A DNA stretch of 30,653 bases from a virus: positions 1 through 30,653 of the IMG/VR virus record IMGVR_UViG_3300031963_000654; one strand, written 5' to 3'. Positions 1-30,653 of the stretch are shown here, one piece after another. Within the stretch, counting starts at the first letter, position 1. The number at the start of each line of letters is the position of its first letter. A model generated the notes under the pieces. That model made no database searches. It saw nothing but the letters and a program-made list of their open reading frames with translations, and was not told the origin of the DNA. Position numbers and translations under genes: made by a program.

Positions 1-163
1 TCGTATTGCGAACGTGGTAAAAAGTATCTTCATCGATCTTCTGCGTCGTGCCGTTCATTATTAACGCTAACGTCTCTGCATTGTCGTCCCAATAGACCGA
101 GCCTTGCGCCGTTGGTATGTTGGTCGGCGTAACGTCAAATTCTAAATTGCCCAATTGCACCCC
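1..163. repeat. End-overlap repeat, left copy
   Basis: Bases 1-163 match 30491-30653 in the same orientation with two mismatches (33 t versus 30523 c; 37 t versus 30527 c). The repeat lies in the middle of an open reading frame that becomes continuous when the ends are joined. It is therefore best read as the overlap produced when a circular or circularly permuted genome was linearised at an arbitrary point. A physical terminal repeat is possible but less likely, because the boundaries fall inside a tail-fibre coding region. Confidence 0.9.
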
Positions 164-982
164 GAACTCACCAAGATTCACGTCGCCTGTCGCGCCTGTG
201 TATGGTACTTTGTTCGGTAGTTCTGTTTCGATGTCAGCAACGTCCGCTTGTAAGTCGGTAACATCTTGTTGCAACAAATCAATTTCCGCTTCAATGTCTA
301 TTATAGTCTGACAAGAACCTATCGTTGCACACGTCAAACCTACCTCGTCGGTCAAAAGATACCAACCGCGCACCCCTTCGTCATTCGTTCCGTAGTAATA
401 ATTCGGTGCTGGTGTTGCTTCGTCGTTCACAAGACTAACGTTGCCGTATTCGTCGCGTGTAATCGAATCAATGAAGGTCAAGATTGAACCTGTACCACCG
501 CTTCCGCTTTCAAACATATCGTTCCACTCTGCAGGAATACTACAAGCATCCCAATAGTAAGGAACGAGTAGTTCAAGACTAACTGTCCAACCTGTGAGCG
601 TGTTGTGAAATTCTTCAAGGAATGGCTCAAGACTTACATTTTGTACCGTGATTAAGTCACCGAATAAAACCCTGTGGTTTGTAATCTCGGCAACCAAGTC
701 TTCTGCTATTCGTTGAAGGTCTGACAACACCTCACGTTGAAATTCAACCTTATCGTCTTTGTCGCGTGGAAGATCCGCAAGGACAATCTGAAAAGAAAAC
801 GTTTTCGTACCTTTCGCGTAAGTAACGTTCGAAGGCACGACGTGCATAAAGGGGTATTCGGTAAACTTCTCGAGGTCAGCCGTGTCAATCTGACCGTGTG
901 AAAAGGTCTTGAGAATAAAGTGTCCAGAAGCGAATGCCTTGAATCTATCTATAAGCGCGTTGTAGCTTTGTACGTTCGACAT
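1..982 (-). CDS. Tail completion-like / tail fibre fusion protein, N-terminal part (runs off the window end)
   Basis: The frame opens with ATG at 982 (MSNVQSYNALIDRFKAFA) and has no stop before base 1. Joined to the frame at 29163-30653 it gives one protein of 769 residues. Residues 1 to about 150 look like the small tail-completion/terminator-like protein common in Bacteroidota siphophages (motifs EYPFMHVVP, TFSFQIVLADL, LTGWTVSLELLVPYYWDAC). Residues of about 225-250 are a heptad-rich stretch (LLQQDVTDLQADVADIETEL) that suits a trimeric fibre stalk. VPYTGATGDVNLG then begins a fibre-type repeat region. The start overlaps the end of the chaperone second frame (945-1115) by 38 nt. The terminator role is inferred from resemblance and position just after the chaperone; the continuity of the frame is seen directly. 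Confidence 0.8.
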   Translation of the reverse strand, partial: MSNVQSYNALIDRFKAFASGHFILKTFSHGQIDTADLEKFTEYPFMHVVPSNVTYAKGTKTFSFQIVLADLPRDKDDKVEFQREVLSDLQRIAEDLVAEITNHRVLFGDLITVQNVSLEPFLEEFHNTLTGWTVSLELLVPYYWDACSIPAEWNDMFESGSGGTGSILTFIDSITRDEYGNVSLVNDEATPAPNYYYGTNDEGVRGWYLLTDEVGLTCATIGSCQTIIDIEAEIDLLQQDVTDLQADVADIETELPNKVPYTGATGDVNLGEFGVQLGNLEFDVTPTNIPTAQGSVYWDDNAETLALIMNGTTQKIDEDTFYHVRNT

Positions 983-1115
983 AATTGTAGTCTATTAAGT
1001 AAGTCATATAAGTAAATATCTCCCACGCACTTTTTTCCGTAATTGCATCCAACTTTGTTATGTCGCGCCCACACGCTTCCATAAATAAGTGGTACCAACC
1101 GTAGCGACCAAGCAC
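945..1115 (-). CDS. Tail assembly chaperone, second frame (gpT-like)
   Basis: This frame lies -1 relative to the upstream chaperone gene (1121-1702) and carries a protein-like segment: LGRYGWYHLFMEACGRDIT, then KLDAITEKSAWEIFTYMTYL. It resembles the second component of phage tail assembly chaperones. It has no ATG before the conserved part. The choices are a GTG at 1115, just after the upstream TAA, or an ATG at 1082 that would cut the domain. The -1 frame is open all the way back to the T9 run at 1225-1233, so expression by -1 ribosomal frameshifting as a G-GT fusion, as in lambda, is plausible. The end overlaps the next gene by 38 nt. The coordinates given use the GTG start. Confidence 0.6.
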   Translation of the reverse strand: MLGRYGWYHLFMEACGRDITKLDAITEKSAWEIFTYMTYLIDYNYVERTKLQRAYR

Positions 1116-1120
1116 TTGGT

Positions 1121-1702
1121 TTAGTCCTTCTCGGTCGTCAATTGCTCCATCTCCTTCGTCAACTTCTGAACTTCGTTCTCCAAATAATCGAGCGAAGTGT
1201 TGTTTAGTTCGTTGAGCAAAGTCGAAAAAAAAAGCATCGCACCGTTGAATTGTTCGAGCGTCATCTCCTCAACGTAGGACTCAACTAACTCTCTATTTTG
1301 TTTGCTATGAGGCACGATAGTGTACTTTGAACCTACGCGCTTGTCAATAGGTCGGTAAAGCGTTCCCATTATCTTCACGATGTTTGAGTTCACGTCAGAT
1401 GCCCAGGTGCTTATGTCAGCGTATTCGCCCATTGAGATTGAATACAAGTCGGGAATGAAACCGAAGTCCTTGTCTTTGATTGTAATCGTCTCGAAGAACT
1501 TCGCTGATTCGTTTGCCAGAGTGTCCTCGAATGCGCCCAACAAAGTAGGCAAATGTTGGAAGGGAATCTGCTCCGCTTGTTCTTTGCTCAAGTTAGACAC
1601 GGAAGCAAGACGCTCAATGTCGTTCTTTGCCGCGTGATAGTCAACGTATTGCTTGACGCTTATCGATGCGTAGTCAGCAGGTATACTTACTTTTATGCTC
1701 AT
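1121..1702 (-). CDS. Tail assembly chaperone (gpG-like)
   Basis: A 193-residue protein starting at ATG 1702. It contains FGFIPDLYSISMGEYADIS and KIMGTLYRPIDKRVGSKY, signatures I associate with the tail assembly chaperone of Bacteroidota phages, and ends in a coiled-coil-like stretch (LENEVQKLTKEMEQLTTEK). In this role it would bind the tape measure protein in the cytoplasm during tail assembly. It is followed at once by a conserved-looking second frame (945-1115). That arrangement is typical of G/T chaperone pairs and strengthens the assignment. A run of nine T on the coding strand (1225-1233) covers codons 157-160 and could be the frameshift site. The tape measure gene is far away in window coordinates but lies on the same strand and unit. 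Confidence 0.65.
   Translation of the reverse strand: MSIKVSIPADYASISVKQYVDYHAAKNDIERLASVSNLSKEQAEQIPFQHLPTLLGAFEDTLANESAKFFETITIKDKDFGFIPDLYSISMGEYADISTWASDVNSNIVKIMGTLYRPIDKRVGSKYTIVPHSKQNRELVESYVEEMTLEQFNGAMLFFSTLLNELNNTSLDYLENEVQKLTKEMEQLTTEKD
1225..1233 (-). promoter_or_regulatory. T9 slippery run, candidate -1 frameshift site
   Basis: The coding strand reads CTT TTT TTT TCG, which contains a canonical U UUU UUU slippery heptamer in the zero frame. After a -1 shift the frame stays open for about 95 codons, to the TAG at 945-947, and runs through the conserved-looking gpT-type segment. I did not find an obvious stimulatory stem or pseudoknot directly downstream. A shift nearer to the zero-frame stop is an alternative. 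Confidence 0.45.
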
Positions 1703-1769
1703 TCGTTTGTTGTTTAATATCTACAATAAAAACATTTTTGTTGAAAATACACCCGACTTTAGCTTGGTG

Positions 1770-1880
1770 TTATGTGGTAGCATCCTTTGCGAGGTCTATC
1801 ACAGCTACTTGCAATAATGTCGCGACCATCTGCAAGGGACTCTGCGTTTTAGGCAGGTACAGTTCTTTTATGATCCGCAA
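1770..1880 (-). CDS. Small hypothetical protein (36 aa)
   Basis: A short frame with coherent protein-like content: KELYLPKTQSPLQMV, then ATLLQVAVIDLAKDATT, ending at TAA 1770-1772. It lies between the chaperone gene and the CLYCGS-ending gene and overlaps the end of the latter by 13 nt. There is no ATG before the conserved part. TTG at 1880 or GTG at 1889 are the likely starts; an internal ATG at 1829 would leave only 19 residues. The function is unknown. It reads like a small amphipathic helical protein. The assignment rests on codon pattern and packing only. Confidence 0.4.
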   Translation of the reverse strand: MRIIKELYLPKTQSPLQMVATLLQVAVIDLAKDATT

Positions 1881-2140
1881 TACAAACACCCTTCGTCGTC
1901 GTCGTCGATTGTGTTTGCTTCGTTGTAAATGCGTATTGCTTCCATTTCAACCTGTTGCTTTGTCCACTCTGGATGAAAGGCTGTGATTTGTGATTTGAGA
2001 AAGTTTAATTTGTTTTCGCTCATTTGTTTGTTATGTTCATTTTGCATATTCCTCGCCTTGTTTAAAATAGCGTTCCACTCGAACTTGTCTTTTGGTGTGT
2101 TCCACAGTTGTTCGAACATCCAGTCTAACGCGTCGTTCAT
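1868..2140 (-). CDS. Hypothetical phage protein with C-terminal CxxC
   Basis: Ninety residues from ATG 2140 (MNDALDWMFEQLWNTPKDKF), ending in an acidic stretch and CLYCGS. The ATG overlaps the TGA of the upstream gene (ATGA), which indicates translational coupling and selects this start over the TTG at 2167. The N-terminus resembles a group of small phage proteins with an LDWLYEQL-type opening whose function is not known. The terminal CxxC might bind metal or sit at a protein interface, but one pair of cysteines is not enough to claim a zinc site. Confidence 0.7.
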   Translation of the reverse strand: MNDALDWMFEQLWNTPKDKFEWNAILNKARNMQNEHNKQMSENKLNFLKSQITAFHPEWTKQQVEMEAIRIYNEANTIDDDDEGCLYCGS

Positions 2141-2307
2141 CTTGATTTTATTTCTCGCGTGTCCCAAAACATTTCACACTCTCCGTCTTTTATTGTTGGT
2201 GTTTCGCTGAAGTAACTTTGCGCGTAGGGGTTCGCGGTTGCAAGATAGCGGTAACACGTTCCTCGTTGTTCGCAGTTCACACCTTTGCACATTGTAATGT
2301 CCGCCAT
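2137..2307 (-). CDS. Small Cys-containing hypothetical protein (56 aa)
   Basis: The frame runs from ATG 2307 (MADITMCKGVNCEQRGTCYR) to TGA 2137-2139. Its cysteines at residues 7, 12, 18 and 44, with Tyr and Arg between them, suggest a small metal-binding fold. I associate this kind of sequence (C-x4-C-x5-C-Y-R-Y) with small hypothetical proteins of Bacteroidota phages. The stop overlaps the next ATG by 4 nt. It falls below common ORF-length cut-offs, so it is easily missed. The function is unknown. Confidence 0.7.
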   Translation of the reverse strand: MADITMCKGVNCEQRGTCYRYLATANPYAQSYFSETPTIKDGECEMFWDTREIKSR

Positions 2308-2309
2308 AT

Positions 2310-2555
2310 TTACACGATTAAATCTTCAACGTTGATTTGATGCTCTTGGAGTAAACCACGAATGTATTCAAAGACTTCCTCAATGCCTTGTTGATATGCG
2401 CCTTCCTGCCGTTCGTTGTACTTGGTGAACTTGCGGTAGCCGTTCATATCCAACTCCCACAACATCATTGCCATATCGTGCGCCTTCGTTATGCGGTTGA
2501 ACTCATAACGATCGTCTCCGTCGCTTAAGTCAAATGTCAATGTTGCGGTACTCAT
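2310..2555 (-). CDS. Hypothetical phage protein
   Basis: Eighty-one residues from ATG 2555. The middle (YEFNRITKAHDMAMMLWELD) and the following KFTKYNERQEGAYQQGIEEV match the pattern of a small all-alpha protein that recurs in phages of many hosts (an LWELD core followed by K-Y), with no assigned function that I know of. It lies 2 nt before the Cys-containing gene and follows the small-terminase-like gene, so it is part of one operon. No membrane segment or signal peptide is visible. Confidence 0.75.
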   Translation of the reverse strand: MSTATLTFDLSDGDDRYEFNRITKAHDMAMMLWELDMNGYRKFTKYNERQEGAYQQGIEEVFEYIRGLLQEHQINVEDLIV

Positions 2556-2578
2556 TCGGTAATTTGTCGAATTGGTTG

Positions 2579-2857
2579 TTATAATTTGTCATTGATTATT
2601 ATTTGTACTGGAGCGTCGCTGTCACCTGCGTGAACCGTTCTCGCCTGTTTAGGTTTGAAGTATTCAAGCATTGCAAGGTAGTGGTGCAAATAGTCTTCGT
2701 CGTCCATCGAATGAAGAACAGTCATTGCGCGTTCAGCACCTTGCGTTACAACGTAGTCGCCTAACTGATTCCACATTTCAACCTTCTTGCTGACTGCGCC
2801 CTTCGGCTTCAAACCACCGTGTCCTTTCTTCAATCGTCCGTGTTCGTCTCTTTCCAT
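2579..2857 (-). CDS. Terminase small subunit-like DNA-binding protein
   Basis: Ninety-two residues from ATG 2857; the TTG at 2866 is less likely. The N-terminus (ERDEHGRLKKGHGGLKPKGA) is the basic RLKKGHGG/KPKGA signature found at the start of many phage proteins annotated as small terminase-like or DUF5681-like. A helical body follows (MWNQLGDYVVTQGAERAM) and then LEYFKPKQAR. In this role it would bind packaging sites on phage DNA as a partner of TerL. TerL is on the other strand at 11508, so the usual terS-terL adjacency is missing and the role is tentative. Confidence 0.55.
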   Translation of the reverse strand: MERDEHGRLKKGHGGLKPKGAVSKKVEMWNQLGDYVVTQGAERAMTVLHSMDDEDYLHHYLAMLEYFKPKQARTVHAGDSDAPVQIIINDKL

Positions 2858-2898
2858 AATTGACAATAATTTATTGTGCTAAAATGTAAATATAAAAA

Positions 2899-3252
2899 CT
2901 ACGTTAATTTACTTTTGAAATGGTTAATAAGTTGTTCCATTTTCGAATCGTAGTATTTCGAGAATGTTTTGAATCCGTCGTTGTCTTGTTCGAATAGTCT
3001 GAATAGAACACCCCTTAAACGTTGTGAGGGCTTCTTGAGCGTATCTTCTAACTCGCTCTTAAGACTTTCAACTGCGTCCAGTTCTTCGCGCTTGAAGTCT
3101 TCGTCCTTGAAAGCGAGGTAGCCGAATTGATTTGCTATTGTAAATAGTTCTGACGCTTGAGCAGGTGAAAGTTCATTCGTTCCAAACGTTAGTTTAAGAG
3201 TCTTATCCTTTCTTGTGCCTACAGATTCAAGCTGTGCTGGTATTAATATCAT
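2899..3252 (-). CDS. Hypothetical phage protein (ILIPA... family)
   Basis: A 117-residue protein from ATG 3252 (MILIPAQLESVGTRKDKTLK). The sequence TLKLTFGTNELSPAQASELF and later PSQRLRGVLFRLFEQ match a protein commonly found in phages of Bacteroidota and others. Its beta-rich N-terminus and helical C-terminus suggest a small two-part fold. In other phages it often sits among replication or recombination genes. The ATG overlaps the upstream stop by 4 nt (ATGA). The function is not known. Confidence 0.75.
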   Translation of the reverse strand: MILIPAQLESVGTRKDKTLKLTFGTNELSPAQASELFTIANQFGYLAFKDEDFKREELDAVESLKSELEDTLKKPSQRLRGVLFRLFEQDNDGFKTFSKYYDSKMEQLINHFKSKLT

Positions 3253-3533
3253 TTAACACCTCCGTAAGTTTTGTTGTAATGGTCAAATCTATCTTTCAAA
3301 ATACATGTGAAACGAATATGATGTCCTTGCTCTCTTTGTTCAAGTTTATCCACATCAAAGTAATTACCGATTAACTTTATCTCAGTTTTAATAGCATCAA
3401 TCATCTGCTCCTTCTCCATTTGCTTCGCTTGTTCATAAACACTTTTGAACTTTTTAGTCATTTCAGATGCTTCAGCAACATAAAAAATATCTTTTATTTG
3501 CTCTTCCAACCATTCAACTGCTGTTTGTTTCAT
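3249..3533 (-). CDS. Small hypothetical phage protein (AVEWLEEQ family)
   Basis: Ninety-four residues from ATG 3533. It has the familiar layout of a very widespread small phage ORF: TAVEWLEEQ at the start, YEQAKQMEKEQMIDAI in the middle, and a HYNKTYGG-like tail. No function has been established. Its DNA is noticeably richer in A and T than the flanking genes, as in the next two genes upstream (3530-3923), which fits an acquired block of accessory genes. It overlaps both neighbours by 4 nt. Confidence 0.8.
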   Translation of the reverse strand: MKQTAVEWLEEQIKDIFYVAEASEMTKKFKSVYEQAKQMEKEQMIDAIKTEIKLIGNYFDVDKLEQREQGHHIRFTCILKDRFDHYNKTYGGVK

Positions 3534-3694
3534 AGCTTTTCTATTTCTTGTTTAACTTCTTTCCAATATACATAGCTTGAATAACCTATAAACCCAAAGG
3601 TAAAAGACATATTTTTTAACATGCCATCTACTTTGTTTGAAGCATCACGTCCAAATTTATTAAACAATTCAACTGCTTTTTCTTGTGCTGTCAT
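3530..3694 (-). CDS. Small hypothetical phage protein (54 aa)
   Basis: The frame starts at ATG 3694 (MTAQEKAVELFNKFGRDASN) and ends in YWKEVKQEIEKL. Both ends match a widespread small phage protein family with a TAKEKA(x)EL start and a YWxEVKQEIE end, while the centre differs from what I recall of that family. It overlaps the upstream gene by 26 nt and the downstream gene by 4 nt (ATGA). The function is unknown. It belongs to the AT-rich block. Confidence 0.75.
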   Translation of the reverse strand: MTAQEKAVELFNKFGRDASNKVDGMLKNMSFTFGFIGYSSYVYWKEVKQEIEKL

Positions 3695-3923
3695 ATTGTA
3701 AGTGTGTTTCAAAGTCTTCTAAACTTGTTAAGTCGCCTCTAAGGTTCTTATTGATGTCGTGCCAACGTAAACTATTAATGTAGAAATCAATTGTCTTTTG
3801 GGGTGTGAAAACGCGAAAGTGAGCGTTCTGAAAGTTAGTCCATGTCATAACATTGTTTTCTTTGTACTTATTCAACATTTGACCGAATAGTTCTCTCTTT
3901 GCTTTGTTACTTACTTTGTTCAT
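3669..3923 (-). CDS. Hypothetical protein, first gene after the structured gap
   Basis: Eighty-four residues from ATG 3923 (MNKVSNKAKRELFGQMLNKY); the TTG at 3944 is less likely. It is a basic, helical-looking protein with two Trp-containing motifs (MTWTNFQNAHFRVF and NSLRWHDIN). I do not recognise the family. It is the first gene downstream of the 453-bp gap at 3924-4376, so any regulatory RNA there would act on it and on the small genes that follow. AT-rich composition. Confidence 0.65.
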   Translation of the reverse strand: MNKVSNKAKRELFGQMLNKYKENNVMTWTNFQNAHFRVFTPQKTIDFYINSLRWHDINKNLRGDLTSLEDFETHLQYDSTRKSS

Positions 3924-3986
3924 CTTGTTACTTCTTAAATTCAAAAAACACTCAGTATATTAATTACTCCCGAGAATAGATCTTGA

Positions 3987-4050
3987 GCTAAGTGAGAGAT
4001 AGAAGTATCCTAACACACTAATTTCTTAATGTGTTGGACTCTCACTTTGC
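3987..4050. ncRNA. Nested hairpin in the structured gap
   Basis: The outer stem AAGTGAGAG (3990-3998) pairs perfectly with CTCTCACTT (4039-4047) and can add GC/GC beyond one T-T mismatch. Inside it, TCC (4008-4010) pairs with GGA (4036-4038), and AACACA (4012-4017) pairs with TGTGTT (4030-4035), with one bulged T and a further TAA/TTA near the apex. A 9-nt bulge (3999-4007) lies on one side. About 21 base pairs in 64 nt is strong for chance. On the minus strand it lies about 65 nt upstream of the gene at 3923. The strand of action is not certain. Confidence 0.5.
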
Positions 4051-4197
4051 GATAATTACTCCGTCGAATGAGTCTTTTCGCTTTCGTGTCCTAACGTGAA
4101 CAGCAATGTCCGTTAGTCTGGAATCTATCTTTCGAAGAATTGCCTCTCCGTGTGTCGTATGGCTTATTCCTTTGTCATACCATTGGGCTAATAACAC
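4042..4197 (-). CDS. Possible small ORF (51 aa, GTG start) in the structured gap
   Basis: An open frame from GTG 4197 to TGA 4042-4044 reads MLLAQWYDKGISHTTHGEAI, continuing with TDIAVHVRTRKRKDSFDGV. The content is protein-like (balanced charge, no low complexity) but there is no ATG. Another frame just upstream (SSGVLNGRIKDEQGQLWD, ending at about 4176) is also protein-like. Together they could be remnants of one gene broken by an indel. Its end overlaps the nested hairpin. I do not recognise a family. Confidence 0.25.
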   Translation of the reverse strand: MLLAQWYDKGISHTTHGEAILRKIDSRLTDIAVHVRTRKRKDSFDGVIIAK

Positions 4198-4253
4198 AAT
4201 CCCACAGTTGCCCTTGTTCGTCTTTTATCCTGCCGTTTAATACTCCCGACGAT

Positions 4254-4324
4254 AAAAAATATACCCCCAATTGTTTATAGCCGTCAAGCGTAAACAAAAG
4301 GGGGCAATACTAAAAACGCTTGAC
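4254..4324 (-). ncRNA. Candidate H-type pseudoknot followed by a U run
   Basis: On the minus strand the segment starts GUCAAGCG (4324-4317), pairs with CGCUUGAC (4290-4283), and this pairing interleaves with a second stem: CCCCC (4304-4300) plus UUGUUUA (4297-4291) with UAAACAA (4277-4271) plus GGGGG (4268-4264), separated by two U-U mismatches. Loops are 12, 0 and 5 nt. UAUAUUUUUU follows (4263-4254), as in an intrinsic terminator. A short frame (LDGYKQLGVYF) overlaps it, so coding constraint is an alternative explanation. The pairing is seen directly; the function is inferred. Confidence 0.4.
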
Positions 4325-4328
4325 TATA

Positions 4329-4336
4329 CAAATATA
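4329..4336 (-). promoter_or_regulatory. -7-like element TATATTTG (weak promoter candidate)
   Basis: The minus strand reads TATATTTG at 4336-4329, matching the Bacteroidota -7 consensus TAnnTTTG. A start a few bases downstream would fall at about 4324, the first base of the pseudoknot segment. No TTG lies at the expected 19-20-nt spacing (the nearest TTTG copies are 12 and 25 nt upstream), so the match is partial. Confidence 0.3.
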
Positions 4337-4376
4337 CGTTCGTATTCCCAAAGGTTGCCTTCAAAGTTTTCAGTTT

Positions 4377-4817
4377 CTAATTGTTCAAATCGACATCGAC
4401 GTCCTTCATTGATTCTAAAAACGTATTGATGTCTTTCTTCACGCAAGGAGGACACGTTGAACGCTCGTTGAACGCACCTGTGGCTTTATCCTTGAACGAA
4501 TAGAAGCGAAGCATATCTTTCTGCTCTAAACGTCCTTGCGCCTTCATATCAAGCAAGAATCGTTTGAACTCGATTTGTTCGTCCATAGAAAGAACACCGT
4601 TCCATTTTGACGCTGGGCAAGATGCGAACGCGAGCTTTGCTTTAATAGGCATAACACACCCACAAAGTTTTATTGACTTCTTGCGGAACAACACTTCGGT
4701 TTCTACTTCGTCGCCAACGATCAATTGACCGCAAGACTGCGTTGAAGATTCAAAGAATTTACAGGTGCGACAAATTTCAAGTCGTCTTTTGTACTCGTTA
4801 CTTTTTGCGAATAACAT
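4377..4817 (-). CDS. Cys-rich, probably zinc-binding protein
   Basis: A 146-residue protein from ATG 4817, overlapping the sigma-like gene by 20 nt. Cysteines fall at C16-x2-C19-x9-C29, C51-x-C53, C66 and C121-x2-C124, in the pattern EICRTCKFF...SCG...LCGCVMPIKAKLAFASCP. This looks like a phage zinc-ribbon protein that recurs near sigma-like or terminase genes in Bacteroidota phages. Its function is not established; DNA binding or a role in late transcription is a guess from position. After the stop TAG the -1 frame stays open for about 18 more codons (EQLETENFEGNLWEYERIFV) to a TAG at 4324-4326, so the true C-terminus may be longer if a frameshift or sequence error is present. Confidence 0.7.
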   Translation of the reverse strand: MLFAKSNEYKRRLEICRTCKFFESSTQSCGQLIVGDEVETEVLFRKKSIKLCGCVMPIKAKLAFASCPASKWNGVLSMDEQIEFKRFLLDMKAQGRLEQKDMLRFYSFKDKATGAFNERSTCPPCVKKDINTFLESMKDVDVDLNN

Positions 4818-5298
4818 TTGCTCTTATTTTTTGTTTTATATTATCAATGGTGCGGTAAAGGAATGGCATTGGTATGCCTGTTTGTTTTGACAGCTCTCGA
4901 TATGTAAAGCCTTCAAAGATATACTCTTGAAAGATAAGCCGTTCAAACTCGCTCAGACGACTTATGAGGATATCCAGTTGCTCGTTGGTCATTCGTGCGC
5001 CTAACCACGTCTTGTCGACTTCGTGCGCGTATTCTTTGAAGTCTCTGCGGTTTCGATTCCACGCTATCGTTTGCTTGTAAAAAGGCGACGTTGGACTATT
5101 GACGGACAAATACATAACGCGAATAAGATAGAACTCAAAGTCGCCTGTGTCGATTAGATTCTCGATATGCTTTGAACCAAACATTGACAATAAAGAGTCG
5201 TGCAACAAGTCCTCGTAGAATGGTTCTTTCCGAGCGATATTGTACGCTAACTCTTTGAAGTGTTTGTACCTTCCTTCTATGTAGTGGTCAAGTGTCAA
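4798..5298 (-). CDS. Sigma factor-like transcription regulator
   Basis: A 166-residue protein. The N-terminal part (AYNIARKEPFYEDLLHDSLL) resembles sigma-70 region 2, and the C-terminal part (GFTYRELSKQTGIPMPFLYR, then TIDNIKQKIRANV) is a helix-turn-helix like region 4, as in ECF sigma factors and their phage relatives. It could redirect host RNA polymerase to late promoters. No ATG is available upstream: the frame opens after a TAA at 5314-5316, and TTG 5298 is the only start that keeps the region-2-like part. It overlaps the 37-residue ORF upstream by 11 nt and the Cys-rich gene downstream by 20 nt. The sigma role is inferred from fold similarity only. Confidence 0.6.
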   Translation of the reverse strand: MTLDHYIEGRYKHFKELAYNIARKEPFYEDLLHDSLLSMFGSKHIENLIDTGDFEFYLIRVMYLSVNSPTSPFYKQTIAWNRNRRDFKEYAHEVDKTWLGARMTNEQLDILISRLSEFERLIFQEYIFEGFTYRELSKQTGIPMPFLYRTIDNIKQKIRANVIRKK

Positions 5299-5401
5299 GG
5301 GGGTGCTGCCAAATTAGATTTTCAATTTCTAAATTATTCTTTTCAATAATATCTTCAAATAATTGATTTAACCAATTAACTTCATTTTCTTTTGGTGTCA
5401 T
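5288..5401 (-). CDS. Small acidic hypothetical protein (37 aa)
   Basis: ATG 5401 overlaps the TGA of the nuclease gene (ATGA), and the frame ends at TGA 5288-5290, overlapping the sigma-like gene by 11 nt. It reads MTPKENEVNWLNQLFEDII, then EKNNLEIENLIWQHPLDT, an acidic helical peptide. The tight overlaps at both ends and the AT-rich coding pattern suggest a real gene. No family is recognised. Confidence 0.6.
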   Translation of the reverse strand: MTPKENEVNWLNQLFEDIIEKNNLEIENLIWQHPLDT

Positions 5402-5802
5402 ATCGAAAAGTATTCGTCTATTACTTTAATTGCTTCCTCGTTTCCCTTACAAATATAAGAACAATACCCCCTGTTTCTTAATTGCTCCTGCCATTCCTTC
5501 TGCTCTGGTGACGCAGTACCACCCTTTTCTTTCTTCATTTCTATTGCAAGCCCGTGAAACTCTCCGCGTGGTTCGTAAATGAATAGATCGGGGAAGCCTT
5601 TGACGTAACCCGTGCGCTTCATCTTGATTGCTTGCAAGTAACTCGTTCGCATACCACCCGCAGAAGCACAATATAAAGCGTCGGGATATGCTAAACGAAG
5701 GTATTTCACAACTATTTCTTGTTGGTTCGCTTCGCTTTCGGGTGCAATTTTACGCTTCGCGATACTTTTTTTATATGTTTTCTTAAAAGTTTTTACGTTC
5801 AT
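5398..5802 (-). CDS. VRR-NUC domain nuclease
   Basis: A 134-residue protein from ATG 5802; a TTG two codons earlier is possible. It has the VRR-NUC (PD-(D/E)xK-like) core: E29 in the first helix (NQQEIVVKYLR), GFPDLFI with P71-D72, IEMKKEKGG with E88 and K90, and SPEQKEW with Q101. Stand-alone phage VRR-NUC proteins of this length are thought to act as structure-specific or Holliday-junction-type endonucleases in replication, recombination or packaging. It is the first gene of the minus-strand unit, with its start about 110 bp from the divergent plus-strand gene. All catalytic positions appear intact. Confidence 0.88.
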   Translation of the reverse strand: MNVKTFKKTYKKSIAKRKIAPESEANQQEIVVKYLRLAYPDALYCASAGGMRTSYLQAIKMKRTGYVKGFPDLFIYEPRGEFHGLAIEMKKEKGGTASPEQKEWQEQLRNRGYCSYICKGNEEAIKVIDEYFSI

Positions 5803-5847
5803 TTTCAATTAGTTAGAAATTATTTTCAAAAAAAGTTTATTTTTTTC

Positions 5848-5877
5848 TTGCTATCTCAAAAGTTTAGCATATATTTG
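5848..5877 (+). promoter_or_regulatory. Bacteroidota-type promoter for the plus-strand unit
   Basis: TTG (5848-5850), a 19-nt spacer and TATATTTG (5870-5877) match the Bacteroidota -33/-7 pattern exactly. It lies 35 nt before the first plus-strand ATG (5913) in the AT-rich divergent intergenic region. The minus-strand promoter for the VRR-NUC operon must lie in the same region, but I see no equally clear match for it. Confidence 0.7.
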
Positions 5878-5912
5878 TCAAACAATTAACAACAACACCA
5901 AAGATAAACAAA

Positions 5913-6197
5913 ATGAAAACACTAAACGCAATCAAAATCGAATCAGTTAAAGTAGTAAGAAACTTTGAAAGCTCAAGATTTGCATACAAGGCAGAAGTAT
6001 GGGTTAAGAAAGTTAGATTTGAAGGTATTGAATTTAAGACTATGAATAATGTAGATGCAATTTTATCACATATCTGGAATACAACAACAGACGTTAAATG
6101 TTTAGAAATGCAAAAGTCAAAATCAGATAAAAAAATACTTGCTTATATTAACGAGTATTCAGATTTTTTAGCACGCACTTGGTTTCAATTAATCTAA
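5913..6197 (+). CDS. Hypothetical early protein
   Basis: Ninety-four residues from ATG 5913, with an A-rich leader (aaagataaacaaa) typical of Bacteroidota starts. It is basic with alternating beta-like segments (FAYKAEVWVKKVRFEGIEFK) and a helical C-terminal half, and contains two Trp. There is no membrane segment. As the first gene after the divergent promoter it is probably expressed early. Such leading genes are often host-takeover factors, but nothing in the sequence shows its function. The DNA is AT-rich compared with most of the genome. Confidence 0.65.
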   Translation: MKTLNAIKIESVKVVRNFESSRFAYKAEVWVKKVRFEGIEFKTMNNVDAILSHIWNTTTDVKCLEMQKSKSDKKILAYINEYSDFLARTWFQLI

Positions 6198-6209
6198 TAA
6201 CAAAATCAA

Positions 6210-6323
6210 ATGAAAAAAACACTACTCTTTATCGCGATGCTATTCGCAGGAATGTTAATCGCAGGAACGATTGACGAATCAACAAGACAATTAGAACAAA
6301 CCCCAAACACAATAAGCAAATGA
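6210..6323 (+). CDS. Small membrane or exported peptide (37 aa)
   Basis: ATG 6210 to TGA 6321-6323. KKT is followed by a hydrophobic stretch (LLFIAMLFAGMLIAG) and a polar tail (TIDESTRQLEQTPNTISK). It could be a single-pass membrane peptide or have a short signal sequence. No lipobox cysteine is present. Its stop overlaps the next ATG by 4 nt, supporting translation. The function is unknown. Confidence 0.6.
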   Translation: MKKTLLFIAMLFAGMLIAGTIDESTRQLEQTPNTISK

Positions 6324-6490
6324 AAGTAGAACTAATTCAAAAGACGACGTTAACAGATATGTACTACGTCATCAAAGTAAACGGAGAGTTTCATATGTCG
6401 TACAACGTTTACGACGAAGCGGTGACAGCATACGACCGCATCAAACAAGCAACACCACGCGAAGAAGTAATCCTATCAAAAGAAATCTAA
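6320..6490 (+). CDS. Small conserved phage protein (56 aa)
   Basis: From ATG 6320 (MKVELIQKTTLTDMYYVIKV) through GEFHMSYNVYDEAVTAYDRI to TAA 6488-6490. This matches a recurring small phage protein in which a beta hairpin (VxLI...YYVxV) is followed by a YDExxAxxxYxxI helix. Its function is unknown. It is coupled to the upstream membrane peptide by an ATGA overlap. Confidence 0.7.
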   Translation: MKVELIQKTTLTDMYYVIKVNGEFHMSYNVYDEAVTAYDRIKQATPREEVILSKEI

Positions 6491-6505
6491 AAACCAATAA
6501 ATCAA

Positions 6506-6733
6506 ATGAACAATGAAAAACATCTTTACAAAACTCCGCTCCTTTTCGAGCAAGACTACAACGAATTACGTGAAGCAATTATTGTCGCCCAAAATTATTG
6601 GGGTGATAAGAGAAATGGAACATTGGATTGGGATTCGTATGTTGCCTTTCGAATTGACAAACTTGAACGAGTACTCTACTCAATTGAGTCAACGCCTTTC
6701 AAGGAACTACCAGAGCCACCACAAGAAAAGTAA
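6506..6733 (+). CDS. Hypothetical early protein
   Basis: Seventy-five residues from ATG 6506 with an A-rich leader (aaaccaataaatcaa). It is acidic and helical (LFEQDYNELREAIIVAQNYW), ending in a Pro-rich tail (ELPEPPQEK). The family is not recognised. A second frame with protein-like content overlaps its 3' part and continues to 6869. Which of the two frames is used between 6639 and 6733 cannot be settled by eye; this one has the better start. Confidence 0.6.
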   Translation: MNNEKHLYKTPLLFEQDYNELREAIIVAQNYWGDKRNGTLDWDSYVAFRIDKLERVLYSIESTPFKELPEPPQEK

Positions 6734-6869
6734 CTTTGTTTGCGTTTCTTCGAGCGCATCAGCGTACAACCTAACGCACAACGAGATATCAGCGAACATC
6801 GAGAAACATCAAAAACTTTCGGAAGCGCGTTGGAACGACCAATTAATTGAATACATTTGCAATCACTAA
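6639..6869 (+). CDS. Overlapping hypothetical ORF (start uncertain)
   Basis: This frame has protein-like content beyond the end of the previous gene: VSSSASAYNLTHNEISANIE, then KHQKLSEARWNDQLIEYI, ending at TAA 6867-6869. An ATG at 6639 lies deep in the previous gene and may not be the real start. The unique part (about 6734-6869) would otherwise be a 136-nt gap with coding character. It could be a separate small gene with a non-ATG start or a frameshifted extension of the gene at 6506. No family is recognised. Confidence 0.4.
   Translation: MLPFELTNLNEYSTQLSQRLSRNYQSHHKKSNFVCVSSSASAYNLTHNEISANIEKHQKLSEARWNDQLIEYICNH
6830..6859 (+). promoter_or_regulatory. Internal Bacteroidota-type promoter candidate
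   Basis: TTG (6830-6832), a 19-nt spacer and TACATTTG (6852-6859) fit TTG-N19-TAnnTTTG. It lies 24 nt upstream of ATG 6884 and inside the end of the overlapping ORF. It could give separate expression of the genes from 6884 on, including the SSB-like gene. Confidence 0.5.
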
Positions 6870-6883
6870 AAATCAAAATCACT

Positions 6884-7168
6884 ATGTACAACCCTAAAAT
6901 CACTTATCACTTTTCAATGGACGACATCAAGCGTCTTAACGAAGAAATCAAAGGCATAGCAGAAAACTTTCACGAAGAAGACACAGGCTGGTTTCAAGAA
7001 AAGGAAGGAATGAACTTCGTTGATGAAAACGGAATGACTTTCGAGATAGACATTCTCGGTCGCTTCTTCCGCAGAGATGAACCCGAATACGATCTGCACT
7101 ACATCCGATTGAAGAAGGACGGAATCACTTTTGAATTTGACTACCGAATCTTCGAAGACAGCATCTAA
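6884..7168 (+). CDS. Hypothetical acidic protein
   Basis: Ninety-four residues from ATG 6884 (MYNPKITYHFSMDDIKRLNE); the TTG at 6857 is less likely. Beta-rich segments (MTFEIDILGRFFRRD and DGITFEFDYRIFED) follow a helical N-terminal part, with many acidic residues. It precedes the SSB-like gene by 1 nt, so it is probably co-expressed with it. I do not recognise the family. An acidic beta-rich early phage protein could act as an inhibitor or DNA mimic, but nothing here proves that. Confidence 0.65.
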   Translation: MYNPKITYHFSMDDIKRLNEEIKGIAENFHEEDTGWFQEKEGMNFVDENGMTFEIDILGRFFRRDEPEYDLHYIRLKKDGITFEFDYRIFEDSI

Positions 7169-7169
7169 A

Positions 7170-8000
7170 ATGGGTTACTACAAGCGAATCAGCGAGGAAG
7201 AGCAAATGTCGCAGAACGAATGGTTCTGGCAGAACGAAGAAGCGAAACTCGCAAACAAATTGGAAAATTATATAAACAACAACAAAATAAACAACAACAA
7301 CATGAGCATCATTGCACAACCCTCAACAAACAACAACGGCGGCGGTCAAACAGTACCCGCAGGAACACACGTAGCGCGTTGCTACCAAATCATTCACATT
7401 GGAACCATTCTCGACACCTATCAGGGTGAGGAAAAGTTAGTGAACAAAGTTCGCATCGTTTTCGAACTACCAATGGAAACAGCTGACTTCGGCAAAGGTG
7501 AACAACCTTTCTCTATCGGTCGCGACTTCACATTGTCTATGCACGAAAAGAGCGGCTTACGAGCATTTGTTCAAGGGTGGTTAGGCAAATCTATGTCGGA
7601 CGGCGAAGCAAACAAATTCGATATCGCTACGCTTTTAGGAAAGGAAGGAATGCTTAACGTTATGCACCGCACCGCGAACACAGGAAGAACCTACGCAGAC
7701 ATTAAAGGTGCTTCGCCACTTGTTAAAGGAATGACTTGCCCACCATTGGTAAACTCTGCTTTCCTTCTTGACTACGACAGCGAAGACTTTGACTTGCGTT
7801 TTAAGATGCTTCCAGAGTGGTTGCAAAACAAAGTAAGTTCGTCGAAAGAATTTAGCGACCGATTAGACCGCGCTGCGGATCAAATGAATAAGGCTAAACA
7901 GATGCTTGAAAAGAGCGGCTTGGTTCAATCAGCGGACGAACAATACTACAAATCTTCAGACGGCATCAAGACCGACGACACCGAAGACCTTCCATTCTAA
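7170..8000 (+). CDS. Phage ssDNA-binding-like protein with N-terminal extension
   Basis: A 276-residue frame from ATG 7170. The recognisable phage protein starts at an internal ATG 7302 (MSIIAQPSTNNNGGG; 232 residues if used) and contains VPAGTHVARCYQIIHIGT, FSIGRDFTLSMHEKSGLRAF and ASPLVKGMTCP. This is a conserved protein of Bacteroidota phages placed among replication genes. The C-terminus (KTDDTEDLPF) imitates the acidic, Phe-ended tip by which SSB recruits replication enzymes, so a ssDNA-binding role is likely though not proven. Residues 1-44 (MGYYKRISEEEQMSQNEWFW, then KLANKLENYINNNKINNNN) look like a separate small ORF plus a translated A-rich leader with no stop between. Either a fusion or two start sites is possible. 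Confidence 0.72.
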   Translation: MGYYKRISEEEQMSQNEWFWQNEEAKLANKLENYINNNKINNNNMSIIAQPSTNNNGGGQTVPAGTHVARCYQIIHIGTILDTYQGEEKLVNKVRIVFELPMETADFGKGEQPFSIGRDFTLSMHEKSGLRAFVQGWLGKSMSDGEANKFDIATLLGKEGMLNVMHRTANTGRTYADIKGASPLVKGMTCPPLVNSAFLLDYDSEDFDLRFKMLPEWLQNKVSSSKEFSDRLDRAADQMNKAKQMLEKSGLVQSADEQYYKSSDGIKTDDTEDLPF

Positions 8001-8018
8001 ATGAATAAGATGTTATAA

Positions 8019-8047
8019 AAGGGAGTTATCTAATATATTTCTCCCTT
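8019..8047 (+). other. Intergenic inverted repeat (7-bp stem)
   Basis: AAGGGAG (8019-8025) pairs with CTCCCTT (8041-8047) around a 15-nt AT-rich loop, between the SSB-like gene and the gene at 8079. No T run follows on the plus strand, so it is not a typical terminator. It could be a 3' mRNA-stabilising structure for the SSB-like gene or an operator. Confidence 0.4.
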
Positions 8048-8078
8048 ATATGACACTTTAACACTTAAATCTAAAACA

Positions 8079-8372
8079 ATGAAGAAACTTATTTCACTCG
8101 AAAGACGCGTTGAAAATCTGCTAAAAAAGTACAAGACGCTTCGCAACAACAACAAAGCACTTTGTGTTCGCGTTTGGGAACAACAGTTCGAAGAACGCAA
8201 AGACATAACAAGTAATTTCTTCGCTATGTACGAAAGCGGAAAGTACGTCAGCGCGGACAACATCACACGCATCGCACGACTTGTTAAGGAACACAATCCA
8301 GAACTACGCGGAACGAACTACGACGACAACAAGAAGAAAGCGCAACTAATCAAACCACTATTAAAACGATGA
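8079..8372 (+). CDS. Conserved small phage protein (HPETRDSD-like family)
   Basis: Ninety-seven residues from ATG 8079. The core (RRVENLLKKYKTLRNNNKAL, then CVRVWEQQ) and the following SADNITRIARLVKEHNPELR correspond to a frequent phage protein in which a helical RV-x-x-LL segment precedes a TRxSDxxLxxxVW motif and a SADTITRxRR-like element. Its function is not known; the basic helix after SADNITR suggests nucleic acid contact. It overlaps the next gene by 4 nt (ATGA). Confidence 0.7.
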   Translation: MKKLISLERRVENLLKKYKTLRNNNKALCVRVWEQQFEERKDITSNFFAMYESGKYVSADNITRIARLVKEHNPELRGTNYDDNKKKAQLIKPLLKR

Positions 8373-8608
8373 ACAAACAATTGTATTCAACACCATTCGG
8401 TCGCCTTGTTAAGATAAACTTCAAGACGCTAACGAACTTCAAGACAGCGTTACGCATAAGCGACCCGACGGCAAGACTTTACGTCGCACACCCAGAGCGA
8501 ATGAGAATAAAAGACTTCAACAACATCTGCTTACACACAGGTCTTTCACGCGAAGACGTATTCTCAACATTCACACCTACAAAACATATAAACGAAGAAA
8601 ATGACTAA
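8369..8608 (+). CDS. Hypothetical basic protein, possible DNA binding
   Basis: Seventy-nine residues from ATG 8369, coupled by ATGA to the previous gene. It is basic, with RISDPTARLYVAHPERMRIK followed by DFNNICLHTGLSREDVFSTF. The second stretch looks like a short helix-turn-helix of the Cro or XRE type (helix, TGLS turn, helix). A DNA-binding role would fit the neighbours but is not established. It overlaps the DnaA-like gene by 8 nt. Confidence 0.6.
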   Translation: MNKQLYSTPFGRLVKINFKTLTNFKTALRISDPTARLYVAHPERMRIKDFNNICLHTGLSREDVFSTFTPTKHINEEND

Positions 8609-9137
8609 CGAACAAATAAGACAGCAAATGCTTGACATGATTCCATTTGCACATATGGAACGATTCGAGACACTATGGACGATGCTTACTCCGAAATACG
8701 AGCGTTTAAGCAGCGAACAAATCAAGATACAACAGGAACTTGAAAACGAACGTGAAGCGTTCTGGAGCGCATTAGAAGATGTAACGTGCAGCGTGTTAGG
8801 TATTCAATCACAAACGCTATACACGACGACAAGACGACGGGAAATCGTAACGGCAAGACAAATGATTTTCTTTTTGATCCGTCCGTGTTACTTCCAGTCC
8901 TACGATTCAATAGGAAAGCACTACGGCAAAGACCACGCGACAGTGATGCACGGAATCAAACAAGCGACTTGGCAAATTGAGATGGACAGGACGTACCGCG
9001 CAACTGTTGAACGCATTTGTTTCTTGATGAATGAAATGGGTTATGCTAAACCTATCAAGTTTTTCACTAAATTTGTCGAACACATCGAGCATCAACGTGA
9101 ACTCGAAGTGAAAAGAAGAGCGAAACTAAACCTATAA
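8601..9137 (+). CDS. DnaA domain IV-like DNA-binding protein
   Basis: A 178-residue protein from ATG 8601. Residues of about 62-125 match the DnaA C-terminal domain: TTRRREIVTARQMIFFLIR (R78-R80, A85, R86), SYDSIGKHYGKDH with G105, and the signature DHATV at 111-115 followed by MHGIKQA. In DnaA this domain reads 9-bp DnaA boxes. The AAA+ ATPase domain is absent; the N-terminal 60 residues are helical (EQIKIQQELENEREAFW). It may mark the phage origin, recruit host DnaA or helicase, or act as a repressor. Its position among replication-type genes fits an initiation role. Confidence 0.8.
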   Translation: MTNEQIRQQMLDMIPFAHMERFETLWTMLTPKYERLSSEQIKIQQELENEREAFWSALEDVTCSVLGIQSQTLYTTTRRREIVTARQMIFFLIRPCYFQSYDSIGKHYGKDHATVMHGIKQATWQIEMDRTYRATVERICFLMNEMGYAKPIKFFTKFVEHIEHQRELEVKRRAKLNL

Positions 9138-9149
9138 AATCAAACAACT

Positions 9150-9353
9150 ATGAAAAGCGACTTAACATTTTGTCCGAACTGCGACAAAGAACTTTTAGGC
9201 GAACGCGTTGACTTCGTCTTGCAAGACCAACAATTCGAAGACTGGGACTCGGCTTACGAATTTCTCGACAACGAAGGCGAAATCGTTTTATGCGACGACT
9301 GCCACGAATGGGACTACGCAGACGACGACGCGAAAGGGGAGGGTTGGGACTGA
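9150..9353 (+). CDS. Small acidic zinc-finger-like protein
   Basis: Sixty-seven residues from ATG 9150. Two CxxC pairs (C8-P-N-C11 and C48-D-D-C51-H) are separated by an acidic helical stretch (QDQQFEDWDSAYEFLDNEG), as in a treble-clef or zinc-ribbon fold. The C-terminus is very acidic (ADDDAKGEGWD). It is likely an adaptor or regulator, with no specific function recognised. The stop TGA shares a base with the next ATG (TGATG). Confidence 0.65.
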   Translation: MKSDLTFCPNCDKELLGERVDFVLQDQQFEDWDSAYEFLDNEGEIVLCDDCHEWDYADDDAKGEGWD

Positions 9354-9547
9354 TGATACCATTTCACAAAAGCGTCAAATGCTACCGCCTGTTCTATGGT
9401 TACTCGCAAGAGTACCTTGCCTACAAGTTAGGCATTGAACAAAGCAATTACTGTCTTCGAGAACAAGGCACAACGAACTTCAAAGACGCGGAAGTTGACA
9501 TACTAAAAGAACTGTTTAAAATAGAAATAAGAGAGGAGAAAATATAA
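9353..9547 (+). CDS. XRE-type helix-turn-helix protein
   Basis: Sixty-four residues from ATG 9353. The sequence YRLFYGYSQEYLAYKLGIEQ, then SNYCLREQGTTNFKDAEVD, has the XRE/Cro layout: helix 1, SQEYLAYKLGI as helix 2, turn, QSNYCLREQG as recognition helix, then the capping helix. It is a compact single-domain regulator likely to bind operators in this unit. It joins its neighbours by one-base overlaps (TGATG upstream, TAATG downstream). Confidence 0.8.
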   Translation: MIPFHKSVKCYRLFYGYSQEYLAYKLGIEQSNYCLREQGTTNFKDAEVDILKELFKIEIREEKI

Positions 9548-9972
9548 TGTTAATACTACAACTCAAAAAGAGAATTGAAATTCTCGAAGCGCAGGTTAAA
9601 GAACAAGACCAGAAGATAAACGATATACTTATTCGCTTGTCAGTTCCAACAAACACACCAACGCTAATAGCGAAAGAAAAGAAGTCACCATTCAAGAAGC
9701 CAACAGTCGTAGAGATATTCGACTACGCGTGTGAGAAGTTAAGCAAGGACGATGCGCTTGTATTTACCGAGAAATTTCATGCACACTATGAAGCCAACGG
9801 TTGGAAGGTGGGAAGGAATCAAATGAAGGACTGGAAGGCTGCCGTTCGGACGTGGGACTTAACTAAATTTGCAACAACAAACCAAACTCAAACTAAAATC
9901 AAAAATGGAAAATTCGATTCCGATGCTGCGCAACGCATCTACGCAGACGCTCACAATTACACAAAGGATTGA
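9547..9972 (+). CDS. Replisome organizer-like DNA-binding protein
   Basis: A 141-residue protein from ATG 9547. Residues 1-35 form a coiled coil (LKKRIEILEAQVKEQDQKIN). After a linker comes FKKPTVVEIFDYACEKL and NGWKVGRNQMKDWKAAVRTW, a module I know from the ends of phage replication and helicase-loader proteins in Bacteroidota and other hosts (F-x-x-P-T...GWKVG...MKDWKAAVRTW). It may help recruit helicase or organise the origin, together with the next gene, which it overlaps by 68 nt. Confidence 0.65.
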   Translation: MLILQLKKRIEILEAQVKEQDQKINDILIRLSVPTNTPTLIAKEKKSPFKKPTVVEIFDYACEKLSKDDALVFTEKFHAHYEANGWKVGRNQMKDWKAAVRTWDLTKFATTNQTQTKIKNGKFDSDAAQRIYADAHNYTKD

Positions 9973-10660
9973 TCGTGCAGAACGCGAAAGCGCGTTTGTA
10001 GCCGACTACGACCTTCCGACATTCGTTAAACTTTGCTCGAAGGTTTGCGCTATGTACGGAATAGCACTTCCAGAAGCGCAACTACTCCAGATGCTGCACG
10101 AATTTATAGGTAAACACTTTCGTTGGGTGACATTTGAACACTTCAACCTTGCGTTCGAACTAAATGCAGCAAACGAACTGTCAAAGAAGTGCGAACACTT
10201 TGGAGCGTTGAGCGTGTCTTTCATTGGTGACGTTTTGACGCACTACAAACCACACAGAGACAAGGCGAATCTACAAATTCAGCGTGAAATAGCGCAATCA
10301 ATAGAAGCAAAATCACAACAAATAAAAGAAAACGAAATGGCGGTGAACGACGACAGCTGGAGAAGAATGTTGAAAGAAGATATTGACAGCTTCAAACAAG
10401 GCAAATACACGACTTTAGAATTGCGAGGTGTGTCAATGATGCGGTGGCTCGAAGAAAGTAAGCGTATAACGGCTGAAACATTCACAGATGAAGAATACAA
10501 TCTTTGTAAAGCGAAGGCACGAAAGACAGTCTTCAATGAACAGCAACTTTCAAAAGGAATGGTTGAGCGAATGAGCGACAGGAAGCGTCAACTACTCAAA
10601 GAATCGATTCAGTTTGAAGGCTTCCGTGAGTTGTACAAACTTTATTTGTCAAAGCAATGA
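9905..10660 (+). CDS. Putative replication protein
   Basis: A 251-residue protein from ATG 9905 (MENSIPMLRNASTQTLTITQ). ATG 9923 is an alternative; a TTG at 9869 lies in the preceding gene. The helical core (DLPTFVKLCSKVCAMYGIAL, PEAQLLQMLHEFIGKHFRWV, FEHFNLAFELNAANEL) resembles proteins that follow the GWKVG-type gene in Bacteroidota phages and are usually listed as replication or helicase-loader-like. No Walker motif is visible. The 4-nt ATGA overlap with the methyltransferase gene indicates coupling. Its role is inferred from context. Confidence 0.6.
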   Translation: MENSIPMLRNASTQTLTITQRIDRAERESAFVADYDLPTFVKLCSKVCAMYGIALPEAQLLQMLHEFIGKHFRWVTFEHFNLAFELNAANELSKKCEHFGALSVSFIGDVLTHYKPHRDKANLQIQREIAQSIEAKSQQIKENEMAVNDDSWRRMLKEDIDSFKQGKYTTLELRGVSMMRWLEESKRITAETFTDEEYNLCKAKARKTVFNEQQLSKGMVERMSDRKRQLLKESIQFEGFRELYKLYLSKQ

Positions 10661-11373
10661 AGCACGGCTCACTATTCAGCGGAATCGGTGGATTCGATTT
10701 AGCTGCCGAATGGATGGGATGGGATAACATCTTTCACTGTGAGTGGATGCCATTTCCTCGCAAAGTTTTAAATCATTATTGGCCTAATTCTATAAGTTAT
10801 GAAGACATCACAAAAACAGATTTCACTATTCACCGAGGAACAATTGACATCCTTACCGGTGGATTCCCTTGCCAACCATACTCAAGCGCAGGCAAGCGAC
10901 TTGGGAAAGAGGACGAGCGACACCTCTGGCCGCATATGCTCAGAGTCATTTCAGAAGTTAAGCCAACCTACGTCGTGGGCGAAAACGTTCGTGGACTTAC
11001 TAATTGGAATGGGGGAATGGTCTTCGAAGAAGTGTGCGTTGACTTGGAAAGTCAAGGGTACACCGTACAACCGATATTATTGCCAGCTTGTGCCGTTGGC
11101 GCACCGCATAGACGCGACCGAATTTGGTTCGTTGCTTCCGACACCTTGCGCGTTCGACAGCACGAACGCTCGTGCGACAATGAAGAGCAGCCAAATAAAA
11201 GAAGGTTCAATGCACTCAATGACACTTCCGAGAATGTTGAATATGGGATTGCTTCCAACACCAAACGCATTGAAGGAAGGAATGATGTATTCAATGCACG
11301 AAATGGGTGGATCCAAGAATTGGACAAGAAAATATTCTGGAATGAATTTCCGACTCAACACCCCGATTTGTAG
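10657..11373 (+). CDS. DNA cytosine-5 methyltransferase, main frame (lacks C-terminal motifs)
   Basis: A 238-residue frame from ATG 10657 with the m5C methyltransferase motifs in order: motif I SLFSGIGGFDLA (residues 5-16, SAM binding), motif IV GGFPCQPYSSAG with catalytic C72, motif VI GENVRGL with E109, and motif VIII APHRRDRIWFVAS with R153/R155. It stops at TAG 11371-11373 just after NEFPTQHP. The expected continuation (ICSGDDG...LDGITF.KWR...YGNAIVPQV) lies in the +1 frame. Dropping one C from the run CCCC at 11361-11364 would restore a single protein. So either a sequence error or mutation, or +1 frameshifting at CCC, is likely. Intact, it would protect phage DNA from host restriction. 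Confidence 0.85.
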   Translation: MKHGSLFSGIGGFDLAAEWMGWDNIFHCEWMPFPRKVLNHYWPNSISYEDITKTDFTIHRGTIDILTGGFPCQPYSSAGKRLGKEDERHLWPHMLRVISEVKPTYVVGENVRGLTNWNGGMVFEEVCVDLESQGYTVQPILLPACAVGAPHRRDRIWFVASDTLRVRQHERSCDNEEQPNKRRFNALNDTSENVEYGIASNTKRIEGRNDVFNARNGWIQELDKKIFWNEFPTQHPDL

Positions 11374-11521
11374 CGGAGATGATGGGCTTTCCCCCAAATT
11401 GGACGGAATTACCTTTCCTAAATGGCGACAAGAATCATTAAAGGGTTACGGCAATGCAATCGTTCCACAGGTTGCTTATGAAATTTTCAAGGTAATACAA
11501 AGACTAAATGCAACCGTATAA
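10799..11521 (+). CDS. Overlapping +1 frame carrying the methyltransferase C-terminus
   Basis: A 240-residue frame from ATG 10799 (MKTSQKQISLFTEEQLTSLP), overlapping the main methyltransferase frame for 575 nt. Its last part (about 11363-11521: SGDDGLSPKLDGITFPKWRQ, then GYGNAIVPQVAYEIFKVI) carries motif X of the enzyme, so that stretch is genuine coding. The overlapped part contains SWAKTFVDLLIGMGEWSSKK, CALTWKVKGT and two LLPTP motifs, features I recall from proteins annotated next to or within phage cytosine methyltransferases. That may mean true overprinting, or merely a conserved shadow frame (ASDT/ASNT in one frame gives LLPTP in the other). It overlaps terL by 14 nt. Confidence 0.55.
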   Translation: MKTSQKQISLFTEEQLTSLPVDSLANHTQAQASDLGKRTSDTSGRICSESFQKLSQPTSWAKTFVDLLIGMGEWSSKKCALTWKVKGTPYNRYYCQLVPLAHRIDATEFGSLLPTPCAFDSTNARATMKSSQIKEGSMHSMTLPRMLNMGLLPTPNALKEGMMYSMHEMGGSKNWTRKYSGMNFRLNTPICSGDDGLSPKLDGITFPKWRQESLKGYGNAIVPQVAYEIFKVIQRLNATV

Positions 11522-12818
11522 ACCAACATACCTGCCGCGTCAAATCGAAGCGTTGAACTACTTGAACACCGATAGCATCGTGGAGCAAGTTCTTTATGGT
11601 GGCGCGGCAGGGGGTGGCAAGACAAAGCTCGGTTGTATGTGGCAGATACAACGCCGTTTGAAGTACGCAGGGACACGTTCTCTTATTGGACGTAGCAAAT
11701 TAGACACTTTGAAAAAGACGACGTTAAACACGTTCTTTGAAACGGCTGAGGAGTTTGGATTGATAGCGAATAAACACTACACGTTCAACGGACAATCCAA
11801 CGTGATAAAGTTCTTCAACGGAAGCGAAATTGTTTTGAAAGACTTGTTCGCTTACCCTTCGGACGTAAATTTCAATTCACTTGGATCGTTAGAAATTACA
11901 GATTACTTTATTGACGAGTGTTCCGAAGTAACTGAAAAGGCGGTCAGCATCGTTCACTCCAGATGCCGTTACAAGTTAAACGAGTTTGGGTTAATTCCCA
12001 AAGGTTTCTTGTCGTGCAATCCTGCGAAAGGGTGGCTTTACAACGAGTTCTACATGAAGAACAACCGAAACGAATTGCCTTCACACCGCGCGTTTGTGCA
12101 AGCGTTACCGCAGGACAATCCATTCTTACCTGTGGCTTACATTGAATCGTTACGTCGCCTTCCCGAATACGACCGCAAAAGACTTTTAGAAGGGAACTGG
12201 GAGTTCGACGACGACAGCGACAAGTTATTTCAAACGGAGAACTTACTTCGAATGTTCCGCAACGAAGTAATCAATGAAGGCAAGAAGTATATCACAGCCG
12301 ACATAGCGCGATTCGGTAAGGACAGAACCATTATTTGCGTTTGGGAAGGTCTAACTATCATCGACATAATTGAGTTGAATAGAGCCGCTATTGACGAAGT
12401 TGTTAACCGCATACGCCTTGTCATGAAAGACCACTCAATTCTTCTGCAAAATGTTATCGCAGATGAAGACGGCATCGGCGCGGGAGCCGTTGATTATTTG
12501 AAGTGCGTAGGATTCCAAAATGGATCAAAACCAAAGCACGCGCAATACCAAAATCTCAAAAGCGAATGTTACTATAAATTGGCGCAATATGTTGAAGAAA
12601 ATAAGCTCACTATTTTAGTGAACGGACGCAAGGAACAAATCGTCAAGGAGCTGGAAATGATTAAGCGACACCGCGCGGACGTGGAAGGAAAATTGCAAGT
12701 AACCCCGAAGGATGTAATCAAGAACCGCGAAGGCATTTCTCCAGACGTTGCAGACGCGATAATGATGCGAATGTATTTCGAACTTAATCCTTCTTATGGT
12801 CAGTATGTTGTAGGTTAG
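11508..12818 (+). CDS. terL: Terminase large subunit
   Basis: A 436-residue protein from ATG 11508. It is the packaging ATPase and headful/cos nuclease that drives DNA into the prohead through the portal. Walker A is GGAAGGGKT (residues 31-39), Walker B is DYFIDE (D136, E137), and SCNPAKGW is the likely coupling motif. The C-terminal RNase H-like nuclease is seen in ITADIARFGKDRT, VIADEDGIGAGAVD and SPDVADAIMM, which supply the three acidic metal ligands. The length is normal. It is unusual that terL sits at the end of the plus-strand replication unit, while portal, protease and capsid are on the other strand. Confidence 0.95.
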   Translation: MQPYKPTYLPRQIEALNYLNTDSIVEQVLYGGAAGGGKTKLGCMWQIQRRLKYAGTRSLIGRSKLDTLKKTTLNTFFETAEEFGLIANKHYTFNGQSNVIKFFNGSEIVLKDLFAYPSDVNFNSLGSLEITDYFIDECSEVTEKAVSIVHSRCRYKLNEFGLIPKGFLSCNPAKGWLYNEFYMKNNRNELPSHRAFVQALPQDNPFLPVAYIESLRRLPEYDRKRLLEGNWEFDDDSDKLFQTENLLRMFRNEVINEGKKYITADIARFGKDRTIICVWEGLTIIDIIELNRAAIDEVVNRIRLVMKDHSILLQNVIADEDGIGAGAVDYLKCVGFQNGSKPKHAQYQNLKSECYYKLAQYVEENKLTILVNGRKEQIVKELEMIKRHRADVEGKLQVTPKDVIKNREGISPDVADAIMMRMYFELNPSYGQYVVG

Positions 12819-12856
12819 CATAAGTTGGTTATATTAGCACAAATAAAACAAAACAA

Positions 12857-13063
12857 ATGAATAAAATAATGAGTAAATTTTTTAAAGGAACTGAAATTGC
12901 GATTGCGATTCTTCTTTTTATTGCACTTGGGTATTCAGTTATTACTGGAACTGAAATAGGAAAAGTTATAGACGTTGATTTTTGGACATTATCCTATCTA
13001 ATTTCATTAACCACACCTCGTATTCTTAGCGAATCTGAAGACGAAAAAACAGAACAAGAATGA
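12857..13063 (+). CDS. Small membrane protein
   Basis: Sixty-eight residues from ATG 12857 (MNKIMSKFFKGTEIAIAILL). One clear membrane segment (IAIAILLFIALGYSVITG) is followed by a weaker hydrophobic stretch (FWTLSYLISLTTPRIL) and an acidic cytoplasmic-like tail (SESEDEKTEQE). It could act in superinfection exclusion or host takeover, or as an accessory holin, but no family is recognised. It lies 38 nt after terL and overlaps the next gene by 4 nt. AT-rich composition. Confidence 0.65.
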   Translation: MNKIMSKFFKGTEIAIAILLFIALGYSVITGTEIGKVIDVDFWTLSYLISLTTPRILSESEDEKTEQE

Positions 13064-13272
13064 AACAAACACCACTATACACGTCACTAAAAATGACACA
13101 GGAACGCGAACGCGAAATTGTGAACTCAATGGCGACGTATTTTCAACAAGGAAAGGTTCTTGGCGACATTCTCCTTGAACTTTCACAGCGCAAGGATATG
13201 AACGCAAAGGAGAAAGTATATCTTGCGTTAATGATAGGTTCAATGATGTCTAAACCGAATGAACAAAAGTAA
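13060..13272 (+). CDS. Hypothetical small helical protein
   Basis: Seventy residues from ATG 13060, coupled by ATGA. It appears all-alpha, with TSLKMTQEREREIVNSMATY and VLGDILLELSQRKDMNAKEK. The family is not recognised, though short proteins of this kind (I-V-x-x-M...QGKV-x-DI-x-x-LS) occur in Bacteroidota phages. It overlaps the MazG-like gene by 14 nt. Confidence 0.65.
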   Translation: MKQTPLYTSLKMTQEREREIVNSMATYFQQGKVLGDILLELSQRKDMNAKEKVYLALMIGSMMSKPNEQK

Positions 13273-13453
13273 TTTACTCACGCAAGTTGTCGCTGAATTA
13301 GAAGCGCGTGAAGCGAAGGGAATTGAAACGTACGGAACAACGTTAGACCGAACCGACTTAACGCGCTCAGAATGGCTGCAACACGCGTACGAGGAAGCGT
13401 TAGACCTTGCGTTGTATTTGAAGAAACTAAAAATTGAAGAAGATGGAAATTAA
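13259..13453 (+). CDS. MazG-like / dNTP pyrophosphohydrolase-related protein
   Basis: Sixty-four residues from ATG 13259. The motif KGIETYGTTLDRTDLTRSEW, then LQHAYEEALDLALYLKKL, matches small phage proteins of the all-alpha NTP pyrophosphohydrolase (MazG-like) type, where the H-x-x-E-E...D residues of the second helix bind metal. Such enzymes trim the nucleotide pool or the (p)ppGpp-related stress response during infection. It is shorter than full MazG domains and may need to oligomerise to be active. The assignment rests on motif resemblance. Confidence 0.6.
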   Translation: MNKSNLLTQVVAELEAREAKGIETYGTTLDRTDLTRSEWLQHAYEEALDLALYLKKLKIEEDGN

Positions 13454-13745
13454 CAAAACACCTGTTGCATACTTTTTTCACGAGTTAGCCGACATAAAAA
13501 AAAATGTTCCTTATGAATTACAAGCCGAAACTATTACGAACTTATATGCTTATTGCAGACGCGTAGAAAAAGAAATGCTAATTGAATTTGCTGAATTTGT
13601 AGCGAAATACCCAGACAAAAATAGAAACGCAAACAATGAAATGTTACACGCAAAATCGAAGTACGACGGAGCAGAAAGGACGGTTGATTTATTAGACGAA
13701 TTTTACATTCAAAACTTTAACGAATATGCCAGAAAGCAAAACTAA
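13443..13745 (+). CDS. Hypothetical helical protein
   Basis: One hundred residues from ATG 13443; the TTG at 13434 is less likely. It is helical throughout (YFFHELADIKKNVPYELQAE; YCRRVEKEMLIEFAEFVAKY; AERTVDLLDEFYIQNFNEYA) and AT-rich. The family is not recognised; the EKEMLIEFAEF part recalls the EKEQIIDA helix of other small phage ORFs. It overlaps the gene before it by 11 nt and the RHH gene by 20 nt. Confidence 0.6.
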   Translation: MEINKTPVAYFFHELADIKKNVPYELQAETITNLYAYCRRVEKEMLIEFAEFVAKYPDKNRNANNEMLHAKSKYDGAERTVDLLDEFYIQNFNEYARKQN

Positions 13746-13911
13746 AAAAGGAATCTGCGTCTACTTACACAAAGACCTGTGGAACGAGATTGACGAGAAA
13801 CGCGGAGAGAATAGTCGCAACACTTTCTTAAGTGAGGCGATTGAGTTCTCAATGAAGTTCTACGTCCCAGAATCTAAAATAAAACACTCAGAACAAACGT
13901 CGACAAAATAG
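13726..13911 (+). CDS. Ribbon-helix-helix (CopG-like) regulator
   Basis: Sixty-one residues from ATG 13726. KKGICVYLHKDLWNEIDEKR, then SRNTFLSEAIEFSMKFY, has the RHH layout: a beta strand (GICVYL), helix A (KDLWNEIDEKRG), the turn NSRNTF, and helix B (LSEAIEF). Dimeric RHH proteins bind operators through the strand. It is the last gene of the plus-strand unit; its final 38 nt overlap the 3' end of the opposing spanin-like gene. It may act as an autoregulator or transcription switch. Confidence 0.72.
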   Translation: MPESKTKKGICVYLHKDLWNEIDEKRGENSRNTFLSEAIEFSMKFYVPESKIKHSEQTSTK

Positions 13912-14449
13912 CGACGGACGACGTTACGACTAAAGCGCGGTTTCTGCGCTTTTTTTGTTTGTCTAACTTTTTGTTTTCAGACGTTAGGTTGTTAATTTCT
14001 TCGTTCAACACATCGGTCTTTTGTTCATAAGCACCGACCGTTTCTTGCAAGTTGTTTATCTTTCTTTCCTCGATGTTTATTTGTTCCTTCAAGTTGTTAA
14101 TCACGAGCGAATCAGCAGCAATAACGCTATCGCAGGAGTTCACCAAAGTGATAACATCAACGCGATTAATAGTATCTCGAACAATAACAATATCACGAGT
14201 TCTTTGATAGGTGGTTTTGGCTGAAGATTGAGTGGTTTCATAGTATGCAAGTTGTTCTTTTAGTTCAAGTGTTTCTTCGAGAAGCATCTGGTATTCACCC
14301 GCGTTGTAGTTTATGATGCTATCTTGCTTTTGTACTTCAACGTGTACATATTTTGCGTCTTTCTTTCCAAACCAATAATAACAAACAACAGTCCAAATAG
14401 CAGTTGTCCCAACGAGCAACAAAGCAATTGCGAGTATATTCTTTCTCAT
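13874..14449 (-). CDS. Spanin-like protein (two membrane segments, coiled coil)
   Basis: A 191-residue protein from ATG 14449. It has an N-terminal membrane segment (ILAIALLLVGTTAIWTVVCY), a long charged coiled-coil region (LLEETLELKEQLAYYE; NNLKEQINIEERKINNLQET; EEINNLTSENKKLDKQK) and a C-terminal hydrophobic segment (ALVVTSSVAILSTFVLSVLF). Its position at the end of the endolysin-holin cluster suggests an outer-membrane disruption (spanin) role. The second hydrophobic segment is not like the two-gene Rz/Rz1 system and might insert in the outer or inner membrane. Function is inferred. A plus-strand terminator is embedded in its 3' end. Confidence 0.55.
   Translation of the reverse strand: MRKNILAIALLLVGTTAIWTVVCYYWFGKKDAKYVHVEVQKQDSIINYNAGEYQMLLEETLELKEQLAYYETTQSSAKTTYQRTRDIVIVRDTINRVDVITLVNSCDSVIAADSLVINNLKEQINIEERKINNLQETVGAYEQKTDVLNEEINNLTSENKKLDKQKKRRNRALVVTSSVAILSTFVLSVLF
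13932..13956 (+). terminator. Intrinsic terminator of the plus-strand unit
   Basis: AAAGCGC (13932-13938), the loop GGTTTCT, then GCGCTTT (13946-13952) running into seven T (13950-13956). It lies 20 nt after the last plus-strand stop and inside the coding sequence of the opposing gene (13874-14449), where it encodes a Lys/Arg-rich segment. No comparable minus-strand terminator is visible at this junction. Confidence 0.85.
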
Positions 14450-15447
14450 AGTATTTGTCCTTCGTGTATGCGTAAATTCTTGACGCTGAATTGACCATTC
14501 ACTCCCTTCTCAACGATAGCGAATCCGTGATTGTACTTCGAATAAGGGTTGTAGTCGGGAGATAATTCACTTAAGCAACCAACACCCCAACAGGTAATAA
14601 ACTTACCGTTAGCGTCGCGCTCATTGTGTTCCGCTGTTTGGTGGTGGTGTCCGCACAAAGAAGAAACTTTTGTCTTCAAGAACAACCCACGCGCCACGTT
14701 AACCGAAGGTAAGAACTGCTTCCCGAACTCATGCCCGTGAAATATCGACAACTTACCGATGTTCAACTTACTCTTTCCGTCAATCCAAGTGATATTGTGT
14801 TTATCTAAATGACACAAAGAAGAAAAGTCGAAAGCGTCAATGTCGAATAGTTCGGGTGCTTTAATTCGCATATATCTCCAGTACCTTTCCTCGTGGTTTC
14901 CTTCCTTGTAGTAGATGTGTGCGTTAGGAAACTGACCTCGTAACGTATCTACAAACTGACGCATCGCGTACAACTCATCTTTGAATTTTCTTTTGCGTGG
15001 ATCTTTGACAAAGTCGCTAATCATGTGACAATCGAGAGCATCGCCGTTTAAAATTACCGCGTCGCACCCTTGACGAATACCTTCGTTGATTGCAACGCTT
15101 AACGCTTCGTTGTCTTGATATGGAATGTGAATGTCTGACAGGATTAAAAACTTCGTTCCCTTCAACTCAACGTGTTTTCTTTTTTTAGCGTAAGACTTTG
15201 GTAGTGCGAATGGGTTCAACGGTCGTGGCTTCGCATCATAAAGAGATTTGTCGGTAGTATTTTTTCTGTCCATTTTTCCTTTCTGACCACGAATAATTCG
15301 AATGAATGTTCTCGCGTGTTCTTCGTCTTTGTATACCTCTGGATATTCAGCGAATAGTTTCTTCGCGAGAGTTAGCGAAGGTGTTTCTTTGAACTTTGAA
15401 CATACTTCTTCAGCTATTGTCCTCGCTGCTGTTTTCGGTGTTGCCAT
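14446..15447 (-). CDS. Calcineurin-like metallophosphoesterase
   Basis: A 333-residue protein from ATG 15447; the TTG at 15471 is unlikely. The N-terminal 60 residues are a helical domain (ARTIAEEVCSKFKETPSLTL, EEHARTFIRIIRGQKG) that may bind nucleic acid. The phosphoesterase core shows D105-x-H107 (SDIHIP), G135-D136-x2-D139 (NGDALD), G183-N184-H185-E186, HGHEFG and GHHHQT, so the two-metal site is complete. It may act on DNA ends or phosphorylated nucleotides. It lies between the holin genes and the spanin-like gene, overlapping the holin by 38 nt and the spanin-like gene by 4 nt. Its link to lysis is unclear. Confidence 0.85.
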   Translation of the reverse strand: MATPKTAARTIAEEVCSKFKETPSLTLAKKLFAEYPEVYKDEEHARTFIRIIRGQKGKMDRKNTTDKSLYDAKPRPLNPFALPKSYAKKRKHVELKGTKFLILSDIHIPYQDNEALSVAINEGIRQGCDAVILNGDALDCHMISDFVKDPRKRKFKDELYAMRQFVDTLRGQFPNAHIYYKEGNHEERYWRYMRIKAPELFDIDAFDFSSLCHLDKHNITWIDGKSKLNIGKLSIFHGHEFGKQFLPSVNVARGLFLKTKVSSLCGHHHQTAEHNERDANGKFITCWGVGCLSELSPDYNPYSKYNHGFAIVEKGVNGQFSVKNLRIHEGQIL

Positions 15448-15673
15448 TCTTTTGTTTTGTAAATCGTTCAATTACTGTTCCTCCAAACAAACCGCCTGTC
15501 AGTAAAGCGAGTGTGTCGAACATCGCGATTGGACAAACGTAGTATGTGAATGTTGCAATGTAACTCAAAACGATTAGGTTAATTGTAACAAATATAGCGA
15601 CAATTCGTTTCGAACTTACTTTCGTTGAAGACGTAAGCATTTCCTTGAGCCACGCTTTCAACTTGTCCTTCAT
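15410..15673 (-). CDS. Holin-like membrane protein
   Basis: Eighty-seven residues from ATG 15673. After an amphipathic start (MKDKLKAWLKEMLTSSTK) come two membrane segments (IVAIFVTINLIVLSYIATF and MFDTLALLTGGLFGGTVIE) and a polar tail (TENSSEDNS). The layout fits a class II-like holin that would let endolysin cross the inner membrane. It is coupled to the gene before it by ATGA. Its start region also matches small phage membrane proteins with an SSKR-x-x-x-x motif. Confidence 0.65.
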   Translation of the reverse strand: MKDKLKAWLKEMLTSSTKVSSKRIVAIFVTINLIVLSYIATFTYYVCPIAMFDTLALLTGGLFGGTVIERFTKQKNGNTENSSEDNS

Positions 15674-15918
15674 AAAAACTTCAATATGAACTGAACAATT
15701 AAGCCACCAACGACACCAGCAGCGGTTGCTATACCGCCCAAACGAGCGACCTGCAAACGTTGGTTATTTATGTACTTGTCGTGTTTTTGAACCTTACTCA
15801 CAAGACCTTCAATCTTCATTTCGTCGTCGCCAATTAGGACGTGATAGATGCGGTCAATCTTCTTGTTCAACTCTTGGAGTTCCTCGTGTATCAATGCTAT
15901 TTCTTTTTCGGTGTTCAT
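15670..15918 (-). CDS. XhlA/holin-like protein with one C-terminal membrane segment
   Basis: Eighty-two residues from ATG 15918; a GTG one codon earlier is possible. An N-terminal coiled coil (EKEIALIHEELQELNKKIDR), a middle GLVSKVQKHDKYINNQR element and a C-terminal membrane segment (IATAAGVVGGLIVQFIL) recall XhlA-type accessory lysis proteins. It begins on the last base of the endolysin stop (TGATG) and ends in an ATGA overlap with the two-segment holin, so the three form a tightly coupled lysis operon. A pinholin/antiholin pair is one option. Confidence 0.6.
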   Translation of the reverse strand: MNTEKEIALIHEELQELNKKIDRIYHVLIGDDEMKIEGLVSKVQKHDKYINNQRLQVARLGGIATAAGVVGGLIVQFILKFL

Positions 15919-16361
15919 CACTTGAAGTAAAGTTCTATTTCTGCTTCGCGTCTATTTACTAATCCCTTCAACACAACACCGCCGCCCTTGTTCCACATAC
16001 GGAAAGAATCGGCAATTGTAGCGTCGTTAGGGTTCACATTTAATTTTCTCAATACGGACGACTTCTTGAAACCACCCACACCAATGTTGTACGCAAGGGA
16101 AACACACGCGCTAAATTGATTCTCGTTGAGTGTTTGCGTTATCAATGCACGAACGGAAACGGCGAATTTGTCTACAACGTTTTTCGCTAACTGCTCGGCT
16201 CTCGCTTGTGTTATTACGTCGCCTTGCTTAACCTTTGTACCGTCTTCGTAGAAAGTATTTCCGTAGCCAATTGTCCATATAGCCGATGGACACTTATAAC
16301 TTTTCAATCGACAACCTTCAAAACGCTTCAATAGAGCGTAACCGTCTGCGTTAACTTTCAT
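15918..16361 (-). CDS. Endolysin, GH24 (T4-type) lysozyme
   Basis: A 147-residue protein from ATG 16361, with no signal peptide or extra binding domain. It cleaves the glycan strand of peptidoglycan. The catalytic region KRFEGCRLKSYKCPSAIWTI has E15, then eight residues, C24, five residues and T30, which fits the E-8aa-(D/C)-5aa-T rule of phage lysozymes with Cys replacing Asp. The sequence GYGNTFYEDGTKV and NENQFSACVSLAYNIGVGGF follow as usual. The length is typical. It is the first enzyme of the lysis cassette. Confidence 0.93.
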   Translation of the reverse strand: MKVNADGYALLKRFEGCRLKSYKCPSAIWTIGYGNTFYEDGTKVKQGDVITQARAEQLAKNVVDKFAVSVRALITQTLNENQFSACVSLAYNIGVGGFKKSSVLRKLNVNPNDATIADSFRMWNKGGGVVLKGLVNRREAEIELYFK

Positions 16362-16467
16362 TCACTAAGCGTTTAATTTGTTTCTCTTTCTTCAAAAGGT
16401 ACTTACGAAATTTTTCTTCGTAGACCTTCTGCTTAACCATATCTTTTTTGCGCCCTGCTTTCGCCAT
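16351..16467 (-). CDS. Small highly basic protein (38 aa)
   Basis: ATG 16467 to TAA 16351-16353, overlapping the endolysin start by 11 nt. It reads MAKAGRKKDMVKQKVYEEKF, then RKYLLKKEKQIKRLVNES. Nearly half the residues are Lys, Arg or Glu in a helical pattern. It lies between the connector gene and the endolysin and is packed like the real genes. It could bind nucleic acid, but no family is recognised. Confidence 0.6.
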   Translation of the reverse strand: MAKAGRKKDMVKQKVYEEKFRKYLLKKEKQIKRLVNES

Positions 16468-16481
16468 ATTTTTTGTTTTAG

Positions 16482-17054
16482 TTATCTAATCCATCCAAGA
16501 CCTTGACGACGATATGTGTACGAACGTCTGTCGCGTCCGTCGCTAATCTCAAAAGCGTTCGATGGATAAACATTTGTTTGTGACCATATCTGCTGAGTTT
16601 CGTTCGTCGTGTACTCTGGAAAGTCTGATTGATTGAAACATAAAAAGTCAACCATTCTTTGAGTGTAGAACATTGCTTTCGAACGCGATTGATCGCGGTA
16701 GTTCTGCAAGTCGGTTTGTGTTATCGGTGTAGTGTCTTCGCTTGTGCGAATAACAAGACTTCCATTGTCGGTTTTAACGTACAAATGAGGCAACATTTCG
16801 TACAAAGACCACCACATTATCATTCGACGCAAGTAAGTGTCAAGAAGTTCCTCGTATGCACCTGCAATGTCGTCGTTTACAACGTCTTCTTTAATCTTAT
16901 TGTAAAGGTCAGTTCCTAAATACAACTGCGCGTATTCGTCCTGCGCTAAATAGATAGCAGGGTACATCAAAAGCGGATCTACGCTTCCGTTAATCCAACT
17001 GTATTTTTTTATGTAGTTTTCGTCAATGAGTAGAACTTCGGGTTGTAGTGCCAT
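16482..17054 (-). CDS. DUF6712-like head-tail connector protein
   Basis: A 190-residue protein from ATG 17054. The sequence contains YIKKYSWINGSVDPLLMYPA, IYLAQDEYAQLYLGTDLYNK, RTSEDTTPITQTDLQNYRDQ and MVDFLCFNQSDFPEY. This matches the DUF6712 family found next to portal genes in Bacteroidota phages and thought to be a head completion or connector protein. It follows the portal gene by 11 nt. The structural role is inferred from position and family. Confidence 0.75.
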   Translation of the reverse strand: MALQPEVLLIDENYIKKYSWINGSVDPLLMYPAIYLAQDEYAQLYLGTDLYNKIKEDVVNDDIAGAYEELLDTYLRRMIMWWSLYEMLPHLYVKTDNGSLVIRTSEDTTPITQTDLQNYRDQSRSKAMFYTQRMVDFLCFNQSDFPEYTTNETQQIWSQTNVYPSNAFEISDGRDRRSYTYRRQGLGWIR

Positions 17055-17065
17055 TGTGTTTTTTA

Positions 17066-18772
17066 TTATGGATATTTAAGTGAACCTCTGTCGGGTCTGT
17101 TAATTGGAGCAGTACCTTCGATGCCTTTTTGTGGAACGTATGGGTTGTTTCCAACGCGCTTGTCATTGTTCAATCCGTCGTTAGGTAATATGCGTCCTTT
17201 TGAATCTCTTTTGCGAATATAAATTAGACGCTTCCAAAAATGGTGACAGAAGCAACCGCCGACATAGCGAAAGAGCGAATAGGTTTGAGCCCCTTCTGGA
17301 GCAAACGCTTTGTTCACTCCTGCTTTGCTCATTGCTTCAATATCTTCGTAACGAAAGATTGCGCCTGCTTGCGACATTTGAACCATTTCTTTACAAAACT
17401 CACGGCTGTTTGTGCTTATGTTTTGTGAATATGCGTAACGCAATTTATAAAGTCCAATGTCACCCCATTTAGATTCCTTTTCTCCTTGAGCGTCGCTCAT
17501 TGAAGGCATCTTGTTACGCTTCGCAAAGAACTCGCTTGTGTATTGCAATTCGTTTTCGGGTTCGGTTACGTCTTCTTCACTTACTAACTGCCATTCGTCT
17601 AAATCAATGTATTCCGCTTTTTCTTTTAGTACATCAATCCACTCACGACCGTCTTCATCTGAAAAGTCGTTCTCAGCATCCGCAACTACTTTTTTTTTTA
17701 ATTCGATTGATTGAGTTGTGGGTTCAACAACAACTGTAACGTCGTCGAAAACGTTGTTCATTTCAATCTTCAAATCACTTCCAAGAATAGGCGCGAAAGT
17801 ATTTGTTATGATTCGTTGATAAGGCTTAATAACTTGATTATTGAAAATCTCTAAACCAACCAACATTTCGTCCTTGTTAGAACCGAAGCCGTTAGATTCT
17901 CTAATTCCGTGAATAAGTGGTGAAACAACGCGGTGTCCAACCATGATTTGCTTCGCGGTTTCTTCGCTTAAAAACTGATATTGTTTGTCCGCATCTGAAA
18001 GAGGAAAATCTTTGATGTCGGGAACGCGTGTCGGATCTTCGTTAAAAGTCATCAAGAACTTACCCGCGTTACTTGCACCGCTTAAACGTTCTTCCCATTC
18101 ACGACGGATAGCCTCACGTTCTTCTTTTTGCGGTATTCCGTTTAAGAAGTTAATGATGAACGAAGGAAATAATCCGTTCAAGATATTGTTGACGTGATAC
18201 ATTCCCATTTGATGAGAAAGTTCAATGTAATTCAACGCTCCGAAATAGTCGGGTTTAGGATAGTACGAACTTCCTGCCATCATTCCGTGTGCATAGATAA
18301 CTTGACGCGGTTGTTCTTGCGCCTGTGAAGGGTTGAACGCAGGTATAAATTCGGGTTTGCCTTTCTTCGAACGTGAATTTCTCCAGTCTTTCGAATACCA
18401 AATACCCGTGATTTCTTCCTCTTCTTTGTCGTACGCAAGACGACAGTTTTCAAAAGGCAAATGGTTAATCTTTACAACGCGTGTAAAGTCCATCGACCAT
18501 ATCACCTCAGCAACAAACGCACCTTGTAGTTTTAAGTCGAAAGAAATTCCTTGTAAAGCACTATCGAGAATCGTTCCTGTACCTTGTCCCTCAATCATGA
18601 ACGCAATTGAGTTAGTCAACGCGTTGTGAATTGGAGAGTTGTAATACAGATTAATCAAATATTGGCTGTAAAGGTTGTCATTTCCGTAATCAATCCAACC
18701 GCTACGGTTCTCTTTTTCGATTGCTTCGGTAGGTATGTAACGACTTAATGCTATTTGCTGAATGTTGCTCAT
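17066..18772 (-). CDS. Portal protein with C-terminal extension
   Basis: A 568-residue protein from ATG 18772, sharing one base with the previous stop (TAATG). The N-terminal two thirds are a Bacteroidota-type portal (NLYYNSPIHNALTNSIAFMI; VIWSMDFTRVVKINHLPFEN; VGHRVVSPLIHGIRESNGFG). The portal is the dodecameric DNA gate of the head. The C-terminal 100 residues (TNSREFCKEMVQMSQAGAIF, RYEDIEAMSKAGVNKAFAPE, YVGGCFCHHFWKRLIYIRKR) form an extra module seen at the end of portal or Mu F-like proteins in these phages, with Cys and His that may bind metal. In transcription order it comes after the capsid genes. Confidence 0.85.
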   Translation of the reverse strand: MSNIQQIALSRYIPTEAIEKENRSGWIDYGNDNLYSQYLINLYYNSPIHNALTNSIAFMIEGQGTGTILDSALQGISFDLKLQGAFVAEVIWSMDFTRVVKINHLPFENCRLAYDKEEEEITGIWYSKDWRNSRSKKGKPEFIPAFNPSQAQEQPRQVIYAHGMMAGSSYYPKPDYFGALNYIELSHQMGMYHVNNILNGLFPSFIINFLNGIPQKEEREAIRREWEERLSGASNAGKFLMTFNEDPTRVPDIKDFPLSDADKQYQFLSEETAKQIMVGHRVVSPLIHGIRESNGFGSNKDEMLVGLEIFNNQVIKPYQRIITNTFAPILGSDLKIEMNNVFDDVTVVVEPTTQSIELKKKVVADAENDFSDEDGREWIDVLKEKAEYIDLDEWQLVSEEDVTEPENELQYTSEFFAKRNKMPSMSDAQGEKESKWGDIGLYKLRYAYSQNISTNSREFCKEMVQMSQAGAIFRYEDIEAMSKAGVNKAFAPEGAQTYSLFRYVGGCFCHHFWKRLIYIRKRDSKGRILPNDGLNNDKRVGNNPYVPQKGIEGTAPINRPDRGSLKYP

Positions 18773-19155
18773 TATGCGCCTGTATATATTACGTCTACGG
18801 GAATCGTAGGCGTTGAAACGTCAAAGTAAATTGTTCCGTTAGAAAGAATCATTGAACCACGTTCAACTAATCCAACAACGGACTCATCTGTTGGGTCTAA
18901 ATTCACCGCGCTGTTTTGTCCGTACACATCGTACTTGTACTTTCCAGCGTCAGTTAGACCAACTGTTGTTAAACGAATCTTTGTGACACGTTCGTTTTCG
19001 TTTATTACGGTAACGACTTGAGCGAGTTGTTCGCCTGTCATTTCGTAAGTAAGAATTAAAAGATAGTTTGTGAACGCAACGTTGAAATACTGACGACCTT
19101 CATCGAGTGAAAGCCAAGCATCTTGATTCGCTGTATTTGTGTTCAAATAAACCAT
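18772..19155 (-). CDS. Structural protein (Bacteroidota phage, function unknown)
   Basis: A 127-residue protein from ATG 19155. Its sequence (VYLNTNTANQDAWLSLDEGR; FTNYLLILTYEMTGEQLAQV; TTVGLTDAGKYKYDVYGQNS) matches a family that regularly lies between capsid and portal genes in Bacteroidota siphophages. The beta-rich composition and repeated VGL/YDVYG motifs suit a head-decoration, neck or tail-associated beta-sandwich protein. The exact role is not known. It lies behind a hairpin at 19188-19216. Confidence 0.65.
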   Translation of the reverse strand: MVYLNTNTANQDAWLSLDEGRQYFNVAFTNYLLILTYEMTGEQLAQVVTVINENERVTKIRLTTVGLTDAGKYKYDVYGQNSAVNLDPTDESVVGLVERGSMILSNGTIYFDVSTPTIPVDVIYTGA

Positions 19156-19187
19156 TCTATCTTTTTATTTGTTTGATGAAATTACAG

Positions 19188-19216
19188 CACAGAGGGACGC
19201 GTTGCCCCTCTATGTG
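19188..19216 (-). other. Intercistronic hairpin
   Basis: AGAGGG (19191-19196) pairs with CCCTCT (19206-19211), and CAC (19188-19190) with GTG (19214-19216) across a two-base bulge. It lies in the 78-nt gap between two structural genes. On the minus strand no T run follows, so it is more likely an mRNA processing or stability element than a full terminator. Confidence 0.5.
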
Positions 19217-19233
19217 TAAAAGTTTTTTTATTC

Positions 19234-19749
19234 TTAGTCAAGAATGTTAGAAGGCGCATTGTCTAAAACATAAGCGCGCTTCGGTGATTCGTGAACGAAT
19301 GCCAAAGTGTATCCGTTGGCGTCACCCAAAGTTGCTCCAGTCGCTGCTGTTGCAGTAGAAAGGTCTGCTCCGTATTCGTATCCAACAGCCCACCAATTGT
19401 TATTAGTGTCTTGAACGAATACAATAACGCGAGCCTGCGCAACCGCTTGTAATTCCAAACGCTTCGCGTATGAAAGTTTTTGCAACATAATGTTTACAGT
19501 CTGAGTGTAAAACACTGTTCCATTGTCGCGGTTGAAGTTAATTGTTTCTTCGAAAGAACCTGTTTGCGTTGGCAATTCGTAAGTGAATAGATCACCTAAC
19601 GCAGGGCCGTTAATTGTATTAACAACTTCTGTTCCATCAAAAGTAAAAGAACTAACTAACGATTTATCGACTAAAACGATTTGTTTGATACCGCCCAAAC
19701 TGTCCTTACAGTCGAGGGTCATTCCGATGCTTAATTCACAAGGAGGCAT
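19234..19749 (-). CDS. Putative tail tube or related structural protein
   Basis: A 171-residue protein from ATG 19749 (MPPCELSIGMTLDCKDSLGG). Its motifs (DCKDSLGGIKQIVLVD; YELPTQTGSFEETINFNRDN; GTVFYTQTVNIMLQKL; ATGATLGDANGYTLAFVHES) are those of a common Bacteroidota phage structural protein, which I believe to be tail-tube-like. It lies directly after the major capsid gene, separated by a strong hairpin. No other major tail protein is obvious in the window, which supports the tail-tube idea, but this is inference. Confidence 0.6.
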   Translation of the reverse strand: MPPCELSIGMTLDCKDSLGGIKQIVLVDKSLVSSFTFDGTEVVNTINGPALGDLFTYELPTQTGSFEETINFNRDNGTVFYTQTVNIMLQKLSYAKRLELQAVAQARVIVFVQDTNNNWWAVGYEYGADLSTATAATGATLGDANGYTLAFVHESPKRAYVLDNAPSNILD

Positions 19750-19768
19750 ATGCGTATGTTTTTTATTA

Positions 19769-19812
19769 GCACAAAAGAGGAGCGGTGTTTAAGCCGCTAC
19801 CTCTATTCGTGC
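19769..19812 (-). other. Strong hairpin after the major capsid gene
   Basis: AGAGGAGCGG (19776-19785) pairs with CCGCT and CCTCT (19794-19798, 19800-19804), with one bulged A. GCAC (19769-19772) and GTGC (19809-19812) add an outer stem. It begins 21 nt after the capsid stop in the minus-strand direction. No long T run follows. A partial terminator or RNase-processing site that raises capsid mRNA over downstream genes is likely. Confidence 0.6.
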
Positions 19813-19832
19813 AAGGGTTAGAATGGTTGAGA

Positions 19833-20735
19833 TTATGCAGTATATTGGTAGAATGCGATTTCGTCACCGAAGCCGTATTGTACACCTGCGAAGAAAGAAG
19901 CTGCGAAACGTACGTTGTCAGAAAGATCGTATTGGTACATATCCAAAACTGCTACGTTGTTCCATTGGTCAAGTAAGTTAGTACCGAACCACAAGTTAGA
20001 CTTTTGATACATAGCCATTGTGTCGTCAGACATACCAGGACACTCGATGATGTCATACTGACCCTGCCAAGTCATCTTAACAGTTTCACCTTGGTACAAG
20101 TAGCTTCCACCACCAAGACCTAAGATAGCAGTTCTGAACGCTTCAGCAACGTTTGAAGAAACTGCGATAACAGGCTTCTCAGTAGCACGACGAACGCGAA
20201 CAGGAAGTGTTAAAACCAAACGATTCATTTCGTCGATTACGTTAGTGCTGTCGATAGCAACTGGAGTAGCAACGTCAAGAACAGTAGCGTCAGCCAAGAA
20301 CAAAGTCTCGAAACCTGCGTACTCACCTGCGGTTGCGTTAACACCCTGCCAGATCAAACGCTCGTTGTTTGCAGCAATACCCGCCATAACGTTAGCAATT
20401 AATGCGTCAGTCAATGAAGCGTGTAATTCGTTGTTCTGCTCTGAGCGAGATTCCCAATCCGATAAAAACGTATTTTTACAAAGTTGACGCTGTACTTGGA
20501 ATTTCTCCAAAGTCAAGATTCTTTCAGTTAAAGTAACTGTTCCTGTTGGAGTGAAATCGCAAGTAGCATTAGCAAATGTTACGTTGTCAACAAGACGACG
20601 AACAACTTGTTTGTACTCGATGTTTTCTTTGAAAGTAACAGCAGCCAAAGACTCGTTACTTAAGAATGCAGCGCGGATATATCCTGCCGCTTCTCTACCT
20701 GCGTAGGTAGTTGTTAATGATGTGGTAGTAGCCAT
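19833..20735 (-). CDS. Major capsid protein
   Basis: A 300-residue protein from ATG 20735 with an A-rich leader. The sequence (YAGREAAGYIRAAFLSNESL; DFTPTGTVTLTERILTLEKF; VQRQLCKNTFLSDWESRSEQ; LDMYQYDLSDNVRFAASFFA; QYGFGDEIAFYQYTA) matches the HK97-fold major capsid proteins of Bacteroidota siphophages. It is preceded in transcription by protease and scaffold genes, the classic order, and followed by a strong hairpin. The GC-richer codon use fits high expression. Confidence 0.85.
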   Translation of the reverse strand: MATTTSLTTTYAGREAAGYIRAAFLSNESLAAVTFKENIEYKQVVRRLVDNVTFANATCDFTPTGTVTLTERILTLEKFQVQRQLCKNTFLSDWESRSEQNNELHASLTDALIANVMAGIAANNERLIWQGVNATAGEYAGFETLFLADATVLDVATPVAIDSTNVIDEMNRLVLTLPVRVRRATEKPVIAVSSNVAEAFRTAILGLGGGSYLYQGETVKMTWQGQYDIIECPGMSDDTMAMYQKSNLWFGTNLLDQWNNVAVLDMYQYDLSDNVRFAASFFAGVQYGFGDEIAFYQYTA

Positions 20736-20756
20736 TTTTTATTGTTTGTTTTTTTA

Positions 20757-21326
20757 TTATTTTTTAAGATGAAATAAGAAGCGTTCCTCTGCGCTCATCT
20801 TGTTGTAAGATTTAGCAGGTGTTTGCTTCGCTTGTTTAACTTCTTTGATTGATTGAACCGCAGGTTGTGCGCTCAACTTCTCTACGTTAGATGAAAGTTC
20901 TGCGTTTGCTTTCTTCATTTCAGAAAGTTCGCTTTCTAATTTAGCAACCAAAGACAAAAGACCTTCAACCTCTGCGTTGAATGTTTCTTCAGCAACAACC
21001 TCTGTTGCTTGTTCTTCTTCGATGATTACTTCAACCTCTGGAGATTCTTCTTCCATTGGCTTTAACTCTGCAACAAGACCACCGCTAACAACAACAATGA
21101 TTCCTTCTGCTGTCTTGTACTCTCCGTCCGCTACAACAACCTCGTTGCCTTCTGCGTCCTTTGCGAATACACGAACACCAGCTGCCCAAGTGTCGCTGTC
21201 CGAGTAGATGCTTGTTCCGTCCTCTAAAATCGCTTCAACCATTTGCTTCACCTCAACAACCTCTTCGGCTGATAGGCTAACATTATGTTTTGCGAAAAGA
21301 GCGTTTACTTTTTCTCGTAAGTTCAT
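20757..21326 (-). CDS. Capsid scaffold-like protein
   Basis: A 189-residue protein from ATG 21326 (MNLREKVNALFAKHNVSLSA). An upstream in-frame ATG at 21383 would add a hydrophobic leader unlike its relatives. The middle (IYSDSDTWAAGVRVFAKDAE; DGEYKTAEGIIVV) is followed by a very acidic, coiled-coil stretch (ESPEVEVIIEEEQATEVVAE; LLSLVAKLESELSEMKKANA) and a C-terminal tip (NKMSAEERFLFHLKK) that may bind the capsid protein. It would guide capsid assembly and be removed by the XkdF-like protease. Confidence 0.75.
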   Translation of the reverse strand: MNLREKVNALFAKHNVSLSAEEVVEVKQMVEAILEDGTSIYSDSDTWAAGVRVFAKDAEGNEVVVADGEYKTAEGIIVVVSGGLVAELKPMEEESPEVEVIIEEEQATEVVAEETFNAEVEGLLSLVAKLESELSEMKKANAELSSNVEKLSAQPAVQSIKEVKQAKQTPAKSYNKMSAEERFLFHLKK

Positions 21327-21424
21327 AATTTGTTTAATTAATAATTTAGTACCTAAATAGAAAAGAAGGTATATTTGTTTCATAATTGATTCTTTTCATA
21401 GTTTCTATTTGATTTTAGGTTTGG

Positions 21425-21454
21425 CGAGGGGAGTGATTACCCCTCGTTTTTTTT
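21425..21454 (+). terminator. Perfect terminator-like hairpin, oriented against the flanking genes
   Basis: CGAGGGG (21425-21431), an 8-nt loop, CCCCTCG (21440-21446), then eight T (21447-21454). This is a textbook intrinsic terminator for the plus strand, yet all nearby genes are on the minus strand. On the minus strand it is a stem preceded by A8, with no T run after it. The T run overlaps the stop codon of the 58-residue gene. Confidence 0.7.
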
Positions 21455-21629
21455 ATCCTAATGAATCAAGTATTGCGTTTAACGTCTTCATCTCGTCCTC
21501 GCTCAATCCGTACGTCTTAAACCCCATTTTACCGCTCTCGTTAGTTATTTTCGTGAGCGCGTTTAGAAACAGAGTTGCGTCGTCGTTGAATAGTTCCAAC
21601 TTTAAGAACCCCCCTGCTTCGATGTTCAT
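21453..21629 (-). CDS. Small hypothetical protein (58 aa)
   Basis: ATG 21629 directly follows the protease stop (no gap), and the frame ends at TAA 21453-21455. It reads MNIEAGGFLKLELFNDDATL, then LNALTKITNESGKMGFKTYG, then LSEDEMKTLNAILDSLG. It is helical and acidic, packed between protease and scaffold genes. It may help in head assembly; no family is recognised. The stop codon is part of the T/A run of the neighbouring hairpin. Confidence 0.65.
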   Translation of the reverse strand: MNIEAGGFLKLELFNDDATLFLNALTKITNESGKMGFKTYGLSEDEMKTLNAILDSLG

Positions 21630-22220
21630 TTAATCCTCTTTCAAAAGGTCATTGATTTCGTCAAGAAGCGCAGCGAACTCATCGTGTGCGCTCATATACA
21701 TTTCTTTTTCAGCAATAAAGTTTCCTTCGATTGAGAAACCTAACACCTCTTTGTTTTGTATTTGCTTCTTTACTTCTTCGTTCTCCACTTTCATGCAACC
21801 GAACCACGTCCCTTCTGGAAGTGAAAAGCCGAAGTTTGTAGACTTGTCGTTCTCGCCTTCAATGATCCACGTCTCAACCAACGAAACACCGTCAACAACT
21901 TTCGCGTGTTCAACCGTTGCGTTGTTTTGGTTGTTGTGCTTTAAGTAGTTGTAAGCAATAGCTCTGATTGTTTCTTTCGAATACTTAACGTAGTATTCCT
22001 CATTTGTTTCGTCGTTGCGTCTGTAAATCAGTTGGTCTGGAATCAATAACGCGCCGTATAAAAGACCTCTAAAATCTTCTTTGAACTTCACGTTGTGTTG
22101 TTCGCTTAACGCTACGAAATCGACACCTATTGCAGGTTCTTCGACTACGCTGATTGCATACACCCCGAGCAAACCCGCGTCGTCGATGCCGTACTCAATA
22201 ACTTTAATTTTTTTGTTCAT
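21630..22220 (-). CDS. XkdF-like prohead protease
   Basis: A 196-residue protein from ATG 22220. It shows the order typical of XkdF-type head maturation proteases: AISVVEEPAIGVDFVAL, GLLYGALLIPDQLIYRRND, EYYVKYSKETIRAIAYNYL, TVEHAKVVDGVSLVETW (H105), GFSLPEGTWFGCMKVENEEV and VLGFSIEGNF. Many relatives have ESW where this protein has E116-T-W. It probably cleaves the scaffold and matures the capsid. The neighbours (scaffold and capsid next in transcription) support this. Confidence 0.8.
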   Translation of the reverse strand: MNKKIKVIEYGIDDAGLLGVYAISVVEEPAIGVDFVALSEQHNVKFKEDFRGLLYGALLIPDQLIYRRNDETNEEYYVKYSKETIRAIAYNYLKHNNQNNATVEHAKVVDGVSLVETWIIEGENDKSTNFGFSLPEGTWFGCMKVENEEVKKQIQNKEVLGFSIEGNFIAEKEMYMSAHDEFAALLDEINDLLKED

Positions 22221-22231
22221 TGTTTTATTTT

Positions 22232-24085
22232 TTAGCCACCAAGACGCGCTTGGTTGTTGATTAATTGTTGTGCTTCTAAATTGCTCGACACTTGCGTACT
22301 TACAACGTATGCTTGAAGTGGCGGTTGTTGGTTGGGTTGGTTTTGTACAAAGGCGAAGTTTGAAGGTGAAGGTGCTTGCATACCCCCTGCCGAAGGAACA
22401 CTTCCGCCACCACTTCCGCCACTTGTCGAACCACCTCCGTTAAATTGTTGTTTGCTGATAACGGCAACACGCGCAAGACCTTGAGCAATTGCAATACCTG
22501 CCGCTACCGCTGCGCGAACAGGCGCGTCTGGTGTGCTGATAGCCATTTGTGAACGATATGCTCCTTGTGCTGCAAGGTATGTGTCTATTGTAGCCGTTGC
22601 GATGCTCACACCTTTTTGTATCTGAAACGCTTTTCTTTGTTGTGCTTCGCTCTCTCCTGCGAACGCTCCTGCTAAATCACTTATAATTGACAAAGAAGTC
22701 TTCATTGCATCGACGCGCAGTTGTGCTTTTGCGTCTTCGGCTTGTCTTAATTCTTCAATTTCTTGTTGAGATTGTTGAGCGCGTAACGAAGTAAGATTCG
22801 CGTGAATCTGCATTTCGGTAGCAAGTTGAGCGTCTCCTCTTTCTATTAAATCATTAATGCTAATAGATGCCATTCGCTCATCTTCAGCTATCATCTCATC
22901 GTTTAACTTCTTACGACGTGCCATTTCTGCTTCGTCGGCTTCTTCTTCCCATTTAGTTAAAATGTCAGTTAATTCTTGTTGAGATTTTTCGTAATCATCA
23001 ATTTCTTTTTGAGCGATTTCTTTTCTTGCGTCTGACTCTCTTTTATCTATTGATTTATTTGTTTTATCAATAGCGTCTAATAATTTTTTCTCATTATCTT
23101 CATAAACTTGAATATCAAAAGCATTTCCAACACCACTTAAAGAAAGTTTTCTATCTGCTCTTAATTGAATAAGTTTTGCTCTTGTTTCTTCTAAAGCAGT
23201 ATTATATTTTTCAGTTGCTCTTCTTTTTTCATCTTCAATTTTTGCTGAATCATTTCCAATTAAATTAGCGTCTGAAATTGTTTTGTAATAATCTACAATA
23301 TGCTGATTTTGTTCTAATAATGCTTGGTTTTGTAATTCAATAATTCTTTTTCTTGCTTCTTCAGATGCTTTTGAATCATCTTGAATTTCAGCTATACGTT
23401 TTTTAGTCTGTTCCTGCTTAATTTCATTTCCTAATAATTCTTGAGAAAGAAGGTATTGTTGATATAATGAATCTCCATACATTTTAGAGTATGTGATTTT
23501 ATTTTTTATAGCAGCGTTTTGCGCTTCTAACGCTCCTAATTCTTTTTTTAATGAATTTAATACCGCAGTTTCTCCTTTGAATAACGCAGCAAATTCTTTC
23601 CAATTGGCAATAACTCCAGCAATAGCGACTCCAAGTAATAAAATAGGATTAGCTAAAATTGCTTTTCCTAAATCAGCAAGTCCTTTTATCAAACCACCTA
23701 CTTCATCTTTCAGAGTCTTAAAATCAATGTTGCGAACAGCAGTACCCATTCCACTCAAAGCTTGTCCTGCACCTTTTAAGTCCAAGTCCATCAATCGAGA
23801 ACTGAATAATCCAACGTTGTTAGAAATACCTTCGAAAGCATTACCTGCGTTAGCACTAATTTCAGCAGATAAGTCGCTGATATTGTCCTTTAATTCAGCA
23901 GCCCGAGCAGAAGCAATTTTGAACTCCTCGCTCGTCTTGTCCATTTGTTGCAATTGATTTTGCAGCGCACGAAGTTCCGCCTTCGCGCTTGTGAATCCTT
24001 TCGCTGTATTATCTGCCGCGTCAGCCGTCTGATTAAGGACGTTAACCGCGTTTGTGCTTACATTAAAATCTATTGTATTCGCCAT
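22232..24085 (-). CDS. Tail tape measure protein
   Basis: A 617-residue protein from ATG 24085. It is mostly helical and coiled (ADNTAKGFTSAKAELRALQN; LQQMDKTSEEFKIASARAAE), with a hydrophobic segment typical of tape measures (ILANPILLLGVAIAGVIANW), a long charged region and a Gly/Ser-rich then Gln/Pro-rich C-terminus (NGGGSTSGGSGGGS). Tape length sets tail length; 617 residues imply a short siphovirus tail of roughly 90 nm, taking about 1.5 angstrom per residue. DNA for residues of about 175-368 (22980-23560) is much richer in A and T than the flanks, suggesting an exchanged segment. In other respects it is a normal small tape measure. Confidence 0.8.
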   Translation of the reverse strand: MANTIDFNVSTNAVNVLNQTADAADNTAKGFTSAKAELRALQNQLQQMDKTSEEFKIASARAAELKDNISDLSAEISANAGNAFEGISNNVGLFSSRLMDLDLKGAGQALSGMGTAVRNIDFKTLKDEVGGLIKGLADLGKAILANPILLLGVAIAGVIANWKEFAALFKGETAVLNSLKKELGALEAQNAAIKNKITYSKMYGDSLYQQYLLSQELLGNEIKQEQTKKRIAEIQDDSKASEEARKRIIELQNQALLEQNQHIVDYYKTISDANLIGNDSAKIEDEKRRATEKYNTALEETRAKLIQLRADRKLSLSGVGNAFDIQVYEDNEKKLLDAIDKTNKSIDKRESDARKEIAQKEIDDYEKSQQELTDILTKWEEEADEAEMARRKKLNDEMIAEDERMASISINDLIERGDAQLATEMQIHANLTSLRAQQSQQEIEELRQAEDAKAQLRVDAMKTSLSIISDLAGAFAGESEAQQRKAFQIQKGVSIATATIDTYLAAQGAYRSQMAISTPDAPVRAAVAAGIAIAQGLARVAVISKQQFNGGGSTSGGSGGGSVPSAGGMQAPSPSNFAFVQNQPNQQPPLQAYVVSTQVSSNLEAQQLINNQARLGG

Positions 24086-24086
24086 T

Positions 24087-24305
24087 TCAGAATAGTAGTT
24101 TATAAAAGATAAATATCCAGAACGCGACGTTTACCGAAATGCGAGTAACTTTCCACGCGTAGTGCTTCCACAATTTCAACTTACGCTTACCGTTAGCCAT
24201 TTTTCCACTCTCGCCGTCCGTCTTGATGTTCAACTTAATGAACTCTAAACACGCTACCATTTCGTGCGCTTTATTTTGTAGATGTACTTTTGAAGTCGCT
24301 TCCAT
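24087..24305 (-). CDS. Small protein with C-terminal membrane segment
   Basis: Seventy-two residues from ATG 24305, overlapping the tail-tip gene by 35 nt and ending 1 nt before the tape measure gene. A helical, basic N-terminal part (NKAHEMVACLEFIKLNIKTD; NGKRKLKLWKHYAWKVTRIS) is followed by a hydrophobic end (VNVAFWIFIFYKLLF). Its place between tail-tip and tape measure genes suggests a tail-related or membrane-contact role. The family is not recognised. Confidence 0.6.
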   Translation of the reverse strand: MEATSKVHLQNKAHEMVACLEFIKLNIKTDGESGKMANGKRKLKLWKHYAWKVTRISVNVAFWIFIFYKLLF

Positions 24306-26919
24306 TGCTTATAATTGTTATTGTGTCTCCTAATCCTGTGAACGTTACGCTTCCGCTACCTTCAACCGTTTCGCCTGTGTACGCTTGTACCGTCACTCCG
24401 TTAGCCGCTACCGACTTTTGAATGATGAACTCACGACCTGCTGTCGTCGTTGCTGAAGGTAAATAAATTGTTACGCTTCCTGCTGTTGTGTCAACGAATA
24501 ACACGCGGTCGAAATTGGTTATAACGTAGTCCGTCGTTATCGTCTTAACTGGCTGCGAAACACCTGCACTAAATGTAACAGGCGCACCGAATCGCGTTGG
24601 TGCAAGTGAAGGCGCTTGTTGTGTTATGAAAGAACGTGTTCCGATGTTTGGAATAGAAAAGCAATTGTTCTTCGCGCTGTTCCAATAGTAGCCAAAACGA
24701 CGGCAACAATCTTCGGTTACTGTCGCAGGATCACCGTTCGGTGTTTCCCAGTTCAACGTTTGGTTGAGGTTAGCCGAAACGGGTACAATGTCGCAGTCGT
24801 TGTCTATGTCGAGTAAGCGAATAAGTTTCACTTTTGTAACGTCTTGTTGTCCGACTACATAACCTTCAATGTCCAACACGCGCCACCAAGAATCGACTAT
24901 CCATATTTTATCCGACCATTGAAACGTGAAAATGTCGTTCAACGTTAGTGCAAACATTCCTTCCATGATTCGCGCTTGTCCGTCGTAAAGTTCGCGGTAG
25001 TAGTTGCGCCACCAACGGTTGTATAAGTTGTCGTAAGGGTTCGCTATTATTGTGTGCGGTGGTATCTCTGGAGCGAAGTTTAAGTCGCTATCCGTAACCG
25101 TTGCGTTCATCGTCGAGTAATTGTTCAAACACTTAACCGCCGTTTGCACCACGCTATCTGAAACCTCGTCGTACATATTCACAAAGAAGTCAGCAAAGTA
25201 GTAAAGAATGCGCGGTTTAGGTTGTACGAATTGCCCTTCTGCGTTTAGAAATTTAGGAACAACTACGTCTGTATTCTCAACAGGTGCTGAAGGAGTTGAT
25301 GCAAAAGCAAGTTCTACTTTTTCTTCTCCTGTTGCGAACTCGTTAATCACTTCGAAGTCGTTCTCCGTTACTTCGTACCTTCCGTAGATGCGTCCATTGT
25401 CTTTGTATACTGAATTGAAATAGTCTCCGTCTTCGGTGTATGTAAAGGTAAACTTCGCCTTCTGCATATCAACCGTTGGATAGTACGCGATGTCTTTCGA
25501 TAAGTCAAGTTTCGAAGTCCAATCCAAAGTGTTACCGCTTCCGATGTATTCAACAAGCGGTTCAATTCTTAATGTGTTTGGAAGTGTTCTGTCGGGGACG
25601 AACGCAAGGTTGAACATCTTTTGTATCGACGTGATAAAATCGATTTGCTTCATATCTGGAGCGTTGAACTCCATTACGCAAGTGTCACCTGTTAAAGCTG
25701 TTCCAACGCTGACAAGTTCAACCCCTGTTCCTGTATAATCTATGTTCGCGTTACCACCGAAATCAATCTCCATTGTTCCGTTTCCGCTTGTGTATGGTTG
25801 CGCTCCGAAAACAAACTTAACTTCGTCTCCTGCGTTTAGTTCAAGAGTTATGTTTCCAATTGTGCTTAAGTCGTTTGTTGTGCTACTTCCAAGACTATAA
25901 ACGAAAGTATCTTGGTCAGAAAATACATCGTTAACTTTTGGATGAAAACCAAAAAGAACGTTTCCAACATTAGTACCCCCTGTTGAAGTTGCTTGTCCGT
26001 TCATCCAACACTTGAAGGTGAATGTTCCATTGAAAGGAGCGGTGTAAATTCCACTACTCCAATCATTCCCTGCATCTTCGTACTCTGTAAATTGAGTGTA
26101 TAAATTGTAGTATTGGTCGTTATTTGCAAACGCTATATTGTTAAGATTTGATGCAAGACCTAAACTTGAAGCAATATCGTTTAATCCTAACGAACTATTC
26201 AAATACTGACCGCTAATAAAAGGAACGTACACGTTTTCAAGGCAACCGCTCAAGTTATCACTCGCGTATTGAATCCCTGCGTCTTGCATTATTTGGTCAA
26301 ACAAGTATTGTGCTTTAACCGCAGGTGTTAAATGACCAACGTACAAAGGTTTGTATAACGGTGGTATTGGAACAGGATTAGAATATACAGGTTGTCCAAC
26401 AGGATTATAAGCCGTTAAATTCCACTTGTCGCATAACGTCAAAATAGTGTGTTCGTTAGGTGGTGTTTCAACGTTCTCATGAAGTAAGTCGTAGTCAAGT
26501 TCACCCGCAACAATCGATTCAATATCGCGCAATTTCTTTTCGTTCAATATTCTTGCGAGGTTTGGTACTTCACCGAAGAATACCACTTCAAATTCGAACA
26601 ACTTACCACTTTGCCAGTACAACTTTTTCACTTGAACGTGTCCACTTGCGATAGGAATAGTGTTAACCGTTAGCGTCGCTTCAACCTTCTTGCGGAAGTC
26701 AAACCAACCGTCGAAGTTGACGTTGAAAATTGCACCGAAGAAGTCTACGTTCGTCTTACTTGCAGGAATACGAAACTCGCGCGAGTAATTACCTACCGAA
26801 CTGAAGTCAGTAAGGTCGGTGAACTTGTAGTTCAGGTGCATCTTCTCGTTCTCATACAAGTCGATTGTTGCCGCGTTGCCGTCAAAGTCGGTAAGCGTAA
26901 GTATTACTTCGTTCATCAT
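24271..26919 (-). CDS. Large tail-tip / baseplate hub-like protein with inserted beta domain
   Basis: An 882-residue protein from ATG 26919, in a 4-nt overlap with the upstream tail gene. The N-terminal part (EVILTLTDFDGNAATIDLYE; SVGNYSREFRIPASKTNVDF; ASGHVQVKKLYWQSGKLFEF) and the middle (DFITSIQKMFNLAFVPDRTL) are typical of Bacteroidota phage tail proteins of the hub or distal-tail group. Residues of about 285-410 (SGIYTAPFNGTFTFKCWMNG; LELNAGDEVKFVFGAQPYT) look like an inserted jelly-roll, carbohydrate-binding-like domain. The C-terminal 90 residues (TTDYVITNFDRVLFVDTTAG; SVTIYLPSATTTAGREFIIQ) resemble fibre-type beta modules. Host surface glycan binding is likely. Confidence 0.7.
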   Translation of the reverse strand: MMNEVILTLTDFDGNAATIDLYENEKMHLNYKFTDLTDFSSVGNYSREFRIPASKTNVDFFGAIFNVNFDGWFDFRKKVEATLTVNTIPIASGHVQVKKLYWQSGKLFEFEVVFFGEVPNLARILNEKKLRDIESIVAGELDYDLLHENVETPPNEHTILTLCDKWNLTAYNPVGQPVYSNPVPIPPLYKPLYVGHLTPAVKAQYLFDQIMQDAGIQYASDNLSGCLENVYVPFISGQYLNSSLGLNDIASSLGLASNLNNIAFANNDQYYNLYTQFTEYEDAGNDWSSGIYTAPFNGTFTFKCWMNGQATSTGGTNVGNVLFGFHPKVNDVFSDQDTFVYSLGSSTTNDLSTIGNITLELNAGDEVKFVFGAQPYTSGNGTMEIDFGGNANIDYTGTGVELVSVGTALTGDTCVMEFNAPDMKQIDFITSIQKMFNLAFVPDRTLPNTLRIEPLVEYIGSGNTLDWTSKLDLSKDIAYYPTVDMQKAKFTFTYTEDGDYFNSVYKDNGRIYGRYEVTENDFEVINEFATGEEKVELAFASTPSAPVENTDVVVPKFLNAEGQFVQPKPRILYYFADFFVNMYDEVSDSVVQTAVKCLNNYSTMNATVTDSDLNFAPEIPPHTIIANPYDNLYNRWWRNYYRELYDGQARIMEGMFALTLNDIFTFQWSDKIWIVDSWWRVLDIEGYVVGQQDVTKVKLIRLLDIDNDCDIVPVSANLNQTLNWETPNGDPATVTEDCCRRFGYYWNSAKNNCFSIPNIGTRSFITQQAPSLAPTRFGAPVTFSAGVSQPVKTITTDYVITNFDRVLFVDTTAGSVTIYLPSATTTAGREFIIQKSVAANGVTVQAYTGETVEGSGSVTFTGLGDTITIISNGSDFKSTSTK

Positions 26920-28154
26920 AGACCTACAGGTTGTGAGTATTTAAGGTTCAAAGTAACATTGTAAAGTTTCGAATATCTTTCGTCCTTGATAACAAAGTTT
27001 TGAGTGTCAACTAAAACAGGTGTTTGTGTTCCGTCGTCGTTGATTATAAACACGTCGTTAGAACGACAAAGCGTTTGAAGTAGATTGAACTCTCCAACGC
27101 TTACCCAATCGCTATTTATTTGCAGTCCTTTCGTCGTCGTAACATATCTATCCGTTGTACCTCTGTCGTAGGTGTTAAAACCAAACGTCGAAGCGTTGTA
27201 ATTACCAACTACTTTTTGGTATTGCTTACGATCGTAATTGAACGACAACTCCGACTTCTTCGTGAAGTTGAAGTAATCCACACCACCGCAAGTATTCGAC
27301 CAACCCAAACGAACATTGTCAAACTTGCAATCGTCAGCGACAAGGTAAAAACAATACAAGCGTGAAGCAGGTGTGTAAACAGGGAATAAAGTTTCTTTTC
27401 CAAATTGTATCGTGTAGTATTTCGCACCTGTTAAATCTAACCCACCCCAAGAATCTATGTTCGCGTAATAGCCACCAATCACATTAACGAGTGAAGGATT
27501 GTCAGCCAAAGGTAAAAACTGCGTATCTATTAAATCGTCGTTGTTGTCGTACGAAGAAAAGATTACAATGTCGAAATCGTTATCCACAAGTAACGGAGAA
27601 GAAGAAGGAGCGTACACCACACCCCAATCTGACAAGCGCGTTGGTATGTACACCCAATCAGAAGAAAGACCGCGTGAAGATGCTTCGCTCCACTTGTGCG
27701 TGTCGGTTGTTCTTTCGCTCATTAAATACTTCGTAATGCCGTCTAACGCGTAGCGTGTGTTAGGGTTTGGCTTGTATCCGTCCGCCACTTGATATTCAGC
27801 GAGGAACGCGTACACGTCGTCGATGTCAGCCATTCCCGAACCGCTTACTGTGAATACTCCGTCAACCAACCAACCTTCTTTTATCGTGCAAGAGATGAAC
27901 GCGACGCTGGTGTTTTCCGTATCCGCTGACGTTGTCAAAAGTGAAGCGTCGTGTTGTAACGATTCTCTGAATATCGGTGCAAGGTCTAACACTCCTTTGT
28001 TCGCCGCGTTAGGTTGAACGTTGACTTGGAACGAACCGAAGTCGAACACAAAACGAAAGCCTGTATTAGCTACGTTCGTCGAAGATGCAACGAGTATTAA
28101 GCGCTGACCTATCGGTGTATATTCGTATGGTTGGTCGTCTATTGTAATTGCCAT
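26916..28154 (-). CDS. Distal tail-like protein
   Basis: A 412-residue protein from ATG 28154 (MAITIDDQPYEYTPIGQRLI). The N-terminal domain (ILVASSTNVANTGFRFVFDF; NKGVLDLAPIFRESLQHDAS) and C-terminal parts (ELSFNYDRKQYQKVVGNYNA; LCRSNDVFIINDDGTQTPVL) match a family that stands next to the hub-like protein in Bacteroidota siphophages. It is beta-rich. It probably forms the distal tail ring or part of the tip. The exact identity is inferred from position. Confidence 0.65.
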   Translation of the reverse strand: MAITIDDQPYEYTPIGQRLILVASSTNVANTGFRFVFDFGSFQVNVQPNAANKGVLDLAPIFRESLQHDASLLTTSADTENTSVAFISCTIKEGWLVDGVFTVSGSGMADIDDVYAFLAEYQVADGYKPNPNTRYALDGITKYLMSERTTDTHKWSEASSRGLSSDWVYIPTRLSDWGVVYAPSSSPLLVDNDFDIVIFSSYDNNDDLIDTQFLPLADNPSLVNVIGGYYANIDSWGGLDLTGAKYYTIQFGKETLFPVYTPASRLYCFYLVADDCKFDNVRLGWSNTCGGVDYFNFTKKSELSFNYDRKQYQKVVGNYNASTFGFNTYDRGTTDRYVTTTKGLQINSDWVSVGEFNLLQTLCRSNDVFIINDDGTQTPVLVDTQNFVIKDERYSKLYNVTLNLKYSQPVGL

Positions 28155-28155
28155 T

Positions 28156-28761
28156 TTATTGTATGTCGTTTAATTGATTCTCTATTGTTGCTGTGAAGTC
28201 TTTCTCGTAAGCTGCGACTACCTTCGATTCGTATTCGTCCCAAATGTTTTCCATTGCGTAGTCGAACGCTTTCCACCCCTTTATTCCGTCACGACGAACT
28301 TTGAACATAATGAGTTTTGCTACCTGTTGTTTCAGCTCTTCGGTTGACTTCTTGAATTTACCACTTGATTTGTCACGAAGGCGAATACCTTTTATAGACA
28401 TCCAGTCGTATATCGCTTTTTGCATTGGTGACATTTGACCTTTCGCGGGTTTGCTTCCGCTTCCTTTCTTGAATGAGTAGGGCGCACCTTGCGACTTCTG
28501 CGTTCCATTCACACCGTTTTCACGAAACAAGAAATACTTCGAAGCCTTACCCTTCGCGTAAACCGAAACATTGATTGAAGACCCTTTTATCTTCAACCGA
28601 TAAGCCAAAGACTTTTCGAGCGTACCACTTGCAACCGCGTTGGTGTAGTTGCGTCCTACCTTTCGCTTCATGCGATAGTCGGACTGCATCAATTCGACAA
28701 AGCGTTTTGCCATGTCGTTGACTACAGCGAAGAAGTTTGGTGCGCTCTGTTCGTTAGGCAT
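28156..28761 (-). CDS. HK97 gp10-like tail completion / neck protein
   Basis: A 201-residue protein from ATG 28761. The basic N-terminal helix region (FAVVNDMAKRFVELMQSDYR), the GTLEKSLAYRLKIKG element, YFLFRENGVNGTQKSQGAPY and SPMQKAIYDWMSIKGIRLRD fit the gp10-like tail-completion proteins of Bacteroidota phages. It would sit at the head-tail joint. It follows a small 41-residue ORF with an 8-nt overlap and precedes the distal tail gene by 1 nt. Confidence 0.7.
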   Translation of the reverse strand: MPNEQSAPNFFAVVNDMAKRFVELMQSDYRMKRKVGRNYTNAVASGTLEKSLAYRLKIKGSSINVSVYAKGKASKYFLFRENGVNGTQKSQGAPYSFKKGSGSKPAKGQMSPMQKAIYDWMSIKGIRLRDKSSGKFKKSTEELKQQVAKLIMFKVRRDGIKGWKAFDYAMENIWDEYESKVVAAYEKDFTATIENQLNDIQ

Positions 28762-28879
28762 CTTTCTCTTGTTCCTCTTTAATCTTGTTGAAGAATTGAA
28801 TTAGTGGTAAGCCAAATTTCACAGGCATCTCTTGAATAAAAGCGTCTAACTGCTTTAAGTGTTCCTCTGTTAAGTTCAT
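28754..28879 (-). CDS. Small hypothetical protein (41 aa)
   Basis: ATG 28879 (MNLTEEHLKQLDAFIQEMPV) through KFGLPLIQFFNKIKEEQEKD to TAA 28754-28756. It is a helical peptide packed 1 nt after the upstream stop and overlapping the gp10-like gene by 8 nt. Such spacing and content indicate a real small gene. The function is unknown. Confidence 0.65.
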   Translation of the reverse strand: MNLTEEHLKQLDAFIQEMPVKFGLPLIQFFNKIKEEQEKDA

Positions 28880-28880
28880 A

Positions 28881-29150
28881 TTAGAAAGATAAAATTGTTA
28901 CTCCTATCGCGTTAGCCACGCATTGCTCCACCCACGTGTTGTCCTCACCCCACGCTGCGAACTCCTCTTCTGTTAGCGTGTAGTTACCATTGCTTAAAAC
29001 CTTTGAAGGCACTTCTTCAGTAGCCTCTGATTTTAACTCATAATAAGTTGTGCAAGTTGTTGCAGATGTTTCGAAGTTGAGAATGAGAACACTCATCTCT
29101 GTTGCTGTTCCTGCGTTTAGTGGGAACACTATTGGTTGTATTTTAGCCAT
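28881..29150 (-). CDS. Small conserved tail-region protein
   Basis: Eighty-nine residues from ATG 29150. The start AKIQPIVFPLNAGTATEMSV and the end YTLTEEEFAAWGEDNTWVEQ, then ANAIGVTILSF, match a small family found directly after tail-fibre genes in Bacteroidota phages. The composition is beta-rich with a helical EEEFAAWG part. It may be a fibre accessory or chaperone; no function is proven. Confidence 0.7.
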   Translation of the reverse strand: MAKIQPIVFPLNAGTATEMSVLILNFETSATTCTTYYELKSEATEEVPSKVLSNGNYTLTEEEFAAWGEDNTWVEQCVANAIGVTILSF

Positions 29151-29162
29151 TGTTTATATTGT

Positions 29163-30653
29163 TTATATTACGAAAGTCCACCCTGTTGATTTGTTCACAT
29201 AAAGTCCTTCCACTGCATCAGTGCAATAAACTATCAAGCCAACCGCAGGAGTTGCTATTGCTAACCTTTGAGCGTTAGTCATTCGCGGAGGAAGAAAGCC
29301 ACGAGTTGTTGAATCTACTTGGAATTGTGCTGATGCTAAATTTGTATTGCCATTGATAGTCATTTGAGCGGATGGACTGATTCTCCAAATTCTTGTTGTA
29401 GCACTATCAAAAGCAAATACTGTTGAACCTACCATTGTCCATATTCCGTTCGCTACACTACCATTATCAAAATAAAGATATTGTCCTGTCCCTGATAACC
29501 CTTTAAGATAGAATGCGGCTGAACCTGAAGCACCACCAATTCTTGCGCTTCCATTCACATCTAATCTAAACCCAGCGTCTGTTGTTGTGCCGATGAGTAG
29601 GTTTCGAGTAGTGGTAAGACGCATCGCTTCACTTCCATTTATACCAAAATTTATTTGATGCGTACTTGGCTGAAATTCTATGTAAGTTGCTGTTGCTGTT
29701 GGATTAATTAAGTATCTCGAATAAACACCCCAACCTGTTCTAATAGAACTTGCTGCACCTACCGCACCTGCAATATCAACTCCATAAGCAGGCAAAGCCG
29801 TGCCAATACCCAACCTATTGTTAGTTGCGTCCCAAAAGAAGTTAGCTGATTCCTGCAATACATTCCCCGTCCCTTCAAACAACACACGTCCTACCGTACC
29901 GCTTGTTATTGGTGTAGTGCCTACCGTTAAGCCTGTCGCGATAGTGAATGTTCTGTTGGCTGAAAGGTCTTGCGTTGTGCCGTTAATGGTCAGCGTTCGC
30001 GTTGTTGGAACTGGAGTAAAGCCAAGTGCCGTTTCAACAGTCTTATTCTTCCACAAAGAAGTTGAAGATTCGTAAGTCAAAACGTTGTTGTTTACAGGTG
30101 TAGTGATAAGAACACCTTCGTCAGCGTTGATGTTGCTACCCAACGTTTGACGAATCATTAACGTCCCATTGTTAGCCGCGTGAACCACCGCAGCGGCAAC
30201 GATAATGTTGTTCGGTGCTGTTGGTTGCGTCGTCTGAAAACCACCTGCAACAGTCGTCGAAACGTAAAGGATGTCTCCGTCGGCAAACGCTGAAGTGTTC
30301 ACTCCGCGCATCTTACCGAACTGATAAACCTTGCCGTCTTGGTTGTTCAGAATCTCTTCCGAAGTAACACCCATATAGTATTGCGACGGAGTAGTTCCAT
30401 TCGCTATCATTGGCGCAATCAAAAGACGACCGCTGTTGCCTGTTGTCCCTGCAAATCGGACAGGTGTTCCTTTTGGGATCGTGCTTCCTGTCGTATTGCG
30501 AACGTGGTAAAAAGTATCTTCACCGACCTTCTGCGTCGTGCCGTTCATTATTAACGCTAACGTCTCTGCATTGTCGTCCCAATAGACCGAGCCTTGCGCC
30601 GTTGGTATGTTGGTCGGCGTAACGTCAAATTCTAAATTGCCCAATTGCACCCC
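29163..30653 (-). CDS. Tail completion-like / tail fibre fusion protein, C-terminal part (starts beyond the window end)
   Basis: This is the continuation of the frame at 1-982; the GTG at 30650 is an internal valine and not a true start. The repeat-like fibre region includes YHVRNTTGSTIPKGTPVRFA, YYMGVTSEEILNNQDGKVYQ, FFWDATNNRLGIGTALPAYG and VNGSARIGGASG. The C-terminal knob (GFLPPRMTNAQRLAIATPAV, GLIVYCTDAVEGLYVNKST) is the usual end of Flavobacterium-type phage fibre proteins. It likely binds the host surface. In the overlap with the left end, two codons differ (Lys-Val-Gly here, Lys-Ile-Asp there). Confidence 0.85.
   Translation of the reverse strand, partial: GVQLGNLEFDVTPTNIPTAQGSVYWDDNAETLALIMNGTTQKVGEDTFYHVRNTTGSTIPKGTPVRFAGTTGNSGRLLIAPMIANGTTPSQYYMGVTSEEILNNQDGKVYQFGKMRGVNTSAFADGDILYVSTTVAGGFQTTQPTAPNNIIVAAAVVHAANNGTLMIRQTLGSNINADEGVLITTPVNNNVLTYESSTSLWKNKTVETALGFTPVPTTRTLTINGTTQDLSANRTFTIATGLTVGTTPITSGTVGRVLFEGTGNVLQESANFFWDATNNRLGIGTALPAYGVDIAGAVGAASSIRTGWGVYSRYLINPTATATYIEFQPSTHQINFGINGSEAMRLTTTRNLLIGTTTDAGFRLDVNGSARIGGASGSAAFYLKGLSGTGQYLYFDNGSVANGIWTMVGSTVFAFDSATTRIWRISPSAQMTINGNTNLASAQFQVDSTTRGFLPPRMTNAQRLAIATPAVGLIVYCTDAVEGLYVNKSTGWTFVI
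30491..30653. repeat. End-overlap repeat, right copy
   Basis: The same 163 bases as at 1-163, with two differences (30523 c versus 33 t; 30527 c versus 37 t). Read on the coding strand, both differences are A to G changes in neighbouring codons of the tail fibre (ATC to GTC and GAT to GGT). Confidence 0.9.

Follow-up and report, generated by a model that had tools for sequence, protein, structure and literature searches.

A tail gene in IMGVR_UViG_3300031963_000654 (the whole stretch of 30,653 nucleotides analysed here is referred to as the window) carries two overlapping reading frames that meet at a run of nine T's, and we consider it moderately probable, from comparison with its relatives, that this gene gives two products, the longer of which would be a fusion made through slippage of RNA polymerase on the run. 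The phage group to which it belongs is linked to Bacteroidota hosts. Ordinary expression would yield a 193-aa protein, the proposed tail assembly chaperone in the role of lambda "G", while RNA polymerase would sometimes slip on the T9 and leave some mRNA with one extra U (U10, or U7). On the slipped mRNA, ribosomes would continue without a break in the −1 frame to give a fusion of 252 aa, in the role of "GT", with a helical C-terminal domain; slips of the opposite sign (U8, U11) would lead into the +1 frame, where a stop would follow within about ten codons.

The features of the gene carrying the run (hereafter the slip gene) and of its neighbors are as follows.

1121..1702, − strand: zero-frame ORF of 193 codons, encoding the short product (193 aa), a proposed tail assembly chaperone, matching phrog_32199
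1225..1233, − strand: T9 slip site with a C before the run, read from the sequence and conserved in relatives
945..1226, − strand: −1 frame extension, 93 aa plus TAG, predicted C-terminal part of the fusion (open frame, conserved peptide)
1113..1115, − strand: GTG in the −1 frame, not conserved as a start when close relatives are compared
2..982, − strand: gene 3' of the slip gene, N-terminal part resembling P12024L gp42, weak match to phrog_30964 (E 0.007)
2..982 across the contig ends into 30653-29163, − strand: fibre-like part of the same gene, joined through the terminal repeat
28156..28761, − strand: homologue of P12024L gp43 (tail completion/neck-like), phrog_29822
22232..24085, − strand: tape measure gene, lying six genes beyond the slip gene, assigned by phrog_3336 (2.4e-14) and gene order

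The zero-frame protein belongs to phrog_32199, a family with no annotated function, and its codons at the slip site read ATG CTT TTT TTT TCG. No stop interrupts the −1 frame from the T run until the TAG at 947-945, which gives the predicted fusion its length. AlphaFold2 models the zero-frame product with a pLDDT of 89, placing the slip-site codons within a long C-terminal helix, and the −1 part as helical with a pLDDT of 74. On re-reading, the coordinates given in the earlier note all proved right (zero-frame end at 1121, T9 at 1225-1233, −1 frame open to 945), and the segment GRYGWYHLFMEACGRDITKL was found in the −1 frame as described there, together with the GTG at 1115-1113.

The first and last 163 bases of the window (1-163 and 30491-30653) are the same but for two mismatches; the contig therefore probably represents a whole genome of about 30.5 kb, closed into a circle, in which the fibre-like gene 982-2 runs on into 30653-29163. 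Read in order, the slip gene is followed by the fibre-like gene, then by homologues of P12024L gp43 and gp46, and then by the tape measure gene. For P12024L gp43 itself there is a second match, to phrog_5 (tail completion or Neck1). Elsewhere in the window a DNA cytosine methyltransferase seems to be split over two overlapping frames (ORFs 10657-11373 and 10799-11521): the N-terminal part stops at 11373, and a GNAIVP-like motif, which we take to belong to the C-terminal part of the enzyme, lies in ORF 10799-11521 in a different frame. This arrangement may be a frameshift, an error or recoding.

Conservation of the T run among relatives

IMG/VR was searched for relatives with a single protein query and five profiles, and relatives in phage records were added, to give a set of 286 non-identical genes. 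The only two without a T run (L168 and L259) are cut off by a contig edge before the site, and the remaining 284, which group into 104, 61 and 27 clusters at identity thresholds of 90%, 70% and 60%, respectively, have T9 (273) or T10 (11) at the homologous place in every case, down to roughly 25% identity. The earlier note had proposed looking for the T run in relatives, and the slippery run is never absent where the site is reached. When codons are redrawn according to each gene's own usage, at least nine T's are expected at the site in 24% of the 92 representatives on average, so that its presence in 284/284 is more than chance would give. A scan of the collection for the window's own clade, in which runs of T7 to T12 were allowed, returned 107 T9 sites and zero of any other length. 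One T7GT match from a pattern scan (L562) lies in an unrelated gene and was set aside as a chance match.

The frame entered by a −1 shift is kept open along with the run. It is open for about 70-99 codons in 277/277 untruncated relatives and always ends beyond the zero-frame stop, and the +1 frame stops within ten codons in 283/284. The nine T's and the six bases that follow them do not vary at all among the 77 closest relatives. Codons around the site are conserved at 0.93-0.95, whereas the rest of the gene stands at about 0.6-0.8, a difference that double coding would predict. Length differences inside the overlap are whole codons. From this comparative sequence evidence we conclude that the shift into the −1 frame is under selection. 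One relative (L267) seemingly has the gene twice, once on each strand, at 2-328 (−) and 1992-2696 (+), both with the T run, which may reflect duplication or chimeric assembly.

Slippage by the polymerase or by the ribosome

The frameshift between lambda G and GT is a textbook case of recoding, and the ratio of the two products matters for the assembly of phage tails. Lambda G/GT and P2 E/E+E' share with the slip gene a short zero-frame product and a longer product with the same N-terminus and a −1 continuation, encoded in the tail region. The two systems use ribosomal heptamers (T_TTT_TTG in P2, with six T's), whereas the slip gene has T9 or T10 in any codon phase and no family-wide stimulator. 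Programmed −1 ribosomal frameshifting on U_UUU_UUU within the T9, after the manner of these two systems, is accordingly the alternative that has to be weighed first; we regard it as possible, if rather doubtful, as the main route, and ribosomal shifting may also act alongside slippage.

One result that favors the polymerase is how the run is built. By codon phase, the 284 sites consist of 252 T9 and one T10 in phase 1, 11 T9 and ten T10 in phase 2, and ten T9 in phase 0. The codons flanking the FF pair contribute (2,1), (2,2), (1,2), (1,3) or (0,3) T's, a sum of always at least three, and the combinations (2,0), (1,1) and (1,0), which an in-frame heptamer allows, are never seen. In other words, the run is conserved by length irrespective of codon phase, with all three phases represented by at least nine T's, and on the tree the phase must have changed at least six times. 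A Fisher test on clusters gives p = 1e-13 at 90% identity and 2e-7 at 70% with phylogeny ignored, and a phylogenetic pairs test (3/3 pairs) gives p = 0.25, such that the number of independent changes behind the argument is small. The phase pattern is thus suggestive and appears to favor polymerase slippage.

A ribosomal heptamer needs seven T's, and the absence of runs of seven or eight in any phase among the 284 relatives argues against it, as does the P2 slip site, with a run of only six T's; here the comparison uses P2's own site alone rather than ribosomal-site variation, as the P2 control scan gave only relatives that are 99-100% identical. The place of the site is also unlike that of annotated phage chaperones, with the zero-frame stop typically about 50-60 codons past it vs. 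an average of 26 nt (PMC10885494). Stimulators of ribosomal shifting, which are common and not obligatory, are likewise not conserved. In the 60 nt downstream of the run there is no excess of local RNA structure across the 92 representatives (mean z of 0.02 vs. −0.03 in a control region), and tetramers resembling a Shine-Dalgarno sequence occur in 11/92. A hairpin downstream of the window's own T9 (z of −1.96) was considered as a stimulator and rejected, since changes on its two sides in 16 relatives did no better than shuffles and gave no covariation support.

On the other side, every relative has a T TTT TTT in frame, none of the heptamer's wobble positions varies within the close clade, and tail assembly chaperones are known to be recoded by ribosomal shifting (PMC5009743; P2 record). 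The first of these is unavoidable in any run of nine T's, and by the same token every run of at least nine includes an in-frame U_UUU_UUU, which leaves room for ribosomal shifting. The run is also partly explained by its amino acids (aliphatic-F-F-aromatic). Finally, known slippage genes make 15-55% of the shifted product (PMC4256274), which exceeds the yield of lambda GT (about 1 in 30, with G and GT made at about 30:1; PMC5009743).

Programmed slippage has been recognized by a run of nine A or T, conserved length in homologues and a conserved layout of two ORFs (PMC1088944). The slip gene has a run of at least nine T's inside the overlap of two frames, conserved as T9 in 273 and T10 in 11 of 284 relatives, with the −1 frame open in 277/277. 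It shares these properties with Shigella mxiE (U run), Thermus dnaX (A9) and IS elements (A9), in which nine A or T of conserved length also lie in a two-frame overlap (PMC1088944); for mxiE and the IS elements, it is insertion of a base that joins the two ORFs (PMC1088944). Those are cellular or IS genes, in contrast to a structural-assembly gene conserved in hundreds of phages, for which heterogeneous mRNA is a prediction.

Long runs in other ORFs of these phages, which are depleted in the case of A's, give a further point in favor of slippage. Runs of at least nine A's number 6 vs. 25.3 ± 3.9 expected, and runs of at least nine T's 2 vs. 4.4 ± 1.4 expected. The depletion of T runs is weak and the window's own portal gene carries an A10, which tells against slippage, and depletion of long runs could also come from mutation (PMC1088944; PMC4066793). 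The A10 lies at 17690-17699 in the coding direction, inside the portal gene (17066-18772, −), and an A9 lies at 13496-13504 in the coding direction, inside ORF 13434-13745 (+). If the host polymerase slips at nine, both of these runs should yield truncated products.

The conservation of run length in any phase, taken together with the lack of family-wide stimulators, leads us to favor transcriptional slippage. The two frames, the conserved run and the selection on the −1 frame directly after it are seen in the sequences, and we infer from them that the polymerase would do most of the slipping. The earlier proposal of a programmed −1 shift is upheld, and its canonical ribosomal route is probably not the one used, a phase-independent run of at least nine pointing instead to slippage. 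Whether an entire lineage of tailed phages, for the most part those of Bacteroidota, makes its chaperone fusion by polymerase slippage at T9 (rarely ten) in place of ribosomal frameshifting is a broader proposition that we see as evenly poised.

The product and its second frame

We infer that the product has a chaperone role. It seems quite likely to be chaperone-like by architecture and position, without being filed in the lambda G/T family. The layout, in which a zero-frame product is accompanied by a 3'-end extension in a second frame, is present at sequence level and is the same as that of lambda G/GT, and the slip gene is the first gene of the tail module both in the window and in P12024L. 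Relative L243 and P2 gpE match phrog_166 in the same register (6e-6 and 4e-7, respectively), and Phage_TAC_7 gives a weak Pfam match in 4/82 members (best 0.0043). These observations argue against the alternative that the slip gene is real and its product is another tail or head-tail protein, which we consider unlikely though still worth keeping in view. In its favor, strong homology to any chaperone family is lacking: there is no significant direct sequence match to lambda gpG or P2 gpE, direct profile comparison with lambda gpG, P2 gpE, Mu gp41, T4 gp26 and T4 gp51 gave nothing significant (single sequences being weak profiles), and a named chaperone came up in the BFVD search with no better than E 0.24. 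PDB fold searches with both parts gave nothing above chance, which does not make the fold new.

Gene order also speaks for a different role. Lambda and P2 genes of this kind lie directly before the tape measure gene, whereas six genes separate the slip gene from it; in P12024L the slip gene stands directly after TerL and the tape measure gene is similarly non-adjacent. A scan of large ORFs downstream of the slip gene in divergent relatives for a neighboring tape measure gene recognized none. The description "gpG-like tail assembly chaperone" in the earlier note is weakly supported: the gene opens the tail module and has faint links to P2 gpE, but it does not match lambda gpG and is not adjacent to the tape measure gene.

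A weak structural relative was noted in Flavobacterium phage 6H (L482), where gp10 at 10352-10927 corresponds to R9VW65 (E 8e-4; paired by its 191-aa length). It ends in T_TTT_TTC, followed at once by a TAG in the −1 frame, and an unannotated, helix-rich-looking ORF lies further on in the −1 frame, in the gap 10047-10352. The T9 rule may therefore fail outside phrog_32199.

The second frame could in principle be a gene of its own, with translation beginning at GTG1115 or reinitiating close to the zero-frame stop, and we hold this to be very improbable. The GTG does exist at 1115, and the Nonlabens phages P12024L (gp40/gp41) and P12024S (gp38/gp39), which are about 28% identical and homologous in both frames, with C-T9 in the same phase and the same order of tail genes, are annotated as two hypothetical proteins, the second frame on its own from an ATG that overlaps the first stop. 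Against this, the 77 close relatives have GTG at that position in only 40 (GTC in 22, GTA in 13), the first 45 codons of the −1 frame are without ATG, GTG or TTG in 52/90 representatives, and a start codon within 18 nt of the zero-frame stop is found in only 9/90. The −1 peptide that directly follows the run, [L/F]xFRxRLxxxYxELF, is kept across families that are about 25-30% identical, with positions 3, 11 and 15 nearly invariant, and its conserved residues belong to the overlap; they precede the candidate starts and, in almost every lineage, the zero-frame stop as well. This conserved peptide, the frequent lack of start codons and the unconserved GTG1115 place the shift at the T9 rather than near the zero-frame stop, and the predicted product is a fusion. 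The programmed −1 shift of the earlier note is borne out in this way and assigned to the T9, and the GTG that the note had offered as an independent start is not supported.

That a contingency tract in the DNA (phase variation) or an artefact of sequencing switches or breaks one continuous gene is scarcely credible; homopolymers of nine are mutable in principle but the same out-of-frame state is found in all 284 genes, T9 in 107/107 sites of the T7-T12 clade scan, and joined frames in no relative; like the GTG1115 start, phase variation was rejected on the start codons and run lengths of the relatives.

Hosts, spread and meaning

The slip gene is common to hundreds of diverse, mostly aquatic phages, and the named relatives P12024L and P12024S infect a marine flavobacterium. 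Five contigs in metagenome-assembled genomes (MAGs) were found with profile A6 (profile A7 was too divergent for scanning, and a genome scan with profile A3 gave no match). Four of the five are in Bacteroidota MAGs and one in a Euryarchaeota MAG, binning errors being possible, and all five have the T9. The divergent T9 relative on the contig binned as Euryarchaeota (L601, 6001-6390) may belong to an archaeal virus or reflect a binning error.

Recoding of tail assembly chaperones, reported as ribosomal, and transcriptional slippage in bacterial genes and IS elements are already known. A search of the open literature, with subscription papers mostly outside it, did not turn up any tail assembly chaperone described as a product of transcriptional slippage. 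Several hundred phage genes that are listed as two hypothetical proteins, or that have been missed, are corrected in annotation by the present analysis. If polymerase slippage is indeed the route, the slip site would offer a natural, highly conserved cassette for measuring slippage by Bacteroidota RNA polymerase. It would also mean that selection maintains the pair of products, and that the level of gene expression at which the pair is set can shift, as it does between the dnaX genes of E. coli and Thermus.
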